Program-made: the position numbers and the translations under genes
The notes under the pieces: model-generated
Seen by the model: only the letters and a program-made list of their open reading frames with translations
The model's database searches: none
What the model was told of the DNA's origin: nothing
In this document: piece by piece, positions 1 to 64,000 of the stretch
How the letters are laid out: every line of letters begins with the position of its first letter
How positions within the stretch are numbered: the first letter of the stretch is position 1
Assembly (NCBI GenBank): GCA_003167555.1
Contig: PMSN01000009.1
Coordinates: 1-64,000, forward strand
DNA: 64,000 nt
From: Spartobacteria bacterium
Lineage (GTDB): Bacteria; Verrucomicrobiota; Verrucomicrobiia; Chthoniobacterales; UBA10450
Direction: 5' to 3'

Positions 1-832
1 CGCAGATCCAGCAAAGGTTTCCACAATTCTTCTTCGCTTCGTCCTGGGAAGGGTAGCATTTGGCGCCTCTCTCCCGAGCCTCGGCCTCGCTGACCTGCAC
101 AACTTTTCCGTCAACACAGATCCAGCAAAGTTTCCCACAATTCTTCTTCGCTTCTTCTGGCGAACCATAACATTGACCACCTTTGGCCGTGATTTCCGCC
201 GCCGGGAGCAGGACGACGTGTCCGTTGATGCAGCCCCAGCAATAATTAGGAGGCGGAGGCGGCGGTGGGCAGCCACAGTCCGGCGGACAGGGAAGCGGCC
301 ACCACCAACAATGCGGGGGTTGAGGCGGACAGGGCGGGTGCTTCCCGGGGCCGCCATGCCACTTGTAACAATGACAATCCGTTTCCCACCACCAGCCGCC
401 ACCTTCTTGGATCCAAACCCATTTACAGCAAACGTACGACCATTGCCCGCCATCGACAGGCGTCGGCGTCATCAAAAAGGCGTGTTTGTCTCCGTTATTC
501 GTAATGCCCTCGCCAATAATGAGGCATGAATCACTGATCGTTTTCGCCACCGTCAGGACCTTGAACTCGGTGACGGAAAGATCGCACAGCGTGTTGAGAT
601 CGTACATCTGGCCGCCCACGTAAAGGAACGCATGCTCGCTGCCGTCACTCATGGTCGAGGATCCGACGATCATTCCGGCCGCGTTTTGCCCCGGACCGGC
701 GACGCCGTTGGCTGAGCTCATATTGCCACCGAGGGTTCCCAAATCGGTGACGCTGTAGCTTAATTGCGCCTCCGCGCAGGTGAAGCCGACAAAGAAAGCG
801 AGAGCAGTCGCGAAAGAGATTTTAGTTTTCAT
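1..832 (-). CDS. Secreted HAF-repeat protein with Cys/Trp-rich tandem repeats; 3' end lies beyond the window
   Basis: An open frame of 277 codons starts at ATG 832-830 and is still open at position 1, so the gene is partial. Residues 1-22 form a signal peptide (MKTKIS, a hydrophobic core, then AEA before Q23). Residues 25-122 carry two HAF-type repeats: VTDLGTLGG, then HAFLYVGGQMYDLNTL near 68-82 and HAFLMTP near 117-123. Residues 129-195 are rich in Trp, Cys, His and Pro with a run of seven prolines. From residue 198 a 38-residue unit repeats (Cys 198, 201, 221, 232, then 236, 239, 259, 270, with a third copy starting at 274). Export is inferred from the signal peptide. The function of the Cys repeats is unknown; disulphide cross-linking or metal binding are possibilities. 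Confidence 0.8.
   Translation of the reverse strand, partial: MKTKISFATALAFFVGFTCAEAQLSYSVTDLGTLGGNMSSANGVAGPGQNAAGMIVGSSTMSDGSEHAFLYVGGQMYDLNTLCDLSVTEFKVLTVAKTISDSCLIIGEGITNNGDKHAFLMTPTPVDGGQWSYVCCKWVWIQEGGGWWWETDCHCYKWHGGPGKHPPCPPQPPHCWWWPLPCPPDCGCPPPPPPPNYCWGCINGHVVLLPAAEITAKGGQCYGSPEEAKKNCGKLCWICVDGKVVQVSEAEARERGAKCYPSQDEAKKNCGNLCWIC
14..241 (-). repeat. Two tandem 114-bp coding repeats (38-residue Cys4 unit), third copy starting at the window edge
   Basis: The DNA beginning CAGATCCAGCAAAG at position 3 recurs at position 117, an offset of exactly 114 bp. In protein each unit reads C-x2-C-x19-C-x10-C. The first CxxC is flanked by Trp and followed by a D/N-G-x-VV stretch, and EEAKKNCG or DEAKKNCG precedes the next copy. 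This is a coding repeat and not a CRISPR array: the period is 38 codons and the frame stays open. Confidence 0.85.
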
Positions 833-1086
833 TGTAAGTGGAGACTGATTGTGAGGTGTCCAAGACCGTAGCAAAAGGCGGTCTTGAAGCGAAGAAAAAT
901 CTGTGGCACGGCTTGGATGATCCCCCAGCGCGCCGCGGCGTCGCTCTCCCTCACTTGCTAAACACTCACCATTTCTTGCGCGAGTTGCGCCGGGTTCGGT
1001 CGACAAACGCGAAAGGATTGCGCTTCTTATCGCCGGGGGTAAATTCTTCCCGTTACTTAAACCCTCAAAAGCAAGCTATTCGACTT

Positions 1087-2670
1087 ATGAAAACAACTGC
1101 TTCCCGCTCACGTATTCCGACCCAAATCCGCAAAGCATCACGCGCTGGCAGCAGCAACGGCCACGTTTCCGGCAGCACTGAAACTAAAATCAGCCCGCGC
1201 GTTGCCGCGTGGCTCAAGAAACCAAAACAGAATCTCATCGGCGGCAAATGGGCGCCCGCCGCATCCGGAAAATTGTTCGACGTGTTCAATCCCGCCGATG
1301 CGTCGGTGATTGCCCGCGTTCCCGACAGCGGCAAAGAAGACATCAATCGGGCGGTGCGCGCGGCGCGGTGCGCGTTCGACTCCGGCCCGTGGCGTCGCCT
1401 GACGCCGAGCGAACGCGCCAGACTGGTTTGGAAAGTCGGCGATCTCATTCTCGAAAACGCGGACGAACTTGCCGAACTCGAATCGCTCGACAACGGCAAG
1501 CCCCGCACCGTCGCCCGCTTCGCGGACGTTCCACTTGCGGCGGACATTTTTCACTACATGGCCGGCTGGGCGACGAAGCTTGAAGGCAACACCATTCCCA
1601 TCAGCGTGCCCTACGCGCCCGGCAGCCAATTTCACGCGTTCACGTTGCGCGAGCCAGTCGGCGTCGTTGGCCAGATCATTCCGTGGAATTTTCCGCTGCT
1701 CATGGCCGCATGGAAACTCGCGCCGGCGCTCGCAACTGGAAATTGTGTCGTCCTCAAACCCGCCGAACAAACGCCGCTCACTGCGCTTCGCCTCGGCGAA
1801 ATTTTTCTCGCCGCTGGAATTCCTGAAGGCGTTGTCAACATCGTCACCGGGTTCGGCGAAACTGCGGGTGCAGCTCTCGCCGCTCACGACGACGTGGACA
1901 AAATCGCGTTCACCGGCTCGACGGAAGTTGGAAAAATCATCGTTCGCGCCGCTGTGGGAAATCTAAAAAAGGTCAGCCTCGAACTCGGTGGCAAATCGCC
2001 TAACATCGTCTTCAAAGACGTGGGCGATCTCGACGCAGCCATCGCGGGCGCGGCGAACGCCATTTTCTTCAACCACGGCCAATGTTGTTGCGCTGGCTCG
2101 CGCTTGCTGGTCGAGCGCGCTATTTTTGACGAAGTCGTTGAAGGCGTAGCGGCCCACGCCAAGAAGATCAAACTCGGCCCCGGCCTCGACGCTTCGACGG
2201 AAATGGGCCCGCTCGTTTCCGAAGAGCAACTGAAACGCGTCACTAATTACATGCACCAGGGCAAACAGGCCGGCGCGTGTTACGTCACTGGGGGTGAGAG
2301 AGCCGGGAAACGCGGTTACTTCGTGAGGCCGACCGTCGTCAAAGACGTGAAGCCGGACATGAGCATCGTGCGCGAAGAAATTTTTGGACCGGTCGTCGTG
2401 GCGGAGCCATTTACGAAAGCGGAAGAGTTGATTCCGCGCGCCAACCAGACACCCTACGGCCTCGCCGCCGGCGTTTGGACGCGCGACATTTCCAAAGCGC
2501 ATCGCATCGCCGCCGCGCTGAAAGCGGGAACAGTTTGGATCAACTGCTACAACATTCTTGATTCAGCGCTGCCGTTCGGCGGTTACAAACAATCCGGCTG
2601 GGGCCGCGAAATGGGTCACGAAGTTCTCGAACTCTACACCCAGACAAAAGCGGTGGTCGTCGGACTGTAA
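1087..2670 (+). CDS. NAD(P)-dependent aldehyde dehydrogenase
   Basis: The product of 527 aa belongs to the ALDH superfamily, closest in style to ALDH1/2 or betaine-aldehyde dehydrogenases, which oxidise aldehydes to carboxylates. Visible motifs are IPWNFPLLMAAWKLAPAL for cofactor binding, FTGSTEVGK, the general base Glu at about residue 299 in LELGGKSPN, and the nucleophile in GQCCCAGSR (middle Cys, about 334). PFGGYKQSGWGRE near the C-terminus is the usual ALDH tail. The frame is open upstream to 838, but that stretch is low-quality sequence between divergent genes. ATG 1087 leaves a basic, Ser/Thr-rich tail of about 45 residues before the ALDH fold. The substrate cannot be assigned. Confidence 0.93.
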   Translation: MKTTASRSRIPTQIRKASRAGSSNGHVSGSTETKISPRVAAWLKKPKQNLIGGKWAPAASGKLFDVFNPADASVIARVPDSGKEDINRAVRAARCAFDSGPWRRLTPSERARLVWKVGDLILENADELAELESLDNGKPRTVARFADVPLAADIFHYMAGWATKLEGNTIPISVPYAPGSQFHAFTLREPVGVVGQIIPWNFPLLMAAWKLAPALATGNCVVLKPAEQTPLTALRLGEIFLAAGIPEGVVNIVTGFGETAGAALAAHDDVDKIAFTGSTEVGKIIVRAAVGNLKKVSLELGGKSPNIVFKDVGDLDAAIAGAANAIFFNHGQCCCAGSRLLVERAIFDEVVEGVAAHAKKIKLGPGLDASTEMGPLVSEEQLKRVTNYMHQGKQAGACYVTGGERAGKRGYFVRPTVVKDVKPDMSIVREEIFGPVVVAEPFTKAEELIPRANQTPYGLAAGVWTRDISKAHRIAAALKAGTVWINCYNILDSALPFGGYKQSGWGREMGHEVLELYTQTKAVVVGL

Positions 2671-2857
2671 CGGAGCGCAACGCTGCGGTTAGTAGTTATC
2701 TGTTCTCTCCCTGCCGCCATGGCTTAAGGGACGGCGGAACCTGCGGTTGTTTATGTCTATCGTTGGATACCCGAGATTTGATCGAAGGGCCAATGAGACG
2801 AGTAAAGCGCCGACGCATGCCAGAAATGGGGCAAATAACCGGAAAAGGCTCACATCA

Positions 2858-2883
2858 TTGAGAAAAAACGAGGCGTTTCTCAA
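2858..2883. promoter_or_regulatory. 8-bp inverted repeat upstream of small membrane-protein gene
   Basis: TTGAGAAA at 2858-2865 and TTTCTCAA at 2876-2883 form perfect arms around a 10-nt loop, 25 nt before the ATG at 2909. TAGTAT at 2891-2896 could serve as a -10 box. It may be an operator or a weak hairpin; nothing decides between them. Confidence 0.3.
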
Positions 2884-2908
2884 AGTTGTCTAGTATGCTG
2901 GAGACGAA

Positions 2909-3202
2909 ATGAACCTCAGCACTATGATTAAGCGGCCGAGTGCCTTTGTTCCGGTGGCGATGTCGTTGGCGGCGCTCGCCATTGTGCTTGTTCACATCAT
3001 CAGGTCCGGCGTGGCTCGGGAGGCCGACGAGGGCACGGCGGCGCATCTTTGGCAGCTAATGATGGCGGCACAGATTCCGATCATCGCGTTTTTCGCCGTC
3101 CGCTGGCTGCCGCAGAGCCCACGGTCGGCGCTGCCGGTCCTGGCGCTACAAGCGGTCGCGGCGCTCGCCGCACTTGCGCCAGTTTACTTGCTCAACTGGT
3201 AA
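2909..3202 (+). CDS. Small three-helix membrane protein, function unknown
   Basis: The 97-residue product has about three hydrophobic segments: roughly residues 11-31 (PVAMSLAALAIVLVHII), 48-62 (MMAAQIPIIAFFAV) and 75-95 (VLALQAVAALAALAPVYLL). It is the first of three small, same-strand membrane-protein genes (with 3288 and 3722). The spacing is 85-90 bp, so they may be separately expressed. I recognise no family. Hydrophobic pattern, clean ATG and codon usage support it as real. It could be an orphan subunit-like or stress membrane protein. Confidence 0.65.
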   Translation: MNLSTMIKRPSAFVPVAMSLAALAIVLVHIIRSGVAREADEGTAAHLWQLMMAAQIPIIAFFAVRWLPQSPRSALPVLALQAVAALAALAPVYLLNW

Positions 3203-3287
3203 CGGAGGCCGGGAAGAAAGTAGGAAAGCTAAATTAGAAAGTAGAAAACTTGAGCTTTATCGTTACGCTGCCTACACCATCACAAAT

Positions 3288-3632
3288 ATGAACGACACAA
3301 AAATCTTTTCCGAACTGTTGGGCGGAGTCGCCACCCAGTTACCGGTACTCCTGGTCTGTCTGGTCGGTATTATGGTCGCACTCATTTCCTGGCGGCGCGC
3401 ACCCGCTGCGTCGCTCTGGACCCTTCTCGCCTTCGGCCTCGCCCTGCTCTTGTGCATCCTGATTCCAATCAGTCAGCAGACGATGCTGCGCATGATGAAG
3501 GAGAGCAGCCTGGACACGAGGGTCACCGCCAATATTGCGCTCGGGGTTGTCTGGTCGATCGTGAGAGCTATCAGCTACATCCTTCTCCTCGTGGGCGTGT
3601 ATGCGGGACGGAAAAGCGCTTCCCCTGCTTAA
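3288..3632 (+). CDS. Small membrane protein, function unknown
   Basis: The product from ATG 3288 has 114 residues (MNDTKIFSELLGGV). The frame extends upstream to 3174, but that part has no membrane-protein character and overlaps the previous gene. Three or four hydrophobic helices are visible: LPVLLVCLVGIMVALISW, LWTLLAFGLALLLCILIP and IVRAISYILLLVGVYAG. The start peptide MNDT is also used by the next gene. No family is recognised. Confidence 0.65.
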   Translation: MNDTKIFSELLGGVATQLPVLLVCLVGIMVALISWRRAPAASLWTLLAFGLALLLCILIPISQQTMLRMMKESSLDTRVTANIALGVVWSIVRAISYILLLVGVYAGRKSASPA

Positions 3633-3721
3633 CCGCCTAATTTTGGAGCTGGCCGGCAACTTACGACTTCCCAACTCACTCGGTTATTGTTAAACCTCGG
3701 CCCAAACAACTCCATCCTACA

Positions 3722-4060
3722 ATGAACGACACACCACCAAGCCAACGCCCAGTCGCGATTACTATCATCTGCATTATCGGGTTCATCGGCGCCGCCCTTA
3801 CGATCCCGCTTATTTTCTCCAGTGCTGCGAGCGGAATTGGTGGGTGGTATCCGCCTTATCTCGGTCTCAGCGCCGTAATCGGTCTTGTTTGCATGATCGG
3901 CCTTTGGCAAATGAGGAAATGGGCCGTCTACCTCTACACCGCCTTCTGCGTTCTCAATCAGGTGGTCCTGATGGCGATGGGCGTCTGGAACATTTTTGCG
4001 CTGGTGATTCCGGCGATCGTGATCGCCATCGGCTTCGCGTATATCTCGAAGATGAGGTAG
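3722..4060 (+). CDS. Small four-helix membrane protein, function unknown
   Basis: The 112-residue protein has a short polar N-terminus (MNDTPPSQRP) and then four hydrophobic helices, with a conserved-looking turn GLWQMRKWAVYLYTAF between helices 2 and 3. This resembles small uncharacterised membrane proteins common in soil bacteria. It is followed 15 nt later by the convergent end of the decarboxylase gene. No catalytic motif is seen and no function can be assigned. Confidence 0.7.
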   Translation: MNDTPPSQRPVAITIICIIGFIGAALTIPLIFSSAASGIGGWYPPYLGLSAVIGLVCMIGLWQMRKWAVYLYTAFCVLNQVVLMAMGVWNIFALVIPAIVIAIGFAYISKMR

Positions 4061-4075
4061 GCCCCATCGGGTCCG

Positions 4076-5518
4076 CTAGACCGCTGCCCGAATCATTTCC
4101 CAGACACGGGCGACGTGTTCTTCGGTCGTTAGGATGTTGCCCAAGCCAAGACGCATCACTACGCGACCGCGTAGCTTCGTCTGAGTCAGATAGGCGTCGC
4201 CCGAGGCGTTGATCCTGGCCACAGCTTCGCTGTTTTGCCGGTCGGCGACTTGGTCATCGCTGTTCTTGAGACGGAAACAAACCACTCCCATCATCACCGG
4301 TGCCGAAAGCTCAAAGCGCGGGTCCTCTTCAATCCAGCGCGCGAAAAGTTGGGCCAGCCTCAGGTGTTCGCGAATGCGCGCCGCCATTCCTTCGCGGCCG
4401 AACGCGCGCCAAACCACCCAGGCCTTGAGTGCGCGAAAGCGGCGGCCGAGTTGCACGCCGTAATCCATGTAGTTTATCTCCGCGCCGGCGGGATCGCGTA
4501 GGTGCAGGTGCTCGGGAGCGAGCGTGAAGAGGCGCCGCAACCGCTCGATGTCGCGCACATAGAGCGCGCTGAAATCGAACGGCACAAAGAGCATCTTGTG
4601 CGGATTGATGACGAGCGAATCGGCTTCCGCCCAAGCGTCAGTCACCCATTTTTCTTCGGGCAAAAGCGCCAGGCCGCCGCCGTAGGCCGCGTCGATGTGC
4701 AGCCACATCCGGTGGTCGCGGCAAATTTTCGCGATCTCGCGAACAGGATCAACACTGGCGGTGGAGGTCGTGCCGACTGTCGCGACGACAGCGAGCGGCC
4801 GGAGGCCCGCATTCACATCGGCCATCACCGCGTCGCGCAAAGCGGCAAGGTCCATCCGAAATTGGGCATCGCTCGGAATGCGCCGCACGTTCTCTTCTCC
4901 GATCCCGATCGCGATCGCCCCTTTCTCCACGGAGCTATGGGCCTGGTCAGAAGCATAAATGCGGAAGACAGGCAGTTCGGCGCGCCCGCTTAGTCCGAGC
5001 TTCCGGGTATTTGGCGCGGCTTGTTCCCGGGCGGTGGCCAGCGCATGCATCGTCGAGATCGAGGCGGTATCGTAGACGACGCCTTGGAAGTCAGCCGGCA
5101 AAGTGAGCCATTGCCTGAGCCAGTCGAGCACGAGTGTCTCCAGCTCAGTCGCAGCAGGGGAAGTGCGCCAGGTCATGGCGTTGACATTCAGCGCCGCGGT
5201 AATCATCTCGGCGAGAATCCCAGGGTTGGTCGTCGTGCATCCGAAGTAACTCATAAACTGCGGGTGCGCCCAATGAGCGACGCCAGGGACAATGACGCGT
5301 TCGATGTCACTAAAGATCGCGTCAAGTGAGGCACCGCCTTCTGGTGGAGTTCCATCCAACTGCGCGAGAACAGCGCCTGGTTTGTCGTTCGGTGCAATCG
5401 GACGTTCTGCTATGTGCGCGCGATAGTCTGCAATCCAGTCCGCCATCGCATGCAAGCGCTCACGGAACTCCTCGTTAGGCAAGTCCCCGAGCCGGCCGAT
5501 CTGTGACGGGCGATTCAT
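4076..5518 (-). CDS. PLP-dependent group II (aromatic-amino-acid type) decarboxylase
   Basis: The 480-residue protein matches the aromatic-L-amino-acid/glutamate decarboxylase family, which removes the alpha-carboxyl group of amino acids using pyridoxal phosphate. It shows AHPQFMSYFG (substrate and PLP region, about residues 83-92), HSSVEKGAIAIG, LHIDAAYGGG (Asp for the PLP ring nitrogen) and INPHKML with the PLP-binding Lys at about residue 308. Length is typical of bacterial members. The substrate (Tyr, Trp, DOPA, Phe, or another) cannot be told from sequence alone. It starts at ATG 5518, 21 nt after the Omp85 gene stop at 5540, so it may be the last gene of the tamB-Omp85 transcription unit. 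Confidence 0.9.
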   Translation of the reverse strand: MNRPSQIGRLGDLPNEEFRERLHAMADWIADYRAHIAERPIAPNDKPGAVLAQLDGTPPEGGASLDAIFSDIERVIVPGVAHWAHPQFMSYFGCTTTNPGILAEMITAALNVNAMTWRTSPAATELETLVLDWLRQWLTLPADFQGVVYDTASISTMHALATAREQAAPNTRKLGLSGRAELPVFRIYASDQAHSSVEKGAIAIGIGEENVRRIPSDAQFRMDLAALRDAVMADVNAGLRPLAVVATVGTTSTASVDPVREIAKICRDHRMWLHIDAAYGGGLALLPEEKWVTDAWAEADSLVINPHKMLFVPFDFSALYVRDIERLRRLFTLAPEHLHLRDPAGAEINYMDYGVQLGRRFRALKAWVVWRAFGREGMAARIREHLRLAQLFARWIEEDPRFELSAPVMMGVVCFRLKNSDDQVADRQNSEAVARINASGDAYLTQTKLRGRVVMRLGLGNILTTEEHVARVWEMIRAAV

Positions 5519-5539
5519 TCGTTAGGTATTCGTGAGGAC

Positions 5540-7771
5540 TTAGAAAGCGAAGCCAAAGCTGAAATGGAAAGCGCCGAAAGCTTCGCCCGCGCGCCGATCG
5601 GGATTGTAGCCGTAATCGACGCGGATCGGACCGATCGGGAGTTTGTAGCGCAGTCCCAGGCCCACCGCGTAGCGCATGTCGTCAAAACCGGCGGTAACGT
5701 TGGAAAACGGATCGGTCGCGCTGGGAAGAAGATTGCCGGCATCGAAGAAGACGGCGCCCTGCAGCTCGCCATAAAGCGGGAAAGTATATTCGGCATTGAA
5801 GACGGAAAAGAACTCGCCGCCGATTGAGTTGCCTCGATTGTGCGGGCCGAGATCGCGCTCGGCAAAGCTGCGCACGGTGGTGCTGCCGCCATTGAAAAAT
5901 CTTTCGTCGATCGGAATGGCCGCCGTCGTCTCGTCGCCGTTCAAGCTGTGGATGATGCCGGCTCGCGCGCCGAGCGCCAGCAATGTGCGTCGGTCGGCCT
6001 TGCCCAGTTGGGGCGCGGAGCCAAACGGAATAAAATAAGTGAACCGCGCCGTGCTCCGGATGAAATCGATATTGCTGCCGAGCGCGGTCGTGGCGAGATC
6101 GACGGTGCTATCGAAAACGAAACCGCGGCTCGGGTTCACCTTGCTATCGCGGAGGTCGAGCGTTTGGGTGAGGCCGATTGAGGTCACGAAGTAGGATGTG
6201 CGTCCCAGAAACTGCGGATCGATATCGGCGCTGGTGACATCGACATGTCGCGCGCTCAAAACAAGGCCGACCTCGTAGTACTTCGTGATCTTGCGGGTGA
6301 GATCGAGACGAATGCCCGTCTCGAACTTCGTGTAACCGTCGAAATCGAAAGTCAGCGCGGAGAGCTTCGCTTTGAAACCGAAGTCGGTGTCGAAGAAATA
6401 CGGATCCTCCCAGAGGATTTCCCACTTGTAACCGCGCTCCGACCATTCCGCCAGAGTCGAGAGTGGCCGGCCGTAGCCGAAGAGATCGCGATCGCGATAG
6501 CTCGCGCCGACGATCGCGCCGGTGTAGGAGCCGTAACCGAGCGAGAACCCAAACTCCTTGCTCTTTGCTTCCTCCGCCGAGATGTCGAGCCGCAACGCGT
6601 TGCCGCCGACCGGAGTGGGCTTGATTTGCAGCACGTTGAACAAGCCGGTCTTCATCAACTCACGAAATCTTTCGTCCACCAATTCCGGGCTGTAGGTCTT
6701 GCCGGTGAACTTACTGAACCGGCGCTCGAGATAACTGGGCTGCAACCGCTCGAGGCCCTTTACCGTTACACCATCGAAATGGTAAAGCGGCCCCGGAGTT
6801 ATCGAGACTACGACCGGCACGTGGCCATTGATCGCGGCGGGCGGATTACCGGTAGCATCTACTTTCACTTCGTAGTAGCCGAGCGCGCGGTAATAGGTCT
6901 GGAGCCGGCGCGGAATATCCGAGACGCGCCCATCGGTATAAGGCTGCTCCACGAGATCGACCATCTGGCCTTGCAACGTCTGGGAGTCATAAATCGTCTG
7001 CCCGGTAAAGGCGATATTGCCGAAGAAATACTGACGCCCTTCCGTGATCGGAATGGTCGCGTCTATGTGCGAACCATCCTCGGCGTAGTGATAAATGGGC
7101 GGCTCGACCTTCGCGTCGAGGAAACCTAACGAGACGTAAAGGCGATGGACGAGATCGGCGCCTTCCTCCACGTCCGCCGAGACGAAGGGAAGTTTCTTCT
7201 GGAGTTTTGAATAACGTTCGCGGGTCGGACCGACGGCGTATTCGAACAACACATCCGCCGGCTGGTGCTGGTTGCCGACGAAATTCACGAACCCCAGCGT
7301 GACGAGGGGGCCTTCGTTGACGTCGAGCCGCAGATGGTCGCCGGACTCGATGGTGTAGCGCACGCTGACTTTCGCGTAGCCGTGTTTCCGGTAAAACAGC
7401 TCGAGAAAGAAGGCCGCGTCATCGCCGCGCGCCGCGGTGAGACCATAATCGTCGATCGTCGTGATCTGCTCCTTCAACTCCGAGCGCAGCTCCTTCTCGC
7501 TGAAAACCGTCTGCCCACCGAACTCGATGACGCTGGTGTGTTGCGCCTTCTTCTCCTGCTCCTTTGCGACCGCGCGCTGGGCCTTGTCCTTTTGTTCCGG
7601 ACGCGGAACCTGCACCGCGGTTTGGGCGAGAGCGTTTGCGAAACCGAAGGACACAATGAAAGCCAGGCATGAGAGCTGTAGCCGCGTCGCTCTGTCGACG
7701 CGAAGGCGTAAGGGCGGCGACTGAGCGGCGCCGCTACAGTGCTTGGGCTTGGGCAAGGTCACGCGGTTCAT
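5540..7771 (-). CDS. Omp85 family outer-membrane protein (BamA/TamA-like)
   Basis: The 743-residue protein has an N-terminal export signal (hydrophobic LSCLAFIVSFGFANALAQ, about residues 33-50), several POTRA-like repeats (about 75-400, e.g. GPLVTLGFVNFVGN and GPLYHFDGVTVKGLERL) and a C-terminal 16-strand barrel region ending VDYGYNPDRRAGEAFGAFHFSFGFAF, with a terminal Phe as in BamA/TamA barrels. It starts 1 nt after the stop of the TamB-like gene, so the pair is an operon and by analogy to TamA-TamB exports or inserts envelope components. Residues of about 12-32, ahead of the hydrophobic core, are encoded by a palindromic repeat (7676-7739), giving an unusually long n-region. No better start exists downstream. 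Confidence 0.92.
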   Translation of the reverse strand: MNRVTLPKPKHCSGAAQSPPLRLRVDRATRLQLSCLAFIVSFGFANALAQTAVQVPRPEQKDKAQRAVAKEQEKKAQHTSVIEFGGQTVFSEKELRSELKEQITTIDDYGLTAARGDDAAFFLELFYRKHGYAKVSVRYTIESGDHLRLDVNEGPLVTLGFVNFVGNQHQPADVLFEYAVGPTRERYSKLQKKLPFVSADVEEGADLVHRLYVSLGFLDAKVEPPIYHYAEDGSHIDATIPITEGRQYFFGNIAFTGQTIYDSQTLQGQMVDLVEQPYTDGRVSDIPRRLQTYYRALGYYEVKVDATGNPPAAINGHVPVVVSITPGPLYHFDGVTVKGLERLQPSYLERRFSKFTGKTYSPELVDERFRELMKTGLFNVLQIKPTPVGGNALRLDISAEEAKSKEFGFSLGYGSYTGAIVGASYRDRDLFGYGRPLSTLAEWSERGYKWEILWEDPYFFDTDFGFKAKLSALTFDFDGYTKFETGIRLDLTRKITKYYEVGLVLSARHVDVTSADIDPQFLGRTSYFVTSIGLTQTLDLRDSKVNPSRGFVFDSTVDLATTALGSNIDFIRSTARFTYFIPFGSAPQLGKADRRTLLALGARAGIIHSLNGDETTAAIPIDERFFNGGSTTVRSFAERDLGPHNRGNSIGGEFFSVFNAEYTFPLYGELQGAVFFDAGNLLPSATDPFSNVTAGFDDMRYAVGLGLRYKLPIGPIRVDYGYNPDRRAGEAFGAFHFSFGFAF
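7676..7739. repeat. Palindromic repeat inside the 5' end of the Omp85 gene
   Basis: The outer arms begin CTGTAGCCGCG on the left and end CGCCGCTACAG on the right (13 of 15 outer bases pair). The left arm contains its own hairpin CGCGTCG-CTCTGT-CGACGCG. The architecture is the same as the intergenic elements at 24797 and 51926, but here the element is translated. Confidence 0.7.
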
Positions 7772-7772
7772 C

Positions 7773-10700
7773 TTATTTGAATCGGATCAGGTACTTCACA
7801 ATGCCGCGAAAATCTCCGCCCACTTCCAAATCTCCGATCAGGAGAAACTGCTCGTTGAGTTTGAACCGGGCGGTCGCGGTTTGCTGGCCGGTGCGCGGAT
7901 CGACATTGCCGACATCGACCTGCAACTTATCAAAGACGGAGTTGCTCTTGGTCGCATCTCCCTTCTTGAATACTTTTCGGTAAAGCTGCTGCACCAGCAG
8001 CATCGCGGCCCGCCCCGCGAGCACATTGTTGTTCCCCACCAGTTCTTCGCGGGTCACCCCGGTGGCCAGGAGCGAGATGATTTCCTCCTGTGGCAGTGGC
8101 GGCTCGCTCGAGAAAACGGCTTCGGGCGAAAGCGAAGTGCCATAGACATAAACGTGGACCGTGTAATCGCGGATGAGTGAAGTGCCTTGCAAATCGATCT
8201 TCGGATTAAATGAGTCGCTCGGATCGAAATAGAGAAAACCCTGCGCGATCTCAAGTCTGCTGAAGGGCAAAGTCGCCTCCACGTTTTCCAACCTAACGAT
8301 ACCTTGCAACGTCGGCCGGAGACCGGTCCCGCTCAGATGCAGGTCGGTGATCGCACCGCCATTGGCCAGGTTCCCGCGGATCAGAAAAGGATCCTTGGTC
8401 TTGATCGCGACGTCGAAGTTCCAATCGCGGATTGGCGGCTGCGGGATGGAAAAATCCGGCCGGTCCGTGGGCGGCTGCGGCGCCGGACGTCCCGGAAGGC
8501 CGATCGGAATCAGATCGATGTTCTTCAGCAAAGAACTGTTCGTCAGTGCGACATTGCCGCTGACTGTCGCGGCTTTAAGTGGTCCTATCACTTTGATGTC
8601 GGCGTCGGCGCGCGCGGTGAGCGAATCGTTCCGCGCCACGAGAACGCTCTGCGCCTTGAGTTGGAAATCGAGATTCGGTTCGATCAATTTTGGAAACGTT
8701 ACCTGGCCCGAGATCGTGAACGGCCCGCCGGCAAGGTCGCCGCTGAAGCGCTCGAAGTGGAGAACGTCGCCATCGAAAGTCATCCGTGAATGGAAGCCGC
8801 TGAGCGACGGCAGGGTCGCGTTCGTGAACCGCGCCATGTTGATCGTGATGTCACCCGCGCCGCTCAGGACCGGTTTCGCGATCGTGCCGTTGATGTTCAC
8901 GTCCAGCGCGACATCGCCGTCGAGCTGCGTTACGCCCGGGAGAAATTGCCGCAGGAAATTCACGGAACTGCGCGGGAGCTGCACCTTCGCGGTTAGCGGC
9001 GTGTTCTCGTCGAATTTCTTTTCAGCGATGATCTTCGGCACATCGAACGGAATGTTGGCGGTCATCTGCAAGGCCTGGATTCTGCTTTGCTGCAACTTCC
9101 CGTTGAACATGAGCTGGTTGTTTTGCAGCTCCGCGACGAGATCGAAAGTGGCGGGCTCGAGCTTCGGATACTCGGCGCTGTGAAGATCGCGCATTTGCAC
9201 ATCGAGCCGCGCGCCCACCTGCGCGAGCGTCCCCTGCGCATCCAGCTTCACGTTGATCAGCCCGGTCGCGAGCGGCTTCGCGCCGATGTCCTGGAAAAGT
9301 TTTTGCAGGTCGAGGTTCTCCGATTGAAAGGTTACGAGCACTTTCCCATCCGAGGGAAAAAGCGGCTCGTTCGTTCCGAGATTCTTCCAGACAAACGGCA
9401 GCGAAACATAACCGGCCGCGTATTTCGCCTTCCCCTGGTCGACCTGGATCTTGCTGATCTCGAGCGTGGAACCTTTCGCCGTAAGGATGGCCTGGAAATC
9501 CATCTTGTCGCTGCCGAGGAAGATGGTCGGAACGTCGAGACCTTCGGGCGAATAGTTCGCGTCGATGTTCGCCTGGAGCGCTTGCAAGTTCGCGTAGCGT
9601 CCTTTTTCCAGCGCGAGCTTGAGCTTGCCGGTGTTCTTGAATTCGGCCAGCTCGCCACTCCCCTCCCAATTGATCATGAGCGAGCCGGCGATTTCATTGT
9701 TGTTACCGGCCGCGGCGAGGATCGGCTTCAGCCGCGCGAGATCGGCGATGTTCACGTAGACTTTACCGCTGTAGCGATACGGCTTGTCGAGCGAGAGAAT
9801 GCCGCTGCCGCCCATGAAGTCGCGCTCGTTTAGGTTCGCGGTGAAATCGTTGAGGTAAACGACATTGTTCACGATGGAGGCCTGAGTGCTCAGTTGCGGG
9901 ATCGTCAGGCTGCGAACCTTCAAATTCGAGCCGTAGATGGAAAGCTGACCGTTCGCTTTCCCGTCGCGCACCGTCACTTCTCCCGACATCTGCAACGGCC
10001 CGGTGATGCGGTTCAGGGAATCGATGGGCCAATAATCCGCCAACTCCACTGCGCCCAACGCGATGGAAAAGTTGGCCGGCTGCGCCAGAATGTGCGCGAC
10101 ATCGTCGGGCAAAAGATACTGGCCCGCGAGCGTGACGCTGTTTTGTTTTCGCAGCGCCACCACGCGCTCGATTTTCACCGACGCGCCTTCGCTCGTGAGA
10201 TCGGCCTGGACGGAATCGAAAAGATTTTCGCCGGAGCGAACGTCCGTCATGTCGAGATGGATCTGGGAATGCAGATCGGCATAATAAATTCTCGCCGCGC
10301 CGGCCGGCGGCATTTCCTTCGATGCTTTCAACGTCCCGGTCACTTTCGCCGCGCTGCCGTTTGCGAACGCGATCGGCCCGCCGGAAAAGCTCAGGTCGGC
10401 GCGAAGGACCGCGTCCCTGATCTCAGCGCGTCCGGTCACCGTCGCGGCGCCAGTGAGCGGCTGCGGAAATTTTGCCGTGATCGATTGCAGGTCCGGAAGT
10501 GATCCAGTGAAGTCAACGGTCGCCGGGCTGCGTCCGAATTCATTGATGTGCGCCGGCAGTTCGGCGTTTCCCGTGAGGCTCAATTTGTTGAGGCCGGTTG
10601 TCGCTTCTCCCGAATCGAGAGTCGCGACGCCATCGTGCGCTTTGAAGTGAAGAATAGCGTGATCGAAGAAAAAGTTTTCCTGGCGCAGATTGTTGACCTG

Positions 10701-11654
10701 CGCGTCAAGAGTGCCGTCCCAAGTGCGCGGCGCATCGATGACTCCCTTGCCGGTAATCGAGAGGCGCTCGACATCACCGGCCAGAAATTCCGGAGGCCGC
10801 CCGAGATAGCCGCGCAGGGTATCGAGCGAAACCTTCTCCGCGACGACGCGCAATTTCACGTCCAGCGAACGCGCCGTCTCGCTCAGCGCGGCCGAACCCG
10901 CCACCGTCCCGCCGGCCAGCGACGCATCCAGCACCACTTCGAGCGATCTGGAAGCGATGTGCGACGCGTCGAAAGCAACGAGCCGGAATTGGTTTTCGTC
11001 ATCGAGAACCAGCCCGCTCAGGATCAGATTCTTGTTCGTGTAGGATGTGCGCGCCGCGATCTTCGTCCAGGCGTGCGCGTTCGGAATCTGCAAGGTCGCG
11101 ATCCGAAGCTCACCGGGATTTTTCGGATCGAGATCGACCTCGAAATGTTCGAGGACGAAATCCTGCGGCGCAAACCGGACCAGCAGATTCACGTCGGAAA
11201 GCCGCAGCCGCTCGGGGAAGACCGCGAACAACCTGATCCTCGCATCAGGCGGGGGAATCTTCGGTTTCAGCGAAGCTTTGGCGGGATCCAGGACGACGTG
11301 CGCGCCCCGCACTTCGGCGTTCTTCAAAAACTCCGCGGCCCCACGGCGCGCGAGGTCGATCAGGCTGTAGTCCGCCTGAATGTAATCGACGTCGATCGAT
11401 TCGACGATGGTCGGCCCGATTGGCGTCACGTGGAGATTTCGGACGGCGAGACCGGTGAAAATCGTGCCTTCAAAGGTGAAATCGATTTTCAGGTTGGCCT
11501 TCGCCGCGTAGTTGTTCGCCACCGCCCCGGCCAAGTGAAAAATGATCGGACGATGGAAGATCAGGACGATCGCGAGCAAGACAAGCAGAGCCCAACGCAG
11601 ACGGCGAGGCCATCGCCGGCGTTGTTGCATGAGGGATTTTCCGCCTTCATCCAC
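7773..11654 (-). CDS. tamB: TamB-like (DUF490/AsmA superfamily) translocation and assembly protein
   Basis: The 1293-residue protein has an N-terminal membrane anchor (about residues 18-36, WALLVLLAIVLIFHRPIIF). A very long beta-rich, repetitive middle follows, typical of the beta-groove lipid-bridge fold. The C-terminal TamB domain includes LEIAQGFLYFDPSDSFNPK, LPQEEIISLLATGV and a final FLLIGDLEVGGDFRG. The known family role is to span the periplasm and work with TamA in moving phospholipid or inserting outer-membrane proteins. The gene directly precedes the Omp85 gene with a 1-nt gap. A start at ATG 11630 (MQQRRRWPRR) is equally plausible and loses 8 residues. Confidence 0.92.
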   Translation of the reverse strand: MDEGGKSLMQQRRRWPRRLRWALLVLLAIVLIFHRPIIFHLAGAVANNYAAKANLKIDFTFEGTIFTGLAVRNLHVTPIGPTIVESIDVDYIQADYSLIDLARRGAAEFLKNAEVRGAHVVLDPAKASLKPKIPPPDARIRLFAVFPERLRLSDVNLLVRFAPQDFVLEHFEVDLDPKNPGELRIATLQIPNAHAWTKIAARTSYTNKNLILSGLVLDDENQFRLVAFDASHIASRSLEVVLDASLAGGTVAGSAALSETARSLDVKLRVVAEKVSLDTLRGYLGRPPEFLAGDVERLSITGKGVIDAPRTWDGTLDAQVNNLRQENFFFDHAILHFKAHDGVATLDSGEATTGLNKLSLTGNAELPAHINEFGRSPATVDFTGSLPDLQSITAKFPQPLTGAATVTGRAEIRDAVLRADLSFSGGPIAFANGSAAKVTGTLKASKEMPPAGAARIYYADLHSQIHLDMTDVRSGENLFDSVQADLTSEGASVKIERVVALRKQNSVTLAGQYLLPDDVAHILAQPANFSIALGAVELADYWPIDSLNRITGPLQMSGEVTVRDGKANGQLSIYGSNLKVRSLTIPQLSTQASIVNNVVYLNDFTANLNERDFMGGSGILSLDKPYRYSGKVYVNIADLARLKPILAAAGNNNEIAGSLMINWEGSGELAEFKNTGKLKLALEKGRYANLQALQANIDANYSPEGLDVPTIFLGSDKMDFQAILTAKGSTLEISKIQVDQGKAKYAAGYVSLPFVWKNLGTNEPLFPSDGKVLVTFQSENLDLQKLFQDIGAKPLATGLINVKLDAQGTLAQVGARLDVQMRDLHSAEYPKLEPATFDLVAELQNNQLMFNGKLQQSRIQALQMTANIPFDVPKIIAEKKFDENTPLTAKVQLPRSSVNFLRQFLPGVTQLDGDVALDVNINGTIAKPVLSGAGDITINMARFTNATLPSLSGFHSRMTFDGDVLHFERFSGDLAGGPFTISGQVTFPKLIEPNLDFQLKAQSVLVARNDSLTARADADIKVIGPLKAATVSGNVALTNSSLLKNIDLIPIGLPGRPAPQPPTDRPDFSIPQPPIRDWNFDVAIKTKDPFLIRGNLANGGAITDLHLSGTGLRPTLQGIVRLENVEATLPFSRLEIAQGFLYFDPSDSFNPKIDLQGTSLIRDYTVHVYVYGTSLSPEAVFSSEPPLPQEEIISLLATGVTREELVGNNNVLAGRAAMLLVQQLYRKVFKKGDATKSNSVFDKLQVDVGNVDPRTGQQTATARFKLNEQFLLIGDLEVGGDFRGIVKYLIRFK

Positions 11655-11835
11655 GAGGGCGGTAATCTATTTCCACGAGGCTAAAGAGCAACCGGTGGCG
11701 TGGGGTGAGGTTGTGATTGGTAACTTGGCAGCTATGGGCAATCACTCACGCGTGTCATCCCGAGCCTTGTTCATGATACGACGCTCAGTTCACTGTTGCC
11801 CGCGCTGCTCCGCATGACATGCTTGTCACTCGCGC

Positions 11836-12534
11836 ATGAGTCCCGAAAAGCTTTTCGATTATCTCGAAGGAAATTTGCCGGAAGCTGAGCGCGCCCGGCT
11901 CGAACAACAACTGGCGAGCGATCCGCAACTGCAACGCGATCTCGCGATCGCGCGCGAAATGCACAAGCGCTCCCGCGGCTCGCGCGAGGTGCTGGGCGAA
12001 AGCGACGAGGAAATCCCGTCGCCGGAAAGCGGTAAACTCGGCCGGCGCCTGGCCGCGGCTTTTGCGATCCTGGTGATGGTCAATGTGCTGGTGGGAATCG
12101 CGTTCATCATCGGCAAGAAAAAGCAGGAGCAAATGCCGGCCGATCTCCGCGCCCGGGAACTGGCGATGCGCCAGCAACTCGCCGCTTCCTTGCAGAAAAC
12201 GGTCGAGACCACCATGCCCTCAACTACTTTGAGCACGGAGATCCGTTTGCCCGCGCGGGCCGACGAACGCAGCAAGATCGCCGACAACGTCGTCTTGCTC
12301 GCGACGCAATCCGGCGGCTCGGCCGTCAAAGCGCCAGCGGACGACAAAGGCATCAACGTGGTCGCGGAGATTCCGGCGAATCGCGAGGAGGAATTCCGGC
12401 GCGCTCTCGCGCTGCTGGCGCCGTCCGAGTTTTCGTTAGCGCCGACTCCGACCGCAACGGCAACCACACTCACGGATAAGCGAACGATCATTCAGGTGCG
12501 GGTCGGCGACCTTGCGGATTCTTCGACACCGTGA
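11836..12534 (+). CDS. Anti-sigma-factor-like single-pass membrane protein
   Basis: The 232-residue protein starts MSPEKLFDYLEGNLPEAERA, the helical pattern of anti-sigma N-terminal domains, but it lacks the His-x3-Cys-x2-Cys zinc ligands. One transmembrane helix lies at about residues 76-94 (AAAFAILVMVNVLVGIAFII). A periplasmic domain follows, with a Thr/Pro linker and a C-terminal TIIQVRVGDL strand. No sigma factor gene is adjacent, so anti-sigma activity is only an inference. Its stop overlaps the GTG start of the next gene (GTGA), suggesting translational coupling to the nucleosidase-like protein. Confidence 0.75.
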   Translation: MSPEKLFDYLEGNLPEAERARLEQQLASDPQLQRDLAIAREMHKRSRGSREVLGESDEEIPSPESGKLGRRLAAAFAILVMVNVLVGIAFIIGKKKQEQMPADLRARELAMRQQLAASLQKTVETTMPSTTLSTEIRLPARADERSKIADNVVLLATQSGGSAVKAPADDKGINVVAEIPANREEEFRRALALLAPSEFSLAPTPTATATTLTDKRTIIQVRVGDLADSSTP

Positions 12535-13238
12535 TCGCGGTCACGTTCGCTTTGCCCGCGGAAAGCACGGATTTCGTCCGATTGATTGAGAAACCAGCGC
12601 TCAATTCACGCGAAGGCATTGAAAGCATTCGCGGCCGGATTCACGGGCAATCGGTGGCGGTCATGCACACGGGCGTCGGCGAGAGGAGTTGCTGCGCGCA
12701 CATCGAACCGTTCCTGCGCCGGCAGCAGTTCAAGTATCTCATCAGCGCCGGATTCGCCGGCGCAGTGGAGAAGGAATTGCAGGTCGGCCATCTGCTTATC
12801 GCCGAAAACTTTTCGAGCCCGGAGCTTTTGCAATCGCCGCAGCTCGATCTCGGAGGCGAAGGACTCGTCCTGGGCAAACTCGTGACCGTGCCGGAGATCG
12901 TCGATTCAATCTCCGAGCGCAATCGCCTGGCGGCGAAAAGCGGCGCGGCGGCCGTCGACATGGAAACCGAATTCATCGCCGCGGCGTGCGCTGAGCGCGG
13001 ACTGCCGATGTTATCGTTGCGCGCGATCAGCGATACCCGCTCCGAGCCGTTTCCCGCGCCGCCGGCAGTGTTGTTCGATCTGCCAAAGCAGCGAACAGAC
13101 TTTGCCAGGCTCGCGTTCTATTTGCTCATTCATCCCGCGGCGTTCGGCCGCTTGAATGCGTTTCGCCAGCAGATCGCCGTCGCACGGCGATCACTGACCG
13201 CCACGCTCGACAAAATCTTGCGCAGCAGTTTGATCTAG
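12531..13238 (+). CDS. Nucleoside phosphorylase / MTA-SAH nucleosidase superfamily protein
   Basis: The 235-residue product begins at GTG 12531, which overlaps the TGA of the previous gene. It has the PNP/UDP superfamily pattern: an N-terminal ITFALPAE-like strand, SAGFAGAVEKELQVGHLLIAE, and AAAVDMETEFIAAAC, where the Met-Glu contact the nucleoside ribose, followed by LSLRAISDT with the catalytic-type Asp. The family cleaves N-glycosidic bonds in methylthioadenosine, adenosylhomocysteine, nucleosides or adenosylhopane. Which substrate applies is open. The C-terminal arginine-rich helix (about 205-235) is extra. Its stop codon overlaps the convergent cation efflux gene. Confidence 0.8.
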   Translation: MIAVTFALPAESTDFVRLIEKPALNSREGIESIRGRIHGQSVAVMHTGVGERSCCAHIEPFLRRQQFKYLISAGFAGAVEKELQVGHLLIAENFSSPELLQSPQLDLGGEGLVLGKLVTVPEIVDSISERNRLAAKSGAAAVDMETEFIAAACAERGLPMLSLRAISDTRSEPFPAPPAVLFDLPKQRTDFARLAFYLLIHPAAFGRLNAFRQQIAVARRSLTATLDKILRSSLI

Positions 13239-14143
13239 GAACCTGCCGGCTCGATGTGAACGAGCACGTCGGCGATCCGCGAATCGGCCGCTTGGATCGC
13301 AGCCTTCACTTCATGCGCGATGCGATGGCCGTCGCGCACGGAGATTTCTCCATCCACGCCGACATGGAGATCGACGTAAAACGAGAGGCCCATCTTGCGA
13401 ACTAAACATTTTTCCACTTCGACCACGCCCGGCACCGCGGCAGCCGCTCGCTGGACGCGCGGAACAATTTCGCCGCGCGGCGCGGTGTCGAGCATCTCTC
13501 GCAACGCCGGAAAGAGGAGCCGGCAGCCGTTCGCGCCGATGATGACGCAGGCAAAAAGCGCGGCCCAATCATCCGCGCTTTCCCAACCCGCTCCGCCAAT
13601 CAGCGCGATCGAGATGCCGATAAACGCCGCGGTCGAAGTCATCGCATCGGCGCGATGATGCCAGGCATCGGTTTTCACCGCGGTGCTCTCGACGTTTTTT
13701 CCCAGCCGGATGACCTTGCGATAAAGAAATTCCTTCACGATCACGACCACGACCAAAACCGCCAGGGTGAATGGAGCCGGGGCGTGATGCGGCGTAAGAA
13801 TTTCGCGCACACTCTGAACAGCGAGACCGAGCGAAGCCAGCAGCACGCCCACCGCCACGGCGGCCGCGGCCAGCGGTTCCGCTTTTCCGTGGCCGTAAGG
13901 ATGCGTCGCATCCGGCGGACGCGAGGCGAATTTCAGCCCGCTCCAGATCACCGCCGAGCCGCCGATGTCGAGGGTGGACTCGATTCCATCCGCGATCAGG
14001 ACGTAGGAATTGCCGAACAGACCCGCCGCGATTTTCGCCGCCGCCAGCACGACGTTCACCAGCATTCCGGTGAGCGCGATGCGCGCGCCGCTTTGCATAT
14101 TGCTGGCGGGATCGTTCGATGTAGGATGCAAAACCTGCGGCAT
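13235..14143 (-). CDS. Cation diffusion facilitator (CDF) family metal transporter
   Basis: CDF family proteins export Zn2+, Fe2+, Co2+ or Mn2+ in exchange for protons. This protein has six predicted helices. Metal-site motifs are visible in helix 2 (VLIADGIESTLDIGG) and helix 5 (HHRADAMTST), with THPYGHGKAEPL after helix 2. A cytoplasmic C-terminal domain ends VDGEISVRDGHRIAHEVK and LVHIEPAGS. The start is uncertain: ATG 14143 is used here, GTG 14152 lies just upstream, and ATG 14098 (MQSGARIALTG) sits next to helix 1. The first 35 bp of this gene lie in the 87-bp duplicated segment also found at 15547-15633. Confidence 0.9.
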   Translation of the reverse strand: MPQVLHPTSNDPASNMQSGARIALTGMLVNVVLAAAKIAAGLFGNSYVLIADGIESTLDIGGSAVIWSGLKFASRPPDATHPYGHGKAEPLAAAAVAVGVLLASLGLAVQSVREILTPHHAPAPFTLAVLVVVVIVKEFLYRKVIRLGKNVESTAVKTDAWHHRADAMTSTAAFIGISIALIGGAGWESADDWAALFACVIIGANGCRLLFPALREMLDTAPRGEIVPRVQRAAAAVPGVVEVEKCLVRKMGLSFYVDLHVGVDGEISVRDGHRIAHEVKAAIQAADSRIADVLVHIEPAGS

Positions 14144-14195
14144 TATGAGCACAACGTTTAAGGCCGCCCTCTACGAAACGCACGGAAATCCGGCG
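14109..14195. repeat. 87-bp direct repeat, copy 1
   Basis: Positions 14109-14195 are identical to 15547-15633. The segment contains the divergent start region CATTATG of the CDF gene (minus) and the enoyl-reductase gene (plus) and its first 17 codons. Weaker similarity continues about 24 bp to the left (CTTTGCA-n-ATTGCT). The two copies flank the vapBC-bearing segment. Confidence 0.95.
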
Positions 14196-14300
14196 AATTT
14201 TGACGCAACGCACAACGTGCCGGCGAAAGCCACACGCGTGGCTCCCCACTACTGGTTGGCTCGTATTGTTCTAATCGATAGACACGACAGCTTTGGCTAG
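14145..14300 (+). pseudogene. Truncated 5' duplicate of the enoyl-reductase gene
   Basis: ATG 14145 begins MSTTFKAALYETHGNPA, identical to the first 17 residues of the intact gene at 15583. The match stops at 14195; 34 unrelated codons then lead to TAG at 14298-14300. It is the leftover copy created when the region was duplicated and is very unlikely to make a functional protein. Confidence 0.8.
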
Positions 14301-14590
14301 CTCATATTTCGGAAATCGAATTCGCTGATGTTCGCAGCAGACCCATCCGCAGAGAACTTTTCAAATGCTTCCGAGGACTCAAGCGAACTGACGAATCTGC
14401 CTGCTCGGGTCCGCATCTCTCCGCCTAATTTGTCGAGACCCGGTTTAGCAAACAGACGGCGCTTCCCGGTCAGAACCGCCGCAGTTTTCTCTGCTAGCTC
14501 AAGGCCCTTAGTGGTGAGCGAGAAGCCGGCGGCTGTGCTTCCCTGTATATCGGGCGGAAAATGGGAAAGTTCTATAACGCCAGCGCTCAT
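14297..14590 (-). CDS. Uncharacterised small protein downstream of vapC
   Basis: A 97-codon frame starts at ATG 14590 (MSAGVIELSHFPPDIQG), 4 nt after the vapC stop, and shares its strand. The stretch GFSLTTKGLELAEKTAAVLTG resembles the last helix-wing of a winged-helix DNA-binding domain, and the C-terminus is polar (ANISEFDFRNMS). It could be a third gene of the toxin-antitoxin operon or a fragment of a larger gene brought in with it. No family is recognised and coding status is moderately likely only. Confidence 0.45.
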   Translation of the reverse strand: MSAGVIELSHFPPDIQGSTAAGFSLTTKGLELAEKTAAVLTGKRRLFAKPGLDKLGGEMRTRAGRFVSSLESSEAFEKFSADGSAANISEFDFRNMS

Positions 14591-14594
14591 GGTG

Positions 14595-14999
14595 TCATTT
14601 GGGAAGCCAGTTAATCTTGATTTCCTTCTCCAGTGCCTTGAATTCCCGATCGCCCGTAACAAGTTCGGCCTTCTTCACTTTCGCCAGCGCGGCGGCGAAG
14701 GCGTCGGCGAGACTGATTTTGTAACGCGCTTTGAAATACGCGGCGGTGTCAGCCAACAACCGATTGGTCGAATGAAAATCAATTGGCAGCCCCTGAAGGA
14801 TTTTCGCGGCTTCCGCCCACGCCTGCGGACCGTCTTTTTTCAGAATAGAGTATTTTACTTCGGCGTAGTTCACGTCCGTCATGTGCAACGGACTATCCTT
14901 CCTGCCGGCGGTCACGAGCAGATTTTCCACTGCCTCCGCGCCTGGCTCGTCCCGGAAATAGGCGATGAGCGCGAAGCTGTCGAGGACCCTAGCGGGCAT
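14595..14999 (-). CDS. VapC-type PIN-domain ribonuclease toxin
   Basis: The product of 134 aa has the PIN fold layout with acidic metal ligands: Asp7 in ARVLDSFALIAYF, Glu in NYAEVKYS (about 46), Asp in ISLADAFAAALA (about 98) and Asp in LVTGDREFKAL (about 116). The length is standard for VapC. Such proteins are Mg2+-dependent endoribonucleases that cut tRNA or rRNA and are held inactive by the cognate antitoxin. The start overlaps the end of the antitoxin gene by 11 nt. The operon lies inside a 1.35-kb segment bracketed by a direct repeat, consistent with horizontal arrival. Confidence 0.88.
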   Translation of the reverse strand: MPARVLDSFALIAYFRDEPGAEAVENLLVTAGRKDSPLHMTDVNYAEVKYSILKKDGPQAWAEAAKILQGLPIDFHSTNRLLADTAAYFKARYKISLADAFAAALAKVKKAELVTGDREFKALEKEIKINWLPK

Positions 15000-15264
15000 T
15001 GCGTTCCTCGAGTTCTTTCTCCTGCTTTTTGTGTTCGGCCCATTCCTCGGTCAGCGGCCTTGCGCCCGGTTTGCGCTTGAGGATACCGCGCCCCCTCTTG
15101 ATGAGCGCCGCGGTGACGGGCTTGAGGAGGATGCCCTCGGGTGTCGCTTGAACAATGGCCTTAGTGCCATCCTGAATTTCAAACTGCTTGCGCAGCCATG
15201 CAGGAATGACGATTTGGCCTTTTGTGGTGAACCAAGCGGAATCTACTCTTGTTATCGTGCTCAC
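14989..15264 (-). CDS. AbrB/SpoVT-type antitoxin
   Basis: From GTG 15264 the protein has 91 residues. The N-terminal swapped-hairpin DNA-binding motif is clear (FTTKGQIVIPAWLRKQF, with DGTKAIVQATPEGILLKPV). The charged C-terminal tail (EEWAEHKKQEKELEERNAR) is the expected toxin-binding segment. A TTG at 15300 would extend it by 12 residues, but that TTG forms part of a good -35 box, and the -10 box ends 7 nt before GTG 15264. The shorter start with a leaderless mRNA is therefore favoured. It should neutralise the downstream VapC and repress the operon. Confidence 0.85.
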   Translation of the reverse strand: MSTITRVDSAWFTTKGQIVIPAWLRKQFEIQDGTKAIVQATPEGILLKPVTAALIKRGRGILKRKPGARPLTEEWAEHKKQEKELEERNAR

Positions 15265-15271
15265 GACATAT

Positions 15272-15300
15272 AATATGACATTGATTCTATTATCCGTCAA
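15272..15300 (-). promoter_or_regulatory. Promoter of the toxin-antitoxin operon
   Basis: On the minus strand TTGACG (15300-15295) is followed by 17 nt and CATATT (15277-15272). The expected transcription start falls at or next to GTG 15264, giving a leaderless transcript. Confidence 0.55.
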
Positions 15301-15302
15301 TA

Positions 15303-15327
15303 GATAATAAGTAAGACTTTTATTATC
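15303..15327. promoter_or_regulatory. Inverted-repeat operator candidate upstream of the antitoxin promoter
   Basis: GATAATAA (15303-15310) and TTATTATC (15320-15327) are perfect arms with a 9-nt centre just upstream of the -35 box. AT-rich palindromes beside the promoter are typical binding sites for AbrB-fold antitoxins, so autoregulation is likely. Confidence 0.5.
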
Positions 15328-15546
15328 AAGGTGGACTTTCGAGTAATCGTAGCCAGATAAGCCGATTCAATCGCGGAGTCGGGCCCATATCGAAATGATT
15401 TAATGCAGGCCTAAAGACCGTGTTGCCCAACCCACCGCAGCGGCTAATCGAAAGCACATATCCTGCGAGAACCATCGCGCTTCGGGGCCTGGCTGCTCTG
15501 CAGGAATCTGTCACTGGAAATCCGAAGGCTTTGCAGATTGCTCAGT

Positions 15547-15633
15547 GGATCGTTCGATGTAGGATGCAAAACCTGCGGCATTATGAGCACAACGTTTAAG
15601 GCCGCCCTCTACGAAACGCACGGAAATCCGGCG
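15547..15633. repeat. 87-bp direct repeat, copy 2
   Basis: This segment is identical to 14109-14195. It carries the working start of the enoyl-reductase gene (ATG 15583). On the minus strand it keeps the dead start of the CDF gene, which drifts from the intact copy after codon 12 or so (SNLQS instead of SNMQS, then unrelated). Confidence 0.95.
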
Positions 15634-16572
15634 GAGGTTTTGCGGATCGTCGAGCTGCCCTGGCCCCAGCCGGCACCGAATGAAGTCGTCGTCAAAATGA
15701 CGGCGGCGCCGATCAATCCGGCGGATCTCAACGCGATCGAAGGGAAATATCCCGTGCGACCGGCGTTGCCGGCAACGCCGGGAATGGAAGGCGCGGGCGT
15801 GGTCGCGGAAGTGGGATCGGCGGTCCGGAATCTCGCGATCGGCACGCTGGTGATTTTGCCACACGGTTTGGGAACGTGGCGCGAAGCGTGCGTGGTCGCG
15901 GCGGAAAAATTGGTGACCGTCCCAATGGAAATCGAGCCGATCCAGGCGGCGATGTTGAAAGTGAATCCGATCACTGCGTGGCGAATGCTCCACGATTTCG
16001 TTTCGCTTCAGCGGGGCGATTGGGTGATTCAAAATGCAGCGAATTCGGCGGCGGGGCGCGCAGCAATTCAGATCGCACATGAGTGCGGATATAGGACGGT
16101 CAACGTTGTGCGTCGCGCGGAACTGATCGAGGAACTGCGAGCGGAAGGCGGCGATGTGGTGCTGGTCGATGGAGAAAATCTTCGCGATGAAGTGGCCGCG
16201 GCGACGGCGCGCGCGCCGATTCGGCTGGCGCTGAATGCGGTCGGTGGAGAGAACGCGTTGCGCGTCGCGAAGACATTGGCGTCGGAGGGCACGATGGTGA
16301 CGTACGGCGCGATGAGTTTGCAGCCGCTTTGCATTCCGAATGGAATGTTCATTTTCAAGAACCTGCGCTTCACCGGCTTTTGGGTGAACAAGTGGTACGA
16401 AGCCGCGACGCCGCAACAACGCGCGGAGACTTTCGGGCCGCTTTTTGAGATGGCGCAGCGCGGATTGCTCCACGCGAAGGTGGAGAAGACGTATCCGCTG
16501 GCGGAAGCGAAAGTGGCGTTAGCTCACGCGTCGCAGAACAAACGCGGCGGGAAGATTGTGTTCGACCTCTAA
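15583..16572 (+). CDS. Zinc-free MDR family 2-enoyl thioester reductase (MECR/ETR1-like)
   Basis: The 329-residue product from ATG 15583 resembles the mitochondrial enoyl-CoA/ACP reductase branch of medium-chain dehydrogenases, which reduces trans-2-enoyl thioesters with NADPH. Supporting features are MTAAPINPADLNAIEGKYP, GMEGAGVVAEVG, QNAANSAAGRAAIQIAH (nucleotide-binding helix) and a C-terminal LAHASQNKRGGKIVFDL. No structural zinc cysteines are present. A quinone-oxidoreductase role is the main alternative. The start region is duplicated at 14145. Originally it would have been divergent from the CDF gene, with start codons only 1 nt apart (CATTATG). Confidence 0.87.
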   Translation: MSTTFKAALYETHGNPAEVLRIVELPWPQPAPNEVVVKMTAAPINPADLNAIEGKYPVRPALPATPGMEGAGVVAEVGSAVRNLAIGTLVILPHGLGTWREACVVAAEKLVTVPMEIEPIQAAMLKVNPITAWRMLHDFVSLQRGDWVIQNAANSAAGRAAIQIAHECGYRTVNVVRRAELIEELRAEGGDVVLVDGENLRDEVAAATARAPIRLALNAVGGENALRVAKTLASEGTMVTYGAMSLQPLCIPNGMFIFKNLRFTGFWVNKWYEAATPQQRAETFGPLFEMAQRGLLHAKVEKTYPLAEAKVALAHASQNKRGGKIVFDL

Positions 16573-16590
16573 GCAGCGCCACCTAGCGCT

Positions 16591-16743
16591 GTCATCCCGA
16601 GCCGCGCAGACGGCGAGGGACCTCACAATCGGTGTTACGCTCCCGCGCTAGATGAAGCGTCTACGTCAAGTTGCGTGTGTTCTTTCAAGATAACGCAATC
16701 TTCGGGTGCGAGGTCCCTCGCCGGCTGCGCGGCTCGGGATGAC
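16591..16743. repeat. Palindromic repeat, GTCATCCCGAGC family
   Basis: The left arm GTCATCCCGAGCCGCGCAGA runs to 16626 and the right arm (16709-16743) is its near-complete inverse, ending CGGCTCGGGATGAC. It lies between the convergent enoyl-reductase and jag genes. Related copies occur at 31468, 48548 and 50487. Confidence 0.9.
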
Positions 16744-16778
16744 ATGCGTTCACACAATCCCCACGACCCCGCTACAAC

Positions 16779-17249
16779 TTACTGCTGCGGTGCCGGCTCT
16801 TTTTTCGGCTGGCGTTTCAGGAGTGTGATCTGCTTGATCCGCGCGGAATCAGAAGGGCTCCACGTCGCCACATCGGGATCGTCCTTGAAAGCGTTATGCA
16901 CGAGACGCCGCTCGTAGGAATTCATCGGCTCGAGTTGGAGCGAGCGGCCGGAAATGCGCACCCGCTCGGCCAGATCGCGCACGCGTTGCACGATCCGATC
17001 CTCCCGCATCGAGCGGTAATGCTCGCAATCGACGATCACTTTCGGCGTGTCTTTGTCCTTCGATTGAATCAGGCGATTGAGCAGAAACTGGATCGCTTCC
17101 AGCGTCTCGCCCTCGTGGCCGATGAGGGTGTGGCTTTCCTCCATGTAAATCTGCAAGGTGGGATTGCCGCCTTCGCTCTGGGTTTCGTCGATCTGCACGA
17201 CGAAGCCGAGATAACCCAGCATCGTGTCGAGTAATTCCTTGGGCGTCAT
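16779..17249 (-). CDS. jag: Jag/KhpB-type RNA-binding protein (KH + R3H domains)
   Basis: The 156-residue protein has a KH domain (about 28-90; YMEESHTLIGHEGETLEAI contains the GxxG-type loop) and an R3H domain (about 91-145; MNSYERRLVHNAF carries the R-x3-H signature). The N-terminal Jag_N domain of longer homologues is missing. KhpB/EloR proteins bind RNA and influence cell elongation and division. The start ATG overlaps the yidC stop (ATGA), so it is the last gene of the rnpA-yidD-yidC-jag unit. The C-terminal tail is Lys/Pro/Gln-rich. Confidence 0.9.
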   Translation of the reverse strand: MTPKELLDTMLGYLGFVVQIDETQSEGGNPTLQIYMEESHTLIGHEGETLEAIQFLLNRLIQSKDKDTPKVIVDCEHYRSMREDRIVQRVRDLAERVRISGRSLQLEPMNSYERRLVHNAFKDDPDVATWSPSDSARIKQITLLKRQPKKEPAPQQ

Positions 17250-18988
17250 GGTCGTCCTTTACGCAACTTCTTCCCGGCCGGCGCAACTTTCTCCAGGACC
17301 GGCACGGGCTGTTTCCGGTTCTGATAAAGCTGCAGAATCGTGAACAGGTTCTGCGTCGTGTAATATAATGCCAGTGCCGCCGCGAAATTGTAGCAGAAAA
17401 ATAAAAAGATCAGCGGCATGAACATCATGACGCGCTGTTGGGTGCTGTCGCCGGTCTTGGGCGTCATCCGCATGAGCCAGAGGTTGGTGGCGCCCATGAT
17501 CAACGGCAGAATGTTGATCGGCCAACCGAGCCCGGGGATGTGCGCGACGGTATCGGGCTGGGAAAGATCGTGCACCCAGAGGAAGGACGCGTTCCGCAAT
17601 TCGGCTGCCTGCCCAAGCATGCTGAAGAGTCCGAAGAAGATCGGGATCTGGATCATCATCGGCAGACAGCCGCCGACCGGATTCACGCCATGCTGCTTGT
17701 AAAGCTTCATGACTTCCTGATTCATCTTGGTCGGATCGTCTTTGTATTTTGCCTTCAGCTCCTGCATTTTCGGCGCGAGCGCCGACATCTTGCGCATCGA
17801 TTTGTTCGCCTTGTTCTGGAGTGGCCAAAGCACGCCTTTCACGCACGCGGTCAGCAGAAAAATCGCGACGGCGTAATTGCCCACGAAGCTGTAGATCAGG
17901 TTCATGAAATTGAGCAGGAATTGGCTGACCAATTTCCACATGCCGAAGTTCATGATCTCGGCTTCGTCGTGCTGGAGTTTCGCGAGCCGGCCGTAAAGTT
18001 TCGGTCCAGCGTAAAGCTGGAAACGGAGCGATGTGCTCTGGCCGGGCTCGATTTGGAAACCGGGCATGCCCATCGCGCCCTCGATTCCAAGCAGGTTGGC
18101 CGCACCGTCCTGTTTGATGTCGAACGGCCGCGCCCACAGTTCAGCGGCCTTCGCGCTTAGCGGCGTGATGAGCATGGTGAAGAACTGGTTCGTCATGCCG
18201 GCCCACTCCGCGCCGTTTACTTTCTCGCGGTAAAGCGGCTGGGCCGCTCGCTTCTGCACACCCACGAGTGGATAATTCTGCGCCGCGAACCAGTTCACAT
18301 CGATGCCGCCCGCCTTGCCTTCGACGCACCAGGCGAGGCGCGTGTAGGAAGGCATGTCCTTGGGATGGATCGGGCGGGTCGAGCCGAGTGTAATGAAATA
18401 GCCCGCGCTCTTGTAGGCCTGCGCGCCATCGTTGCGGAAATCGACATCCATCTCGGCGAGGTAGTTGTCTTTCTTCTCCGTCGACGGCGGCAGGAAAAAT
18501 TTCTTTCGCACCGTGACGCCTTCCGGAGTCTTGCGCTCGAATTGCACGCTGCCGTCGGCCTGGCGGGCGATGACAAATTCCGGAAGCGCGACCGCTTCCG
18601 GCTGTTCGATGATGGCTCCGATCGGCGGGCGGTCCACCGAATTCAAAACCACGCGCTGGCCATTTTCCGCCGTGTGATTGAGGAGCACGACCTCGCTGAT
18701 CGCGCCGCCACGATTCGTCAGGCGAAACTCAACGTCGGAATTGCGGAGCGTCTCCGATTTCTCCGTGAACGCCGGAACGGACTCAGCCGGCGAAGGGGTC
18801 GCGCTCGCGGCAGGAGCCGGAGCAACCGAGGCCGAGGGCGCTGCGGCGGTCGATTCCGCAGTCGGCGAAGCCTCGGGCGAGGCAGCAGCCTGCACTCGCG
18901 GCGGAGGTGCGTGCTTGGCATTGTAGACTTGCAAGCCAAAGAACGCGATGACGCAAAGGGTAATGGCGATCCATGCTTGTCGATCCAT
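17246..18988 (-). CDS. yidC: Membrane protein insertase YidC
   Basis: The 580-residue protein starts with a signal anchor (WIAITLCVIAFFGLQVYN, about 5-22), then a Pro/Ala/Ser-rich linker and a large periplasmic domain (about 75-350) as in Gram-negative YidC. The conserved insertase core follows at about 355-560, including NYAVAIFLLTACVKGVLWPL, the Lys/Met-rich cytoplasmic helices (MSALAPKMQELKAKYKDD), QHGVNPVGGCLPMMIQIPIF and a C-terminal Lys-rich tail. It inserts and folds inner-membrane proteins with or without SecYEG. It lies 17 nt downstream of yidD and overlaps jag. Confidence 0.96.
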   Translation of the reverse strand: MDRQAWIAITLCVIAFFGLQVYNAKHAPPPRVQAAASPEASPTAESTAAAPSASVAPAPAASATPSPAESVPAFTEKSETLRNSDVEFRLTNRGGAISEVVLLNHTAENGQRVVLNSVDRPPIGAIIEQPEAVALPEFVIARQADGSVQFERKTPEGVTVRKKFFLPPSTEKKDNYLAEMDVDFRNDGAQAYKSAGYFITLGSTRPIHPKDMPSYTRLAWCVEGKAGGIDVNWFAAQNYPLVGVQKRAAQPLYREKVNGAEWAGMTNQFFTMLITPLSAKAAELWARPFDIKQDGAANLLGIEGAMGMPGFQIEPGQSTSLRFQLYAGPKLYGRLAKLQHDEAEIMNFGMWKLVSQFLLNFMNLIYSFVGNYAVAIFLLTACVKGVLWPLQNKANKSMRKMSALAPKMQELKAKYKDDPTKMNQEVMKLYKQHGVNPVGGCLPMMIQIPIFFGLFSMLGQAAELRNASFLWVHDLSQPDTVAHIPGLGWPINILPLIMGATNLWLMRMTPKTGDSTQQRVMMFMPLIFLFFCYNFAAALALYYTTQNLFTILQLYQNRKQPVPVLEKVAPAGKKLRKGRP

Positions 18989-19005
18989 AAAGGTTGCCCG
19001 CGAGG

Positions 19006-19284
19006 CTATTCACAAACACAAGGCGCGTCCCCGTGGCGGGCGACTTTGCCAGCGGCGGGCGGAACGGGATCGTGCCCCCGGCCTCCCCACGGATTGCAGC
19101 GGGCCAGGCGACACACGCCGAGCCAGCTTCCGCGAATCACGCCGTGCGTCTCGAGCGCCTCCAGAAAGTAGGCGGAACAGGTCGGCTCGAAACGGCAGCC
19201 GGAGCCCGGTCCCCCCAAAAACGAGAGCACGGGCGAGACGAGCAATTGGTAACCGCGAATGAAAAGACGCGCGAGGAAAAGCAT
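19006..19284 (-). CDS. yidD: Membrane protein insertion efficiency factor YidD
   Basis: The 92-residue protein from ATG 19284 matches the YidD family: [19 protein letters not shown], then [19 protein letters not shown] and [17 protein letters not shown] with the conserved cysteines. It is an inner-membrane-associated helper of YidC. ATG 19284 overlaps the rnpA stop as TGATG, which decides this start over the upstream frame beginning at 19326. Confidence 0.93.
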
Positions 19285-19658
19285 CAGGGCGCTAGAATAG
19301 AAGCGCGCTCCGCGAGGCGCAACCACTCATCTTTCAGCTCGCCGCTCGTGGCGCGCGCCGCGGCTGGGTGCGCGACCAGCACGAGCCAAAATCCGCCGCG
19401 CAATCTCGTTTGATGCGTGCGCACAATTTCGCGCAAGCGGCGGCGGACACGATTCCGCACGACGGCGCCGCCGATCCGTTTCGACGTGACAAACCCGACG
19501 CGGAACTGCTCCTGATCCTCGTGCGCCAGAACGCCTAGCAAGAAGAGGTGGCCCCGCTGCGTTTTCCCTTGATGCTTTACCCGGGTGAACTCAACCGGCA
19601 GCGTCAGCCGCTTCGTTTTGGAAAAAGTCAGCGACCTTTGTCCGTCGGTCTTTCGCAT
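19284..19658 (-). CDS. rnpA: Ribonuclease P protein component
   Basis: From ATG 19658 the product has 124 residues and is basic. It carries [17 protein letters not shown] and the RNase P signature [21 protein letters not shown] region (the RNR motif). It binds the catalytic RNA that matures tRNA 5' ends. A TTG at 19676 would add six residues but sits at the edge of the upstream terminator hairpin, so ATG is preferred. rpmH, usually directly upstream, is absent here. Confidence 0.93.
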
Positions 19659-19675
19659 GCAGTATCGGTACAGCA

Positions 19676-19709
19676 AAAGTCTTCCCGGGGACAGCCGCGG
19701 GAAGACTTT
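19676..19709 (-). terminator. Intrinsic terminator after the small lipoprotein gene
   Basis: AAAGTCTTCCCG (19676-19687) and CGGGAAGACTTT (19698-19709) are perfect 12-nt arms with a 10-nt loop. On the minus strand the stem ends in CTTTTG. It separates the lipoprotein gene from rnpA. Confidence 0.75.
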
Positions 19710-19727
19710 CGTAAAAACGCCGCAGGA

Positions 19728-19931
19728 TTACGGAGTCGGGCTCGACGTTGTCGTGGTCGTCGTATTGGTCTCCTTCGTCTTTTCAGTAGTGGCGGGAGGA
19801 TTTACGATGGTCGTGTTGTTCTCGGTTTTCTTCTCAGCGGGGGAAGCGGCCGGAGTAGTGACGGTTTCGGTTTTTTGTTCGCACGCTGCGAGAAGTGCAG
19901 CGCCGGCTAAAATGCAGAATAGTTTTTTCAT
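19728..19931 (-). CDS. Small Thr-rich lipoprotein
   Basis: The 67-residue precursor begins MKKLFCILAGAALLAACEQ, a lipoprotein signal with lipobox LAAC and Cys17 as the lipidated residue. The mature part is an unstructured Thr/Pro/Glu/Lys-rich tail (TETVTTPAASPAEKK, ETNTTTTTTSSPTP). The next residue after Cys is Glu, so outer-membrane sorting would be expected by Lol rules known from enterobacteria. A perfect terminator follows. No enzymatic role is suggested; it may be a spacer or small surface lipoprotein. Confidence 0.75.
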   Translation of the reverse strand: MKKLFCILAGAALLAACEQKTETVTTPAASPAEKKTENNTTIVNPPATTEKTKETNTTTTTTSSPTP

Positions 19932-20039
19932 AGTTGTGAATTGGTTGCCCATGTTGGGACAAAACCTGAATCGGCGCAGGTCGCGTCTTCGGTCTTGCTG
20001 AAGTGCAAATTTGACATGTCGTTTGCCGTCGCGCGCCCT

Positions 20040-21137
20040 TTAGAATGGGGCTTCGTATTTCAAGCCGTGGGCTTCAGCCACGGCTGCGTAAGTCACTTTG
20101 CCATCGCGCGTGTTGATCCCGCCCGTAAGCGCAGGCTGCTTCTTGCAGGCACCTTCGAGCCCGAGGTCGGCGAGCAATTCCACGTAGCGAGCCGTTGCAT
20201 TACTGAGCGCCTGCGTGGAAGTGCGCGCATACGCTCCGGGCATGTTCGCGACGCAATAGTGAGTCACGCTCTCTTCCACGTAGATCGGATCATGATGCGT
20301 TGTCGCGCGCGAGGTCTCCGCGCATCCGCCCTGATCGATGGCAATGTCCACCAGCACGCTGCCCGGTCTCATCTTTTTCAACATTGCGCGCGTGATCAGC
20401 TTGGGCGCTTTGGCGCCCGGAACGAGCACGGCGCCGATCAGGAGATCGGTCGACGGCAGGAGCTCCGTTAGGTTCGCTTCGTTGGAATAGAGCGTCTTTA
20501 GGTTTGGCATCGTCAAATCCAGAAAACGCATCCGTTCGCCGTCCACTTCCAGGATGGTGACGTCCGCCTTCAATCCGAGCGCCATTCGCGCCGCGTTTAC
20601 CCCGGAGGTGCCCCCGCCAATCACGACCACCTTTCCCGGCAGAACCCCGGGAACGCCGCCCAGCAGGACTCCGTTTCCACCGTTATGCTTCGCCAAATAA
20701 TACGCGCCCATCACCACCGACATGCGCCCTGCAATTTCGCTCATCGGCTCGAGCAACGGCAATTTGTTCCCGACCTGGATGGTTTCGTAAGCGACCCCGG
20801 TGACGCCTGACTTGAGCAAAGCTTCCGTGAGCGGTTTGCTTGCCGCGAGGTGCAGATAAGTGAAAAGGATCTGCCCTTTGCGCAGCAAACCGTATTCGGC
20901 CTGCAACGGTTCTTTCACTTTCACGATCATTTCCGCTTGTCGAAAAAGCCCCTCGGCGGTGTCGATGATCTTGGCGCCGACCGCGACATAAGCCTCATCG
21001 GCGAATCCAGAGCCGACGCCCGCGTTCTTTTGGACGAGCACCGTGTGGCCGCGGCGAGTTAATGTAGATGCGGTCGCGGGAACAAGGCCGACGCGATGCT
21101 CCTGCTCCTTAATTTCTCTCGGAACACCAATGATCAT
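20040..21137 (-). CDS. ald: Alanine dehydrogenase
   Basis: The 365-residue enzyme interconverts L-alanine and pyruvate plus ammonia with NAD. Hallmarks are MIIGVPREIKEQEHRVGL at the N-terminus, MIVKVKEP (substrate Lys, about 74), LFTYLHLA (catalytic His, about 96), the Rossmann motif VVIGGGTSGVNAARMA (about 170-185) and VDIAIDQGGC with the catalytic Asp (about 270). PAAL-type C-terminal sequence AVAEAHGLKY is conserved. Flanking genes are unrelated, so it is probably monocistronic. Confidence 0.96.
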   Translation of the reverse strand: MIIGVPREIKEQEHRVGLVPATASTLTRRGHTVLVQKNAGVGSGFADEAYVAVGAKIIDTAEGLFRQAEMIVKVKEPLQAEYGLLRKGQILFTYLHLAASKPLTEALLKSGVTGVAYETIQVGNKLPLLEPMSEIAGRMSVVMGAYYLAKHNGGNGVLLGGVPGVLPGKVVVIGGGTSGVNAARMALGLKADVTILEVDGERMRFLDLTMPNLKTLYSNEANLTELLPSTDLLIGAVLVPGAKAPKLITRAMLKKMRPGSVLVDIAIDQGGCAETSRATTHHDPIYVEESVTHYCVANMPGAYARTSTQALSNATARYVELLADLGLEGACKKQPALTGGINTRDGKVTYAAVAEAHGLKYEAPF

Positions 21138-21228
21138 GGTGAAGACAGTGACATGTGACGAGTGACCAGTGACAAGCTAAAAAATCCGAGCGCGATTCTT
21201 TTCTCGTCACATGTCACTCGCCACTTTC

Positions 21229-21789
21229 TTAGTTCAACGAGGGATCATCCGGCGCCGCAGCGAGGAGTTTGTACCACGGACCGAGGCCGCGCATGATCTC
21301 AAACCAAAGCTTCGGCAAACGAGCAGGCGACAGCGCTTCCCGCGTCGGCTTTTGCAAAATCCACGCCTGCTCTTTCATCTCGGCTTCGAGCTGGCCCGCA
21401 CTCCAGCCTGCGTAACCGACAAAAGCACGAATCGACGCCGGATCCTGACCGGCCAGCTCGTTCGCTTCATCCACGCCCACGTTGTGATTGAGCCTCAGGC
21501 CTTCGCCCTTCTGCCATTTGAAAGCGGCGAACATCAATTGGTTCTTGCCCACGGGACCGCCGAGGAAGACCGGCACATCCGCGAGACCTTCGGGCGGCGC
21601 TTCGTTCACCAAATCGGACACCTGTTTGTCCAACGGGCGATTCAGGATCACGCCGAGCGCGCCATCCGTGGCGTCATGCGCGGAAATGAACAGGACCGCG
21701 CGCCGGAAATTTGGGTCGAGCATGTTCGGGTGGGCCACGAGCAACGAGCCGGCCAGGTTCAACGGCATCCCCTCCCCCAGATTGCGCAT
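21229..21789 (-). CDS. YqgE/AlgH family protein
   Basis: The 186-residue protein has the UPF0301/AlgH pattern: LAGSLLVAHPNMLDPNFRRAV at the start, DGALGVILNRPL, VFLGGPVGKNQLM, and AFVGYAGWSAGQLEAEMKEQAW. The family is widespread and its biochemical role is not established; in Pseudomonas AlgH was linked to alginate regulation. It lies upstream of, and on the same strand as, nothing closely linked (91 nt from ald). An alternative start at Met8 (MPLNLAGSLL) would fit the family well. Confidence 0.93.
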   Translation of the reverse strand: MRNLGEGMPLNLAGSLLVAHPNMLDPNFRRAVLFISAHDATDGALGVILNRPLDKQVSDLVNEAPPEGLADVPVFLGGPVGKNQLMFAAFKWQKGEGLRLNHNVGVDEANELAGQDPASIRAFVGYAGWSAGQLEAEMKEQAWILQKPTREALSPARLPKLWFEIMRGLGPWYKLLAAAPDDPSLN

Positions 21790-21831
21790 GAAAAAACTAG
21801 AAACCCCCGCGCGCGCTTGCGCAAGGCCTTT

Positions 21832-21925
21832 CAGGTAGGGACGGCGCGCTGCGCCGTCCGAAACGGTGGCTGTTAAATCCCCTACCGTTTTTCGGCGGAC
21901 GCCGCAGCGCGGCGTCCCTACCTGC
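21832..21925. repeat. Palindromic repeat, GTAGGGACGGCG family, overlapping the recF stop codon
   Basis: The arms CAGGTAGGGACGGCGCGCTG and its near inverse ending CGTCCCTACCTG enclose an A/T-richer centre. The left arm contains its own hairpin GACGGCGC-GCT-GCGCCGTC. The recF stop codon TAG (21920-21918) is part of the AGGTAGGGACG edge. A related copy is at 22989. Confidence 0.85.
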
Positions 21926-22967
21926 GGATCACTTGGCGATCGTGTAACTCAAAGATTGGTCCCTCCACGCCCTCTTCCCGCCATTGCATCGTCGTGGCCG
22001 TGACCAGCTTCTGCGACTCCGGCGGCAAATGTTGCAAGAGCGCATTACGACGGACAGGATCGAGCTCGCCGAAAATATCGTCGATCAGCAAGAGCGGCGG
22101 CGCGGCTTCTTCGGTCATGAAAATGCGCGACTGCGCGATCTTCAAGGCAAGCGCGACGGTGCGTTGCTGGCCTTCGGACGCGTATTGATTCGCGAGCTGC
22201 CCCTCGACCAGGATCTCGATGTCATCGCGATGCGGGCCGACCACCGTCTGGCGCAGGCGTAATTCCCGCGCGCGCGAATTCTCCAGGTCTCGCGCAAACT
22301 CCTCGCTGTTTCCCGGCCCGAACCGAATCTGCAACGCTTCGCCGTTTCCGCTGATGTCGCGATGCGCCGCCGCCGCGAGCGGAGCCAGCCGTTCGACCAA
22401 TCGCGTCCGCATCCCGGATAATCTCGCCCCGTGTTCCAGCAGCGGCGCGTCATAGGCCGCGATTTCCCGCGGGCGGGGCTGCGAAGATTTCAAGAGCGCA
22501 TTGCGCGAACGCAGCGCGCGTTCGTAGGAGCGCAGGGTCGGCCGGTAGAGGGGGTCGATCTGCGCGCCGAGAAAATCAAGATACCGCCGGCGCGCTTCCG
22601 AGCCGCCGCGGATCAGCTCGATGTCCGTGTTGGCAAACGAGACCACGCGGCCGATGCGGAGATAGTCCTCCAGCGTCCGCTGCTCGACATCGTCGAACGC
22701 TATTTTCCGGCGGAGCGGGCTGTAGCGAAATTCAAGCCGGTGATTTTCCCGCCGGCCGGAGACGGCGAAAGATTTTTGGCCGAAGCGCACGACCGATCCG
22801 AGCGTCGCGCTGCGTTGCGATTGGAGCCGGAGCAGAACGCACGCTGCCTCGAGAATCGACGTTTTCCCCTGCCCGTTTCGACCGATGAAAAAATTGAAGC
22901 CGGGCGCGAATTCGAGCCCGAGCGATTCGAAACAGCGAAAATTTCGAAGCTGAAGATCAGCGAGCAT
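21918..22967 (-). CDS. recF: DNA replication and repair protein RecF
   Basis: The 349-residue SMC-like ATPase loads RecA at single-strand gaps. It shows LRNFRCFESLGLEFAPGFN, Walker A GRNGQGKTS (about 29-37), the signature region YASEGQQRTVALALK, and Walker B PLLLIDDIFGELD. The order of domains and the length fit the family. The last codons read RQVIRR and the stop is supplied by the palindromic repeat, so the natural C-terminus may have been trimmed or replaced. No dnaA, dnaN or gyrB neighbour is present. Confidence 0.96.
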   Translation of the reverse strand: MLADLQLRNFRCFESLGLEFAPGFNFFIGRNGQGKTSILEAACVLLRLQSQRSATLGSVVRFGQKSFAVSGRRENHRLEFRYSPLRRKIAFDDVEQRTLEDYLRIGRVVSFANTDIELIRGGSEARRRYLDFLGAQIDPLYRPTLRSYERALRSRNALLKSSQPRPREIAAYDAPLLEHGARLSGMRTRLVERLAPLAAAAHRDISGNGEALQIRFGPGNSEEFARDLENSRARELRLRQTVVGPHRDDIEILVEGQLANQYASEGQQRTVALALKIAQSRIFMTEEAAPPLLLIDDIFGELDPVRRNALLQHLPPESQKLVTATTMQWREEGVEGPIFELHDRQVIRR

Positions 22968-22988
22968 GAAATTTATTTATCACGAATT

Positions 22989-23064
22989 GGTAGGGACGGC
23001 GCGCTGCGCCGTCCGAAACGGGCGTTGCCGATACTACAACACTCCCCCGCGGGGCGTCCCAACC
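22989..23064. repeat. Palindromic repeat, GTAGGGACGGCG family
   Basis: GGTAGGGACGGCGCGCTGCG at the left pairs imperfectly with GCGGGGCGTCCCAACC at the right. The right edge is directly next to the stop codon of the transglutaminase gene (23067-23065). The left arm is nearly the same as at 21834. Confidence 0.8.
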
Positions 23065-23919
23065 TCACAGATTAATCAACTGCAGCCGGCTCGTCATCTG
23101 CGCGGGAATCCGTTTCTTATGAAAATAAATGCCGCTGATCGGCGTGATGTCGGCCGGCGTCAGCCCCACCGCGGCGCCGATGAAATTGTGATTGCAGAAA
23201 ACGCCGTTGGTCGCATCCAGCCCGATCCACCCGGCGCCCGGCAGAAAAACTTCCGTCCAGGCGTGCAACGAACCCTCCGCGCGCCGCGACTCAGCATCGC
23301 TTTCGCGCAGATAACCACTCGTTAGGCGCGCGGCCAATCCCATCTGGCGCAAAATTTCCGCGAGCAACACCGTCACGTCGCGGCAAGCGCCACGCCCGCG
23401 CCGCAATGTTTCCGCGGGCGACATGGCCGCGCCTTCCTCACGCCGTTCGTAGCCGATACATTCGTGCAGCGTCTTGTTGAGCGCGACCAGCGCCTTCACG
23501 GTGTCCCGGCGCTTTCTGATCGTGGGCGGCTCCCAGCCGGGCACGATCAGCCGGTCTTTCGTGCGGCGGGCGCGATACGGCTCGAGGAGCGGGGAGATCG
23601 CGGGATCGTACTCGAAGGGCAATTCCACCGCGCCGCTCTCCAAAATAAAATGGAACGGATCTTTTTCATCGAGATCGAGATTGATCGCAAGCCGGAACTC
23701 CAGCTCCTTCGAGCGTTCCGGGAAAAAACAGGACGCGACCGTGTTTTCGAAAACGTCGCGGGAATATCGGACCGTCCCCTTGGGCGCCGTGGCAAAATCA
23801 AGCCGGCGCACGCGGCTGAACCGGTCGCTCCGCGGAAAAAGGCGGACATGGTGCGGCGAAAAGCCGACCGGCTCCTCGTAGCGATAGGTGGTCTGATAGC
23901 GGAGACCGAGTTTCACCAA
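23065..23919 (-). CDS. Transglutaminase-like cysteine protease family protein
   Basis: The 284-residue protein combines an N-terminal bacterial transglutaminase-associated beta domain (YQTTYRYEEPVGFSPHHVRLFPR) with a transglutaminase core. The triad is visible: Cys in RRGRGACRDVTVLLAE (about 181), His in GSLHAWTEVFLP (about 224) and Asp in WIGLDATNG (about 239). Relatives act as proteases or amidases, often on modified peptides, and in many bacteria sit with an alpha-E/circularly permuted ATP-grasp pair. That pair is not visible here. No signal peptide, so it is probably cytoplasmic. Confidence 0.88.
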   Translation of the reverse strand: MVKLGLRYQTTYRYEEPVGFSPHHVRLFPRSDRFSRVRRLDFATAPKGTVRYSRDVFENTVASCFFPERSKELEFRLAINLDLDEKDPFHFILESGAVELPFEYDPAISPLLEPYRARRTKDRLIVPGWEPPTIRKRRDTVKALVALNKTLHECIGYERREEGAAMSPAETLRRGRGACRDVTVLLAEILRQMGLAARLTSGYLRESDAESRRAEGSLHAWTEVFLPGAGWIGLDATNGVFCNHNFIGAAVGLTPADITPISGIYFHKKRIPAQMTSRLQLINL

Positions 23920-23991
23920 AACAACCTATTGCAATCCCCCCGGTCCGTCGCATATGATAAATCTCATAAGAAAAAAAAGAATTTTGTTGCC

Positions 23992-24082
23992 ACCGAGTTA
24001 AAGCTCGGTTACAAAGTCGGCAGATAAAAAAATGTTCTGGGGGGAACAGCCGCCCTTCACGTCCATCGGACGTGGGGGGCGG
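23992..24082 (+). promoter_or_regulatory. Structured leader with three hairpins, the last terminator-like
   Basis: Upstream of GTG 24106 lie three perfect or near-perfect hairpins: ACCGAG/CTCGGT (23992-24009), TGTTC/GAACA (24033-24048) and CCGCCC-CACGTCC/GGACGTG-GGGCGG (24050-24082). The last is followed by TACTTTTTTG. The final stem plus U-run looks like an intrinsic terminator in the 5' leader of the DUF4230-like gene, which would suit attenuation. It may alternatively be a pair of REP-like hairpins. Confidence 0.45.
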
Positions 24083-24105
24083 TACTTTTTTGGGGGCATG
24101 CGATT

Positions 24106-24792
24106 GTGAACCCTGACTCGTCTAAACCGCGGCGAAGATTCTCCTGGCCCCTCGCGCTCACGCTCGTCGCTCTCATCCTTGCCGCGCTGGTCGCTCTTAT
24201 TTTTCTCCGCCTGGAAAGCTGGCCGGCGCGGACCGCGAAACAGAGCACCGCGGAATTGGAACGTGTCGGCCGCGAGGTGCGCGATGCATTTGTCGAGGTC
24301 GCCCATCTGCAACCGCGCATCACGATCAATAATCGCGTCTACCTGGAAAAAACTAAGGCCACGGCTGAGCTCGCGATTCTTTCGCGGCAAATCGAAGTCG
24401 AACATGAATTGCTCCACACGTGGGTCGGCAGCACCAAGCGGGTGAAATTGCATGGCACGTTCGTGGCCAAGGCCGGCTTCGATTTGCAGCACGACGTCGC
24501 TGTCGACGTTCAGCCAAATGAGATCGTGATCCAGCTACCGCACGCCTCGATTCTCGGGCTCGAACAAAAACAGATCGAAGTGCTCGCGTTCGAGAATGGA
24601 TTCTGGAACCGGATTTCCGCCGCGGACCTGGAGAACGAGCTGGCGACTCTTCCCGAACTCGCGCGCCAGAAAGCCGCCGAGAGTGGAATCTTGGCCGAGG
24701 CCGAAACCGCCTTGCAAAAGCAGCTCGACGAGCGGATCCACGCCGGCACCCCGTTGCATCTGGTCTTCCAAAATGCGCCCGCAAAAGAATGA
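24106..24792 (+). CDS. DUF4230-like membrane-anchored protein
   Basis: The product of 228 aa starts at GTG 24106. It has a short basic N-terminus, one transmembrane helix (PLALTLVALILAALVALIFL, about 15-34) and an extracytoplasmic domain. The pattern THLQPRITINNRVYLEKTKATAELAILSR, VGSTKRVKLHGTFVAKAGFDL and VVDVQPNEIVIQLPHASIL fits DUF4230, a family of unknown function with an alternating beta-strand domain. The C-terminal part is helical (ELARQKAAESGILAEAETALQ). It sits behind a structured leader and before a large AsmA-like gene on the same strand. Confidence 0.7.
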   Translation: MNPDSSKPRRRFSWPLALTLVALILAALVALIFLRLESWPARTAKQSTAELERVGREVRDAFVEVAHLQPRITINNRVYLEKTKATAELAILSRQIEVEHELLHTWVGSTKRVKLHGTFVAKAGFDLQHDVAVDVQPNEIVIQLPHASILGLEQKQIEVLAFENGFWNRISAADLENELATLPELARQKAAESGILAEAETALQKQLDERIHAGTPLHLVFQNAPAKE

Positions 24793-24796
24793 GAAT

Positions 24797-24895
24797 GCTC
24801 TTCTGTAGCGGCGGTCTCTGACCGCCGTCTCCGTTTTTACAAGGCACCCTTCCTCGGACAACCTCGGCGGTCAGAGACCGCCGCTACAGAAGAGC
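24797..24895. repeat. Palindromic repeat with perfect 31-bp arms (CTGTAGCGGCGG family)
   Basis: Positions 24797-24827 and 24865-24895 are perfect inverse copies separated by 37 bp. Each arm contains CGGCGGT-CTCTG-ACCGCCG, a hairpin of its own. The element starts 5 nt after the stop of the DUF4230-like gene. Relatives are at 51926 and, in coding form, at 7676. Confidence 0.95.
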
Positions 24896-24951
24896 ACACA
24901 GAGAAGCCACTTTCCGCGTCCCTCGTTTCCCGCTAAAGCATTGAACCGCAA

Positions 24952-27753
24952 ATGCGTCTCAAAAGATTCCTCGTCCTCTTCGGCGCGTCGCTCTTCATCA
25001 TCGCCGTCCTCATCGTCTGCCTCGCGCCCTTCGTGGTGCCGGCTGGATTGCGCTGGTGGGTTTCACGACTGGCGGGGCGGGAAGGATTGCAGATTGAGTT
25101 CGGGAAAATCGAGGCGCCGTTTTTGCATCCCATGGTGATCCACGATGTTCGGATCGCGAGCACCCCAGACGCCGCCTTCCTGACGACAGGCGCCGCGCCC
25201 CGTCTCGAAATGGATCTCAATTTCTGGGCCATCTTCGACAATTCGCGCGGACGTCTCCTCCGATCTTTCACCGCGGATTCCATCACACTCGACATCCGCC
25301 GGAATCCGCGGTCCGCTCCGCAACCACAACATTTTGCCTGGCGATTTTTCGAAGGACTCCTCGCGGATAATTTCAAACTCTCCGGCGTGCAGCTTCATGT
25401 CGAGAACGGACCGACCGTCGTCGATGTCCGGGACGGCATCATCTCCGGCTCGGAAATCGAAGCCGGAATCTTCAGCGCGAGCGAGATCACGATTTCATCG
25501 CCCTGGCTGCAAAAAAGCTTTTCTCATCTGCGCGGCGCGACCTCGTGGCAGGAAAGCCGCCTCACCATCGGCGCGCTTTCGCTCATGCGCGGTCTCGATC
25601 TCGACGCGATCAGCATCGATCTTTCCCGGATCGGCGAAAGCCGAATCGGCTTCGAAATGAGCCTGGATGCGTTCGGCGGGAAAATCCGCGCCAGTCTTTC
25701 CAGCGAGGATCGCGGGGCCAAGCGCACCTGGGACGCGGCCGGCACCGCCTCGGAGATTTCCCTCGCGCAAATGTCCGACGCGCTCGATTGGACAAATCGC
25801 GCGAGCGGTTCGCTGCACGCCTGCAAGTTCACTTTCCGCGGGGAAGCTTCAAACTTGCGCGAAGCCACGGCGACTCTCTGGGCGGAAGTGACCAGCCTGA
25901 CGTGGCGCGACCGCACCGCGGACACGGTCATGCTCGGCGTTTCGCTCTACAACCGGCAGGTGCAGATAGAACAGCTCTACATCAAGCAGCGCAACAACGA
26001 GTTCACCCTCACCGGCGAAGCCGCGCTTCCGCAGCGCCCGGCGGACTGGCTCAAGCCCGATTTCCGCGGCGACATTTCCGCATCGATCAACGATCTCGGC
26101 GATTTCGCGCGTCTCTTCGGCGCCACTCCATCGGATTTCGCCGGCAAGATCGCGGTTAACGGAAGCCTGAATGCGCGCGAGAAAAAGCTGGGTGGCCAGC
26201 TCGCCTTCTCCGGCAACGCGCTCGTGCTCTTTCGCACTCCGATCGAATCGTTGAACATCAAGCTCGGCTTGAAGGAATCGCATCTGGAGCTGACGCAGTT
26301 CGACTTCCGGCACGAAAAAGATTCCTTCGCCGCCCAGGCGACCGTCGACTTGACAGGCGAGCACGCCTATTCCGGCACGCTCACCACATCAATCGCGGAA
26401 GCGCGCGATTATGCCGGTTTGATTCCCGACGCTCTGGCGCCTTTCCGATTGGCGGGCAGTGTGAACCTCGATTGGAAAGGCACCGGAAACGACGCCACGT
26501 CATCCGGCGCGTTTCATTTGCAGGGCCACGGCTTGCGCCCACCGCAATCTCTTCTGATTCCTTTCGACGCGGAATTTGAAGGCGAGTACGCGGCGGACAA
26601 GATTTTCTTCCGGCAATTTCATCTGTCGAACCAGCACGCCTACTTCAGCGCGTTCGTCACTGTGGCCAAAGATTATTTCCAGTTGCAATCGGTTCGTCTG
26701 GATTTGAACGGCAAACCGAAATTGCAGGGAAACATTTTCCTTCCGCTCTCGCTTTCGAAACTTCACGCGACAAACAGCTGGCTGGGCGCGTTAAGCGACG
26801 ATCCCCGCTCCGATGTCGACGTCGCGCTCGACCCGATCGACCTCGCGGAACTGGCGGCCGCCGTGACGACACAGCCGAGAATATCCGGCAAGGCCGCCGG
26901 CCGGATCGAACTTTATGGCACCGCCGCTGCACTTGAAGGCAAGTCCGACCTTCACCTGCGCGACTTTGTTTTCGGAGATGAAACGCGTCTCTCGGCCGAC
27001 TTGGAAACGCGACTCACGTCCAAGACTCTCGGCTTCAAAGCAAACGCGATCGCAAGCGGATCGGATCCGGTGAAGATGGAAGGGTCGATCCCGTGGCGGA
27101 TCGAGAAGGCGGCATTGGGCCAGGTCCTCAACACGGCGGGGCCGCTTTCCGCGACCCTGAATTTCCCGGTGATCTTCCTCGCGAAATTTCCGCGCTACCT
27201 TTCGCACGGGATTTTCCTGGATGGAATCCTGGGCGGCAACCTGACGATTTCAGATTCGCTGCAACATCCGCGGGTGACGGGTGAATCGCATCTCATCGGC
27301 GGCAGGTTGGCCGACGGTTCCTCGCTTGCCTTCGGGTTAACCTTCGGCGGTCAATCCGCGACCCTCGATTTCGTCCGGCTCGCGCAACGCGGGATTGATC
27401 GCTTCGCGCATGGAGAAATTGGTTTCACCGATCTGACCGCCATCGCGGTGAAGATTCTGCCTAACGAATCGATTCTTGAAACATCACCTCTCAGCGCTGG
27501 TGATTGCGTGAGCAGCCTCGAGCTTTCCGCGACCACTGTGACCGGGCCGCCGCAGCACCTGCCGATAGACGAAATCGATTTTCGCGGGAATCTTTTCGAC
27601 CATGCCTGGACAATTTCGCTCAGCGGAAGAATTCCGGACGATCCATACCGGACGCTGCGCGCTCCCGTCACACGAACATTTCCATTTTGCCGGGAAAGCG
27701 AAGCATCCCGGAAATCGTTGACCCTGGGCCTCGCGCCGATTTCGTTTCCGTAG
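24952..27753 (+). CDS. AsmA/YdbH-like periplasmic-spanning protein
   Basis: The 933-residue protein has an N-terminal anchor (LVLFGASLFIIAVLIVCLAPFVV, about 7-29) and then a long series of beta-rich segments of the AsmA/TamB type (LEMDLNFWAIFDNSRGRLLRS, VTGESHLIGGRLADGSS, ISLSGRIPDD). The family builds hydrophobic grooves between inner and outer membranes that carry lipids. The C-terminal end is abrupt (TLGLAPISFP, then a stop 18 nt before a palindromic repeat), so the C-terminus might be shortened. No partner outer-membrane gene is next to it. Confidence 0.8.
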   Translation: MRLKRFLVLFGASLFIIAVLIVCLAPFVVPAGLRWWVSRLAGREGLQIEFGKIEAPFLHPMVIHDVRIASTPDAAFLTTGAAPRLEMDLNFWAIFDNSRGRLLRSFTADSITLDIRRNPRSAPQPQHFAWRFFEGLLADNFKLSGVQLHVENGPTVVDVRDGIISGSEIEAGIFSASEITISSPWLQKSFSHLRGATSWQESRLTIGALSLMRGLDLDAISIDLSRIGESRIGFEMSLDAFGGKIRASLSSEDRGAKRTWDAAGTASEISLAQMSDALDWTNRASGSLHACKFTFRGEASNLREATATLWAEVTSLTWRDRTADTVMLGVSLYNRQVQIEQLYIKQRNNEFTLTGEAALPQRPADWLKPDFRGDISASINDLGDFARLFGATPSDFAGKIAVNGSLNAREKKLGGQLAFSGNALVLFRTPIESLNIKLGLKESHLELTQFDFRHEKDSFAAQATVDLTGEHAYSGTLTTSIAEARDYAGLIPDALAPFRLAGSVNLDWKGTGNDATSSGAFHLQGHGLRPPQSLLIPFDAEFEGEYAADKIFFRQFHLSNQHAYFSAFVTVAKDYFQLQSVRLDLNGKPKLQGNIFLPLSLSKLHATNSWLGALSDDPRSDVDVALDPIDLAELAAAVTTQPRISGKAAGRIELYGTAAALEGKSDLHLRDFVFGDETRLSADLETRLTSKTLGFKANAIASGSDPVKMEGSIPWRIEKAALGQVLNTAGPLSATLNFPVIFLAKFPRYLSHGIFLDGILGGNLTISDSLQHPRVTGESHLIGGRLADGSSLAFGLTFGGQSATLDFVRLAQRGIDRFAHGEIGFTDLTAIAVKILPNESILETSPLSAGDCVSSLELSATTVTGPPQHLPIDEIDFRGNLFDHAWTISLSGRIPDDPYRTLRAPVTRTFPFCRESEASRKSLTLGLAPISFP

Positions 27754-27770
27754 GAAGTTTCTTGCGCCAG

Positions 27771-27861
27771 GGTGGATTGTGCGCTCCGCGCGCGATGCCA
27801 GTTATGTTGCGGCGGCGGCACCACTGTGTTCCATCGCGCGACGGAGCGCGCGATCCACCTA
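27771..27861. repeat. Palindromic repeat, GGTGGAT..GCGCTCCGCGCGCG family, supplying the dnaE stop codon
   Basis: GGTGGATTGTGCGCTCCGCG pairs with CGGAGCGCGCGATCCACCTA. The dnaE stop codon (27861-27859) is the TAG of the TAGGTGGATC edge. A second copy of this family is at 41065-41151. Confidence 0.85.
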
Positions 27862-30800
27862 TAACGCGCTCGCCGGCTCTTCCCGCTGCAACCACGGCGA
27901 AAGTTTCTCGCGCAATTCCGGCGTCATCTTCACGCGCAGATTTACTCCCGCATCCATTTGCAACGATTCGCCGTCGGCGCGGCAAAACATCAGGCGCACC
28001 GGGCGCGGCCCGGGCGACCCCGCCAGAACCGCCTGCACTTCACGCAACTCCGCCGCGCTCGCGGCCGCGGAGAAGAAAAGCACGAGCGGGATCTCGCTCT
28101 CCGTCATTCCATTTCCATTCGACTCGTTAGGCGAGCGCGGCTGACTGTCGCCCGGCGCGAGAACCATTGCCTTCTGCGCCACAGCGCGCAGAGCATCATC
28201 GCGCTTGTCGAGCGTTCCCTGCACCGACAGCACGCGCCCGAGTGCCAGCGCCTCTGAGACCTTCACGTAAACTTCATTCCACAAAACGACCTCGAGCTTG
28301 GCGGTTAGATCTTCCAGCCACACCACCGCGAATGGTTTCCCTTCTTTCTTCGTGAATTTCTTGTCCACCTGCACAATTGCGCCGCCGATGCGGAAAGCGG
28401 CGCGGTCCGGCAGCTCGTTCAGCGAGGCAATGGTCTGATAGTTCCCTTCCGCGAGCAGAGTCGCGTAGGCATCGAGCGGGTGCCCGGTCACATAAAAACC
28501 GAGCAGCTCTTTCTCGTAGGACATTTTTTCCTGCTCGCTCCACGGGACCACGCGCAAAGCGCTCGGTTTCGGCGCCGGTGGCATCATGTCGTCGAAGAGC
28601 GAGACCTGGCCGCTGGCCCTGTCTTTCTGTGAGGCGGAAGCAGAGGCGAGCGAGTCGTCGATGCAGGCAAACAACTCCGCGCGCTCGCGGCCGAGGAAAT
28701 CGAACGCGCCGCATTTCACGAGGTTCTCCAGGATCTTGCGATTCGCGATCCGGGAATCGAGCCGCCGGCAAAAATCTTCGAGCGTGGCGAATTCTCCGCG
28801 CTCCTCGCGCTCGGCAATCGCCAGCTCCATCGCGCCTTGCCCCACGTTCTTGATCGCCGCCAGCCCGTAGCGAATTGCATTCAATGTGGGAGCGGCCTCG
28901 GTGCCGCGATCTTCGGGACGCTGAGGTCCCTCCCACGTTTCCGGGCTGAATTTCAAGCCGCTTCGGTTCACGTCCGGCGGCAGGATCGGAATTCCCATCC
29001 GCTTGCACTCACCGACGAAGGTCGAAATTTTGTCTGTGTTATTGATCTCGTTGCTCAGCAATCCGGCCATGTATTCCACCGGATAATTCGCCTTCAAATA
29101 CGCCGTCTGATAACTGATCAATCCGTAAGCCGCACTGTGGCTCTTGTTGAATCCGTAACCGGCGAATTTCTCCAGCAAATCGAAAATCGAGTTTGCCTTT
29201 TTCTCCGCGATCTTGTTCGTGCGGGCACAGCCCTCGATAAAATTCGCGCGCTCCTTCGCCATCTTCTCGCGGTCCTTTTTGCCCATGGCGCGCCGGAGCA
29301 AATCGGCCTGGCCTAACGAGTAGCCCGCCAGCCGGCTCGCCGCCGCCATGACCTGCTCCTGATAAATCATCACGCCGTAAGTGTCCGCGCAGACCTCCTC
29401 CAGCAGCGGATGTTCGTAGCGGATTTTCGCGAGGCCTTTCTTCCGTTTGATGTAGTCCGGAATCAGGTCCATCGGCCCCGGCCGGTAAAGCGCGCTCAAG
29501 GCGATGATGTCGTCGATCGATTTGAAATCGAATTGTTTGCAGAAGCCGGTCATGCCGCCTTCCAACTGGAAAATGCCGATGGTCTCGGCCCGATTCAGAA
29601 GCGCGAACGTCGCGGCATCATCCAGCGGAATCTGTGTCAGCGAAAAATCCGGGACGCGTTGGCGAATGAGCGCCTCGGCATCGTGCAAAACCGTCAGTGT
29701 TCGCAGCCCGAGAAAATCCATCTTGAGCAAGCCGAGATCGTTCAGCGGGCCCATCGGGTATTGGGTGATGACTTCTTTTTCTTTCGGGTCGCGCCGCAAC
29801 GGGACGTATTCCGAAAGATCACGATCGCCGATGACGATACCCGCCGCGTGCACGCCGAAGTTCCGCGAGCGGCCTTCCAGCAAAATCGCGTGATCCCAAA
29901 GTTGGCGCGTCGCCGGTTCCGTGTCGATCGCACGGCGCAATTCCGGATTCGCGAGCGCGGATTCCGTGAGCGTGATGTTCTGCTGGCCGGGTCCGGCGGG
30001 GATCATGCGCGCGAGCCGGTCGGCTTCGCCGTAGGAAAGTCCGATCACGCGCCCCACGTCACGGACGGCGCTCTTCGCATTCATTTTGTTGAACGTGACG
30101 ATCTGCGAGACGCGGCGTTCTCCGTATTTTTGCCGGACGTATTCGAGCACTTCGCCGCGGCGGTCCTTGCAAAAATCGACGTCGATGTCCGGCGGCGAAA
30201 CGCGCTCGGGATTCAAGAACCGCTCGAAGATCAATCCGAATTGCAGCGGATCGATATCGGTAATTCCCAGAACATACGCGGCCAGCGATCCGGCCGCCGA
30301 GCCGCGTCCGGGGCCGACTGGAATCCCGCGTTTTTTCGCGAAATGGATGAAGTCCCAGACGATCAGAAGGTAACTGACGAACCCGGCCTTCTCGAGCACG
30401 CCCAATTCATAATCGAGCCGCTTGACCAATTCCGTATCAGTTCCCGCGCGTTCGCCGAAGCGAGCGTGGAGACCCTTGTAACAAAGCTCTCGCAGATACG
30501 CCTCGCGCGTTTTGCCTTCCGGCGCCGGATACTCGGGATACTTCGAAACGCCGAACTCCAGGGCGAGATTGCAGCGATCCGCGATCACGAGCGTGTTCGT
30601 GATCGCCTCGGGATGGTCCGGGAAAAGCGCCCGCATCTCGTCGGCCGACTTGAAATAAAGCTCCGGCGTGTAACGCATCCGCCGCTCGTCGTGGACCATT
30701 TTCCCGGTGCCGATGCAGACCATTACGTCGTGCGTCTCGTGATGGCTCCGCTCCAGAAAATGCACGTCGTTCGCCGCCACGAGGCCGAGCCCGAACTCTT

Positions 30801-31389
30801 GCGCGAGCTTGGGCAGGATCGCGTTGCACTTCGCCTGCACCTCGATGCCGTGGTCGTGCATTTCGAGGAAGAAATTTTCCGCGCCAAAAATGTCGCGAAA
30901 TTCCGCCACGCTCTGCCGGGCCTTGGCAAGATTGTCCGATTGGATGGCCATGTTGATCTCGCCTTTGAGGCAGCCGCTCAACCCAATCAACCCCGTGGCG
31001 CGCGGAGCGAGGAGTTCCTTATCGATCCGCGGTTTGTAATGGAAGCCGTCGAGGTGCGCGGTCGAAATCAGTTTCACGAGGTTGCGGTAACCGGTCTCGT
31101 CCTTCGCCAGCAGGGTAAAATGGTAGGCTGCGTCGCGTTGATTGCTCGGCCGGTCTTTGATCGCCCCCGGTGCCATGTAGGCCTCGCAGCCGATGATCGG
31201 TTTGATGCCGGCGTCCTTCGCCGCCTGGTAAAATTCGATCGCGCCGTGAAGATTCCCGTGATCGGTGATCGCCACCGCCGGCATTCCGAATTCCGTCGCC
31301 TTTTTCATCAACTCCTTCGTCCGCACCAAGCCATCGAGGAAGGAATATTCCGTGTGGAGATGGAGGTGAACGAAGGAATCGGACGGCAT
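27859..31389 (-). CDS. dnaE: DNA polymerase III alpha subunit
   Basis: The 1176-residue replicative polymerase subunit begins with a PHP domain (FVHLHLHTEYSFLDG; VAITDHGNLHGAIEF). The polymerase core carries the catalytic aspartates in PPDIDVDFCKDRRGEV and PVGPGRGSAAGSLAAY, with the fingers region NKSHSAAYGLISYQTAYLKA. A helix-hairpin-helix and an OB fold follow (FRIGGAIVQVDKKFTKKEG, about 985-1060). Length and order match DnaE1 of Gram-negative bacteria. The end of the gene lies in a palindromic repeat. No ImuA/B neighbours, so it is taken to be the main replicative copy. Confidence 0.97.
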   Translation of the reverse strand: MPSDSFVHLHLHTEYSFLDGLVRTKELMKKATEFGMPAVAITDHGNLHGAIEFYQAAKDAGIKPIIGCEAYMAPGAIKDRPSNQRDAAYHFTLLAKDETGYRNLVKLISTAHLDGFHYKPRIDKELLAPRATGLIGLSGCLKGEINMAIQSDNLAKARQSVAEFRDIFGAENFFLEMHDHGIEVQAKCNAILPKLAQEFGLGLVAANDVHFLERSHHETHDVMVCIGTGKMVHDERRMRYTPELYFKSADEMRALFPDHPEAITNTLVIADRCNLALEFGVSKYPEYPAPEGKTREAYLRELCYKGLHARFGERAGTDTELVKRLDYELGVLEKAGFVSYLLIVWDFIHFAKKRGIPVGPGRGSAAGSLAAYVLGITDIDPLQFGLIFERFLNPERVSPPDIDVDFCKDRRGEVLEYVRQKYGERRVSQIVTFNKMNAKSAVRDVGRVIGLSYGEADRLARMIPAGPGQQNITLTESALANPELRRAIDTEPATRQLWDHAILLEGRSRNFGVHAAGIVIGDRDLSEYVPLRRDPKEKEVITQYPMGPLNDLGLLKMDFLGLRTLTVLHDAEALIRQRVPDFSLTQIPLDDAATFALLNRAETIGIFQLEGGMTGFCKQFDFKSIDDIIALSALYRPGPMDLIPDYIKRKKGLAKIRYEHPLLEEVCADTYGVMIYQEQVMAAASRLAGYSLGQADLLRRAMGKKDREKMAKERANFIEGCARTNKIAEKKANSIFDLLEKFAGYGFNKSHSAAYGLISYQTAYLKANYPVEYMAGLLSNEINNTDKISTFVGECKRMGIPILPPDVNRSGLKFSPETWEGPQRPEDRGTEAAPTLNAIRYGLAAIKNVGQGAMELAIAEREERGEFATLEDFCRRLDSRIANRKILENLVKCGAFDFLGRERAELFACIDDSLASASASQKDRASGQVSLFDDMMPPAPKPSALRVVPWSEQEKMSYEKELLGFYVTGHPLDAYATLLAEGNYQTIASLNELPDRAAFRIGGAIVQVDKKFTKKEGKPFAVVWLEDLTAKLEVVLWNEVYVKVSEALALGRVLSVQGTLDKRDDALRAVAQKAMVLAPGDSQPRSPNESNGNGMTESEIPLVLFFSAAASAAELREVQAVLAGSPGPRPVRLMFCRADGESLQMDAGVNLRVKMTPELREKLSPWLQREEPASAL

Positions 31390-32123
<734 letters not shown>

Positions 32124-32277
32124 CGAAATCACGCCCCATCTTTCGCCTCACCTCTCCCACCACCGCTGCCTCGACCCCGCTTTCCGCGGGTTCGCTATTT
32201 AGCGAATTGACGATCTAGTGACTCATCTATTTCTCCACTCCTTTGCACCCTGAAACCCGAACCCTGAATCCTTAACC

Positions 32278-33699
32278 ATGGCCAAAGACAAGACTCCATC
32301 CGACGTCAGCAAAATGATCAAGGACCACGAAGTGAAACTCGTGGACTTCAAGTTCACCGATCTGCCGGGCTCCTGGCAGCATTTCACCACCACCCTCACC
32401 GAGTACAACGAAGAAATTTTCACCGACGGCCTCGGCTTCGACGGCTCCAGCATCCGCGGCTGGCGCGCCATCAACGCCAGCGACATGCTCGTCATCCCCG
32501 ATCCCGCCACGGCCTGGATCGATGTCTTCAACGCCGAGCCCACCCTCAGCCTCATCTGCACAATCGTCGATCCGATCACGCGCGAGCCGTACGATCGCGA
32601 CCCGCGCGGCGTCGCGGAAAAGGCGGAAGCGTATCTCCAAAGCACCGGCATCGCCGACACGGCGTTCTTCGGACCCGAAGCCGAGTTCTTCATCTTCGAC
32701 GAAGTCCGCTACAGCTACTCGGGCAATTCCTCCTTCCATCTGGTCGATAGCGCCGAGGGCCATTGGAATAGCGCGCGCGAAGAATTCCCGAACCTCGGTT
32801 ACAAGATTCGCGCGAAAGAAGGCTACTTCCCCGTCGGGCCGGCCGACAGTTTGCAGGACATCCGCAACGAAATGTGCCTTGAGCTCGAGAAAGCCGGCAT
32901 CCCGATCGAGCGGCAACATCACGAAGTCGCCACTGCCGGCCAGGCCGAGATCGACATCCGGTTCGCGCCGATGAAAGCGATGGCCGATCACCTTCAGTAT
33001 TACAAATACATCATCCGGAACGTGGCGAAGAAGCACAACAAAACCGTCACGTTCATGCCAAAGCCGCTCTACGGCGACAATGGCTCCGGCATGCACACCC
33101 ACATGTCGCTTTGGAAGGATGGCAAACCGCTTTTCGCCGGGAACGGTTACGCTGGCCTGAGCGAGATGGCGCTCTTCTTCATCGGCGGAATCTTGCGGCA
33201 CGCCCCCGCCCTCACCTGCATCACCAATCCGACCACCAACAGCTACAAGCGCCTCGTGCCCGGATTCGAAGCGCCCGTTAATCTCGCCTACTCCGCGCGG
33301 AACCGCTCCGCCGCCATCCGCATCCCCACCTACTCGGCGAATCCGAAATCGAAACGAATCGAGTTCCGCACACCGGATGCCGCGGCAAATCCGTACGTCG
33401 CCTTCTCCGCTTTACTGCTCGCGGGCCTCGATGGAATCCAGAGCCGGATCGATCCCGGCGATCCGCTCGACAAAAACCTCTACGAACTCCCACCCGAAGA
33501 GTTAGCCCACGTCCCGAGCGTCCCCGATTCATTGAGCGGCGCCATCCGCGCTTTGAGTGAGGACCACGGCTTCCTGCTCAAAGGCGACGTCTTCAACGAA
33601 GACTTCGTCGCGAACTGGCTCGAGATGAAACAAAAAGAATATGACGCCCTCCGTGTCCGTCCCCACCCCTACGAGTTTGCGATGTATTACGACGTGTAA
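32278..33699 (+). CDS. glnA: Glutamine synthetase, type I
   Basis: The 473-residue enzyme makes glutamine from glutamate, ammonia and ATP. It has the GSI order: an N-terminal beta-grasp ([17 protein letters not shown]), [10 protein letters not shown], catalytic [27 protein letters not shown], and [21 protein letters not shown]. The adenylylation loop [10 protein letters not shown] places the modifiable Tyr at residue 402, so regulation by adenylyltransferase as well as PII is expected. A long palindrome follows the stop. Confidence 0.97.
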
Positions 33700-33731
33700 C
33701 AGGTAGGGACGTAGCCAAAGAAAGCCGGGAT

Positions 33732-33782
33732 CTCGCACAAAGGACACGACCTCCCTTATGTCCTTGGTGTCCGTTGTGCGAG
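33732..33782. repeat. Palindrome downstream of glnA
   Basis: CTCGCACAA-AGGACAC (33732-33747) pairs with GTGTCC-G-TTGTGCGAG (33767-33782). It could act as a bidirectional terminator or be a member of the local palindromic repeats. No strong T-run follows. Confidence 0.6.
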
Positions 33783-33926
33783 CCGTCTGCGAGCTTCAGA
33801 TCTGGAAAACAAATCAGGCACGCTTCGCTCCGGACCGTGCGTGAAGTTATCGCACTACACCCGCAAAGAAGATTGAATCGCCTTTCGTCGCGGCCCTTGG
33901 CCGTGCTATTCATGAGCAGGACAATC

Positions 33927-34406
33927 ATGAAGAAAATAAACACGAAGGAAATATCGGAAGACACCTGGTCTTCACCGAAGGGGAAGTTTGCCAGCGCGAG
34001 CAAGGATATCTCGGTAGCATTGGGAAGAAAGCCGCTCTCGACGGACCTGAAGGAGCGGCATCCGTTTGATGTCGAGATCACGCGGATACCGCCGAGGCAG
34101 ACTCCTTACCCTTACCACTCCCATAGCGCGCAATGGGAGTTCTACCATGTAATCTCGGGCAAAGGTATTGTGCGGGATGAGGATGGAACGACACCTATCG
34201 AAGCAGGCGACGCTTTCATCTTCCCGCCAGAGGAGCCTCATCAGTTTACGAATGACGGCACCGAAGACCTGATCCTCTATGTTGTGGCCGATAACCCGAT
34301 CGGCGAGTCGTCCTACTATCCCGACAGCAAGAAATGGCTCGTGCGTTCTCCGGAGCGCAGACTCATGCGCGGCGAAAACCTCGACTACTACGACGGCGAA
34401 GAATAA
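33927..34406 (+). CDS. Cupin-domain protein
   Basis: From ATG 33927 the product has 159 residues. A conserved cupin barrel is visible: PYPYHSHSAQWEFYHVISGKG (motif 1, with two His and Glu as metal ligands) and GDAFIFPPEEPHQFTNDG (motif 2, His). The tail has SYYPDSKKWLVRSPE. Small cupins of this kind are isomerases, dioxygenases or sugar-binding proteins; the substrate is unknown. The frame continues upstream, but AGCAGGAC 7-14 nt before this ATG is a plausible ribosome site. ATG 33912 is the alternative. Confidence 0.85.
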   Translation: MKKINTKEISEDTWSSPKGKFASASKDISVALGRKPLSTDLKERHPFDVEITRIPPRQTPYPYHSHSAQWEFYHVISGKGIVRDEDGTTPIEAGDAFIFPPEEPHQFTNDGTEDLILYVVADNPIGESSYYPDSKKWLVRSPERRLMRGENLDYYDGEE

Positions 34407-34472
34407 ATCGTCCTGCTCAAACGCATAACTCTCCTGGGAGGCCCGATCAAACGCCCACTTAGATTCGGGATA

Positions 34473-34757
34473 GTGTTCGCCGTGGGACTGGCCGTCGTCT
34501 CCTTTCTTCCTTTGTATATCGAGCGAACGATGACCCATGTGATGTTCGCGCACCGGGGCGGTGGGGCGATTGAATGGGGCTGGAAGATCTGCACGCTGCG
34601 GAGCTTCTGCTTGAATTACCACTATCTGCGCCGCGAGCAAAATCCCGTGCTCTGGTTCACCGTGAACGTCGCGCTGGCCATCACTTACGCCTTGTTGGCC
34701 GCTTTCTTTGTCGAGATATTCCTCGCGCGCAAAGCACGTCGGACGAGGTCGCGCTGA
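34473..34757 (+). CDS. Small two-helix membrane protein, unknown function
   Basis: The 94-residue frame starts at GTG 34473 with a hydrophobic helix (FAVGLAVVSFLPLYI), a polar loop holding GGGAIEWGWKICTLRSF, and a second helix (LWFTVNVALAITYALLAAFFVEIFL), ending in a basic tail. Upstream codons back to the cupin stop are also in frame (LKRITLLGGPIKRPLRFGI), so the true start may be a rare codon further 5'. No family is recognised. Confidence 0.55.
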   Translation: MFAVGLAVVSFLPLYIERTMTHVMFAHRGGGAIEWGWKICTLRSFCLNYHYLRREQNPVLWFTVNVALAITYALLAAFFVEIFLARKARRTRSR

Positions 34758-34927
34758 CGCGCTAAGGTGCTCCGACACGCTGGCCGGGGCGCAATGTTCC
34801 TTGGGGGGACGGCGATCCACCCGAGCCTGATCCAATAAAATCTTGCTTTCGTCGGGAAACTTTTTTCTACTGCTCCAGCACGGCTCGCAAATGGCAGCCG
34901 AGAGAAAAATCAACCGAGGGATAATTT

Positions 34928-35275
34928 ATGTGGCCTCCAAAATTCAGCGATTGCATTGAAGCTTGTAATGTCGCCCGGCGCCGGTGCGAACGTCTCGTCA
35001 CGGCCGGGCTGGCCCAGCCTGACGTGAACAAAGTCACGCAAGTGATCGTCGTCGCGCGCGATGTGGCGAGAATAGCGACGCTCACCACGCAGTTGCTCGA
35101 GCGCGGCTCGAAATACGCCTACCCGATTTGCGATGTGTGCGCGCGCGCCTGCGAGGAACTGGCCAAAGCGGCCGGCAAGCATCCCAAGATCGAGGCGTTT
35201 TCGCGCTGCGTCGAAGCCTGCCGCAAGTGCGCCGAGGAATGCTCCAAGCTGGCCAGGCAAAAAAGAAAGAGCTAG
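34928..35275 (+). CDS. Cys-rich four-helix-bundle copper-binding protein (DUF326/Csp-like)
   Basis: The 115-residue protein has ten cysteines at 9, 13, 20, 68, 71, 75, 94, 98, 101 and 105, spaced i, i+3/4, i+7 as in copper storage proteins, whose four-helix bundle is filled by Cys-bound Cu(I). Helices 1, 3 and 4 carry the cysteines (CVEACRKCAEECSKLARQKRKS-like end). The second helix (KVTQVIVVARDVARIATLT) has none, unlike typical Csp proteins. No signal peptide is seen, so a cytosolic store is likely. No copper ATPase or CueR neighbour is visible. Confidence 0.8.
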   Translation: MWPPKFSDCIEACNVARRRCERLVTAGLAQPDVNKVTQVIVVARDVARIATLTTQLLERGSKYAYPICDVCARACEELAKAAGKHPKIEAFSRCVEACRKCAEECSKLARQKRKS

Positions 35276-35332
35276 GACATTTCGAGATTGCGGCACGACG
35301 CTGGTCGCAGTGTTGGTGGCCGGCAAGAGCGG

Positions 35333-35423
35333 AAAACGCCCAACGTCGAACATCCAATTTCGAATGGGAAAGAAAGCTGGGTCGCCTTATATTCGGCGTT
35401 CGGCGTTGGACGTTCGGCGTTTT
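35333..35423. repeat. Palindromic repeat with AACGCC..GGCGTT arms
   Basis: AAAACGCCCAACGTCGAACA and TCCAA at the left pair with TTGGACGTTCGGCGTTTT at the right (35406-35423). The right part contains TTCGGCGTTCGGCG, a short direct repetition. It lies between the Csp-like and MATE genes. Confidence 0.65.
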
Positions 35424-35510
35424 CTTACTGGCTCGTTGGGCATGCCGCAGGGGAGGGAGCTACGGCAAGGGGCTGCACCATTACGAAGGGAAACTTAACG
35501 AGAAGCCTAT

Positions 35511-36887
35511 ATGAAAGACATGACCCAGGGTTCGGTGACCAAACACCTGCTTCACATGTCCATGTTCCTTTTCGTGAGCATGCTGGCGCAAACGCTTTAC
35601 TTGCTGGCAGACCTTTACTGGGTGGGCTCGCTGGGTAAGGAGGCCATCGCCGCCGTCGGCCTCTCGAGCACGTTAATGATGGTGGTTCTCGCCGTGACCC
35701 AAACACTAGGTGTTGGAACGACCACGGTCATATCTCACGCCGCCGGCCAGAAGGATCAGCCGCGGGCCGAGCTGGTCTTCAACCAATCTTTTGTCATGTC
35801 CATGCTTGTCGGGCTCGCGTTTTCTCTTTGTGCCTTTCTTCTGCGCGATTGGTATGGGAAATCGATCAGCGCGGATGCCGCGACCGCCGGGTTAACCGAG
35901 AAGTATCTCTTTTGGTTCATTCCGGCGCTTATGTTGCAGTTCCCTCTGGTAACTCTCAGCTCCGCGCTCAGGGCCACGGGGATCATCAAACCCGCTGTCG
36001 CAGTCCAAGTGCTCAGCGTCTTGCTCAACATCGTCCTCGCGCCCCTGTTGATTTTCGGAATTGGACCCTGGCCCAAGCTGGGGGTTTCGGGCGCGGCCCT
36101 GGCCACTTTCATTTCCATCCTGGTCGCGAATGTCTTACTGGCTGTCTATTACGTGCGCAGTTATCGTTACCTGCGGTTCCATCTGCCGCAGTTCGCGCCA
36201 CGCCTGGGTGTCTGGTGGTCGATGCTCAAGATCGGACTGCCGGCGGGCGCCGAGTTTGCGCTTATGTCGGTTTACATCATGGTCGTTTACGTCATTATCC
36301 GGCCCTTTGGCGCGGAAGCACAGGCAGGCTTTGGCGTAGGTGCGCGCGTGATGCAGGCCATGTTTCTTCCAGTGATGGCGTTGAGCTTCGCGGTCGGACC
36401 GGTGGTAGGACAAAATTTCGGAGGACGGCACGCCGACCGCGTGCGCAGTTCCTTTTATTCCGCTCTGTGGATTTCTTCCGCGCTGATGCTCGTGCTGACG
36501 ATCCTGGCACAACTGGCTCCCCACGCGCTGATTCGCGCTTTTTCCAAGGACCCCGGCGTGATGGCCTTTGGTGGCGACTATTTGAGAATCATTTCGTTTA
36601 ACTTCGTGGCAGCGGGAATTGCCTTTACGACTTCGAGCGTCTTCCAGGGCATAGGCAACACGATACCATCGCTGGTTAGCACAACGACACGGTTGCTCCT
36701 ATTTGCCCTGCCGGCTCTGCTTCTCTCCCACATGGAGGGCTTTCAAATCAGGTACGTCTGGTATTTGTCCGTAGCGTCTATCTTCTTCCAGGCCTGCGTC
36801 AATCTCGTGCTGCTCCAACGAGAGTTACGCAAGAAACTTGTTTTTCCCGAAACAGAGGATATCGCCCCCGCTCCGACTGTAGCTTAA
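35511..36887 (+). CDS. MATE family efflux transporter
   Basis: The 458-residue protein has twelve hydrophobic helices in two related halves, typical of MatE domains. Landmarks are MKDMTQGSVTKHLLHMSMFLF at the N-terminus, LADLYWVGSLGKEAIAAVGLS in helix 2, the family-typical LSSALRATGIIKPAVAVQVLSV, and in the second half VGPVVGQNFGGRHADRVRS. MATE pumps export cationic drugs or metabolites using Na+ or H+ gradients. It lies 12 nt from the next gene, so the pair may be cotranscribed. Confidence 0.93.
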   Translation: MKDMTQGSVTKHLLHMSMFLFVSMLAQTLYLLADLYWVGSLGKEAIAAVGLSSTLMMVVLAVTQTLGVGTTTVISHAAGQKDQPRAELVFNQSFVMSMLVGLAFSLCAFLLRDWYGKSISADAATAGLTEKYLFWFIPALMLQFPLVTLSSALRATGIIKPAVAVQVLSVLLNIVLAPLLIFGIGPWPKLGVSGAALATFISILVANVLLAVYYVRSYRYLRFHLPQFAPRLGVWWSMLKIGLPAGAEFALMSVYIMVVYVIIRPFGAEAQAGFGVGARVMQAMFLPVMALSFAVGPVVGQNFGGRHADRVRSSFYSALWISSALMLVLTILAQLAPHALIRAFSKDPGVMAFGGDYLRIISFNFVAAGIAFTTSSVFQGIGNTIPSLVSTTTRLLLFALPALLLSHMEGFQIRYVWYLSVASIFFQACVNLVLLQRELRKKLVFPETEDIAPAPTVA

Positions 36888-36899
36888 GATCCAGCAACC

Positions 36900-37421
36900 A
36901 TGCGACGAGTAAGGTACAGCGTAGCCATGAGTCTTGATGGCTTCATCGCGGGGCCGGATGGCGAAGCGGATTGGATCATTATGGATCCTTCCTTCGATTT
37001 CGGAGCGCTCTTCCAACAGTTCGATACATTCTTGATGGGGCGGCGAACCTTCGAAGCAGCGCGGCAGGGTGGCACCGACACGATGGCAGGAATGCAAACA
37101 ATCGTGTTCTCTCGCACCCTGCGCCAAAGCGATTACCCAAAGGTCACCGTCACCGGCAACTTGGTTGAGACCATCTCGCCCTTAAAAGAAAAGCCGGGAA
37201 AGGATATTTGGCTCTTTGGCGGCGGCGGGCTTTTCCGAAGTATGCTCGACGCCGGACTTGTCGACACAGTCGAGGTGGCTGTCGTGCCTGTCCTCCTTAG
37301 TCAAGGCGTGCCGCTGTTACCGGCCGGCGCGCGGTCATCTTCATTTCAACTTACCGAGCATAAAGTTCTACCGACTGGAATCGTCCTGCTCAGCTACGCC
37401 GTGCCGGCTGCCAAGAGCTAG
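36900..37421 (+). CDS. Dihydrofolate reductase-like (RibD C-terminal family) protein
   Basis: The 173-residue protein starts MRRVRYSVAMSLDGFIAGPDGEADW, the usual N-terminus of the RibD C-terminal/DHFR-like family, with TFLMGRRTFEAARQ, IVFSRTL, and KDIWLFGGGGLFRSMLDAGLVD for NADPH binding. These reductases act on pteridine- or pyrimidine-like substrates, but the substrate of this branch (YwjB/YyaP-like) is not known. It starts 12 nt after the MATE gene. Confidence 0.88.
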   Translation: MRRVRYSVAMSLDGFIAGPDGEADWIIMDPSFDFGALFQQFDTFLMGRRTFEAARQGGTDTMAGMQTIVFSRTLRQSDYPKVTVTGNLVETISPLKEKPGKDIWLFGGGGLFRSMLDAGLVDTVEVAVVPVLLSQGVPLLPAGARSSSFQLTEHKVLPTGIVLLSYAVPAAKS

Positions 37422-37431
37422 AACTTCGCTG

Positions 37432-38244
37432 CTAAAACCTGCCGAGCTCCCGAAACCAATGCAGCGCGCGTTGGACCTCAGACATCTTCAACTGATGCCC
37501 GCCATCAAACCGCTCGAGCCGGACGCGCTTGAATCCGGTACGCTCGAGCGAAGCTTTGACAAGGTTGTGGCTTGCTGGCGTAGCCACAGGGTCAGAGCTT
37601 CCGCTACTTAACCAAACCGGCACCTCGAGCAAACCTCTGCCCGGTTGATAGGTCCTGTAGCTCTCGCCCAGGCGGTCCTCGTTGATGCCGCTCAGGAAAA
37701 ATCCGCAAACTCCCACGGAGCCGCTCTTGGCCAGCATCACGCCCACGATGCCACTGCGCTTCGAGCCCCCGGAGAAACCGGCGAAGGCCACCGGCCATTT
37801 GGCCGATTGCGGCCAGTCCTTGCGAATCGCTTCCAGCGCAGCGCCCAGCATCCCGAGGCGCCATTGGGTCGAATCGAGCCGCGGGGAAACCGTCGCGTCG
37901 GTCCCCAGCACGACCCAGCCTTCGGCGTTCGCGGGTTTGCGATACCATTCCGCGTCCATGATGCTCGTGCGATTAAAGTCGCTGGTCGAGCTAACGATGA
38001 GGATCGGCCAGGAGCGCGAAGGATCGAAGCCCGGCGGGAACATGAGGACGGCGCGGCCCGTTTGCACAACAGGATTGCCGCCTTGGGCCGCGACACTCTG
38101 GAAATATTTCGGAACAGGAAATTGAATCTCAACCGAAGCGCCGCCCTGGACCTGCTTGCCCGCAAGCGTCACGGCGTGGCCTGTCCCACTCAGGCACAAC
38201 CAGAACAAAACGAGGGCTGGAGTATAACGCGCGAATTTTGCCAT
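37432..38244 (-). CDS. Secreted alpha/beta hydrolase
   Basis: The 270-residue protein has a signal peptide (MAKFARYTPALVLFWLCLSGTGHA). A serine hydrolase pattern follows: VAFAGFSGGSKRSG holds the nucleophile in G-F-S-G-G, SSGSSDPVATP offers the Asp and FDGGHQLKMSEV the His. It is like PHB-depolymerase or carboxylesterase relatives that act outside the cytoplasm. The substrate is unknown. It is convergent with the previous reductase gene. Confidence 0.75.
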   Translation of the reverse strand: MAKFARYTPALVLFWLCLSGTGHAVTLAGKQVQGGASVEIQFPVPKYFQSVAAQGGNPVVQTGRAVLMFPPGFDPSRSWPILIVSSTSDFNRTSIMDAEWYRKPANAEGWVVLGTDATVSPRLDSTQWRLGMLGAALEAIRKDWPQSAKWPVAFAGFSGGSKRSGIVGVMLAKSGSVGVCGFFLSGINEDRLGESYRTYQPGRGLLEVPVWLSSGSSDPVATPASHNLVKASLERTGFKRVRLERFDGGHQLKMSEVQRALHWFRELGRF

Positions 38245-38301
38245 GTAGCTACTGAATTGAATTCAACCGTGATTGTCCATCGAGTTTCGTTTCGGTTGCA
38301 G

Positions 38302-39060
38302 TCAGAGCCGCCGGAAAGTCGCGTTTGCTTGCACGAGATCGCCGTCCGGCGCGTGCACGATGTTGGACAAGCCGCATAACTTGTATCCGCGCGCGGCAAG
38401 GAACTCGTTCACCTCACCGAAGAGCCAGGCCCCGGCATAGAGCTGCTCGAAGAAAACTTCGGTGTAAATGACACCTACTCGATCCAAGACCCCTTCTCCG
38501 CCCGTGAGGACAAACCGTTCCGCGCCCTGAAGATCGAGCTTGAGCAGGTCGACCGTTTCCAACTGCTGCGCTTCCATCAACGCGGGCAATGTCATCGTGG
38601 GCACTTGGACGGTCCGCGCCACCCGCAGATCGCGCGCGAACCATTCGCTATTACGCGGATCGATCGGTAACAACGAGCTGGAAGCTTCGGACCGGTTGAT
38701 CTCGAACTGCGCCTCGCCGTTCTTGTCGGAGAGCGCGGCGGAAACAACCGAAATGGCAGGATGGCCCGCATAGCGCGCGCGCAACTTTTCCGCCAGGTCC
38801 GGAATCGCTTCCACCAAAACAAGGCGCTCCGGCCGGTGCAACTGGAGGAAGGCATCGGTAAACGCTCCGTGGTTGGCGCCGCCGTCGATGACACAGCGAT
38901 ATTCCATTCGGGGGAGGTGCCGGAGGTTTCGATACGCGCGCCGGTATTGCTTGTCGAAAAGCGAGCGAACTTCGCGGCCAAAGCGCGCCAGACCGCCTTT
39001 GGATTTGGATTCGGCAGAAGCTTTCACGCGTGCGGATTCATTTGCTGAGACTCCAGCCAT
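38302..39060 (-). CDS. FkbM family SAM-dependent methyltransferase
   Basis: The 252-residue protein has a Lys/Ser-rich N-terminus and a class I methyltransferase core: CVIDGGANHGAFTDAFLQ (SAM motif I), LVLVEAIPDLAEKLRARY (motif II acid), and VDLLKLDLQGAERFVLTGG, the FkbM signature. The C-terminus is VIYTEVFFEQLYAGAWLFGEV. FkbM enzymes O-methylate sugars or polyketides; no glycan or polyketide cluster surrounds it here. It shares its strand with the hydrolase 57 nt downstream. Confidence 0.88.
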   Translation of the reverse strand: MAGVSANESARVKASAESKSKGGLARFGREVRSLFDKQYRRAYRNLRHLPRMEYRCVIDGGANHGAFTDAFLQLHRPERLVLVEAIPDLAEKLRARYAGHPAISVVSAALSDKNGEAQFEINRSEASSSLLPIDPRNSEWFARDLRVARTVQVPTMTLPALMEAQQLETVDLLKLDLQGAERFVLTGGEGVLDRVGVIYTEVFFEQLYAGAWLFGEVNEFLAARGYKLCGLSNIVHAPDGDLVQANATFRRL

Positions 39061-39068
39061 CCTTTAGC

Positions 39069-39088
39069 GGACTCGCCGCGGCGAGTCC
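39069..39088. repeat. Perfect 20-bp palindrome
   Basis: GGACTCGCCGCGGCGAGTCC at 39069-39088 is fully self-complementary. It lies 9 nt beyond the start of the FkbM gene in the divergent region before tatA and resembles the single arms of the larger palindromic elements. Confidence 0.8.
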
Positions 39089-39188
39089 CTCCGAGAAGAG
39101 CCGGCTGCAAACTGTTGCACACCCGGCACGCGGCCGTCACCATGAATTGCCTTGCAACTTAGCGAGATGAGCAGATGCTTGTTTTCAT

Positions 39189-39518
39189 ATGAGCCTGTTC
39201 GCTTTTCTGGGGAACCTCGGCGGACCCGACCTGATCATCGTCTTGCTGATCATTCTCGTTCTCTTCGGCGCGAAGAAATTGCCGGAGCTGGCGCGCGGGA
39301 TGGGCTCGGCCATCAAGGAATTTCAGAAAGCGAAAGACGAATTCAGCGGCGAGCTGCATTCCGCGGGCAAGACCGACGCAGCCAAGCCAGAAGTCCGCAC
39401 GCCAACCGCAACCGTCCCGCGGATCGAGAACGCACCAACCGCTTCGACGGCGAGTGCGGGGCAGCCCGCGCCGGATCAGGTCCCGGCGCCGAATCCCGAT
39501 AGAACGGATCGGATCTAG
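39189..39518 (+). CDS. tatA: Sec-independent translocase component TatA/E
   Basis: The 109-residue protein has the TatA plan: one N-terminal transmembrane helix (GPDLIIVLLIILVLFGA, about 12-28), the hinge FGAKKLPELARGMG and an amphipathic helix (IKEFQKAKDEFSGEL). A long Pro/Ala/Thr-rich tail follows. TatA multimers form the pore of the twin-arginine pathway for folded proteins. No tatC is in this window. TatB function is less likely because the amphipathic helix is short. Confidence 0.92.
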   Translation: MSLFAFLGNLGGPDLIIVLLIILVLFGAKKLPELARGMGSAIKEFQKAKDEFSGELHSAGKTDAAKPEVRTPTATVPRIENAPTASTASAGQPAPDQVPAPNPDRTDRI

Positions 39519-39676
39519 TTCAGTTAAGAGCGATTGACCAAATCGCCCGGGCGGTTCGCCCTCCAACGTAAATCGCCCCCGGTTACATTTGACGTTGCCC
39601 GGACATTGCGACACAGTCGCGGCTCGCGTCCGGCAACCCGCCCTCGCGCGTTTTCCTCCTGAATCAATTTCATTTC

Positions 39677-39949
39677 ATGTCTGAACCCGATCTCCGCACG
39701 CGCATCAAAGAAATGCTGGTGAAGAGCCTGATGCTGCAAACCACCGCTGAAGAGATCGGTGACGATCTCCCGCTCTTCGGTCCCGGCGGTCTGGGACTCG
39801 ATTCCATCGATGCCCTCGAGCTCGTCGTGAGCATGGAGAAAACTTTTGGAGTCGGTGTCCCCAATTCCGAAGTCGCGGCCAAAGCGCTCCGGACAGTCAA
39901 CACCATCCACGATTACATCCTCGAGAAAAAAGCTGGCGCCGGCAGCTGA
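39677..39949 (+). CDS. Acyl carrier protein
   Basis: The 90-residue acidic protein has the phosphopantetheine site GLGLDSIDALELV with Ser43, and helices I-III typical of ACP (RTRIKEMLVKSLML). It carries acyl or biosynthetic intermediates by a 4'-phosphopantetheine thioester. No fab genes are next to it, so it may be a dedicated ACP rather than the main fatty-acid one. The extra TTAEEIGDDLPLFGPGG segment before the serine resembles ACPs of specialised pathways. Confidence 0.9.
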   Translation: MSEPDLRTRIKEMLVKSLMLQTTAEEIGDDLPLFGPGGLGLDSIDALELVVSMEKTFGVGVPNSEVAAKALRTVNTIHDYILEKKAGAGS

Positions 39950-39952
39950 CCG

Positions 39953-41020
39953 TTACGCTGCCGCGTTCATCGCGTCGATCAGTTGACGGAAGCGGCCAAA
40001 GCTGCGGCGATGCGGAGTGAGGATGAGCCGCGGCAAATCCCAGATTTCCGGCTCGTTCTTTTCCTGGCGAAGCGCGGTCCCCTGCACGATCTCGCCGGAG
40101 CGGACGATATCGGAAAAATCTTGATTCAATTTCGCGAGCGCGCCGCTCGAAAGTTTCTTGCTCATGCGAATCACGAGCTGTTCGCCGACCCAGCGTGAGG
40201 ATTGATAGACGCTGTAGAAGTGGAGAATTTCCCGCACGGCCTCGGTCACGTCGGGCATGATCTTGAAAAAATGAAAATCCTCCGGGCCGATGTATCCGAA
40301 CTTGAAAAGATGGTCGGTGAGGAACTTCATCCAGGTTTCCCAGTAGGTGCCGCCCGGCCGATCGAGCAGGACGACGGGAATGATGCGCGCCTTGCCCGTC
40401 TGCATCAGCGTCAGCACTTCGAAGCCTTCATCCATCGTGCCGAAACCTCCGGGGAAGAGCGCGAAAGCGTGCGTCTCTTTTACGAAATTGAGTTTGCGCG
40501 TGAAGAAATAATTGAAATTGATCAGCTTCGGATCGCCTTCGATGATCGGATTCGCGCGCTGCTCGAATGGCAGACGAATATTGAGACCGAAGCCGTGCTC
40601 GCGTCCCGCGCCTTTCTGGGCCGCACCCATGATGCCGTCGCCACCGCCGGTAATGACCATGTAATTTTGCGCGACCATTTCGCGCGCGAATTCTTCGGCG
40701 ACTTTGTATTGCGCCTCGCTCGGCGGCGTCCGGGCCGAGCCGAACACACAGACTTTGCGGAACGAGCGGTAAGCGGAAAAAACTTTCGCGGCGTAACGCA
40801 TTTCTTTCAGCGACCGATTCATCAGCTTCAGGTCGCCCGTGCCCATTTTGTCGCGCGCCATCTTGAGCGCGGTGACGATGAGATCTTCGATTAACTCGGG
40901 GGATTTCTCCGCGCCCCAATCGGCCACGAGCTGGCGCACCCGCACGTCGAATGGCGGATCAATGGCTGATTGCCGGCGCGCGGGCTGATCGTGGGTCGCG
41001 CCCGCGGTAAAATCTTCCAT
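39953..41020 (-). CDS. LOG/TIGR00730 family nucleotide-binding protein
   Basis: The 355-residue protein contains the Rossmann-like LOG fold: VCVFGSARTPPSEAQY, ITGGGDGIMGAAQKGA and the PGGFGTMDEGFEVLTLMQ signature (P-G-G-x-G-T-x-x-E). Related proteins are cytokinin-type phosphoribohydrolases or nucleotide 5'-monophosphate nucleosidases, often misnamed lysine decarboxylases. This one has an N-terminal extension of about 95 residues and a C-terminal helical part, so its substrate may differ from the short plant-type LOG proteins. It ends 3 nt from the convergent ACP gene. Confidence 0.9.
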   Translation of the reverse strand: MEDFTAGATHDQPARRQSAIDPPFDVRVRQLVADWGAEKSPELIEDLIVTALKMARDKMGTGDLKLMNRSLKEMRYAAKVFSAYRSFRKVCVFGSARTPPSEAQYKVAEEFAREMVAQNYMVITGGGDGIMGAAQKGAGREHGFGLNIRLPFEQRANPIIEGDPKLINFNYFFTRKLNFVKETHAFALFPGGFGTMDEGFEVLTLMQTGKARIIPVVLLDRPGGTYWETWMKFLTDHLFKFGYIGPEDFHFFKIMPDVTEAVREILHFYSVYQSSRWVGEQLVIRMSKKLSSGALAKLNQDFSDIVRSGEIVQGTALRQEKNEPEIWDLPRLILTPHRRSFGRFRQLIDAMNAAA

Positions 41021-41064
41021 GGCGAAGTTTCGGCCACAGCCCGCAGGAGCGCACGAGGAAAGTT

Positions 41065-41151
41065 AGGTGGATCGGCGCTCCGCGCGCGATGGCAATCTTG
41101 GGTGCTGGCGGGGACTTCCTGACATCGAGCGACGGAGCGCTCGATCCGCCT
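41065..41151. repeat. Palindromic repeat, GGTGGAT..GCGCTCCGCGCGCG family
   Basis: AGGTGGATCGGCGCTCCGCG at the left pairs with CGGAGCGCTCGATCCGCCT at the right. The sequence closely matches the element at 27771. It lies between the LOG-family gene and the hydrolase gene on the minus strand. Confidence 0.85.
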
Positions 41152-41165
41152 CGGGTAGAGACGAT

Positions 41166-42038
41166 TTACCTGGTCAGGTCCGCAAGAATTTCAGTGATGT
41201 GCCGGATGGGGAGCGAGTAATGGCCGGCGCCTTCGATGAGACGGAATTCGCAATTCGGAAGAGTCGCGGCGACTTTCTCCGCGAGCCGAACGGCGAAGGT
41301 GCGATCCTTTGTCCCGTGCCAGAGCCGGACCGGCACGCTCACTTCTTCCAGGGCAAAACCCCACGGGTTCGCATAGATCTCCGCGTCGGCCATGACACCT
41401 CTGGCGGAGGAACGCCAGGCTTGCCGGGCGCTTTCGAAACACGCTTCGAACGCGCGGGAATCGCGCAGGACATTCGCGTCGACAGGCTGGAGAATCTTGA
41501 GGAGCAGCGGCCGGATGCGGCGCGGGAACCTCATCGATGCAATCGGGCGCGCGACGTGAAATAGAAACCTCGCCAATCCCGGCCGCGCATCGTGCAGCGC
41601 CAACATGCGACGATGGATTGGGAGCAAACCGCGGCGGTCCTCGAGCCCGTCGATCGGCACGGCGCCGCTCACGATCGCGAGCGCTTCCACTCGCTCCGGC
41701 ATCGCCCACGCGCTCACATACGCGTAGGGCGCTCCGCCCGAGACCGCGAGGATCCGGAACCGATCGATCTGCAAATGCGTGACGATCTCCTCCAGCAACG
41801 GCGGCCAATCGAGCAAGGTGCGGTTGGGTTGGAAGTGCGAGTCGCGAATACCCGGGCGATCCGGCGAGATGATCCGAAGACCAAGATTCTTCGCCGGGTC
41901 ATCGGTCAGCTCGGCCATTGTGCGCGAGCTCGGCCAGCCGTGGAAAAAAAATACCGGCATCCCTCGCGGATCGCCATATTCGCTCAAAGCGACCTGCGCG
42001 CCGTTTTTCAATCGCAGCAGTTGTGTCTCTCCACCCAC
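41166..42038 (-). CDS. Alpha/beta hydrolase
   Basis: The 290-residue protein has the classical fold markers: MPVFFFHGWPSSRTMAEL (oxyanion region), RIISPDRPGIRDS, and the nucleophile elbow ILAVSGGAPYAYVSAW with Ser. Asp lies in LWHGTKDRTFAVR and the catalytic His in LIEGAGHYSLP. No signal peptide is present, so it is cytoplasmic. Epoxide hydrolase, haloalkane dehalogenase-like or simple esterase are all possible; no halide-binding Trp pattern is evident. Confidence 0.88.
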   Translation of the reverse strand: MGGETQLLRLKNGAQVALSEYGDPRGMPVFFFHGWPSSRTMAELTDDPAKNLGLRIISPDRPGIRDSHFQPNRTLLDWPPLLEEIVTHLQIDRFRILAVSGGAPYAYVSAWAMPERVEALAIVSGAVPIDGLEDRRGLLPIHRRMLALHDARPGLARFLFHVARPIASMRFPRRIRPLLLKILQPVDANVLRDSRAFEACFESARQAWRSSARGVMADAEIYANPWGFALEEVSVPVRLWHGTKDRTFAVRLAEKVAATLPNCEFRLIEGAGHYSLPIRHITEILADLTR

Positions 42039-42153
42039 GCCCCTAATGTAGAAGAAGCCATTCCAAACGTCGCCTTCGATTGAAATCGATCCTCGCGAGG
42101 AATCCTTGGAAAATCACCTTCAGCAAGCGCACCCAGCAACTCGATTTCGTATT

Positions 42154-42546
42154 ATGAGTATGAACGAAAACTCACATCCCCCAGCCGGTAAGATTTCTTT
42201 GCATGGGGACGGCCTCGGTGCCGCCTCCCCCGAAATCGTGGAGAAGCGCGCGCGCGAAATCGCCCTGATCGCGGAACGCGATCCCGATGATTTTACGGAC
42301 GCGGATTGGGACCAGGCCCGCCGGGAATTACTCGGCGCGCAGGGACCGGGCGCGCCCGAGGAGACGGAGGCGAATGCCGAAGTCGTGGAGGAATGGAACA
42401 TGGTGGCCTCCTCAACCGGGCATCGCGCGCCTCGGATCGAAGATGAGGAGAATCTCGGCGAGCAACTGGTCGCGGATGGACTTGAAGAAGCCGCGCACGA
42501 TCAAATGCTTGAAGCCCGGAAAGAAGAGCTCGAGCAAGAAGGCTGA
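42154..42546 (+). CDS. Acidic hypothetical protein upstream of egtB
   Basis: From ATG 42154 the product has about 130 residues, is very acidic and lacks hydrophobic segments. The stretch EKRAREIALIAERDPDDFTDADWDQARREL looks like a helical repeat found in small uncharacterised proteins. The C-terminus is EEAAHDQMLEARKEELEQEG. The stop is 3 nt before the TTG start of egtB, so it may be the first gene of the ergothioneine operon. No function is assigned. A TTG about 48 nt upstream is an alternative start. Confidence 0.6.
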   Translation: MSMNENSHPPAGKISLHGDGLGAASPEIVEKRAREIALIAERDPDDFTDADWDQARRELLGAQGPGAPEETEANAEVVEEWNMVASSTGHRAPRIEDEENLGEQLVADGLEEAAHDQMLEARKEELEQEG

Positions 42547-42549
42547 TTC

Positions 42550-43886
<1,337 letters not shown>

Positions 43887-43890
<4 letters not shown>

Positions 43891-44861
43891 GCGGCGCGCC
43901 CGGCATGGTGGCTGTGCTCGATCTCGAGCCGGTCAACGAAGACTTCCTCGCCGAAGTCCTCGCCGGTCTCGCTGCGTCGCCGCGCTCGCTTCCGTGCAAA
44001 TTTTTTTACGATGAGCAGGGCGCAGAACTGTTCCAGAAAATCTGCGAGCTGCCCGAGTATTACATCACGCGGACGGAGACGGAGCTGCTGCGGCGCCACG
44101 GCCGCGAGATGGCGGAATCGATCGGCGCGAACGCGGAGCTGATCGGTTTCGGCACCGGCGCTGGCGTGAAGACCCGGATGTTGCTCGAACATCTCGAGAA
44201 CCCGATTGCCTACGTGCCAGTCGATATTTCGAAGCAGAGCCTCCTGGATTCGGCGGCGGAATTAAGTCGCGCCATGCCCACGCTCGATATCCTGCCGGTG
44301 TGCGGCGACTACCTCCAGCCACTGCAATTGCCGAAATCGCTCCGCAAGCCGGATCATGTCGCTGTCTATTTTCCCGGCTCGACCATCGGAAATATGGAAC
44401 CGGAAGTCGCCACGGATTTTCTCCGGCGCGTTTGCCGGCTCTGCGGGAAGAGCGGCGGACTAATCATCGGCGTCGATCTCCAGAAGGACCGCGCCGTCCT
44501 GGAAGCTGCCTATAACGATAGCGCCGGCGTAACCGCGGAATTCAATTTGAATCTTCTCGTTCGGGCGAACCGCGAGCTCGGCGCAGACTTCGATCTCCCG
44601 CTCTGGCGACATCAGGCGATTTACAACGCGCGCGAGGGGCGAATCGAAATGCATCTCCTCAGCGAAACAGCGCAAACCGTCCGCGTCGGCGGCGTGGATT
44701 TCCACTTTTTGAGCGGCGAAAAAATCATCACGGAATTCTCCTACAAGTACTCCCAGGCCGGCTTTGCGGCCGCCGCGGCCTCGGCCGGCTTCCGCCTCGC
44801 GCGCGTCTGGACCGATCCGCAGCAGTTGTTTGCCGTCTTCCATTTCACCGTGGCAGAATAG
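43887..44861 (+). CDS. egtD: L-histidine N-alpha-methyltransferase EgtD
   Basis: The 324-residue enzyme trimethylates histidine to hercynine with SAM. It has CKFFYDEQGAELFQKICELPEYYITRTE, SAM motif LIGFGTGAGVKTRMLLEHL, VPVDISKQSL, FPGSTIGNMEPEVATDFL and GRIEMHLLSE, all typical of the EgtD family. ATG 43887 overlaps the egtB stop. The frame is open further upstream (to 43545), but that part is an out-of-frame reading of egtB. It is followed after 7 nt by the ABC ATPase gene. Confidence 0.95.
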
Positions 44862-44868
44862 CACTCGT

Positions 44869-45612
44869 GTGAGTGCGCTCATTCAGCTTCGCAACGCGAG
44901 CAAAGCGTTCGGCGCTGCCCCAGCGCTCCAACCCACGGATCTTTCGTTCGAGCGGGGAAAAACCACGGTGCTGATCGGGCCGAGCGGCTGCGGCAAATCC
45001 ACGCTGTTGCGCTTGATCATCGGATTACTCGAACCCGATGGCGGCACGATTCATTTCGACGGCATCGCGATCACCGCTACGAACCTCGCGCAACTCCGCC
45101 ACCGGATTGGTTACGTCATTCAAGATGGCGGTTTGTTCCCGCATCTTACTGCGCGAAAAAATGTTCTCCTGATGGCCACGCATCTGAAAAAACCGGCCGG
45201 TGAAATGCAACGGCGCCTTTCGGAACTCTGCGCGCTCACGCGATTCCCGGAAGCAGCGCTCGATCGTTATCCCATCGAGCTTTCCGGCGGGCAGCGCCAG
45301 CGCATCAGTCTCATGCGCGCGCTCGCGCTTTCGCCCGAGTTGCTCCTCCTCGACGAACCGCTCGGCGCGCTCGATCCGCTCGTGCGAGCCGCGTTGCAGA
45401 AAGATCTGAAGGAAATTTTCGCGCGGCTCAAGCAAACCGCGATTCTCGTCACGCACGATCTCGCGGAAGCGGCTTACCTGGGCGAAGAAATTGTGCTGAT
45501 GAACGAAGGACGTGTCGTCCAAATCGGCACGCTGGAAGATCTGCGCGCGAAACCGGCGAGCGCTTTCGTCACCGAGTTCATCAACGCGCAGCGAAGCCTC
45601 GCAGTGATATGA
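44869..45612 (+). CDS. ABC transporter ATP-binding protein, OpuC/EgtV type
   Basis: From GTG 44869 (VSALIQLRN) the protein has 247 residues. All nucleotide-binding motifs are present: Walker A GPSGCGKST, Q-loop YVIQDGGLFPH, signature LSGGQRQRISL, Walker B LLLLDEPLGALDP and the switch LVTHD. It is of the quaternary-amine (OpuCA/ProV) branch but lacks the C-terminal CBS domains, as in the EgtV ergothioneine ATPase. It starts 7 nt after egtD and its stop overlaps the permease start (ATGA), so it belongs to the same operon. Confidence 0.93.
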   Translation: MSALIQLRNASKAFGAAPALQPTDLSFERGKTTVLIGPSGCGKSTLLRLIIGLLEPDGGTIHFDGIAITATNLAQLRHRIGYVIQDGGLFPHLTARKNVLLMATHLKKPAGEMQRRLSELCALTRFPEAALDRYPIELSGGQRQRISLMRALALSPELLLLDEPLGALDPLVRAALQKDLKEIFARLKQTAILVTHDLAEAAYLGEEIVLMNEGRVVQIGTLEDLRAKPASAFVTEFINAQRSLAVI

Positions 45613-47144
45613 ATGCTGCAACAAGGAGCGGCGGTTTGAAACCGCCGACCAAAAAAAAGGGCGGTTTCAAACCGCCCCTCCTTGGATTGCTCGCCACGCT
45701 TTTCGTTCTGCGTGCGTTACCTTGTTGTGCGGAACCCGTCCTGGTCGGCTCAAAAAAATTCACGGAATCATACGTCCTGGGCGAAATCGCAAAGAGGAAA
45801 CTCTATGACACTCCGGAAGGAGCTGAACACCGTCAGGGAATGGGCGGCACAATCATTCTTTGGGAAGCCCTCCGTGCCGGGCAGATTGAAGTTTACCCAG
45901 AGTACACCGGCACGATTGCGGAGGAAATCCTTAAAGCCAATCGGCGATTGTCAGTCAAGGAGCTCCGTGATGCGCTTGAGAAGTTCGGGGTTGGAATAAC
46001 TGAGCCGCTCGGATTCAACAATACCTACGCGCTCGTCATGCGACGCAGCGAGGCGCAACGATTCGGCCTTCGCACAATCAGCGACTTGCGAAATCACCCG
46101 GAACTCAAGTTTGGGCTTACGCATGAGTTCCTCGACCGCCAAGACGGCTGGCAACCACTCGCCCGACGTTACCAACTAAATCCGCCAAACGTTGTTGGAA
46201 TCGATCACGCCCTCGGCTACGCCGCGCTGGTAAATGGTTCGATTGACGTGAAGGACGCGTATTCAACCGATGCAAAAATCGGCGACTACGATCTCGTTAC
46301 TCTGGATGATGATTTGCAATTTTTTCCTCGCTACGACTCAGTTTTCTTATATCGCCTCTCGCTTTCTTTGAAGGCGATAACGTGTTTGCACACGCTGGAA
46401 GGAACGATTGATGACCAAAAGATGATCCAGCTCAACGCCGAGGCAGAGCGAACGAAGAATTATACGCGCGCCGCTGACCTGTATTTTCGCGATGCCGCTT
46501 CTCCGCAGACAAGAAGCATCGGTGAATCTTTCGCGCACAAGTTGTGGCGCTGGACTTCCCGTCACCTCGAGCTGGCCGGCATCTCGCTTCTGCTTTCGAT
46601 CCTTGTTGGTGTTCCGCTCGGCATCGCCGCCAGCCGTGGTGGCGCGCTTGGGCAAGCCATTCTTTCCGTGACGGGCGCAGTGCAAACGATTCCTTCGCTC
46701 GCGCTCCTCGCGCTGCTCGTCCCCGTTCCGTTTTTCGGGATCAGCCCGCGCACCGCGATCGCCGCGCTTTTCCTCTATGGACTTCTCCCCATCGTGCGCA
46801 ACACTGCGACCGGTTTGCAGGACATCGCGCAACCGATCCGCGAATCGGCGATCGCGCTCGGTCTGGAACCCTCAGCGCGCCTTTGGAAAATCTATCTGCC
46901 GATCGCATCGCGCACGATCCTGGGCGGAATAAAGACGAGCGCGGTGATCAACATCGGGACAGCGACGCTGGCTGCGCTCATCGGCGCCGGCGGTCTGGGC
47001 GAGCCCATTCTGAGCGGTTTGAATCTGAACGACCACGTCACGATCCTGGAGGGCGCGATTCCCGCGGCCGTCCTCGCGCTGCTGGTGCAATGGAGTTTTG
47101 AATTGCTGGACCGCCTGCTGATCCCAAAAGGTCTGCGGCTGTAG
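45609..47144 (+). CDS. Substrate-binding protein/permease fusion of an OpuC/EgtU-type ABC transporter
   Basis: The 511-residue protein has a signal sequence (LLGLLATLFVLRALPCCA, about 24-41). A binding domain of the OpuBC family follows at about 43-295 (VLVGSKKFTESYVLGE, GMGGTIILWEALRAGQIEVYPEYTGT, LGFNNTYALVMRRSEA). The C-terminal permease domain (about 305-500) has five helices and the EAA-like loop IRESAIALGLEPSARLWKIYLPIASR. The expected substrates are quaternary amines or betaines; the operon suggests ergothioneine or hercynine. Residues 5-25 are encoded by a palindromic repeat. The domain order (SBP then permease) is opposite to that known for EgtU. Confidence 0.9.
   Translation: MNAATRSGGLKPPTKKKGGFKPPLLGLLATLFVLRALPCCAEPVLVGSKKFTESYVLGEIAKRKLYDTPEGAEHRQGMGGTIILWEALRAGQIEVYPEYTGTIAEEILKANRRLSVKELRDALEKFGVGITEPLGFNNTYALVMRRSEAQRFGLRTISDLRNHPELKFGLTHEFLDRQDGWQPLARRYQLNPPNVVGIDHALGYAALVNGSIDVKDAYSTDAKIGDYDLVTLDDDLQFFPRYDSVFLYRLSLSLKAITCLHTLEGTIDDQKMIQLNAEAERTKNYTRAADLYFRDAASPQTRSIGESFAHKLWRWTSRHLELAGISLLLSILVGVPLGIAASRGGALGQAILSVTGAVQTIPSLALLALLVPVPFFGISPRTAIAALFLYGLLPIVRNTATGLQDIAQPIRESAIALGLEPSARLWKIYLPIASRTILGGIKTSAVINIGTATLAALIGAGGLGEPILSGLNLNDHVTILEGAIPAAVLALLVQWSFELLDRLLIPKGLRL
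45623..45683. repeat. Palindromic repeat inside the 5' end of the SBP/permease gene
   Basis: AAGGAGCGGCGGTTTGAAAC at the left pairs with the inverse ending CCCTCCTT (22 of 23 bases of the outer arms). Each arm holds the hairpin GGCGGTTT-G-AAACCGCC. It is translated as a Gly/Lys/Pro-rich n-region (SGGLKPPTKKKGGFKPPLL). Confidence 0.85.
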
Positions 47145-47168
47145 CGCGAGCTTGCGCTATCCTCAAGA

Positions 47169-48533
47169 ATGCCAATCGCCTCGATCAATCCGACTACCGG
47201 CGAAACGCTCAAGGAATTTACAGCGCTCAATTCCAGCCAAATCGAAGAGAAACTCGCGAAGACTGTTAACGCTTTCGAACAACACCGCCGCACTTCCTTC
47301 GCGCAACGTGCGCAGTGGCTGATCGCGGCGGCGGATCTTCTCGAGCAAGACAAGGAACACCTCGCGCGGATCATGACGCTGGAAATGGGGAAACTCCTCC
47401 GCGCCGCGAGCGAAGAGATCACGAAATGCTCCAAAAGCTGCCGCTTCTACGCGGAGAATGCCGAACGTTTTCTCGCCGATCAAGTCATCCAGACGGATGC
47501 GAACCGAAGTTATGTCCGCTCCGAGCCAATCGGCGCCGTGCTCGCGATCATGCCGTGGAATTTTCCCTTCTGGCAGGTCTTCCGCTTCGCCGCGCCGGCG
47601 TTGATGGCGGGAAACGTCGCGCTGCTGAAACATGCCGCGAATGTTCCGCAGTGCGCGCTGGCCATCGAAGATGTTCTTCAGCGCGCCGGATTCGCGAGCG
47701 GCGTTTTCCAAACGTTGCTCATCGAAACGGAACAGACGCGAACTTTGATCGACGATCCACGCGTGAAAGCCGTCACGCTCACCGGAAGCGAGCGCGCCGG
47801 CAGCGAAGTGGCGAGCGCCGCCGCGCGCCAGATCAAGAAGAGCGTTTTGGAATTGGGCGGAAGCGATCCGTTTATCGTCATGCCGAGCGCCGATCTCAAG
47901 ACGGCGATCGAAACGGGAGTCGCGGCGCGCACGCTTAACAGCGGCCAATCGTGCATCGCCGCGAAGCGCTTCATTTTGTCGGATCAGATTTACGATAGGT
48001 TCGTTTCCGAATTTGTGGAGCGCATGCGCTCGCTCAAAGTCGGCGATCCTCTCGACGCCACGACGGAGATCGGGCCTCTCGCGACCGAAGCGATCCTGCG
48101 CGGAGTCGATCGGCAGGTGCAGGATTCCATTGCCGCCGGCGCGACGTTACTCACGGGCGGAAAGCGAATTAAACCCCCGGGATTTTTTTACGAGCCGACG
48201 GTCTTGGCGGACGTGCCGCGCGATTCGCCCGCGGCGCGCGAAGAGATCTTCGGCCCAGTGGCGTCCATCTTTCGCGTCTCGAGCGCGGCGGAAGCGATCA
48301 AGATCGGCAACGACAGCTCCTTCGGGTTGGGAGCGAGCGCGTGGACGAACGACGCGAGCGAGCAGCAACTCTTCGCCACCGAATTGGAAGCCGGAATGGT
48401 TTTCATCAACAGCATGGTCGCGTCGGATCCACGGTTGCCGTTCGGCGGAGCAAAGCGCTCCGGCTTCGGCCGCGAGCTGGGCGCGGAAGGCATCCGGGAG
48501 TTTGTGAATATTAAGACCGTGTCGATCGCATAG
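47169..48533 (+). CDS. Succinate-semialdehyde-type aldehyde dehydrogenase
   Basis: The 454-residue ALDH has MPIASINPTTGETLKEF, AIMPWNFPFWQVFRFAAPALMAGN, LTGSERAGSEVA, the base Glu in LELGGSDPFIVMP and the nucleophile Cys in NSGQSCIAAKRF. The C-terminus LPFGGAKRSGFGRELG fits. It matches the short SSADH/GabD-like group rather than the ALDH1-like enzyme at 1087. It starts 24 nt after the ABC permease gene and could be read through from the egt operon. A role in betaine or GABA catabolism would be compatible with a quaternary-amine transporter, but this is inference. Confidence 0.9.
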   Translation: MPIASINPTTGETLKEFTALNSSQIEEKLAKTVNAFEQHRRTSFAQRAQWLIAAADLLEQDKEHLARIMTLEMGKLLRAASEEITKCSKSCRFYAENAERFLADQVIQTDANRSYVRSEPIGAVLAIMPWNFPFWQVFRFAAPALMAGNVALLKHAANVPQCALAIEDVLQRAGFASGVFQTLLIETEQTRTLIDDPRVKAVTLTGSERAGSEVASAAARQIKKSVLELGGSDPFIVMPSADLKTAIETGVAARTLNSGQSCIAAKRFILSDQIYDRFVSEFVERMRSLKVGDPLDATTEIGPLATEAILRGVDRQVQDSIAAGATLLTGGKRIKPPGFFYEPTVLADVPRDSPAAREEIFGPVASIFRVSSAAEAIKIGNDSSFGLGASAWTNDASEQQLFATELEAGMVFINSMVASDPRLPFGGAKRSGFGRELGAEGIREFVNIKTVSIA

Positions 48534-48547
48534 TAGCGTGCGCAGTT

Positions 48548-48703
48548 GTCATCCTGAGCCGCGCAGACGGCGAAGGACCTCACCCACGCAGATCGCGCTA
48601 CCGAAAGGCAGTCACGCCGAAGCCGAGGATCACGCTAGATGTAACGCGAAAGCGATTGACCCATTGTGAGGTCCCTCGCCATCGGCGCGGCTCGGGATGT
48701 GAC
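48548..48703. repeat. Palindromic repeat, GTCATCC(C/T)GAGC family
   Basis: GTCATCCTGAGCCGCGCAGA and ACGGCGAAGGACCTCACCC at the left pair with GAGGTCCCTCGCC and GCGCGGCTCGGGATGTGAC at the right. It lies between convergent dehydrogenase and gamma-glutamyltransferase genes. Confidence 0.88.
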
Positions 48704-48727
48704 AAGCAAGAGTCGGACGCGCCAAAA

Positions 48728-50458
48728 CTAGTATCCCGCCGCCTGCCCATCCTTCCGGCCTTCACTCGCGCCGACATAGACGCGTTGACCATCGTGCATC
48801 TCCACCTTGATCGCCTGATATCCGCCGTAGCCGCCCACATCGAAGCGCACGTCGTGACCTCTCTTCTTTAGTTCGCGCACGGTCTCATACGGCACGCCGC
48901 TCTCGACATTCAGGTAACCGCCAGTCTCCGTCAGTTTTTCGCCGGTCGGTTCGCTGTCACCTTCATGTTGCCAGCGCGAGGCATCGCCGGCTTCCTGGAC
49001 GCCCATGCCGAAGTCGATCAGGTTCGTCAAAACCTGGACGTGTCCCTGCGGTTGCATCCCTCCGCCCATCACGCCGAACGCGAGCCACGGCTTTTGATCC
49101 TTCATGACGAAGCCGGGAATGATGGTGTGGAACGGACGTTTGCCGGGCGCGTAAACATTCGCGTGACCCGGCTCCATCGAAAATAATTCGCCGCGATCCT
49201 GGAACATGAAACCGAGCCCTGGGACGACGATGCCGCTGCCCATCCCGCGATAGTTGCTCTGGATGAGGCTGACCATGTTGCCTTCGTCATCGGCGGTGCA
49301 CATGTAAATCGTGTCGCCGTCTTTCAGCGCGGGATTGCCCGGCGCGATCTTGCGCGCGGCCCGCTCCGGATCGATCAGCTTCCGGCGCTCAGCCGCGTAC
49401 GATTTCGAGAGCAAGCCGGCGAGCGGGATTTTCGAAAACGCGGGATCGGCATAAAATTTCGCGCGATCAGCCCACGCTATTTTTTTTGCTTCGACCATGG
49501 CGTGCAAAGCCTGCGGCGAATTGAAACCCATCGCGCGGAGATCGAAGCCTTCCAGCATATTGAGGATCTGGAGCGTCGCGATTCCCTGCCCGTTCGGCGG
49601 CAACTCGAAGACGTCGTAGCCGCGGTAATTCACCGAGACCGGATCGACCCAGGTGGAGGTGTGCTTTTCGAAATCGGCTTTGCGCAAGTATCCGCCGTTC
49701 GCCTGCATGAACGCGTCGATCTTCTCCGCGATCTCGCCTTTGTAATACGCGTCCCGCCCTTTCTCGCCGATCAGGCGCAGGCTGTGCGCGAGCGCGGGAT
49801 TCTTGAAGATGTCCCCTTTCGCCGGCGTGCGCCCTTTGCCGTCGAGCGTGTAAGTTTCGAGAAAGGCTCCGGGCAAATCTTTGTAGAGTTCCGGCCCGAA
49901 GTGCCAATAAAACGCGATGAGCTCCGTGACCGGAAAACCTTCCTCGGCATATTTCGCCGCGGGCGCGAGATCGTCACTGAGTGTGAGTTTGCCGAATTTT
50001 TTATGCAACTCGCTCCATGCATCCACCGTTCCAGGCACACTGATGGGCAGCATGCCGCGCGGCGGAATTGTTGTGCGGTGCAACTTGTCGAGCTCGGCTT
50101 TCATCTGCTCGTAGTTCAGGCCGAGCGGGGAACGGCCGCTGCCGTTCAGGCCGTAGAGCTTGTTCTCCTTCGCGCTGTAAACGATCGCGAAGAGATCGCC
50201 GCCGATCCCGTTCGAGACCGGCTCCATCAAACCAAGCGTCGCGTTGGCCGCGATGGCGGCATCGATGGCGTTGCCGCCTTTTTTCAAGACATCGAGGCCG
50301 ACCTGGGTCGCGAGTGGGACGCTGGTGCAGACCATGCCATGGCGCGCAAGGACTTCGGAACGCGTCGCGAACGGCTTGCCGGTGATGCGATCGATTTGGG
50401 CGAAGAGCGATGAAATCGTGAGTGCGAAGAAAAACGCGAGGAAAGCGAGTCGGCTCAT
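48728..50458 (-). CDS. ggt: Gamma-glutamyltransferase (Ntn-hydrolase, secreted)
   Basis: The 576-residue precursor has a signal peptide (MSRLAFLAFFFALTISSLFAQ) and the GGT fold. The N-terminal subunit shows GMVCTSVPLATQVGLDVLKKGGNAIDAAIAA and SNGIGGDLFAIVY. Self-cleavage is predicted before the Thr of GDTIYMCTADDEGNMVSLIQS, where the usual second Thr-His of the cleavage motif is Ile-Tyr. The C-terminal subunit contains GMGSGIVVPGLGFM and VMGGGMQPQGHVQVL. It cleaves gamma-glutamyl bonds of glutathione and similar thiols in the periplasm. Length is typical. Confidence 0.92.
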   Translation of the reverse strand: MSRLAFLAFFFALTISSLFAQIDRITGKPFATRSEVLARHGMVCTSVPLATQVGLDVLKKGGNAIDAAIAANATLGLMEPVSNGIGGDLFAIVYSAKENKLYGLNGSGRSPLGLNYEQMKAELDKLHRTTIPPRGMLPISVPGTVDAWSELHKKFGKLTLSDDLAPAAKYAEEGFPVTELIAFYWHFGPELYKDLPGAFLETYTLDGKGRTPAKGDIFKNPALAHSLRLIGEKGRDAYYKGEIAEKIDAFMQANGGYLRKADFEKHTSTWVDPVSVNYRGYDVFELPPNGQGIATLQILNMLEGFDLRAMGFNSPQALHAMVEAKKIAWADRAKFYADPAFSKIPLAGLLSKSYAAERRKLIDPERAARKIAPGNPALKDGDTIYMCTADDEGNMVSLIQSNYRGMGSGIVVPGLGFMFQDRGELFSMEPGHANVYAPGKRPFHTIIPGFVMKDQKPWLAFGVMGGGMQPQGHVQVLTNLIDFGMGVQEAGDASRWQHEGDSEPTGEKLTETGGYLNVESGVPYETVRELKKRGHDVRFDVGGYGGYQAIKVEMHDGQRVYVGASEGRKDGQAAGY

Positions 50459-50486
50459 GCCCCAAGCTAGCCGTTCATTTCAGCCT

Positions 50487-50576
50487 GTCATCCCGAGCGA
50501 AGTCGAGGGACCCCGTTGTGCGCCGATCGACGTTTGCCGGGGTCCTTCGACTCCGCTGCGCTTCGCTCAGGATGAC
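50487..50576. repeat. Palindromic repeat, GTCATCCCGAGCGAAGTCGAGG family
   Basis: GTCATCCCGAGCGAAGTCGA and GGGACCCCG at the left pair with GGGGTCCTTCGACTCCGCTG and CGCTCAGGATGAC at the right. It is the shorter variant of the element at 16591. It lies between the gamma-glutamyltransferase and LolC-like genes. Confidence 0.85.
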
Positions 50577-50584
50577 GAAAGTGG

Positions 50585-51877
50585 TTACTCGTAACGGAGC
50601 GCCTTCACGGGATCCAGCCGTGCAGCGCGATAGGCTGGGATCAGCGCGAAAATCCAGCAAATGACAAACGCGCTTACGCAAATAATCGCGACGTCGTGCG
50701 GGATCACTTCGGCGGGGATCTCCGAAAATTGGTAGACCTGCTTCGGAAATATTTCGATACCGAGCGTGCTCGCCAGCCAGTGGCTGAACCCATTCCGATA
50801 ACGGATCAGCGTCATCCCCAGGCCGAGCCCCATTAATGTTCCAAAAATTCCCACGATTATTCCCTGCCCGAGAAAGACCCAGACGATCTGCCAGATATTG
50901 GCGCCGATCGCTTTCATGATCCCGATGTCACGCGTCTTCTGCACCGTCACGGTGATGAGCGTGTTCATGATTCCGAAGGCCGCCACCACGACGATGAAAA
51001 AGAGGAGAAAGAACATCACCGTCCGCTCGAGCCGCACGGCCTCGAAGTATTGATTGTTCATGTCGATCCAGGTTTGCGCGTACTCCGGCGGCTGAAGGAA
51101 CCGCTCGATCGCGCGCTTCACGCCTTCCGCCGCATACGGATCGGCCGTCTTGACGGTGATGCCGTGAAGCGCGTCGCCGAGCCCGTAGAGTTCCTGTCCG
51201 ACGTAAATCGGCACCAGCAAGAATTCTGAGTCGTGCAAATAATGGCCGGTCTCAAAAATTCCGGTGACGGTCAGCTCCTTCGGCAAAACAACCTCGCGCA
51301 GTTTATCGATCGCCTTGCGTTCGTCGGCGCCTTTGCTTTTCTCGAGGTCCTTCAGGCCATCGAGGATATCTCCGAGATTGCCCGGCGAATAAATCGTGAG
51401 CTTGTCGCCAACATCGATCTGAAGCTTGCGCGCCAGTTCCACGCCGAGCACGGCCGATTCTCCCTCCAGATCGAGCGTGCCTTTCCTGATGAATTTTTTC
51501 AACGGCACGACCTTTTCCTCCTCGGCCGGGTCGATGCCGCGAATGAGTGGCGCGAGCCGGTGATTCTGGAACTCGACGATCACAGGGCCCTGCACATAAG
51601 GCGCGGTCCCGACCACACCGGGCGTGTTGCGAATCTTCACGGTCAGATCGCGCCAATCGCGCAAGACGTCCTCCGTGCTGACGAGAATGTGCGCGTCGAA
51701 ATCGATCACCTTCTGCCGCAGCTCCCGGTCGAATCCGGTCATGACCGAGATGACGAGAATGAGAACGGTCACGCCGAGCATCACGCCGGCCATGGAGATG
51801 AGCGTGATGATCGAGACGAACGTGCGCTTCGGTTTGAGATAGCGCAGCGCGAGGAAAAAGCTGAACGGCAGTTTCAA
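50585..51877 (-). CDS. Lipoprotein-releasing ABC transporter permease (LolC/LolE family)
   Basis: The 430-residue protein has the FtsX-like plan: a first helix (RTFVSIITLISMAGVMLGVTVLILVISVMTGF), a large periplasmic MacB-like domain (about 60-270), and three C-terminal helices (VMFFLLFFIVVVAAFGIMNTLI; IWQIVWVFLGQGIIVGIFG; DVAIICVSAFVICWIFALIP). The end LIPAYRAARLDPVKALRYE is the conserved family tail. With LolD it would extract lipoproteins for the outer membrane. No lolD is adjacent in this window. Confidence 0.93.
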   Translation of the reverse strand: MKLPFSFFLALRYLKPKRTFVSIITLISMAGVMLGVTVLILVISVMTGFDRELRQKVIDFDAHILVSTEDVLRDWRDLTVKIRNTPGVVGTAPYVQGPVIVEFQNHRLAPLIRGIDPAEEEKVVPLKKFIRKGTLDLEGESAVLGVELARKLQIDVGDKLTIYSPGNLGDILDGLKDLEKSKGADERKAIDKLREVVLPKELTVTGIFETGHYLHDSEFLLVPIYVGQELYGLGDALHGITVKTADPYAAEGVKRAIERFLQPPEYAQTWIDMNNQYFEAVRLERTVMFFLLFFIVVVAAFGIMNTLITVTVQKTRDIGIMKAIGANIWQIVWVFLGQGIIVGIFGTLMGLGLGMTLIRYRNGFSHWLASTLGIEIFPKQVYQFSEIPAEVIPHDVAIICVSAFVICWIFALIPAYRAARLDPVKALRYE

Positions 51878-51925
51878 AGTGGCGATATGGTGGCGGGGAA
51901 CGCGAGGTTTTTCCAGAAATGAAAT

Positions 51926-51993
51926 TGTAGCGGCGGTCTCTGACCGCCGAAAGTCTCTCTTGAAATCGGCCGGCGGTCAAAGATCGCCGCTAG
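51926..51993. repeat. Palindromic repeat, TGTAGCGGCGG family
   Basis: TGTAGCGGCGGTCTCTGACC at the left pairs imperfectly with CGGCGGTCAAAGATCGCCGCTA at the right. It is closely related to the element at 24797 and lies 3 nt from the stop codon of the DUF2237 gene. Confidence 0.88.
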
Positions 51994-51996
51994 AGG

Positions 51997-52359
51997 TCAC
52001 TCCTTGATCGAGTGCGCTTTCAGGTCTTCGAGCGTGACAAATTCAAGCGCCGAAGAATGCGTGGCCTCGAGATCGACCGGCGGCGCGACACCGCGCCGTA
52101 GCGCTTCTTCGTAGCGCGCGGCGCAGAGACACCATTTGTCGCCCGGTTCCAGGCCGGGAAAATTCCATTCCGGGTGCGGCGTCACCAGATCGTTTCCCTG
52201 AAAGACGGAATCGTCCAAAAACTCGCGCGTGACCTGCACGCAGACCGTGTGCTGCCCGACGTCTTCCGGGCCGGTCCGGCAATATCCGTCACGATAAAAT
52301 CCCGTCATCGGATCGCGGCAACAGCAGCGCAGCTCGGTCCCAAGAACATTCGTCACCAT
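51997..52359 (-). CDS. DUF2237 family protein
   Basis: From ATG 52359 the product has 120 residues. It has NVLGTELRCCCRDPMTGFYRDGYCRTGPEDVGQHTVC and FQGNDLVTPHPEWNFPGLEPGDKWCLCAARYEEAL, the two conserved blocks of DUF2237, a widespread family of unknown function with many Cys and His residues. The structure of a relative suggested a cystathionine-beta-synthase-unlike small fold, but the role is not established. The frame upstream of this ATG overlaps a palindromic repeat region and is not used. Confidence 0.9.
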   Translation of the reverse strand: MVTNVLGTELRCCCRDPMTGFYRDGYCRTGPEDVGQHTVCVQVTREFLDDSVFQGNDLVTPHPEWNFPGLEPGDKWCLCAARYEEALRRGVAPPVDLEATHSSALEFVTLEDLKAHSIKE

Positions 52360-52378
52360 GGCGAGATGATAGCACAAA

Positions 52379-52515
52379 GGGGAGCGCAGGCTGCCAGCCT
52401 GCGGTGTTCGGCAGCTTGCCGAATACATCCTTGTAAACGTGAGATTACTTTTTCACGCGCAAAGGGGCCGCCGGGCAAGCTGCCCGGCGGTGCAGGCTGG
52501 CAGCCTGCGCTCCCC
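52379..52515. repeat. Palindromic repeat, GGGGAGCGCAGGCTGCCAGC family
   Basis: GGGGAGCGCAGGCTGCCAGC at the left pairs with GCTGGCAGCCTGCGCTCCCC at the right edge. Inner hairpins CGGCAGCTTGCCG and GGGCAAGCTGCCCGG are also present. It fills the space between the divergent DUF2237 and 2H phosphoesterase genes. Confidence 0.88.
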
Positions 52516-52566
52516 AGAATAGCAGCAAAACGTTGAGCTTGGGAAATGCTTGCCCGACAATCGGAA

Positions 52567-53100
52567 ATGACCACGGCGAACATCGTCATCGCTTACTGGC
52601 TGGTCCCAGCCGAACCGGCGCGAAGTTTTTTCGCCTCTATCACTCGCGAGCTTGCCGCACGTTTCGCGGCGCCAGTCTTTGAGCCGCACCTCACGGTTTA
52701 CGCCGGGCCAGGAGGAGCAGTGGATCCAAACGAAGTCTTGAGTCGTGCGCTCGCGGAACACGGGCCTCTTCAACTTTCGGTCCGCGACGTGCGATCCTCC
52801 GACCAATTCACGAAGACTGTCTTCGTTCAATTCGAAGACGATCCGCGACTGGCCGAAATCAGTTTCGCTCTGCGGCGGGCGTCGGCAGATGATGCGGATT
52901 ACGAACTGAATCAGCATCTCAGTTTGATTTACAAAACGATGGAGACCGCCGTGAAAAGTGAGCTGGCGAATTCGATTCGCATTCCGTTTCGGGAAGTAAG
53001 ATTCGATTCGGCGAAGGCCGTCGCCTGCCCGACGCCCATCAGATCGCGCGCGGATGTGGAGGCTTGGCGCGTCGTGGCCACCCAATCGCTGGCCAAATGA
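52567..53100 (+). CDS. 2H phosphoesterase superfamily protein (LigT / cyclic phosphodiesterase-like)
   Basis: From ATG 52567 the product has 177 residues. Two H-x-T/S motifs of the 2H superfamily are present: FEPHLTVYAGP and NQHLSLIYK, about 80 residues apart. These enzymes open 2',3'-cyclic phosphates or handle 2'-5' RNA links. Its stop overlaps the ATG of rtcB (ATGA), so the two are translated together. The context suggests processing of the RNA end substrates of RtcB, or cyclic phosphate turnover, but this has not been shown. Confidence 0.85.
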   Translation: MTTANIVIAYWLVPAEPARSFFASITRELAARFAAPVFEPHLTVYAGPGGAVDPNEVLSRALAEHGPLQLSVRDVRSSDQFTKTVFVQFEDDPRLAEISFALRRASADDADYELNQHLSLIYKTMETAVKSELANSIRIPFREVRFDSAKAVACPTPIRSRADVEAWRVVATQSLAK

Positions 53101-54266
53101 AAACGAAAATCTTCGGCGAGCATGACGAGGCCACCATCGCGCAGATCGATCGCTGTTTGGCGGCGGGCGGCGACCGGGCAGTGTTGTGCGCGGACGGCCA
53201 TAAAGGATACGCGCAGCCGATCGGTGGAGTCGTGGCTTACACGGACAAAATCTCACTCTCGGGCGTCGGCTTCGACATCGCTTGCGGCAACCTCGCCATC
53301 CGCACCGACGCGACGCGGTCGCAGATCGCTTCGGCCATGGACGAGATCATGAATGATGTCACTCGCGATATCTCATTCGGCGTTGGCCGGACAAGCAAAA
53401 CGCGGATCGACCACGAACTGTTTGACGATCCGACGTGGAATCTCCAGCCGCTCGGCGATTTGAAACAGAGCGCGGCCGCTCAGCTCGGGACCGTCGGCGG
53501 CGGAAATCATTACGTCGACATTTTCGCCGACGAAACGGACCGGATCTGGGTGGGCGTGCATTTCGGATCGCGCGGGCTCGGCCACAAGACGGCGACGCAT
53601 TTTCTCAAAGAGGCCGGAGGCAAAGATGGAATGGACGTTCCGCCCACAGTGGTTTCCGACTCCTCGGCGCTCGGCCAGGATTATGTCGCCGCCATGATGC
53701 TGGCGGGCCGCTATGCTTATGCTGGCCGCGAAGCTGTCGCGCGCCATGTCGTGCGCGGAATCTTGCGCGCGAACATCGTGGAAGAAGTCCACAACCATCA
53801 CAACTTCGCGTGGCAGGAGGAACATGACGGCCAGCGCTATTGGGTCGTGCGCAAAGGCGCGACGCCGGCGTTTCCCGGACAGAAAGGTTTCATCGGCGGA
53901 AGCATGGGCGATGACGCGGTCATCATTGAAGGGATCGATTCGCCTATTTCGCGCGAGGCGCTTTTTTCCACGGTGCACGGCGCGGGCCGAATCATGTCAC
54001 GGACCGCGGCGAAGGGGAAATTCGTAAAGGTGGGAGGCAAGCGGATCCGCACGGAAGGACTCGTCAGGCACGACGAGATGATGAAATGGATCGCCGAGAA
54101 AGGCGTGGTGCTGCGCGGCGGCGATCTCGACGAAGCGCCCCAAGCCTATCGCCGATTGCCGGACGTTCTGGCGGCGCACGCCGGCACCATCCGGATTTTG
54201 CATACGCTCACGCCGTTGGGCGTGGCGATGGCCGGGCGGGACATTGTCGATCCGTACAAAGACTGA
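53097..54266 (+). CDS. rtcB: RNA-splicing ligase RtcB
   Basis: The 389-residue GTP-dependent ligase joins 2',3'-cyclic-phosphate or 3'-phosphate RNA ends to 5'-OH ends. It has ADGHKGYAQPIGGVVAY, the metal-site motif SGVGFDIACGN (with Cys), GGGNHYVDIF, GSRGLGHKTATHF, VEEVHNHHNFAW and HGAGRIMSRTAAKGKF, and the C-terminal DEAPQAYRRLPDVLAAH. ATG 53097 is chosen because it overlaps the 2H gene stop; an in-frame start at 53064 lies inside that gene. No archease gene is visible nearby. Confidence 0.95.
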   Translation: MKTKIFGEHDEATIAQIDRCLAAGGDRAVLCADGHKGYAQPIGGVVAYTDKISLSGVGFDIACGNLAIRTDATRSQIASAMDEIMNDVTRDISFGVGRTSKTRIDHELFDDPTWNLQPLGDLKQSAAAQLGTVGGGNHYVDIFADETDRIWVGVHFGSRGLGHKTATHFLKEAGGKDGMDVPPTVVSDSSALGQDYVAAMMLAGRYAYAGREAVARHVVRGILRANIVEEVHNHHNFAWQEEHDGQRYWVVRKGATPAFPGQKGFIGGSMGDDAVIIEGIDSPISREALFSTVHGAGRIMSRTAAKGKFVKVGGKRIRTEGLVRHDEMMKWIAEKGVVLRGGDLDEAPQAYRRLPDVLAAHAGTIRILHTLTPLGVAMAGRDIVDPYKD

Positions 54267-54338
54267 GGAGCCATTGAGCGATTGAGTGATTCTTGGTCGC
54301 GCGTACCTTTTCAATCTCTCACTCATTCAGATCACTCA

Positions 54339-56117
54339 ATGGACCACGTCGTCGGCATCGATCTCGGCACCACCAACTCGCTCATCGGCGTGATGGAAGC
54401 GGGATTTCCGATTTTGATCGCGGATGCAAATGGCGCGCGGCTCACGCCGTCGGTCGTCAGTTTTCAAAACGACGGGGCGCCAATCGTGGGACAAGCGGCG
54501 GCGCGCATGCGCGAGGTGAAGCCGTCCGAAACAATTTATTCGATCAAGCGCTTCATCGGTCTGCGCGGTGATGAACTGCGCAAAGGCGACGCGGATGTTT
54601 CCTATACTCTCGAACGGCGGCGGGGACAGCCGGTGCGCGTGTTGGCGAACAACGAACCGCATTCTCCCGAGGAGATTTCCGCGCTGATCCTGCAGAAGCT
54701 GAAGAGCGATGCGGAAACCGCGCTTGGTCACGCGGTCTCGCGGGCGGTGATCACCGTGCCGGCATATTTCAATGATGCGCAGCGGAGCGCGACGAAGCGC
54801 GCGGGCGAGCTGGCGGGTTTCAGGGTGGAGCGCATCGTCAATGAACCGACGGCGGCCGCTCTCGCCTACGGACTCGACAAGTTGGAGGGCCGCTCGAAGA
54901 TCGCCGTCTACGATCTCGGCGGGGGCACGTTCGACATTTCCATTCTCGAATTGAACGGCGGAGTTTTCGAGGTGCTGGCGACGAACGGCAATACACGGCT
55001 CGGCGGCGACGACATAGATCGAGCGTTACTTAAGTCGATTTCGGATACGGGAAACCGGATACCGGAAAGTTTGGTGAGACTCTCGCAAGTATTGATCGAG
55101 GCGAAGCATCGGCTTTCTACGGAGGAGAAGGTTGCGATCGATGTTCCCTTCTTTGACGGCGCGAAAAGTTTGCACCTCGATCTTGCGCGAGAAGAGCTCG
55201 AGAAGGTTGCACGGCCGATCATCGAGCAGACTCGCGCCCACTGCCTGCGCTCCCTGGCCGATGCGAAGCTGACATCGGCGGATCTCGACGAAGTCATTCT
55301 CGTCGGCGGCGTTACCCGAATGCCGCTGGTGCGGAGAATCGTGGCGGAAATTTTCGGACGTGAGCCGAACACTTCGCAAAACCCCGATGAAGCGGTCGCG
55401 ATTGGCGCGACGATCCAGGCCGGGATTCTTTCGGGAGCGGTGCGCGACGTCGTGCTCCTGGATGTGACGCCGCTGTCGTTAGGCATCGAGACGTTCGGCG
55501 GATTGATGAATGTGATTATCCCGCGCAACTCGACGATCCCGATCAAGGCGGGCGAGATGTTTACCACGGCGGTCAACCAACAGAGGTCGATGTCGATCAA
55601 GGTGCTCCAGGGCGAACGCGAGATGGCGCGCGACAATTGGCCGCTGGGTCAATTTGAGATTGAATTCGAGGCCGCGCCGAAAGGAGTGGCGCGCGTCGGC
55701 GTGCAATTCGAGATCGACGCGAACGGCATTCTCCACGTGCTGGCGCGCGACACAAAAACCGGCGGGGAAAAAATCGTTGAGATCGACAGTGCCGTGGATG
55801 TTTCCGACGAAGCGGTGGAGGCAATGATCTCCGAGTCGCTTGATCACGCTTTCGACGACATGAGCGAGCGCGTCTGGACGGAAGCGAAAGTGAAAGCGGA
55901 AGAGATGCTCAACGCGGTGGAGGCGGCTTTCGCGCAAGTGGGCGATTCGGTCGACGCGCGGGAAAAGGAAATGATTCAGCAGGCGGCCACGCGAGTGCGG
56001 GAAGCCTTGGGCACGAACGACACGAGAGGACTGCAAGCCGCCAATGCCGCACTCGATGAGGCCACGCAAGGACTCGCTGCTGCTCTCGTGGAAAAAGCAA
56101 TGCAGGCCGCGCGCTAA
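54339..56117 (+). CDS. dnaK: Hsp70 family chaperone (DnaK/HscA-like)
   Basis: From ATG 54339 the protein has 592 residues. The ATPase domain has GIDLGTTNSLIGV, FNDAQRSATKRAGELAGF, NEPTAAALAYG and VYDLGGGTFDIS. The substrate-binding domain contains DVTPLSLGIETFGGLM and TTAVNQQRSMSIKVLQGERE. The C-terminus is helical and lacks an EEVD-like tail and the Gly/Ala-rich linker of main DnaK proteins, so it is probably a secondary Hsp70, perhaps HscA-like. No dnaJ, grpE or isc genes are close. It starts 72 nt after rtcB. Confidence 0.93.
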   Translation: MDHVVGIDLGTTNSLIGVMEAGFPILIADANGARLTPSVVSFQNDGAPIVGQAAARMREVKPSETIYSIKRFIGLRGDELRKGDADVSYTLERRRGQPVRVLANNEPHSPEEISALILQKLKSDAETALGHAVSRAVITVPAYFNDAQRSATKRAGELAGFRVERIVNEPTAAALAYGLDKLEGRSKIAVYDLGGGTFDISILELNGGVFEVLATNGNTRLGGDDIDRALLKSISDTGNRIPESLVRLSQVLIEAKHRLSTEEKVAIDVPFFDGAKSLHLDLAREELEKVARPIIEQTRAHCLRSLADAKLTSADLDEVILVGGVTRMPLVRRIVAEIFGREPNTSQNPDEAVAIGATIQAGILSGAVRDVVLLDVTPLSLGIETFGGLMNVIIPRNSTIPIKAGEMFTTAVNQQRSMSIKVLQGEREMARDNWPLGQFEIEFEAAPKGVARVGVQFEIDANGILHVLARDTKTGGEKIVEIDSAVDVSDEAVEAMISESLDHAFDDMSERVWTEAKVKAEEMLNAVEAAFAQVGDSVDAREKEMIQQAATRVREALGTNDTRGLQAANAALDEATQGLAAALVEKAMQAAR

Positions 56118-56118
56118 A

Positions 56119-57948
56119 CTATCGGGGCGTGGGCTTGGGCGTTGGCGAAGGTGATGGGATGACAGTGGGAGTGGGCGAAGGCATGGGCGGATTTGCTTTC
56201 GCGATCGCTTCGTCGAGCAGCTTTTTTTCTTCGGGAAAAATCGGACTGGCTTGCGCAGCGGCGATGTATTCCTGCGCGGCCGCCACCTGATTTTCGTCGA
56301 GAAGAAGAACAGCGGCATAAACGGCGGCATGAGGATCGTGGACGCCTTCGGAGGGCAATTTTTTCATGATCTCGATTCCTTCGGCGGTGCGACCCAGGCC
56401 GTAGAGCGAAAAAGCATAAGTCATGGCGGCGTTCACATCGTCCGGCGCGCGATCGTACGCTTCTTTCGCCACGCGATGGCCTTCGGCGGGATTCTGGTCG
56501 ACGAGAAGAGCGAGGCGCGCGTAGTTCGCGGCAGTGCCGGGCTCGTTAGGCGAGGTCTCATGCAACCGCTGCGCGATGCGATAGAGATTCGGCAGATCGT
56601 TGCTCGCGCGATAAATGCGGAAGAGCGCATCGAGCGCCTCGCGGCGCAACGGCGCGCTCTTGGAAAGACGCAACCAAAGTTGCTCGGCTTCAATGGAGAA
56701 ATTCCATTTCGTCGCGAGTCGGGCCAGATGAATTTCGCGGTCGGGCCGATCGCTCGCGGCCCGCTCCGCCGAATGCCAGAGCGAATCGAATTCGGTTTCC
56801 GCGGAGGACTGGCGCGCTTGCTTCGAGGCGTAGGCCTGATAGGCGAGGCGAAGAAATTCCGACTCGCCCCACGAGCCGCTGCGAGTCCAGCGTTTCAAGC
56901 GCGACCAGTTTTTCGCTTCGGCAAACGCGTCCGCGATCGCGATGGCCGCGGGAGGATTCGTCGTCACCTCCGAGGGAAGTTTCTCCATCCACTTGAGCAC
57001 TTCCGCGCCGAGGCCGTTCTTATTCAACCAATCCATCAGAAGCGCGAGATCGAGAGTATTGCGCGCGGCAACGGGCTTCACTTTTTCGAGGAGCGCGGAA
57101 AATTTCCGCTGGTCGAGCTTCCGATAAAATTCGAGGCAAAGAAGGTAATCCGAGAAGGTGACCTCCTGGCTCATTTGCAGGTCTTGCGCGAGCGTGTCGG
57201 CGCGCTCGAGCTCGTTGCGCTGCACCGCATCGGACAGAAGAGCGCGGAGCGAGCCGGCGCGAAAGGCGGCCACTTTACTGAGCCGCTCCAACACTTTGCG
57301 CGATTCTTCATTCTTTTCCGGCGCGGACGATCGGATGCGCAGGACGGCGAGATTAAATTGGTAGAGATCGTTGCCGGGCTCCTTGTTCAGGGCCGCGGCA
57401 AAATGTTCTTCGACCTCGGCATCGTTTCCCTGCGCGCGCGCGAGCCAGCCGGCAACGACGTGATAAGCAGCCCGATCGCGGTCCTCGGGCCTAACATTGG
57501 CGAGCGCTTTGCGCGCAGTATCGATCTGCTCGAAACGGAGCGCGGCCGAGGCGAGGTTAAGCTGGCTGTCGAGATTGTGCGGTTGCAAGCGCGCAATCTG
57601 CGCGCGCCAGGCCACCGTCTCCGGGCGGTTCTGTTTCTCACTCGCTTCCGCCAGAATGTGGTAGGCGGCCAACGAATCGTGATGAATCCGCAGAACGTCG
57701 CGCGCGGCCAGGGTGGCGCCGTTGAAGTCATCTTTTTGCAGCATCGTCGAGGCGCGTTTCAGGAGACGCGATTCACGCCAGCCGCTGTAGGCTCGCGGTC
57801 CATAGGTAAGGAAAAAAAGGCCCACGGCAAAGCCAAGGAGCAGCGCGACCACACCGATCGCGACGCGACTGGGCGTGAGAGTCGTGCGGGTGCCGCTCGA
57901 CGATTTCACACGCCGTCTGCGTCGGTCTCGTCGAATGTGTTCTGACAT
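56119..57948 (-). CDS. Membrane-anchored TPR protein
   Basis: The 609-residue protein has a very basic N-terminus (MSEHIRRDRRRRRVKSSSGT), one transmembrane helix (VAIGVVALLLGFAVGLFFLTYG, about 28-49), and then TPR repeats over most of its length (e.g. AATLAARDVLRIHHDSLAAYHILAEASEKQ, EPGTAANYARLALLVDQNPAEGHRVA). The C-terminus is Pro/Thr/Ser-rich (PSPTPTVIPSPSPTPKPTPR). TPR domains mediate protein-protein contacts. It resembles the truncated protein at 63295. Its stop is 1 nt from the convergent dnaK stop. No biochemical role is visible. Confidence 0.85.
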   Translation of the reverse strand: MSEHIRRDRRRRRVKSSSGTRTTLTPSRVAIGVVALLLGFAVGLFFLTYGPRAYSGWRESRLLKRASTMLQKDDFNGATLAARDVLRIHHDSLAAYHILAEASEKQNRPETVAWRAQIARLQPHNLDSQLNLASAALRFEQIDTARKALANVRPEDRDRAAYHVVAGWLARAQGNDAEVEEHFAAALNKEPGNDLYQFNLAVLRIRSSAPEKNEESRKVLERLSKVAAFRAGSLRALLSDAVQRNELERADTLAQDLQMSQEVTFSDYLLCLEFYRKLDQRKFSALLEKVKPVAARNTLDLALLMDWLNKNGLGAEVLKWMEKLPSEVTTNPPAAIAIADAFAEAKNWSRLKRWTRSGSWGESEFLRLAYQAYASKQARQSSAETEFDSLWHSAERAASDRPDREIHLARLATKWNFSIEAEQLWLRLSKSAPLRREALDALFRIYRASNDLPNLYRIAQRLHETSPNEPGTAANYARLALLVDQNPAEGHRVAKEAYDRAPDDVNAAMTYAFSLYGLGRTAEGIEIMKKLPSEGVHDPHAAVYAAVLLLDENQVAAAQEYIAAAQASPIFPEEKKLLDEAIAKANPPMPSPTPTVIPSPSPTPKPTPR

Positions 57949-58020
57949 CGGCGATTTTCTATCCCTGCGGGAAGCGCGAATGCAACTGGTGAGCGGAAGT
58001 GCCCAGCGGGACGAGCGCCG

Positions 58021-59421
58021 CTAAGCTTGGGCCGCGCTTTCCGTTCGTTTCACCACCGGCACATCGTCGACGCCATCGGCCACTTTCTCGCGGAGACGGC
58101 GGCCCCAAACGTAGCGGGCGAGAAGCACCCTCAGCGTGGCGGTCAGCGGCACGGCCAGGATCGGCCCGAGCAATCCCCCGATGAGAAGGCCCCAGACGAA
58201 AATGGAAACGATGACCGTCATCGGATGCAGACCGACGGAATTGCCGACGATGCGCGGCGCGATGAAAATTGCCTCGATATTCTGCACGAGGAGAAAGACC
58301 CCCGTGACGATGAGCGGATGTGTCCAGTCTCCCCATTGCGCGGCGGCGATCAAGACCGCCGGAATCAAACAAACGACAATGCCGATGTACGGAATCATCG
58401 TCAGGATGATAACGAGGAGGCCGATGAGCGGCGCAAAATTAAGGCCGACCGCGAAGAGTGCACTGCCGATGAGGAGACCATCGATGAGACAGACGAGAAG
58501 CTGGCCGCGAAAATAAGCGATGATGTAGCTGTTGATCTGCGCGAGCACCGCAGCGATTTCGTCTTTCAAGGGCGAATTGCGCAGCGGAAGATATTCGCGC
58601 CACCGCTTCTCGATCGCCGGGCTTTCCTTGAGCAGGAAAAACAAATAGATCGGCACCATGATCAGACTGAGCAGAAATCCGGTGACGCCGAGAAAGCCGC
58701 CGATGCTTTGCTTCAAGAGGGACCAGATTTTTTCGCTGAGATAGGGCAGTTGCCGCTCAAGATTGGGCAATTGTTTTTGGACCCATTCCTGGATGCGCTG
58801 GCGATCGGCCGAGGTGAGTGTCTCCGGCGCGGCCGAGATCGATTCAGTGGCGGAAGATAATGGAGGAGCCGCCGGAGAAATTACTTTATTCGCGACGGAG
58901 CTGGAGGCGGGAGTCGATGTCGGGCGCGCTGCGGGAGTGGGCGACGCGAGGAGCCAGTTGATGAATCCGGATGCCGGCGACGCGCCTTTTTTTCCGCTCG
59001 TACTTCCAAAGGCCTGATCGTAGCGGAAGATCAGATCCACCAACCGATCGCGCGCCTTCAAGGTGTATTGCGGCAGTTCCCGCGTGACGTTGGCGGCTTG
59101 CATGGATACGACGGGCGCCAGCCATGTGATCAATACGCCGAAGGAGAGAAAGGCGATCGCGAAGAGCGCCCAGACGGCCTTCGCCCGGCTCAATCCGTGT
59201 TTGGTCATCTTCGTGACGACCGGATCGAGGAGGTAGGCCAGGATGACCGCGATCGCCACCGGAATCAGAATCGGCTGAATGAAGCCGATAAGATTGGCGG
59301 CGATCCACACGAGCGAGCAAGCGATCGTGATCAGCATCACCACGAAAAAGGCCGAGAGGGCCAGCCACATCATCTTGCTCTGCCAGAGCGTGGGATATTC
59401 TTTTAATTCCATGGGGCGCAA
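58021..59421 (-). CDS. AI-2E family transporter (UPF0118)
   Basis: The 466-residue membrane protein has about eight helices and the family-typical segments VAIAVILAYLLDPVVTKM, LSLIMVPIYLFFLLKESPAI, AYFRGQLLVCLIDGLLIGSALFAVGL and LLVIILTMIPYIGIVVCLIPAVL. A loop rich in Ala/Pro/Ser/Thr (about 145-200) is longer than usual. Members include autoinducer-2 exporters and Na+/H+ antiporters, so the substrate is open. It is not in an obvious operon (72 nt from the TPR gene at 56119; both minus). Confidence 0.9.
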   Translation of the reverse strand: MRPMELKEYPTLWQSKMMWLALSAFFVVMLITIACSLVWIAANLIGFIQPILIPVAIAVILAYLLDPVVTKMTKHGLSRAKAVWALFAIAFLSFGVLITWLAPVVSMQAANVTRELPQYTLKARDRLVDLIFRYDQAFGSTSGKKGASPASGFINWLLASPTPAARPTSTPASSSVANKVISPAAPPLSSATESISAAPETLTSADRQRIQEWVQKQLPNLERQLPYLSEKIWSLLKQSIGGFLGVTGFLLSLIMVPIYLFFLLKESPAIEKRWREYLPLRNSPLKDEIAAVLAQINSYIIAYFRGQLLVCLIDGLLIGSALFAVGLNFAPLIGLLVIILTMIPYIGIVVCLIPAVLIAAAQWGDWTHPLIVTGVFLLVQNIEAIFIAPRIVGNSVGLHPMTVIVSIFVWGLLIGGLLGPILAVPLTATLRVLLARYVWGRRLREKVADGVDDVPVVKRTESAAQA

Positions 59422-59461
59422 ATATTCGCTCGCTCAGCCTGCGGCGAGCCGCGGGGCGAGG

Positions 59462-61300
59462 TTACCGGTTAATATTCGAGGGCGGTCCTTTACTAATCGT
59501 GGTCTTGGTACTCTCTATTTTTTCCGCGAGCAATTTGTTCTCCGGATTCAAAGTCATCGCTTTCTGCCAGTAATCGAGCGCCTGCGGCATGCGGTTCAAT
59601 TTCGAATAAGTATCGCCAATGTGCTCGAGCACAACCGGATCGTCCCGGGTAAGATTTTGGGCGGCGCGCAATAATTCCTTTAACGCATCTTCGTATTTGC
59701 CTTTGCGATAATGGACCCAGCCGAGGCTGTCGAGATACGCGCCATTATTCGGATCGAGCTGGAGCGCGCGGCCGATCATCTCTTCGGCTTCGTCGAGGTG
59801 CATGTTGTGCTCGGCCCACATGAATCCAACGTAGTTATAAGCCTCGGCCGCGTTGCCGGGATCGAGCGAGATCGATTTTCGAAAAAGATCGGCCGCCTTG
59901 TCATAGAGTCCGGCCTGGTCCGCGGCGGCGCCGTAATCGAAATAAAAACGCGCGTTGAGAACTTCTTCATTTTCGGCCTGGGCTTCGTTGAGCGCCTCTT
60001 CAAAGGTGGTCAAGGCCTGTTGCGCATGTTTCGCTTCCCGCAAGGCGATGGCGAGAAAGTAAGTGAATTCCGGGACATTGGGAAAACGCTGGCGCGCTTC
60101 TCCCAGAATCTTAACGGCGCGCTCGCTCTCCCGGAGAGGGCCAATGAGCAATTCCGCCAGGCGAAGATAGGTATTCGCGTGATTGGAATCGATGAGCAAA
60201 CATTGCTCATATCTTCCCGCGGCCTTGGCGAATTCCGCCTTGGCCGCTTCCGGCTGGTTCGCGCGTTCGAGGGCGCGCGCGCCCTCATCGAGGAGCTGAG
60301 CGAGCAAATCGTACGGCTGATATTTCTCCGGATGCTGCAGGATGATTTCCTGCAACATCTCGATCGCTTTCGGGCGCTGATTCGTGATCACGAATCCGGC
60401 GGCCAGCTTCTCGCGCGCGTTCGAATCCTGCGGTTGCAGCTCCAGGACTTTGAGGTAAAGCGGAATCGCTTCCTGGATCTGCTGGGAGGCGGCGTAGTAA
60501 TCGGCCACGTCTTTTAGAATCGCCGGATCATCCGCGGCATTCTGGACGGCTTTTTGAAAAAACCCGTTCACCCGCTTCAGCTCGTCCGGGTTGGGTTCGG
60601 CCTGTGATTTAAAAACAATGGAGGCGTAGAGTTTGCCCAGGCGAATCCAGAAAGAAGGCTCATCGCTTTTGACTTTGGCCGCGCGATCCAGCGCCAACAG
60701 CGCTTTTTGCGGTTCGCCCGCGACCGCTTCAATTTCATACAGACGCTGATAAGCGTCGAAGTTTTGTGGATCGAGCGCGATGGCCTGGTTTACGTACTTC
60801 AAGGCCTGGTCCGTCTTCTTTAGATATTTTGCGTAAATGAACGACAGCTGAAGGTAAGGCCCGGGCTCTCGTGGCTTCGCCTTGATGGCGTCCTTTAAGA
60901 CATCGATCGCTCGCGGAAAATCCTCCTGGCGGCTGAGCAACGCCGCCACCCGCAAAGCCAGTTCGGCCACGCCCGGGTCGACGTTCAGGACTTTCTCGTA
61001 CGCGGCGAGCGCGTTGTCCATGTCGGCATTTTCTTCCAGCCGCGTCCCTTCGACGAAGTCCGCGAGCGCATCGGCTTTTCGCGCATTTTCAGGTTCGAGG
61101 GCGAGGTCTTTGGCCGGCGTGAGAATGAAGGAATCATCCTGCGGCGGGATCTTTTTTATCGGCGTCTGCACGAACACATTGCCGGGAGCAGGCTCGACCG
61201 CCGGCGGACGCGCCGTCGCCGACTGGTGCGAAACGAGAAAAAAAATGAGGAGAAGAAGACCGCGTAGAGATGCCTGGCTCCAGTTCTTCCCGGATATCAT
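59462..61300 (-). CDS. Secreted TPR-repeat protein
   Basis: The 612-residue protein has a signal peptide (SLRGLLLLIFFLVSHQSATA, about 12-31) and at least ten TPR repeats. Clear ones are FVEGTRLEENADMDNALAAYEK, LYEIEAVAGEPQKALLALDRA, and the C-terminal GWVHYRKGKYEDALKELLRAAQ and GDTYSKLNRMPQALDYWQKA. It is like PEP-CTERM/exosortase-associated or outer-membrane TPR proteins that organise envelope complexes. No other evidence narrows its role. It starts 83 nt upstream of nothing on the same strand and precedes the AI-2E gene by 40 nt. Confidence 0.85.
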   Translation of the reverse strand: MISGKNWSQASLRGLLLLIFFLVSHQSATARPPAVEPAPGNVFVQTPIKKIPPQDDSFILTPAKDLALEPENARKADALADFVEGTRLEENADMDNALAAYEKVLNVDPGVAELALRVAALLSRQEDFPRAIDVLKDAIKAKPREPGPYLQLSFIYAKYLKKTDQALKYVNQAIALDPQNFDAYQRLYEIEAVAGEPQKALLALDRAAKVKSDEPSFWIRLGKLYASIVFKSQAEPNPDELKRVNGFFQKAVQNAADDPAILKDVADYYAASQQIQEAIPLYLKVLELQPQDSNAREKLAAGFVITNQRPKAIEMLQEIILQHPEKYQPYDLLAQLLDEGARALERANQPEAAKAEFAKAAGRYEQCLLIDSNHANTYLRLAELLIGPLRESERAVKILGEARQRFPNVPEFTYFLAIALREAKHAQQALTTFEEALNEAQAENEEVLNARFYFDYGAAADQAGLYDKAADLFRKSISLDPGNAAEAYNYVGFMWAEHNMHLDEAEEMIGRALQLDPNNGAYLDSLGWVHYRKGKYEDALKELLRAAQNLTRDDPVVLEHIGDTYSKLNRMPQALDYWQKAMTLNPENKLLAEKIESTKTTISKGPPSNINR

Positions 61301-61383
61301 TTCCGCGTAAGTCTAGCGGCGTGAGGGCCGACGTGCAAACGGGCCGCGACGCCTAACGACCAATGAAACACGAGCGCCCCGGA

Positions 61384-61488
61384 TTACGATTTGTAACGGA
61401 GACGCTTCTTGTGGCGGTTCTCCTTCATGCGCTTGCGGCGCTTGTGTTTGGAGATCTTCGCTTTCCGGCGTTTCTTCAGGGAGCCCAT
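61384..61488 (-). CDS. bS22/AURKAIP1-COX24-like ribosomal mini-protein
   Basis: The 34-codon frame encodes MGSLKKRRKAKISKHKRRKR followed by a second basic stretch ending RLRYKS. Half of the residues are Lys or Arg. This is the length, start (MGS) and basic layout of the bacterial AURKAIP1/COX24-domain proteins (bS22/mS38 group), which bind the small ribosomal subunit. It starts at ATG 61488, ends at 61384, and lies 77 nt downstream of the peroxiredoxin gene. A ribosomal role is inferred from the family; I am fairly sure of coding status. Confidence 0.7.
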   Translation of the reverse strand: MGSLKKRRKAKISKHKRRKRMKENRHKKRLRYKS

Positions 61489-61565
61489 AAATGTTTTGTC
61501 AGCATGCCGGTTTCCCGGAGCGCAATGCAAGCATCGGTTGCGCCGGTTCGCAACCGACTTCTTTT

Positions 61566-62063
61566 TCAGGAAGCAGCGTCGCGCAAAGCGGCTTGCAAAA
61601 TCTTGACGTGCTCTTCCGGTTTTACCTTGCGGAAAATCGCGGCAATGCGCCCGTCGCCATCGATGATGAAGGTGCTGCGCTCCACGCCCATATATTTTTT
61701 CCCATACATGCTTTTCTCCACCCAAACGCCGTAAGCATTGACAATTTTCTTGTCGGGATCGGTCAGAAGGGGAAAGGGCAATTGATATTTCTTGATAAAC
61801 TTTTCGTGGCTGGCCGCCGCATCGACGCTCACGCCGAAGAGTTTCGCCCGCGAGCTCAATTCGCTCCAGGCATCGCGCACTCCGCACGCCTGGACGGTGC
61901 ATCCCGGCGTGTCGTCTTTCGGATAAAAATAAAGAACGACCGGCGCTCCGCGAAAATCAGCGAGGCGGACTTCCTGGCCAGAGCCGAACTCTCCGCCGAC
62001 GGCGACCGCGCCAAATGCCGGCGCTCGGTCACCGATTCCTAAAGTGGCAGCATCATTTTTCAT
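61566..62063 (-). CDS. BCP-type thiol peroxidase (peroxiredoxin)
   Basis: From ATG 62063 the product has 165 residues. It has VVLYFYPKDDTPGCTVQACGVRD with the peroxidatic Cys in TPGC and a second Cys five residues later, as in bacterioferritin comigratory proteins. It also shows FPLLTDPDKKIVNAYGVW and STFIIDGDGRI. It reduces H2O2 and organic peroxides with thioredoxin-type donors. ATG 62063 overlaps the stop of the NicO-like gene (ATGA), so the two are cotranslated; the frame upstream of this ATG lies inside that gene and is not used. Confidence 0.93.
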   Translation of the reverse strand: MKNDAATLGIGDRAPAFGAVAVGGEFGSGQEVRLADFRGAPVVLYFYPKDDTPGCTVQACGVRDAWSELSSRAKLFGVSVDAAASHEKFIKKYQLPFPLLTDPDKKIVNAYGVWVEKSMYGKKYMGVERSTFIIDGDGRIAAIFRKVKPEEHVKILQAALRDAAS

Positions 62064-62788
62064 CGCTCGAAAACGATAATCAGGATGCCGACGGCGCAGA
62101 GCAAGATGCCCATCAGTGCGCTCTCGTATTTCTCCAGCGCGCCCAGCTTTATTTTGCTCAGACCGGCGAGCGTGAGCGACGTAAAGATCACCATTCCGGC
62201 AACCGTCGCCACCGAGAGCACAGCCGTGAGCACCGCGAACCCTGCCCAACCGTAACGGATGCCCGAAACGTAAAACGGAACAAATCCCTCACAGGGAGAG
62301 AACGTCAGGAATGCAAGCAAGCTAAGGATCGCGGCACGATCGGAAGTTCGGCGCGGCTGGTACTCATGCTCATGCTCATGCTCATGCTCATGCTCATGTT
62401 CATGTTCATGTTCATGCTCGTGCTCGCTCTGATGCTCATGCAAATGCTCGTGAGGATAATGAAAATGCACATGACCTTTTCCCAAGACCTGACGCAAAAG
62501 GTAATACAGCCCAAACAAGAGAAGCGCTCCACCAGCAATCCTGGGAAACCATTGGCCGATGCTGCCGCTCAACGCAGAACCAAACAAAGTGATCGCCAAA
62601 CCCAAGGCGGCCGTCACCAGGACATGGCCAGTGCCGGCCAGCGCTGTGACAGCGATTGTTTTCGGGCGGCTCCATCGTTGCACTCTGGATGTCAGCACAA
62701 ATGGCAACCAATGGGTCGGGATGGCGGCATGAAAAAATGCGACACCGAAACCCGTGACGGCAATTGTGGTGAGGACAGTTTGATTCAT
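62060..62788 (-). CDS. NicO/RcnA-like metal exporter family protein with His-Glu loop
   Basis: The 242-residue membrane protein has about six helices. The first loop region reads VAFFHAAIPTHWLPFVLTS, with His residues placed as in NicO/RcnA-type nickel-cobalt transporters. A loop at about 105-143 is a run of HEH and EHEH units encoded by a 6-bp microsatellite. LSLLAFLTFSPCEGFVPFYV has the Cys-Glu of this branch. Metal export or import is the family role, but the metal is not determined. It overlaps the peroxiredoxin gene, suggesting metal stress linked to peroxide defence. Confidence 0.82.
   Translation of the reverse strand: MNQTVLTTIAVTGFGVAFFHAAIPTHWLPFVLTSRVQRWSRPKTIAVTALAGTGHVLVTAALGLAITLFGSALSGSIGQWFPRIAGGALLLFGLYYLLRQVLGKGHVHFHYPHEHLHEHQSEHEHEHEHEHEHEHEHEHEHEYQPRRTSDRAAILSLLAFLTFSPCEGFVPFYVSGIRYGWAGFAVLTAVLSVATVAGMVIFTSLTLAGLSKIKLGALEKYESALMGILLCAVGILIIVFER
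62340..62455. repeat. CATGCT/CATGTT hexamer microsatellite coding for His-Glu repeats
   Basis: From 62366 to about 62440 the plus strand is CATGCT repeated with CATGTT and CGTGCT variants. On the coding (minus) strand this is GAGCAT units, encoding Glu-His pairs. The exact tract is likely to vary in length between strains. Confidence 0.85.
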
Positions 62789-62878
62789 GCAGGCAATCGA
62801 AGATTACGCGGGCTCCGACAAAAAACTGAAGTGCTTCGAATAATTTGGAATGGCCCGCCGCGGGATGGCGAGGAATTA

Positions 62879-62952
62879 TCGGGCTGACAGGATTCGAACC
62901 TGCGACCTTTCGCACCCGAGGCGAACGCTCTACCAAGCTGAGCCACAGCCCG
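62879..62952 (-). tRNA. tRNA-Pro (anticodon CGG)
   Basis: The minus strand folds as a cloverleaf: acceptor CGGGCTG/CAGCCCG with discriminator A, D stem GCTC/GAGC, anticodon stem TTCGC/GCGAA with loop CTCGGGT (anticodon CGG), and T arm GCAGG-TTCGAAT-CCTGT. The length is 74 nt. No CCA is encoded; the bases after the discriminator are TAATT. Confidence 0.93.
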
Positions 62953-63087
62953 AACTGCTCGCCGCATCTGTTGAGCGGACGCGGCGCGCATCTATCTCGC
63001 GTATTTCGGTCGCAGTGGCAAGGTGAATACGGTTGTTGCCGAATGTCAGGGCGTTGGGTGACGCTGGTTCCGGACGACGGGCGGGCC

Positions 63088-63222
63088 ACGTGAGAAAGTC
63101 GGATCGCTCCAATCCGATTGGCCGGTCGATCCACCGAGCGCGCGCACTTGCACGGTGCAGGTGGTTCCCGGCGTCAGCCTATCGAAATAGATGTGCTGCG
63201 AAGCAGCTGTGGACACGCTCGG
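63088..63222 (-). pseudogene. Remnant of a fibronectin type III domain
   Basis: In the minus-strand frame the translation SVSTAASQHIYFDRLTPGTT is followed by CTVQVRALGGSTGQSDWSDP, the unmistakable last strands of an Fn3 domain (L-T-P-G-T-x-Y-x-V-Q-V-R-A-x-G-x-x-G-x-S-x-W-S-D-P). The frame around it shows no start with signal peptide and ends shortly after. The rest of the gene is not seen, so it is a decayed fragment. It occupies most of the non-coding space (62953-63294) between tRNA-Pro and the last gene. Confidence 0.5.
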
Positions 63223-63294
63223 CTGCCAGCCGTCTTTTGGTCGATTGAGGCCGTCTAAATTGACTTCAAGAACGCGACATCTAAGTTCAGCCCC

Positions 63295-64000
63295 TTGGAA
63301 ACCCAATCTGAAAAAAACGAACGGCGATTCATCAAGCTGATCGTTGGAGGAACCCTCGGTTTAGTTTTTTTCATCACGCTGGCCGTCATCGGCGTGCACT
63401 TTTTTCGTCAATGGCAGGAGCGCCACCTGGTCCGCGTCTCTGCGGCCTATCTCAGCGGGGGCGACATGAAAGCCGCGATGCTGACCGCCCGGCGGGCCTT
63501 GCAAATGAACTCGGAGAACATAGATGCCGCCCGTCTTATTGCGCAGATCGCCGACCGTGCCGGAGACAAGGCAGCGTTGGATTGGTGGCGTAAAGTGGTT
63601 GGGCTCCAGCCACACAACATCGAGGACGCCTTGGGACTCGTCCGTTCAGCCTTGCGTGCCAATGATCTCGCTACCGCTGAAAAGACCCTCGCTTCTTTCG
63701 ATGACGCGGCGAAGCAAACCGCCGGCTACCACGCAGCCTCTGGACGTCTCGCCGAGATGAAGAAAAATCCCGCGGAGGCGGAAAGTCATTGGGCAAAAGC
63801 CAGTGAGATCGCCCCGGACAATCTCGGCTACCAATTCCAGCTGGCGCTTATTCGTTTGGGATTCAACGATCCCGCGAAGCGAGAAGCGGCTCAACAAACG
63901 CTTGAGCGATTGCGGGCCGATCCGAAGCAACGCACGGCCGCCACGCGCGCTTTGATCCTCGATGGGGTCGCCCATCACGCCGATGTCAAACGCATGCAGG
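63295..64000 (+). CDS. Membrane-anchored TPR protein, truncated by the window end
   Basis: A frame open to the window end begins at TTG 63295 (METQSEKNERRF). It has one transmembrane helix (LIVGGTLGLVFFITLAVIGVHFF, about 15-37), then TPR repeats (YLSGGDMKAAMLTARRALQ; GLVRSALRANDLATAEKTLA; GRLAEMKKNPAEAESHWAKA). The segment LQPHNIEDALGLVRSALRAN matches LQPHNLDSQLNLASAALRF of the protein encoded at 56119, so the two are paralogues. At least 235 codons are present. Start codon choice is uncertain because an ATT lies 36 nt upstream in frame and no strong ribosome site is seen. Confidence 0.75.
   Translation, partial: METQSEKNERRFIKLIVGGTLGLVFFITLAVIGVHFFRQWQERHLVRVSAAYLSGGDMKAAMLTARRALQMNSENIDAARLIAQIADRAGDKAALDWWRKVVGLQPHNIEDALGLVRSALRANDLATAEKTLASFDDAAKQTAGYHAASGRLAEMKKNPAEAESHWAKASEIAPDNLGYQFQLALIRLGFNDPAKREAAQQTLERLRADPKQRTAATRALILDGVAHHADVKRMQ

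Follow-up and report, generated by a model that had tools for sequence, protein, structure and literature searches.

The window, that is, the whole stretch of 64,000 nucleotides that was analysed, covers the initial 64 kb of contig C24, which belongs to a 4.2-Mb genome assembled in 29 contigs. Its first gene is an open reading frame on the minus strand (2-832) without a stop before the window edge. Base 1 of the window is also base 1 of C24, so the frame is left open by a break in the assembly, and the gene itself extends further. The divergently oriented neighbour encodes an aldehyde dehydrogenase (PF00171, E 2e-180), as a preliminary description of this DNA had proposed. Further along, an Omp85/POTRA protein gene (5543-7771) adjoins a TamB protein gene (7776-11630), both within 5543-11630 on the minus strand, which likely form a TAM-type outer-membrane assembly pair. 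The following features were located in the first gene:

767..832, minus strand: signal peptide, aa 1-22, MKTKISFATALAFFVGFTCAEA, with an AxA-type cleavage site, read by eye from the translation
461..754, minus strand: short HAF-repeat region, aa 27-124 (TIGR02913, E 1.2e-16, two stretches)
269..451, minus strand: Trp/Cys/Pro-rich segment, aa 128-188, GGQWSYVCCKWVWIQEGGGWWWETDCHCYKWHG...PHCWWWPLPC, strongly conserved in homologues
242..268, minus strand: proline-rich spacer, aa 189-197, conserved in position and variable in length among homologues
137..241, minus strand: Cys unit 1, aa 198-232, 4-Cys form, CWGCINGHVVLLPAAEITAKGGQCYGSPEEAKKNC (unit profile, E 1.4e-18)
23..127, minus strand: Cys unit 2, aa 236-270, 4-Cys form, CWICVDGKVVQVSEAEARERGAKCYPSQDEAKKNC (unit profile, E 1.6e-19)
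2..13, minus strand: start of Cys unit 3 (CWIC), truncated by the contig end

The two complete Cys units are 35 residues long each and follow one another at a step of 38 residues. Their cysteines (C198, C201, C221 and C232, followed by C236) match the spacing C-x2-C-x19-C-x10-C exactly. At the DNA level, 87 of 131 bases were identical at a lag of 114 bp (66%, z about 10.8 against shuffled sequence), with the runner-up lag reaching only 36%, which agrees with the 114-bp period noted before; neither Tandem Repeats Finder nor a second DNA repeat search detected this repeat. The preliminary description had taken a 38-residue unit with four cysteines as the building block of the protein. Spacing and step stood as described, although the four-Cys unit turned out to be a reduced form that alternates with a six-Cys form in the wider family.

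As anticipated from the sequence, the protein starts with a signal peptide, whose region aligned across all homologues, and two HAF repeats, followed by the Trp/Cys/Pro-rich linker. The HAF head scored 60.4 bits against a curated cut-off of 22.65 for TIGR02913 (best stretch 587-685), a cut-off that four relatives also passed. It thus carries the same signature as the HAF repeat proteins, a family in which many repeats make up most of the protein. In contrast, only about two repeats, covering about 100 residues, are kept here, and the remainder consists of the added Trp/Cys segment and Cys array, whereas the other HAF proteins of this group are richer in repeats, and their frames are commonly about 300-400 residues long. 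The window gene was the sole HAF locus detected in the source genome; other HAF genes were common in the family. Only array-bearing genomes matched the full head (HAF plus Trp/Cys segment) strongly, and the Trp/Cys segment itself was seen solely in array-carrying genes, where it was under tighter constraint than any other part (dN/dS 0.06-0.17 in the comparisons that could be measured). Contigs from Desulfuromonadales, Phycisphaerae and Symplocastrum that gave matches encode HAF proteins lacking the array and were set aside.

Among 58 close genomes, 11 gave a match. Convincing matches came from nine genomes in five genera of one family in the order Chthoniobacterales: four of the same genus (the source genome G000, G001, G003 and G007) and five of other genera (G017, G019, G020, G031 and G032). 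Despite belonging to the same genus, G002, G004, G005 and G006 had no array. Copy numbers ranged from 3 to 14 modules, apart from G020, where one was found; a profile of the unit counted 14 in G007, 13 each in G001 and G031, 11 in G003, 6 in G017, at least 7 in G019, whose array includes undetermined bases, and at least 3 in G032, whose array runs into a contig end. In the G019 array gene, X bases fall within the last unit (L036:6667-6727) and the 3' end is uncertain. Such recurrence, up to 14 times in homologous genes, excludes a chance pair of units; the proposed extension of the array beyond the window also stood. Six of the array genes were matched again in metagenome-assembled genome records named as Spartobacteria, Chthoniobacterales or Verrucomicrobia bacterium. 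No convincing unit was found outside the family when the profile was run against three overlapping genome sets (order, 213 genomes; class, 384; phylum, 387), and no relative of the unit was found in the viral contigs, phages and plasmids searched. Partial unit matches in G250, G327 and G582 (E 0.002-0.009) and matches at 27% identity in G010 and G024 were taken as chance. The array protein, as recognised by this profile, is present in some members of one soil Verrucomicrobia family. Comparison of the gene neighbourhoods showed no conservation except between G019 (L036) and G001 (L038), in which the array gene lies between an enolase gene and a prfB-like gene, both named by eye. Upstream of the G003 array gene, L037:612-4716 holds a cluster of repeated genes that includes DUF4386 membrane protein and zinc-type alcohol dehydrogenase genes.

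Elsewhere in the source genome, the Cys unit occurs in one place, the extreme start of contig C20. There, a 5'-open frame on the plus strand (C20:1-463) encodes a partial unit, one complete 6-Cys unit and a Thr/Pro-rich tail, with a stop codon ending at 463. Assemblies often break in repeats, and C24 and C20 both break within the array. Because the genome has one HAF locus and each relative one array gene, the simplest reading is that both pieces belong to one gene, and C20:1-463 is plausibly the 3' end of the window gene, the part that the preliminary description had recommended retrieving. The source species would then have at least three complete and two partial units. Alternatively, the C20 fragment could come from another array gene altogether, with the true 3' end of the window gene absent from the assembly. 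The complete C20 unit does have six cysteines and clusters with units of G019, a different genus, apart from the last units of the same-genus genes, which are of the 4-Cys form. On the other hand, a single HAF locus and no more than two array ends were found in the genome, relatives carry a single array gene each, G001 combines both unit forms within one gene, and the C-terminus of G001 (PTPTPPIIR) resembles that of C20 (PTPTPVIIR). We consider a second gene rather unlikely; it would concern gene structure only and be compatible with any functional reading. Synteny comparison neither proved nor disproved the C24-C20 join. Two related proteins are encoded on the two array-bearing contigs, at window positions 4079-5518 (minus strand; a pyridoxal-dependent decarboxylase, PF00282) and at L043:8552-10030 (plus strand). 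Downstream of the C20 array fragment, L043:10068-14999 holds a repeated-gene cluster of DUF4386 membrane proteins and zinc-type alcohol dehydrogenases, similar to that upstream of the G003 array gene.

Alignment of 73 unit matches revealed the two forms in full. The 6-Cys form reads C1-W-C2-C3-x12-C4-x6-C5-Y-x9-C6, and C2 and C4 are missing from the 4-Cys form. Of the 63 units in which all six positions were aligned, 17 had six cysteines and 44 lacked exactly C2 and C4; in two further G001 units, with Tyr at C1, that position was left unaligned. Loss of C4 never occurred without loss of C2 (Fisher p 7e-15, with kinship among units ignored), a value that overstates the joint loss because independent events were too few for a significant sign test. 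In a DNA tree of 61 units, built with four of the Cys codons left out, C2 needed 4 changes and C4 needed 3; of three independent supported pairs differing in C2, C4 differed in the same way in two and in the opposite way in none. First units clustered together across G000, G001, G003 and G007, and as those of G003, G007 and G001, with which window unit 1 groups, all retain C2 and C4, window unit 1 must have undergone a separate joint loss. A second pair is suggested by two G001 units that lack both C1 and C5 (aa 205-239 and aa 440-474). The pairing rule is imperfect because of G001 aa 242-276, where C1 and C2 are absent and C4 and C5 present, and G031 aa 293-327, in which, on reading by eye, a residue is inserted to give CWWAC and there are apparently five cysteines. 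From the joint losses we infer that C2 would be bonded to C4 and C1 to C5, with C3-C6 assigned by elimination.

The units are under protein-level constraint (purifying selection). Mean pS and pN were 0.65 and 0.26 for unit pairs within genes and 0.73 and 0.30 for pairs between genes; orthologous segments gave dN/dS values of 0.06-0.47. Recent local duplication was evident in G031 and G003, two neighbouring G031 units being 99% identical in DNA.

VKOR-family enzymes make extracytoplasmic disulphides. The source genome encodes two VKOR-family proteins, and DsbB was not found in it; disulphide formation outside the cytoplasm is plausible given these two proteins and the signal peptide. This bears on the earlier suggestion of a small module stabilised either by disulphides or by metal, which gained support, the joint loss of Cys pairs and the secretion signal favouring disulphides. 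A metal-binding function would mean that the four shared cysteines of each unit bind zinc or copper and keep the metal sequestered extracellularly, and C-x2-C followed by C-x10-C could indeed form a four-thiolate site. Such a function appears quite improbable to us: the protein is probably secreted from a cell with disulphide-forming enzymes, its cysteines are lost in specific pairs, one of them being C1 with C5, both of which would be required in a four-Cys metal site, and the neighbouring genes have no obvious link to metals.

The structure of the array was predicted with AlphaFold from three 6-Cys units of G019, using an alignment with 45 other three-unit segments. The model had a pLDDT of 88.3, with zero residues below 70, and a pTM of 0.56, so that the predicted fold of each unit is confident and the relative orientation of the units is not; a model built for the window protein was of low quality, with a pLDDT of 53. 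Each predicted unit comprises a beta hairpin, a short helix, in most copies a short strand, and a second helix. Fold searches with the array against the PDB and viral structures returned nothing at E <0.001. The best Foldseek row in the PDB was wheat germ agglutinin (E 1.1, TM 0.19, not significant), VIA-align gave a best Z of 2.2, and the best match in BFVD was a Harvfovirus protein (E 0.022, TM 0.40). The first of these matches touches on the possibility that the units are small carbohydrate-binding modules, forming a tandem lectin that would bind soil or biofilm polysaccharide via conserved Trp and Tyr residues by the cysteines. Trp2 and Tyr25 of the unit are in fact nearly invariant, and the tandem Cys-rich layout resembles that of hevein-type lectins. 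We regard a lectin as unlikely, as the match to wheat germ agglutinin is insignificant and the aromatic residues may just pack the core.

With regard to known families, no Pfam or NCBIfam model scored above its curated cut-off for the window units. Among 46 three-unit segments, TUNAR (PF21954) reached 30.4 bits against a cut-off of 27 in one L045 segment, covering positions 2-22 of 48, which was judged a chance sum over repeats with partial profile coverage. Meg, Cyt-b5, CV_2116 and several PHROGs without an assigned function matched weakly or in part; these matches were likewise attributed to chance sums over copies, because few or no single stretches pass alone and the profiles are only partly covered. 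By position, the resemblance to the CV_2116 domain (NF046097) is local to the Y-x-S-x-E-E-A segment of the unit and that to Cyt-b5 (PF00173) to CWxCxxGxVxxxT; both matches are partial and summed over repeats, the member shown scores far below both cut-offs, and the haem-ligand HPGG of cytochrome b5 is absent from the units. A sequence search of the PDB gave short matches only, the best being a 13-residue CWxCxxG stretch to a cytochrome b5 domain. In all, the earlier view that no named family has this unit was supported: Pfam, NCBIfam, PHROGs and the PDB, the last searched by both sequence and fold, offered no credible match. Neither a confident hit to a known domain nor a stop codon at the window edge turned up, and in the literature searched neither the protein nor the unit was found described. 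Absence from these libraries is no proof of novelty. We think that the unit probably represents a previously undescribed small disulphide-rich domain family, expanded in one soil Verrucomicrobia family, in which 6-Cys and reduced 4-Cys forms coexist in one protein.

Profile library searches found no enzymatic domain in the unit or the head, and no recognised surface anchor was found in the array protein. Because of the lack of an enzyme domain and the variable copy number, we favour a secreted, non-enzymatic, disulphide-stapled repeat scaffold or adhesin, a reading to which, taken as a whole, we give a probability of roughly 0.55. Secretion and disulphides are fairly well supported; the disulphide pairing, the cell location and the scaffold or adhesin role are inferred. 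The gene would encode a multi-domain protein comprising, in order, a signal peptide, a short HAF-derived head, the Trp/Cys-rich segment, up to 14 modules and a Thr/Pro/Arg-rich tail. Each module of about 35 residues, with a beta-beta-alpha-(beta)-alpha fold, would be stapled outside the cytoplasm by two disulphides (C1-C5 and C3-C6) or by three (with C2-C4). The modules would most probably serve as a protease-resistant stalk, or as a binding array, in an adhesion or matrix protein located extracellularly or on the cell surface, and array length would change as units are duplicated or lost.

The best-known tandem arrays of small disulphide-rich modules come from animals and plants, and hevein-type lectins are secreted chains of small Cys-rich modules whose general architecture is common to the window protein. 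The same architecture is shared with the eukaryotic progranulin and SCREPs, also secreted chains of such modules according to two articles (PMC6262176, PMC4527844). By analogy with progranulin, the window protein could be a precursor cleaved into separate Cys-rich peptides: its small Cys modules lie head-to-tail, some linkers are basic, and the same articles describe secreted proteins of animals made of Cys-rich repeats. We hold cleavage to be highly improbable, given linkers of down to two residues between cysteines and a search by eye in which no common cleavage motif was seen. The favoured scaffold or adhesin entails no new kind of mechanism, and it would provide a first handle on the secretions of uncultured soil Verrucomicrobia. 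With two forms one Cys pair apart and many natural copies, the array is a compact system for sequence-proposed disulphide pairing, which in this bacterial protein is testable on short units, whether recombinant or synthetic. Similarity to the eukaryotic Cys-rich repeat proteins was found neither in sequence nor, at a significant level, in structure, and the window protein also differs from them in being bacterial and lineage-restricted; we rate it as a tandem secreted Cys-rich repeat protein, probably of a known kind, with a unit that appears new to the libraries searched.
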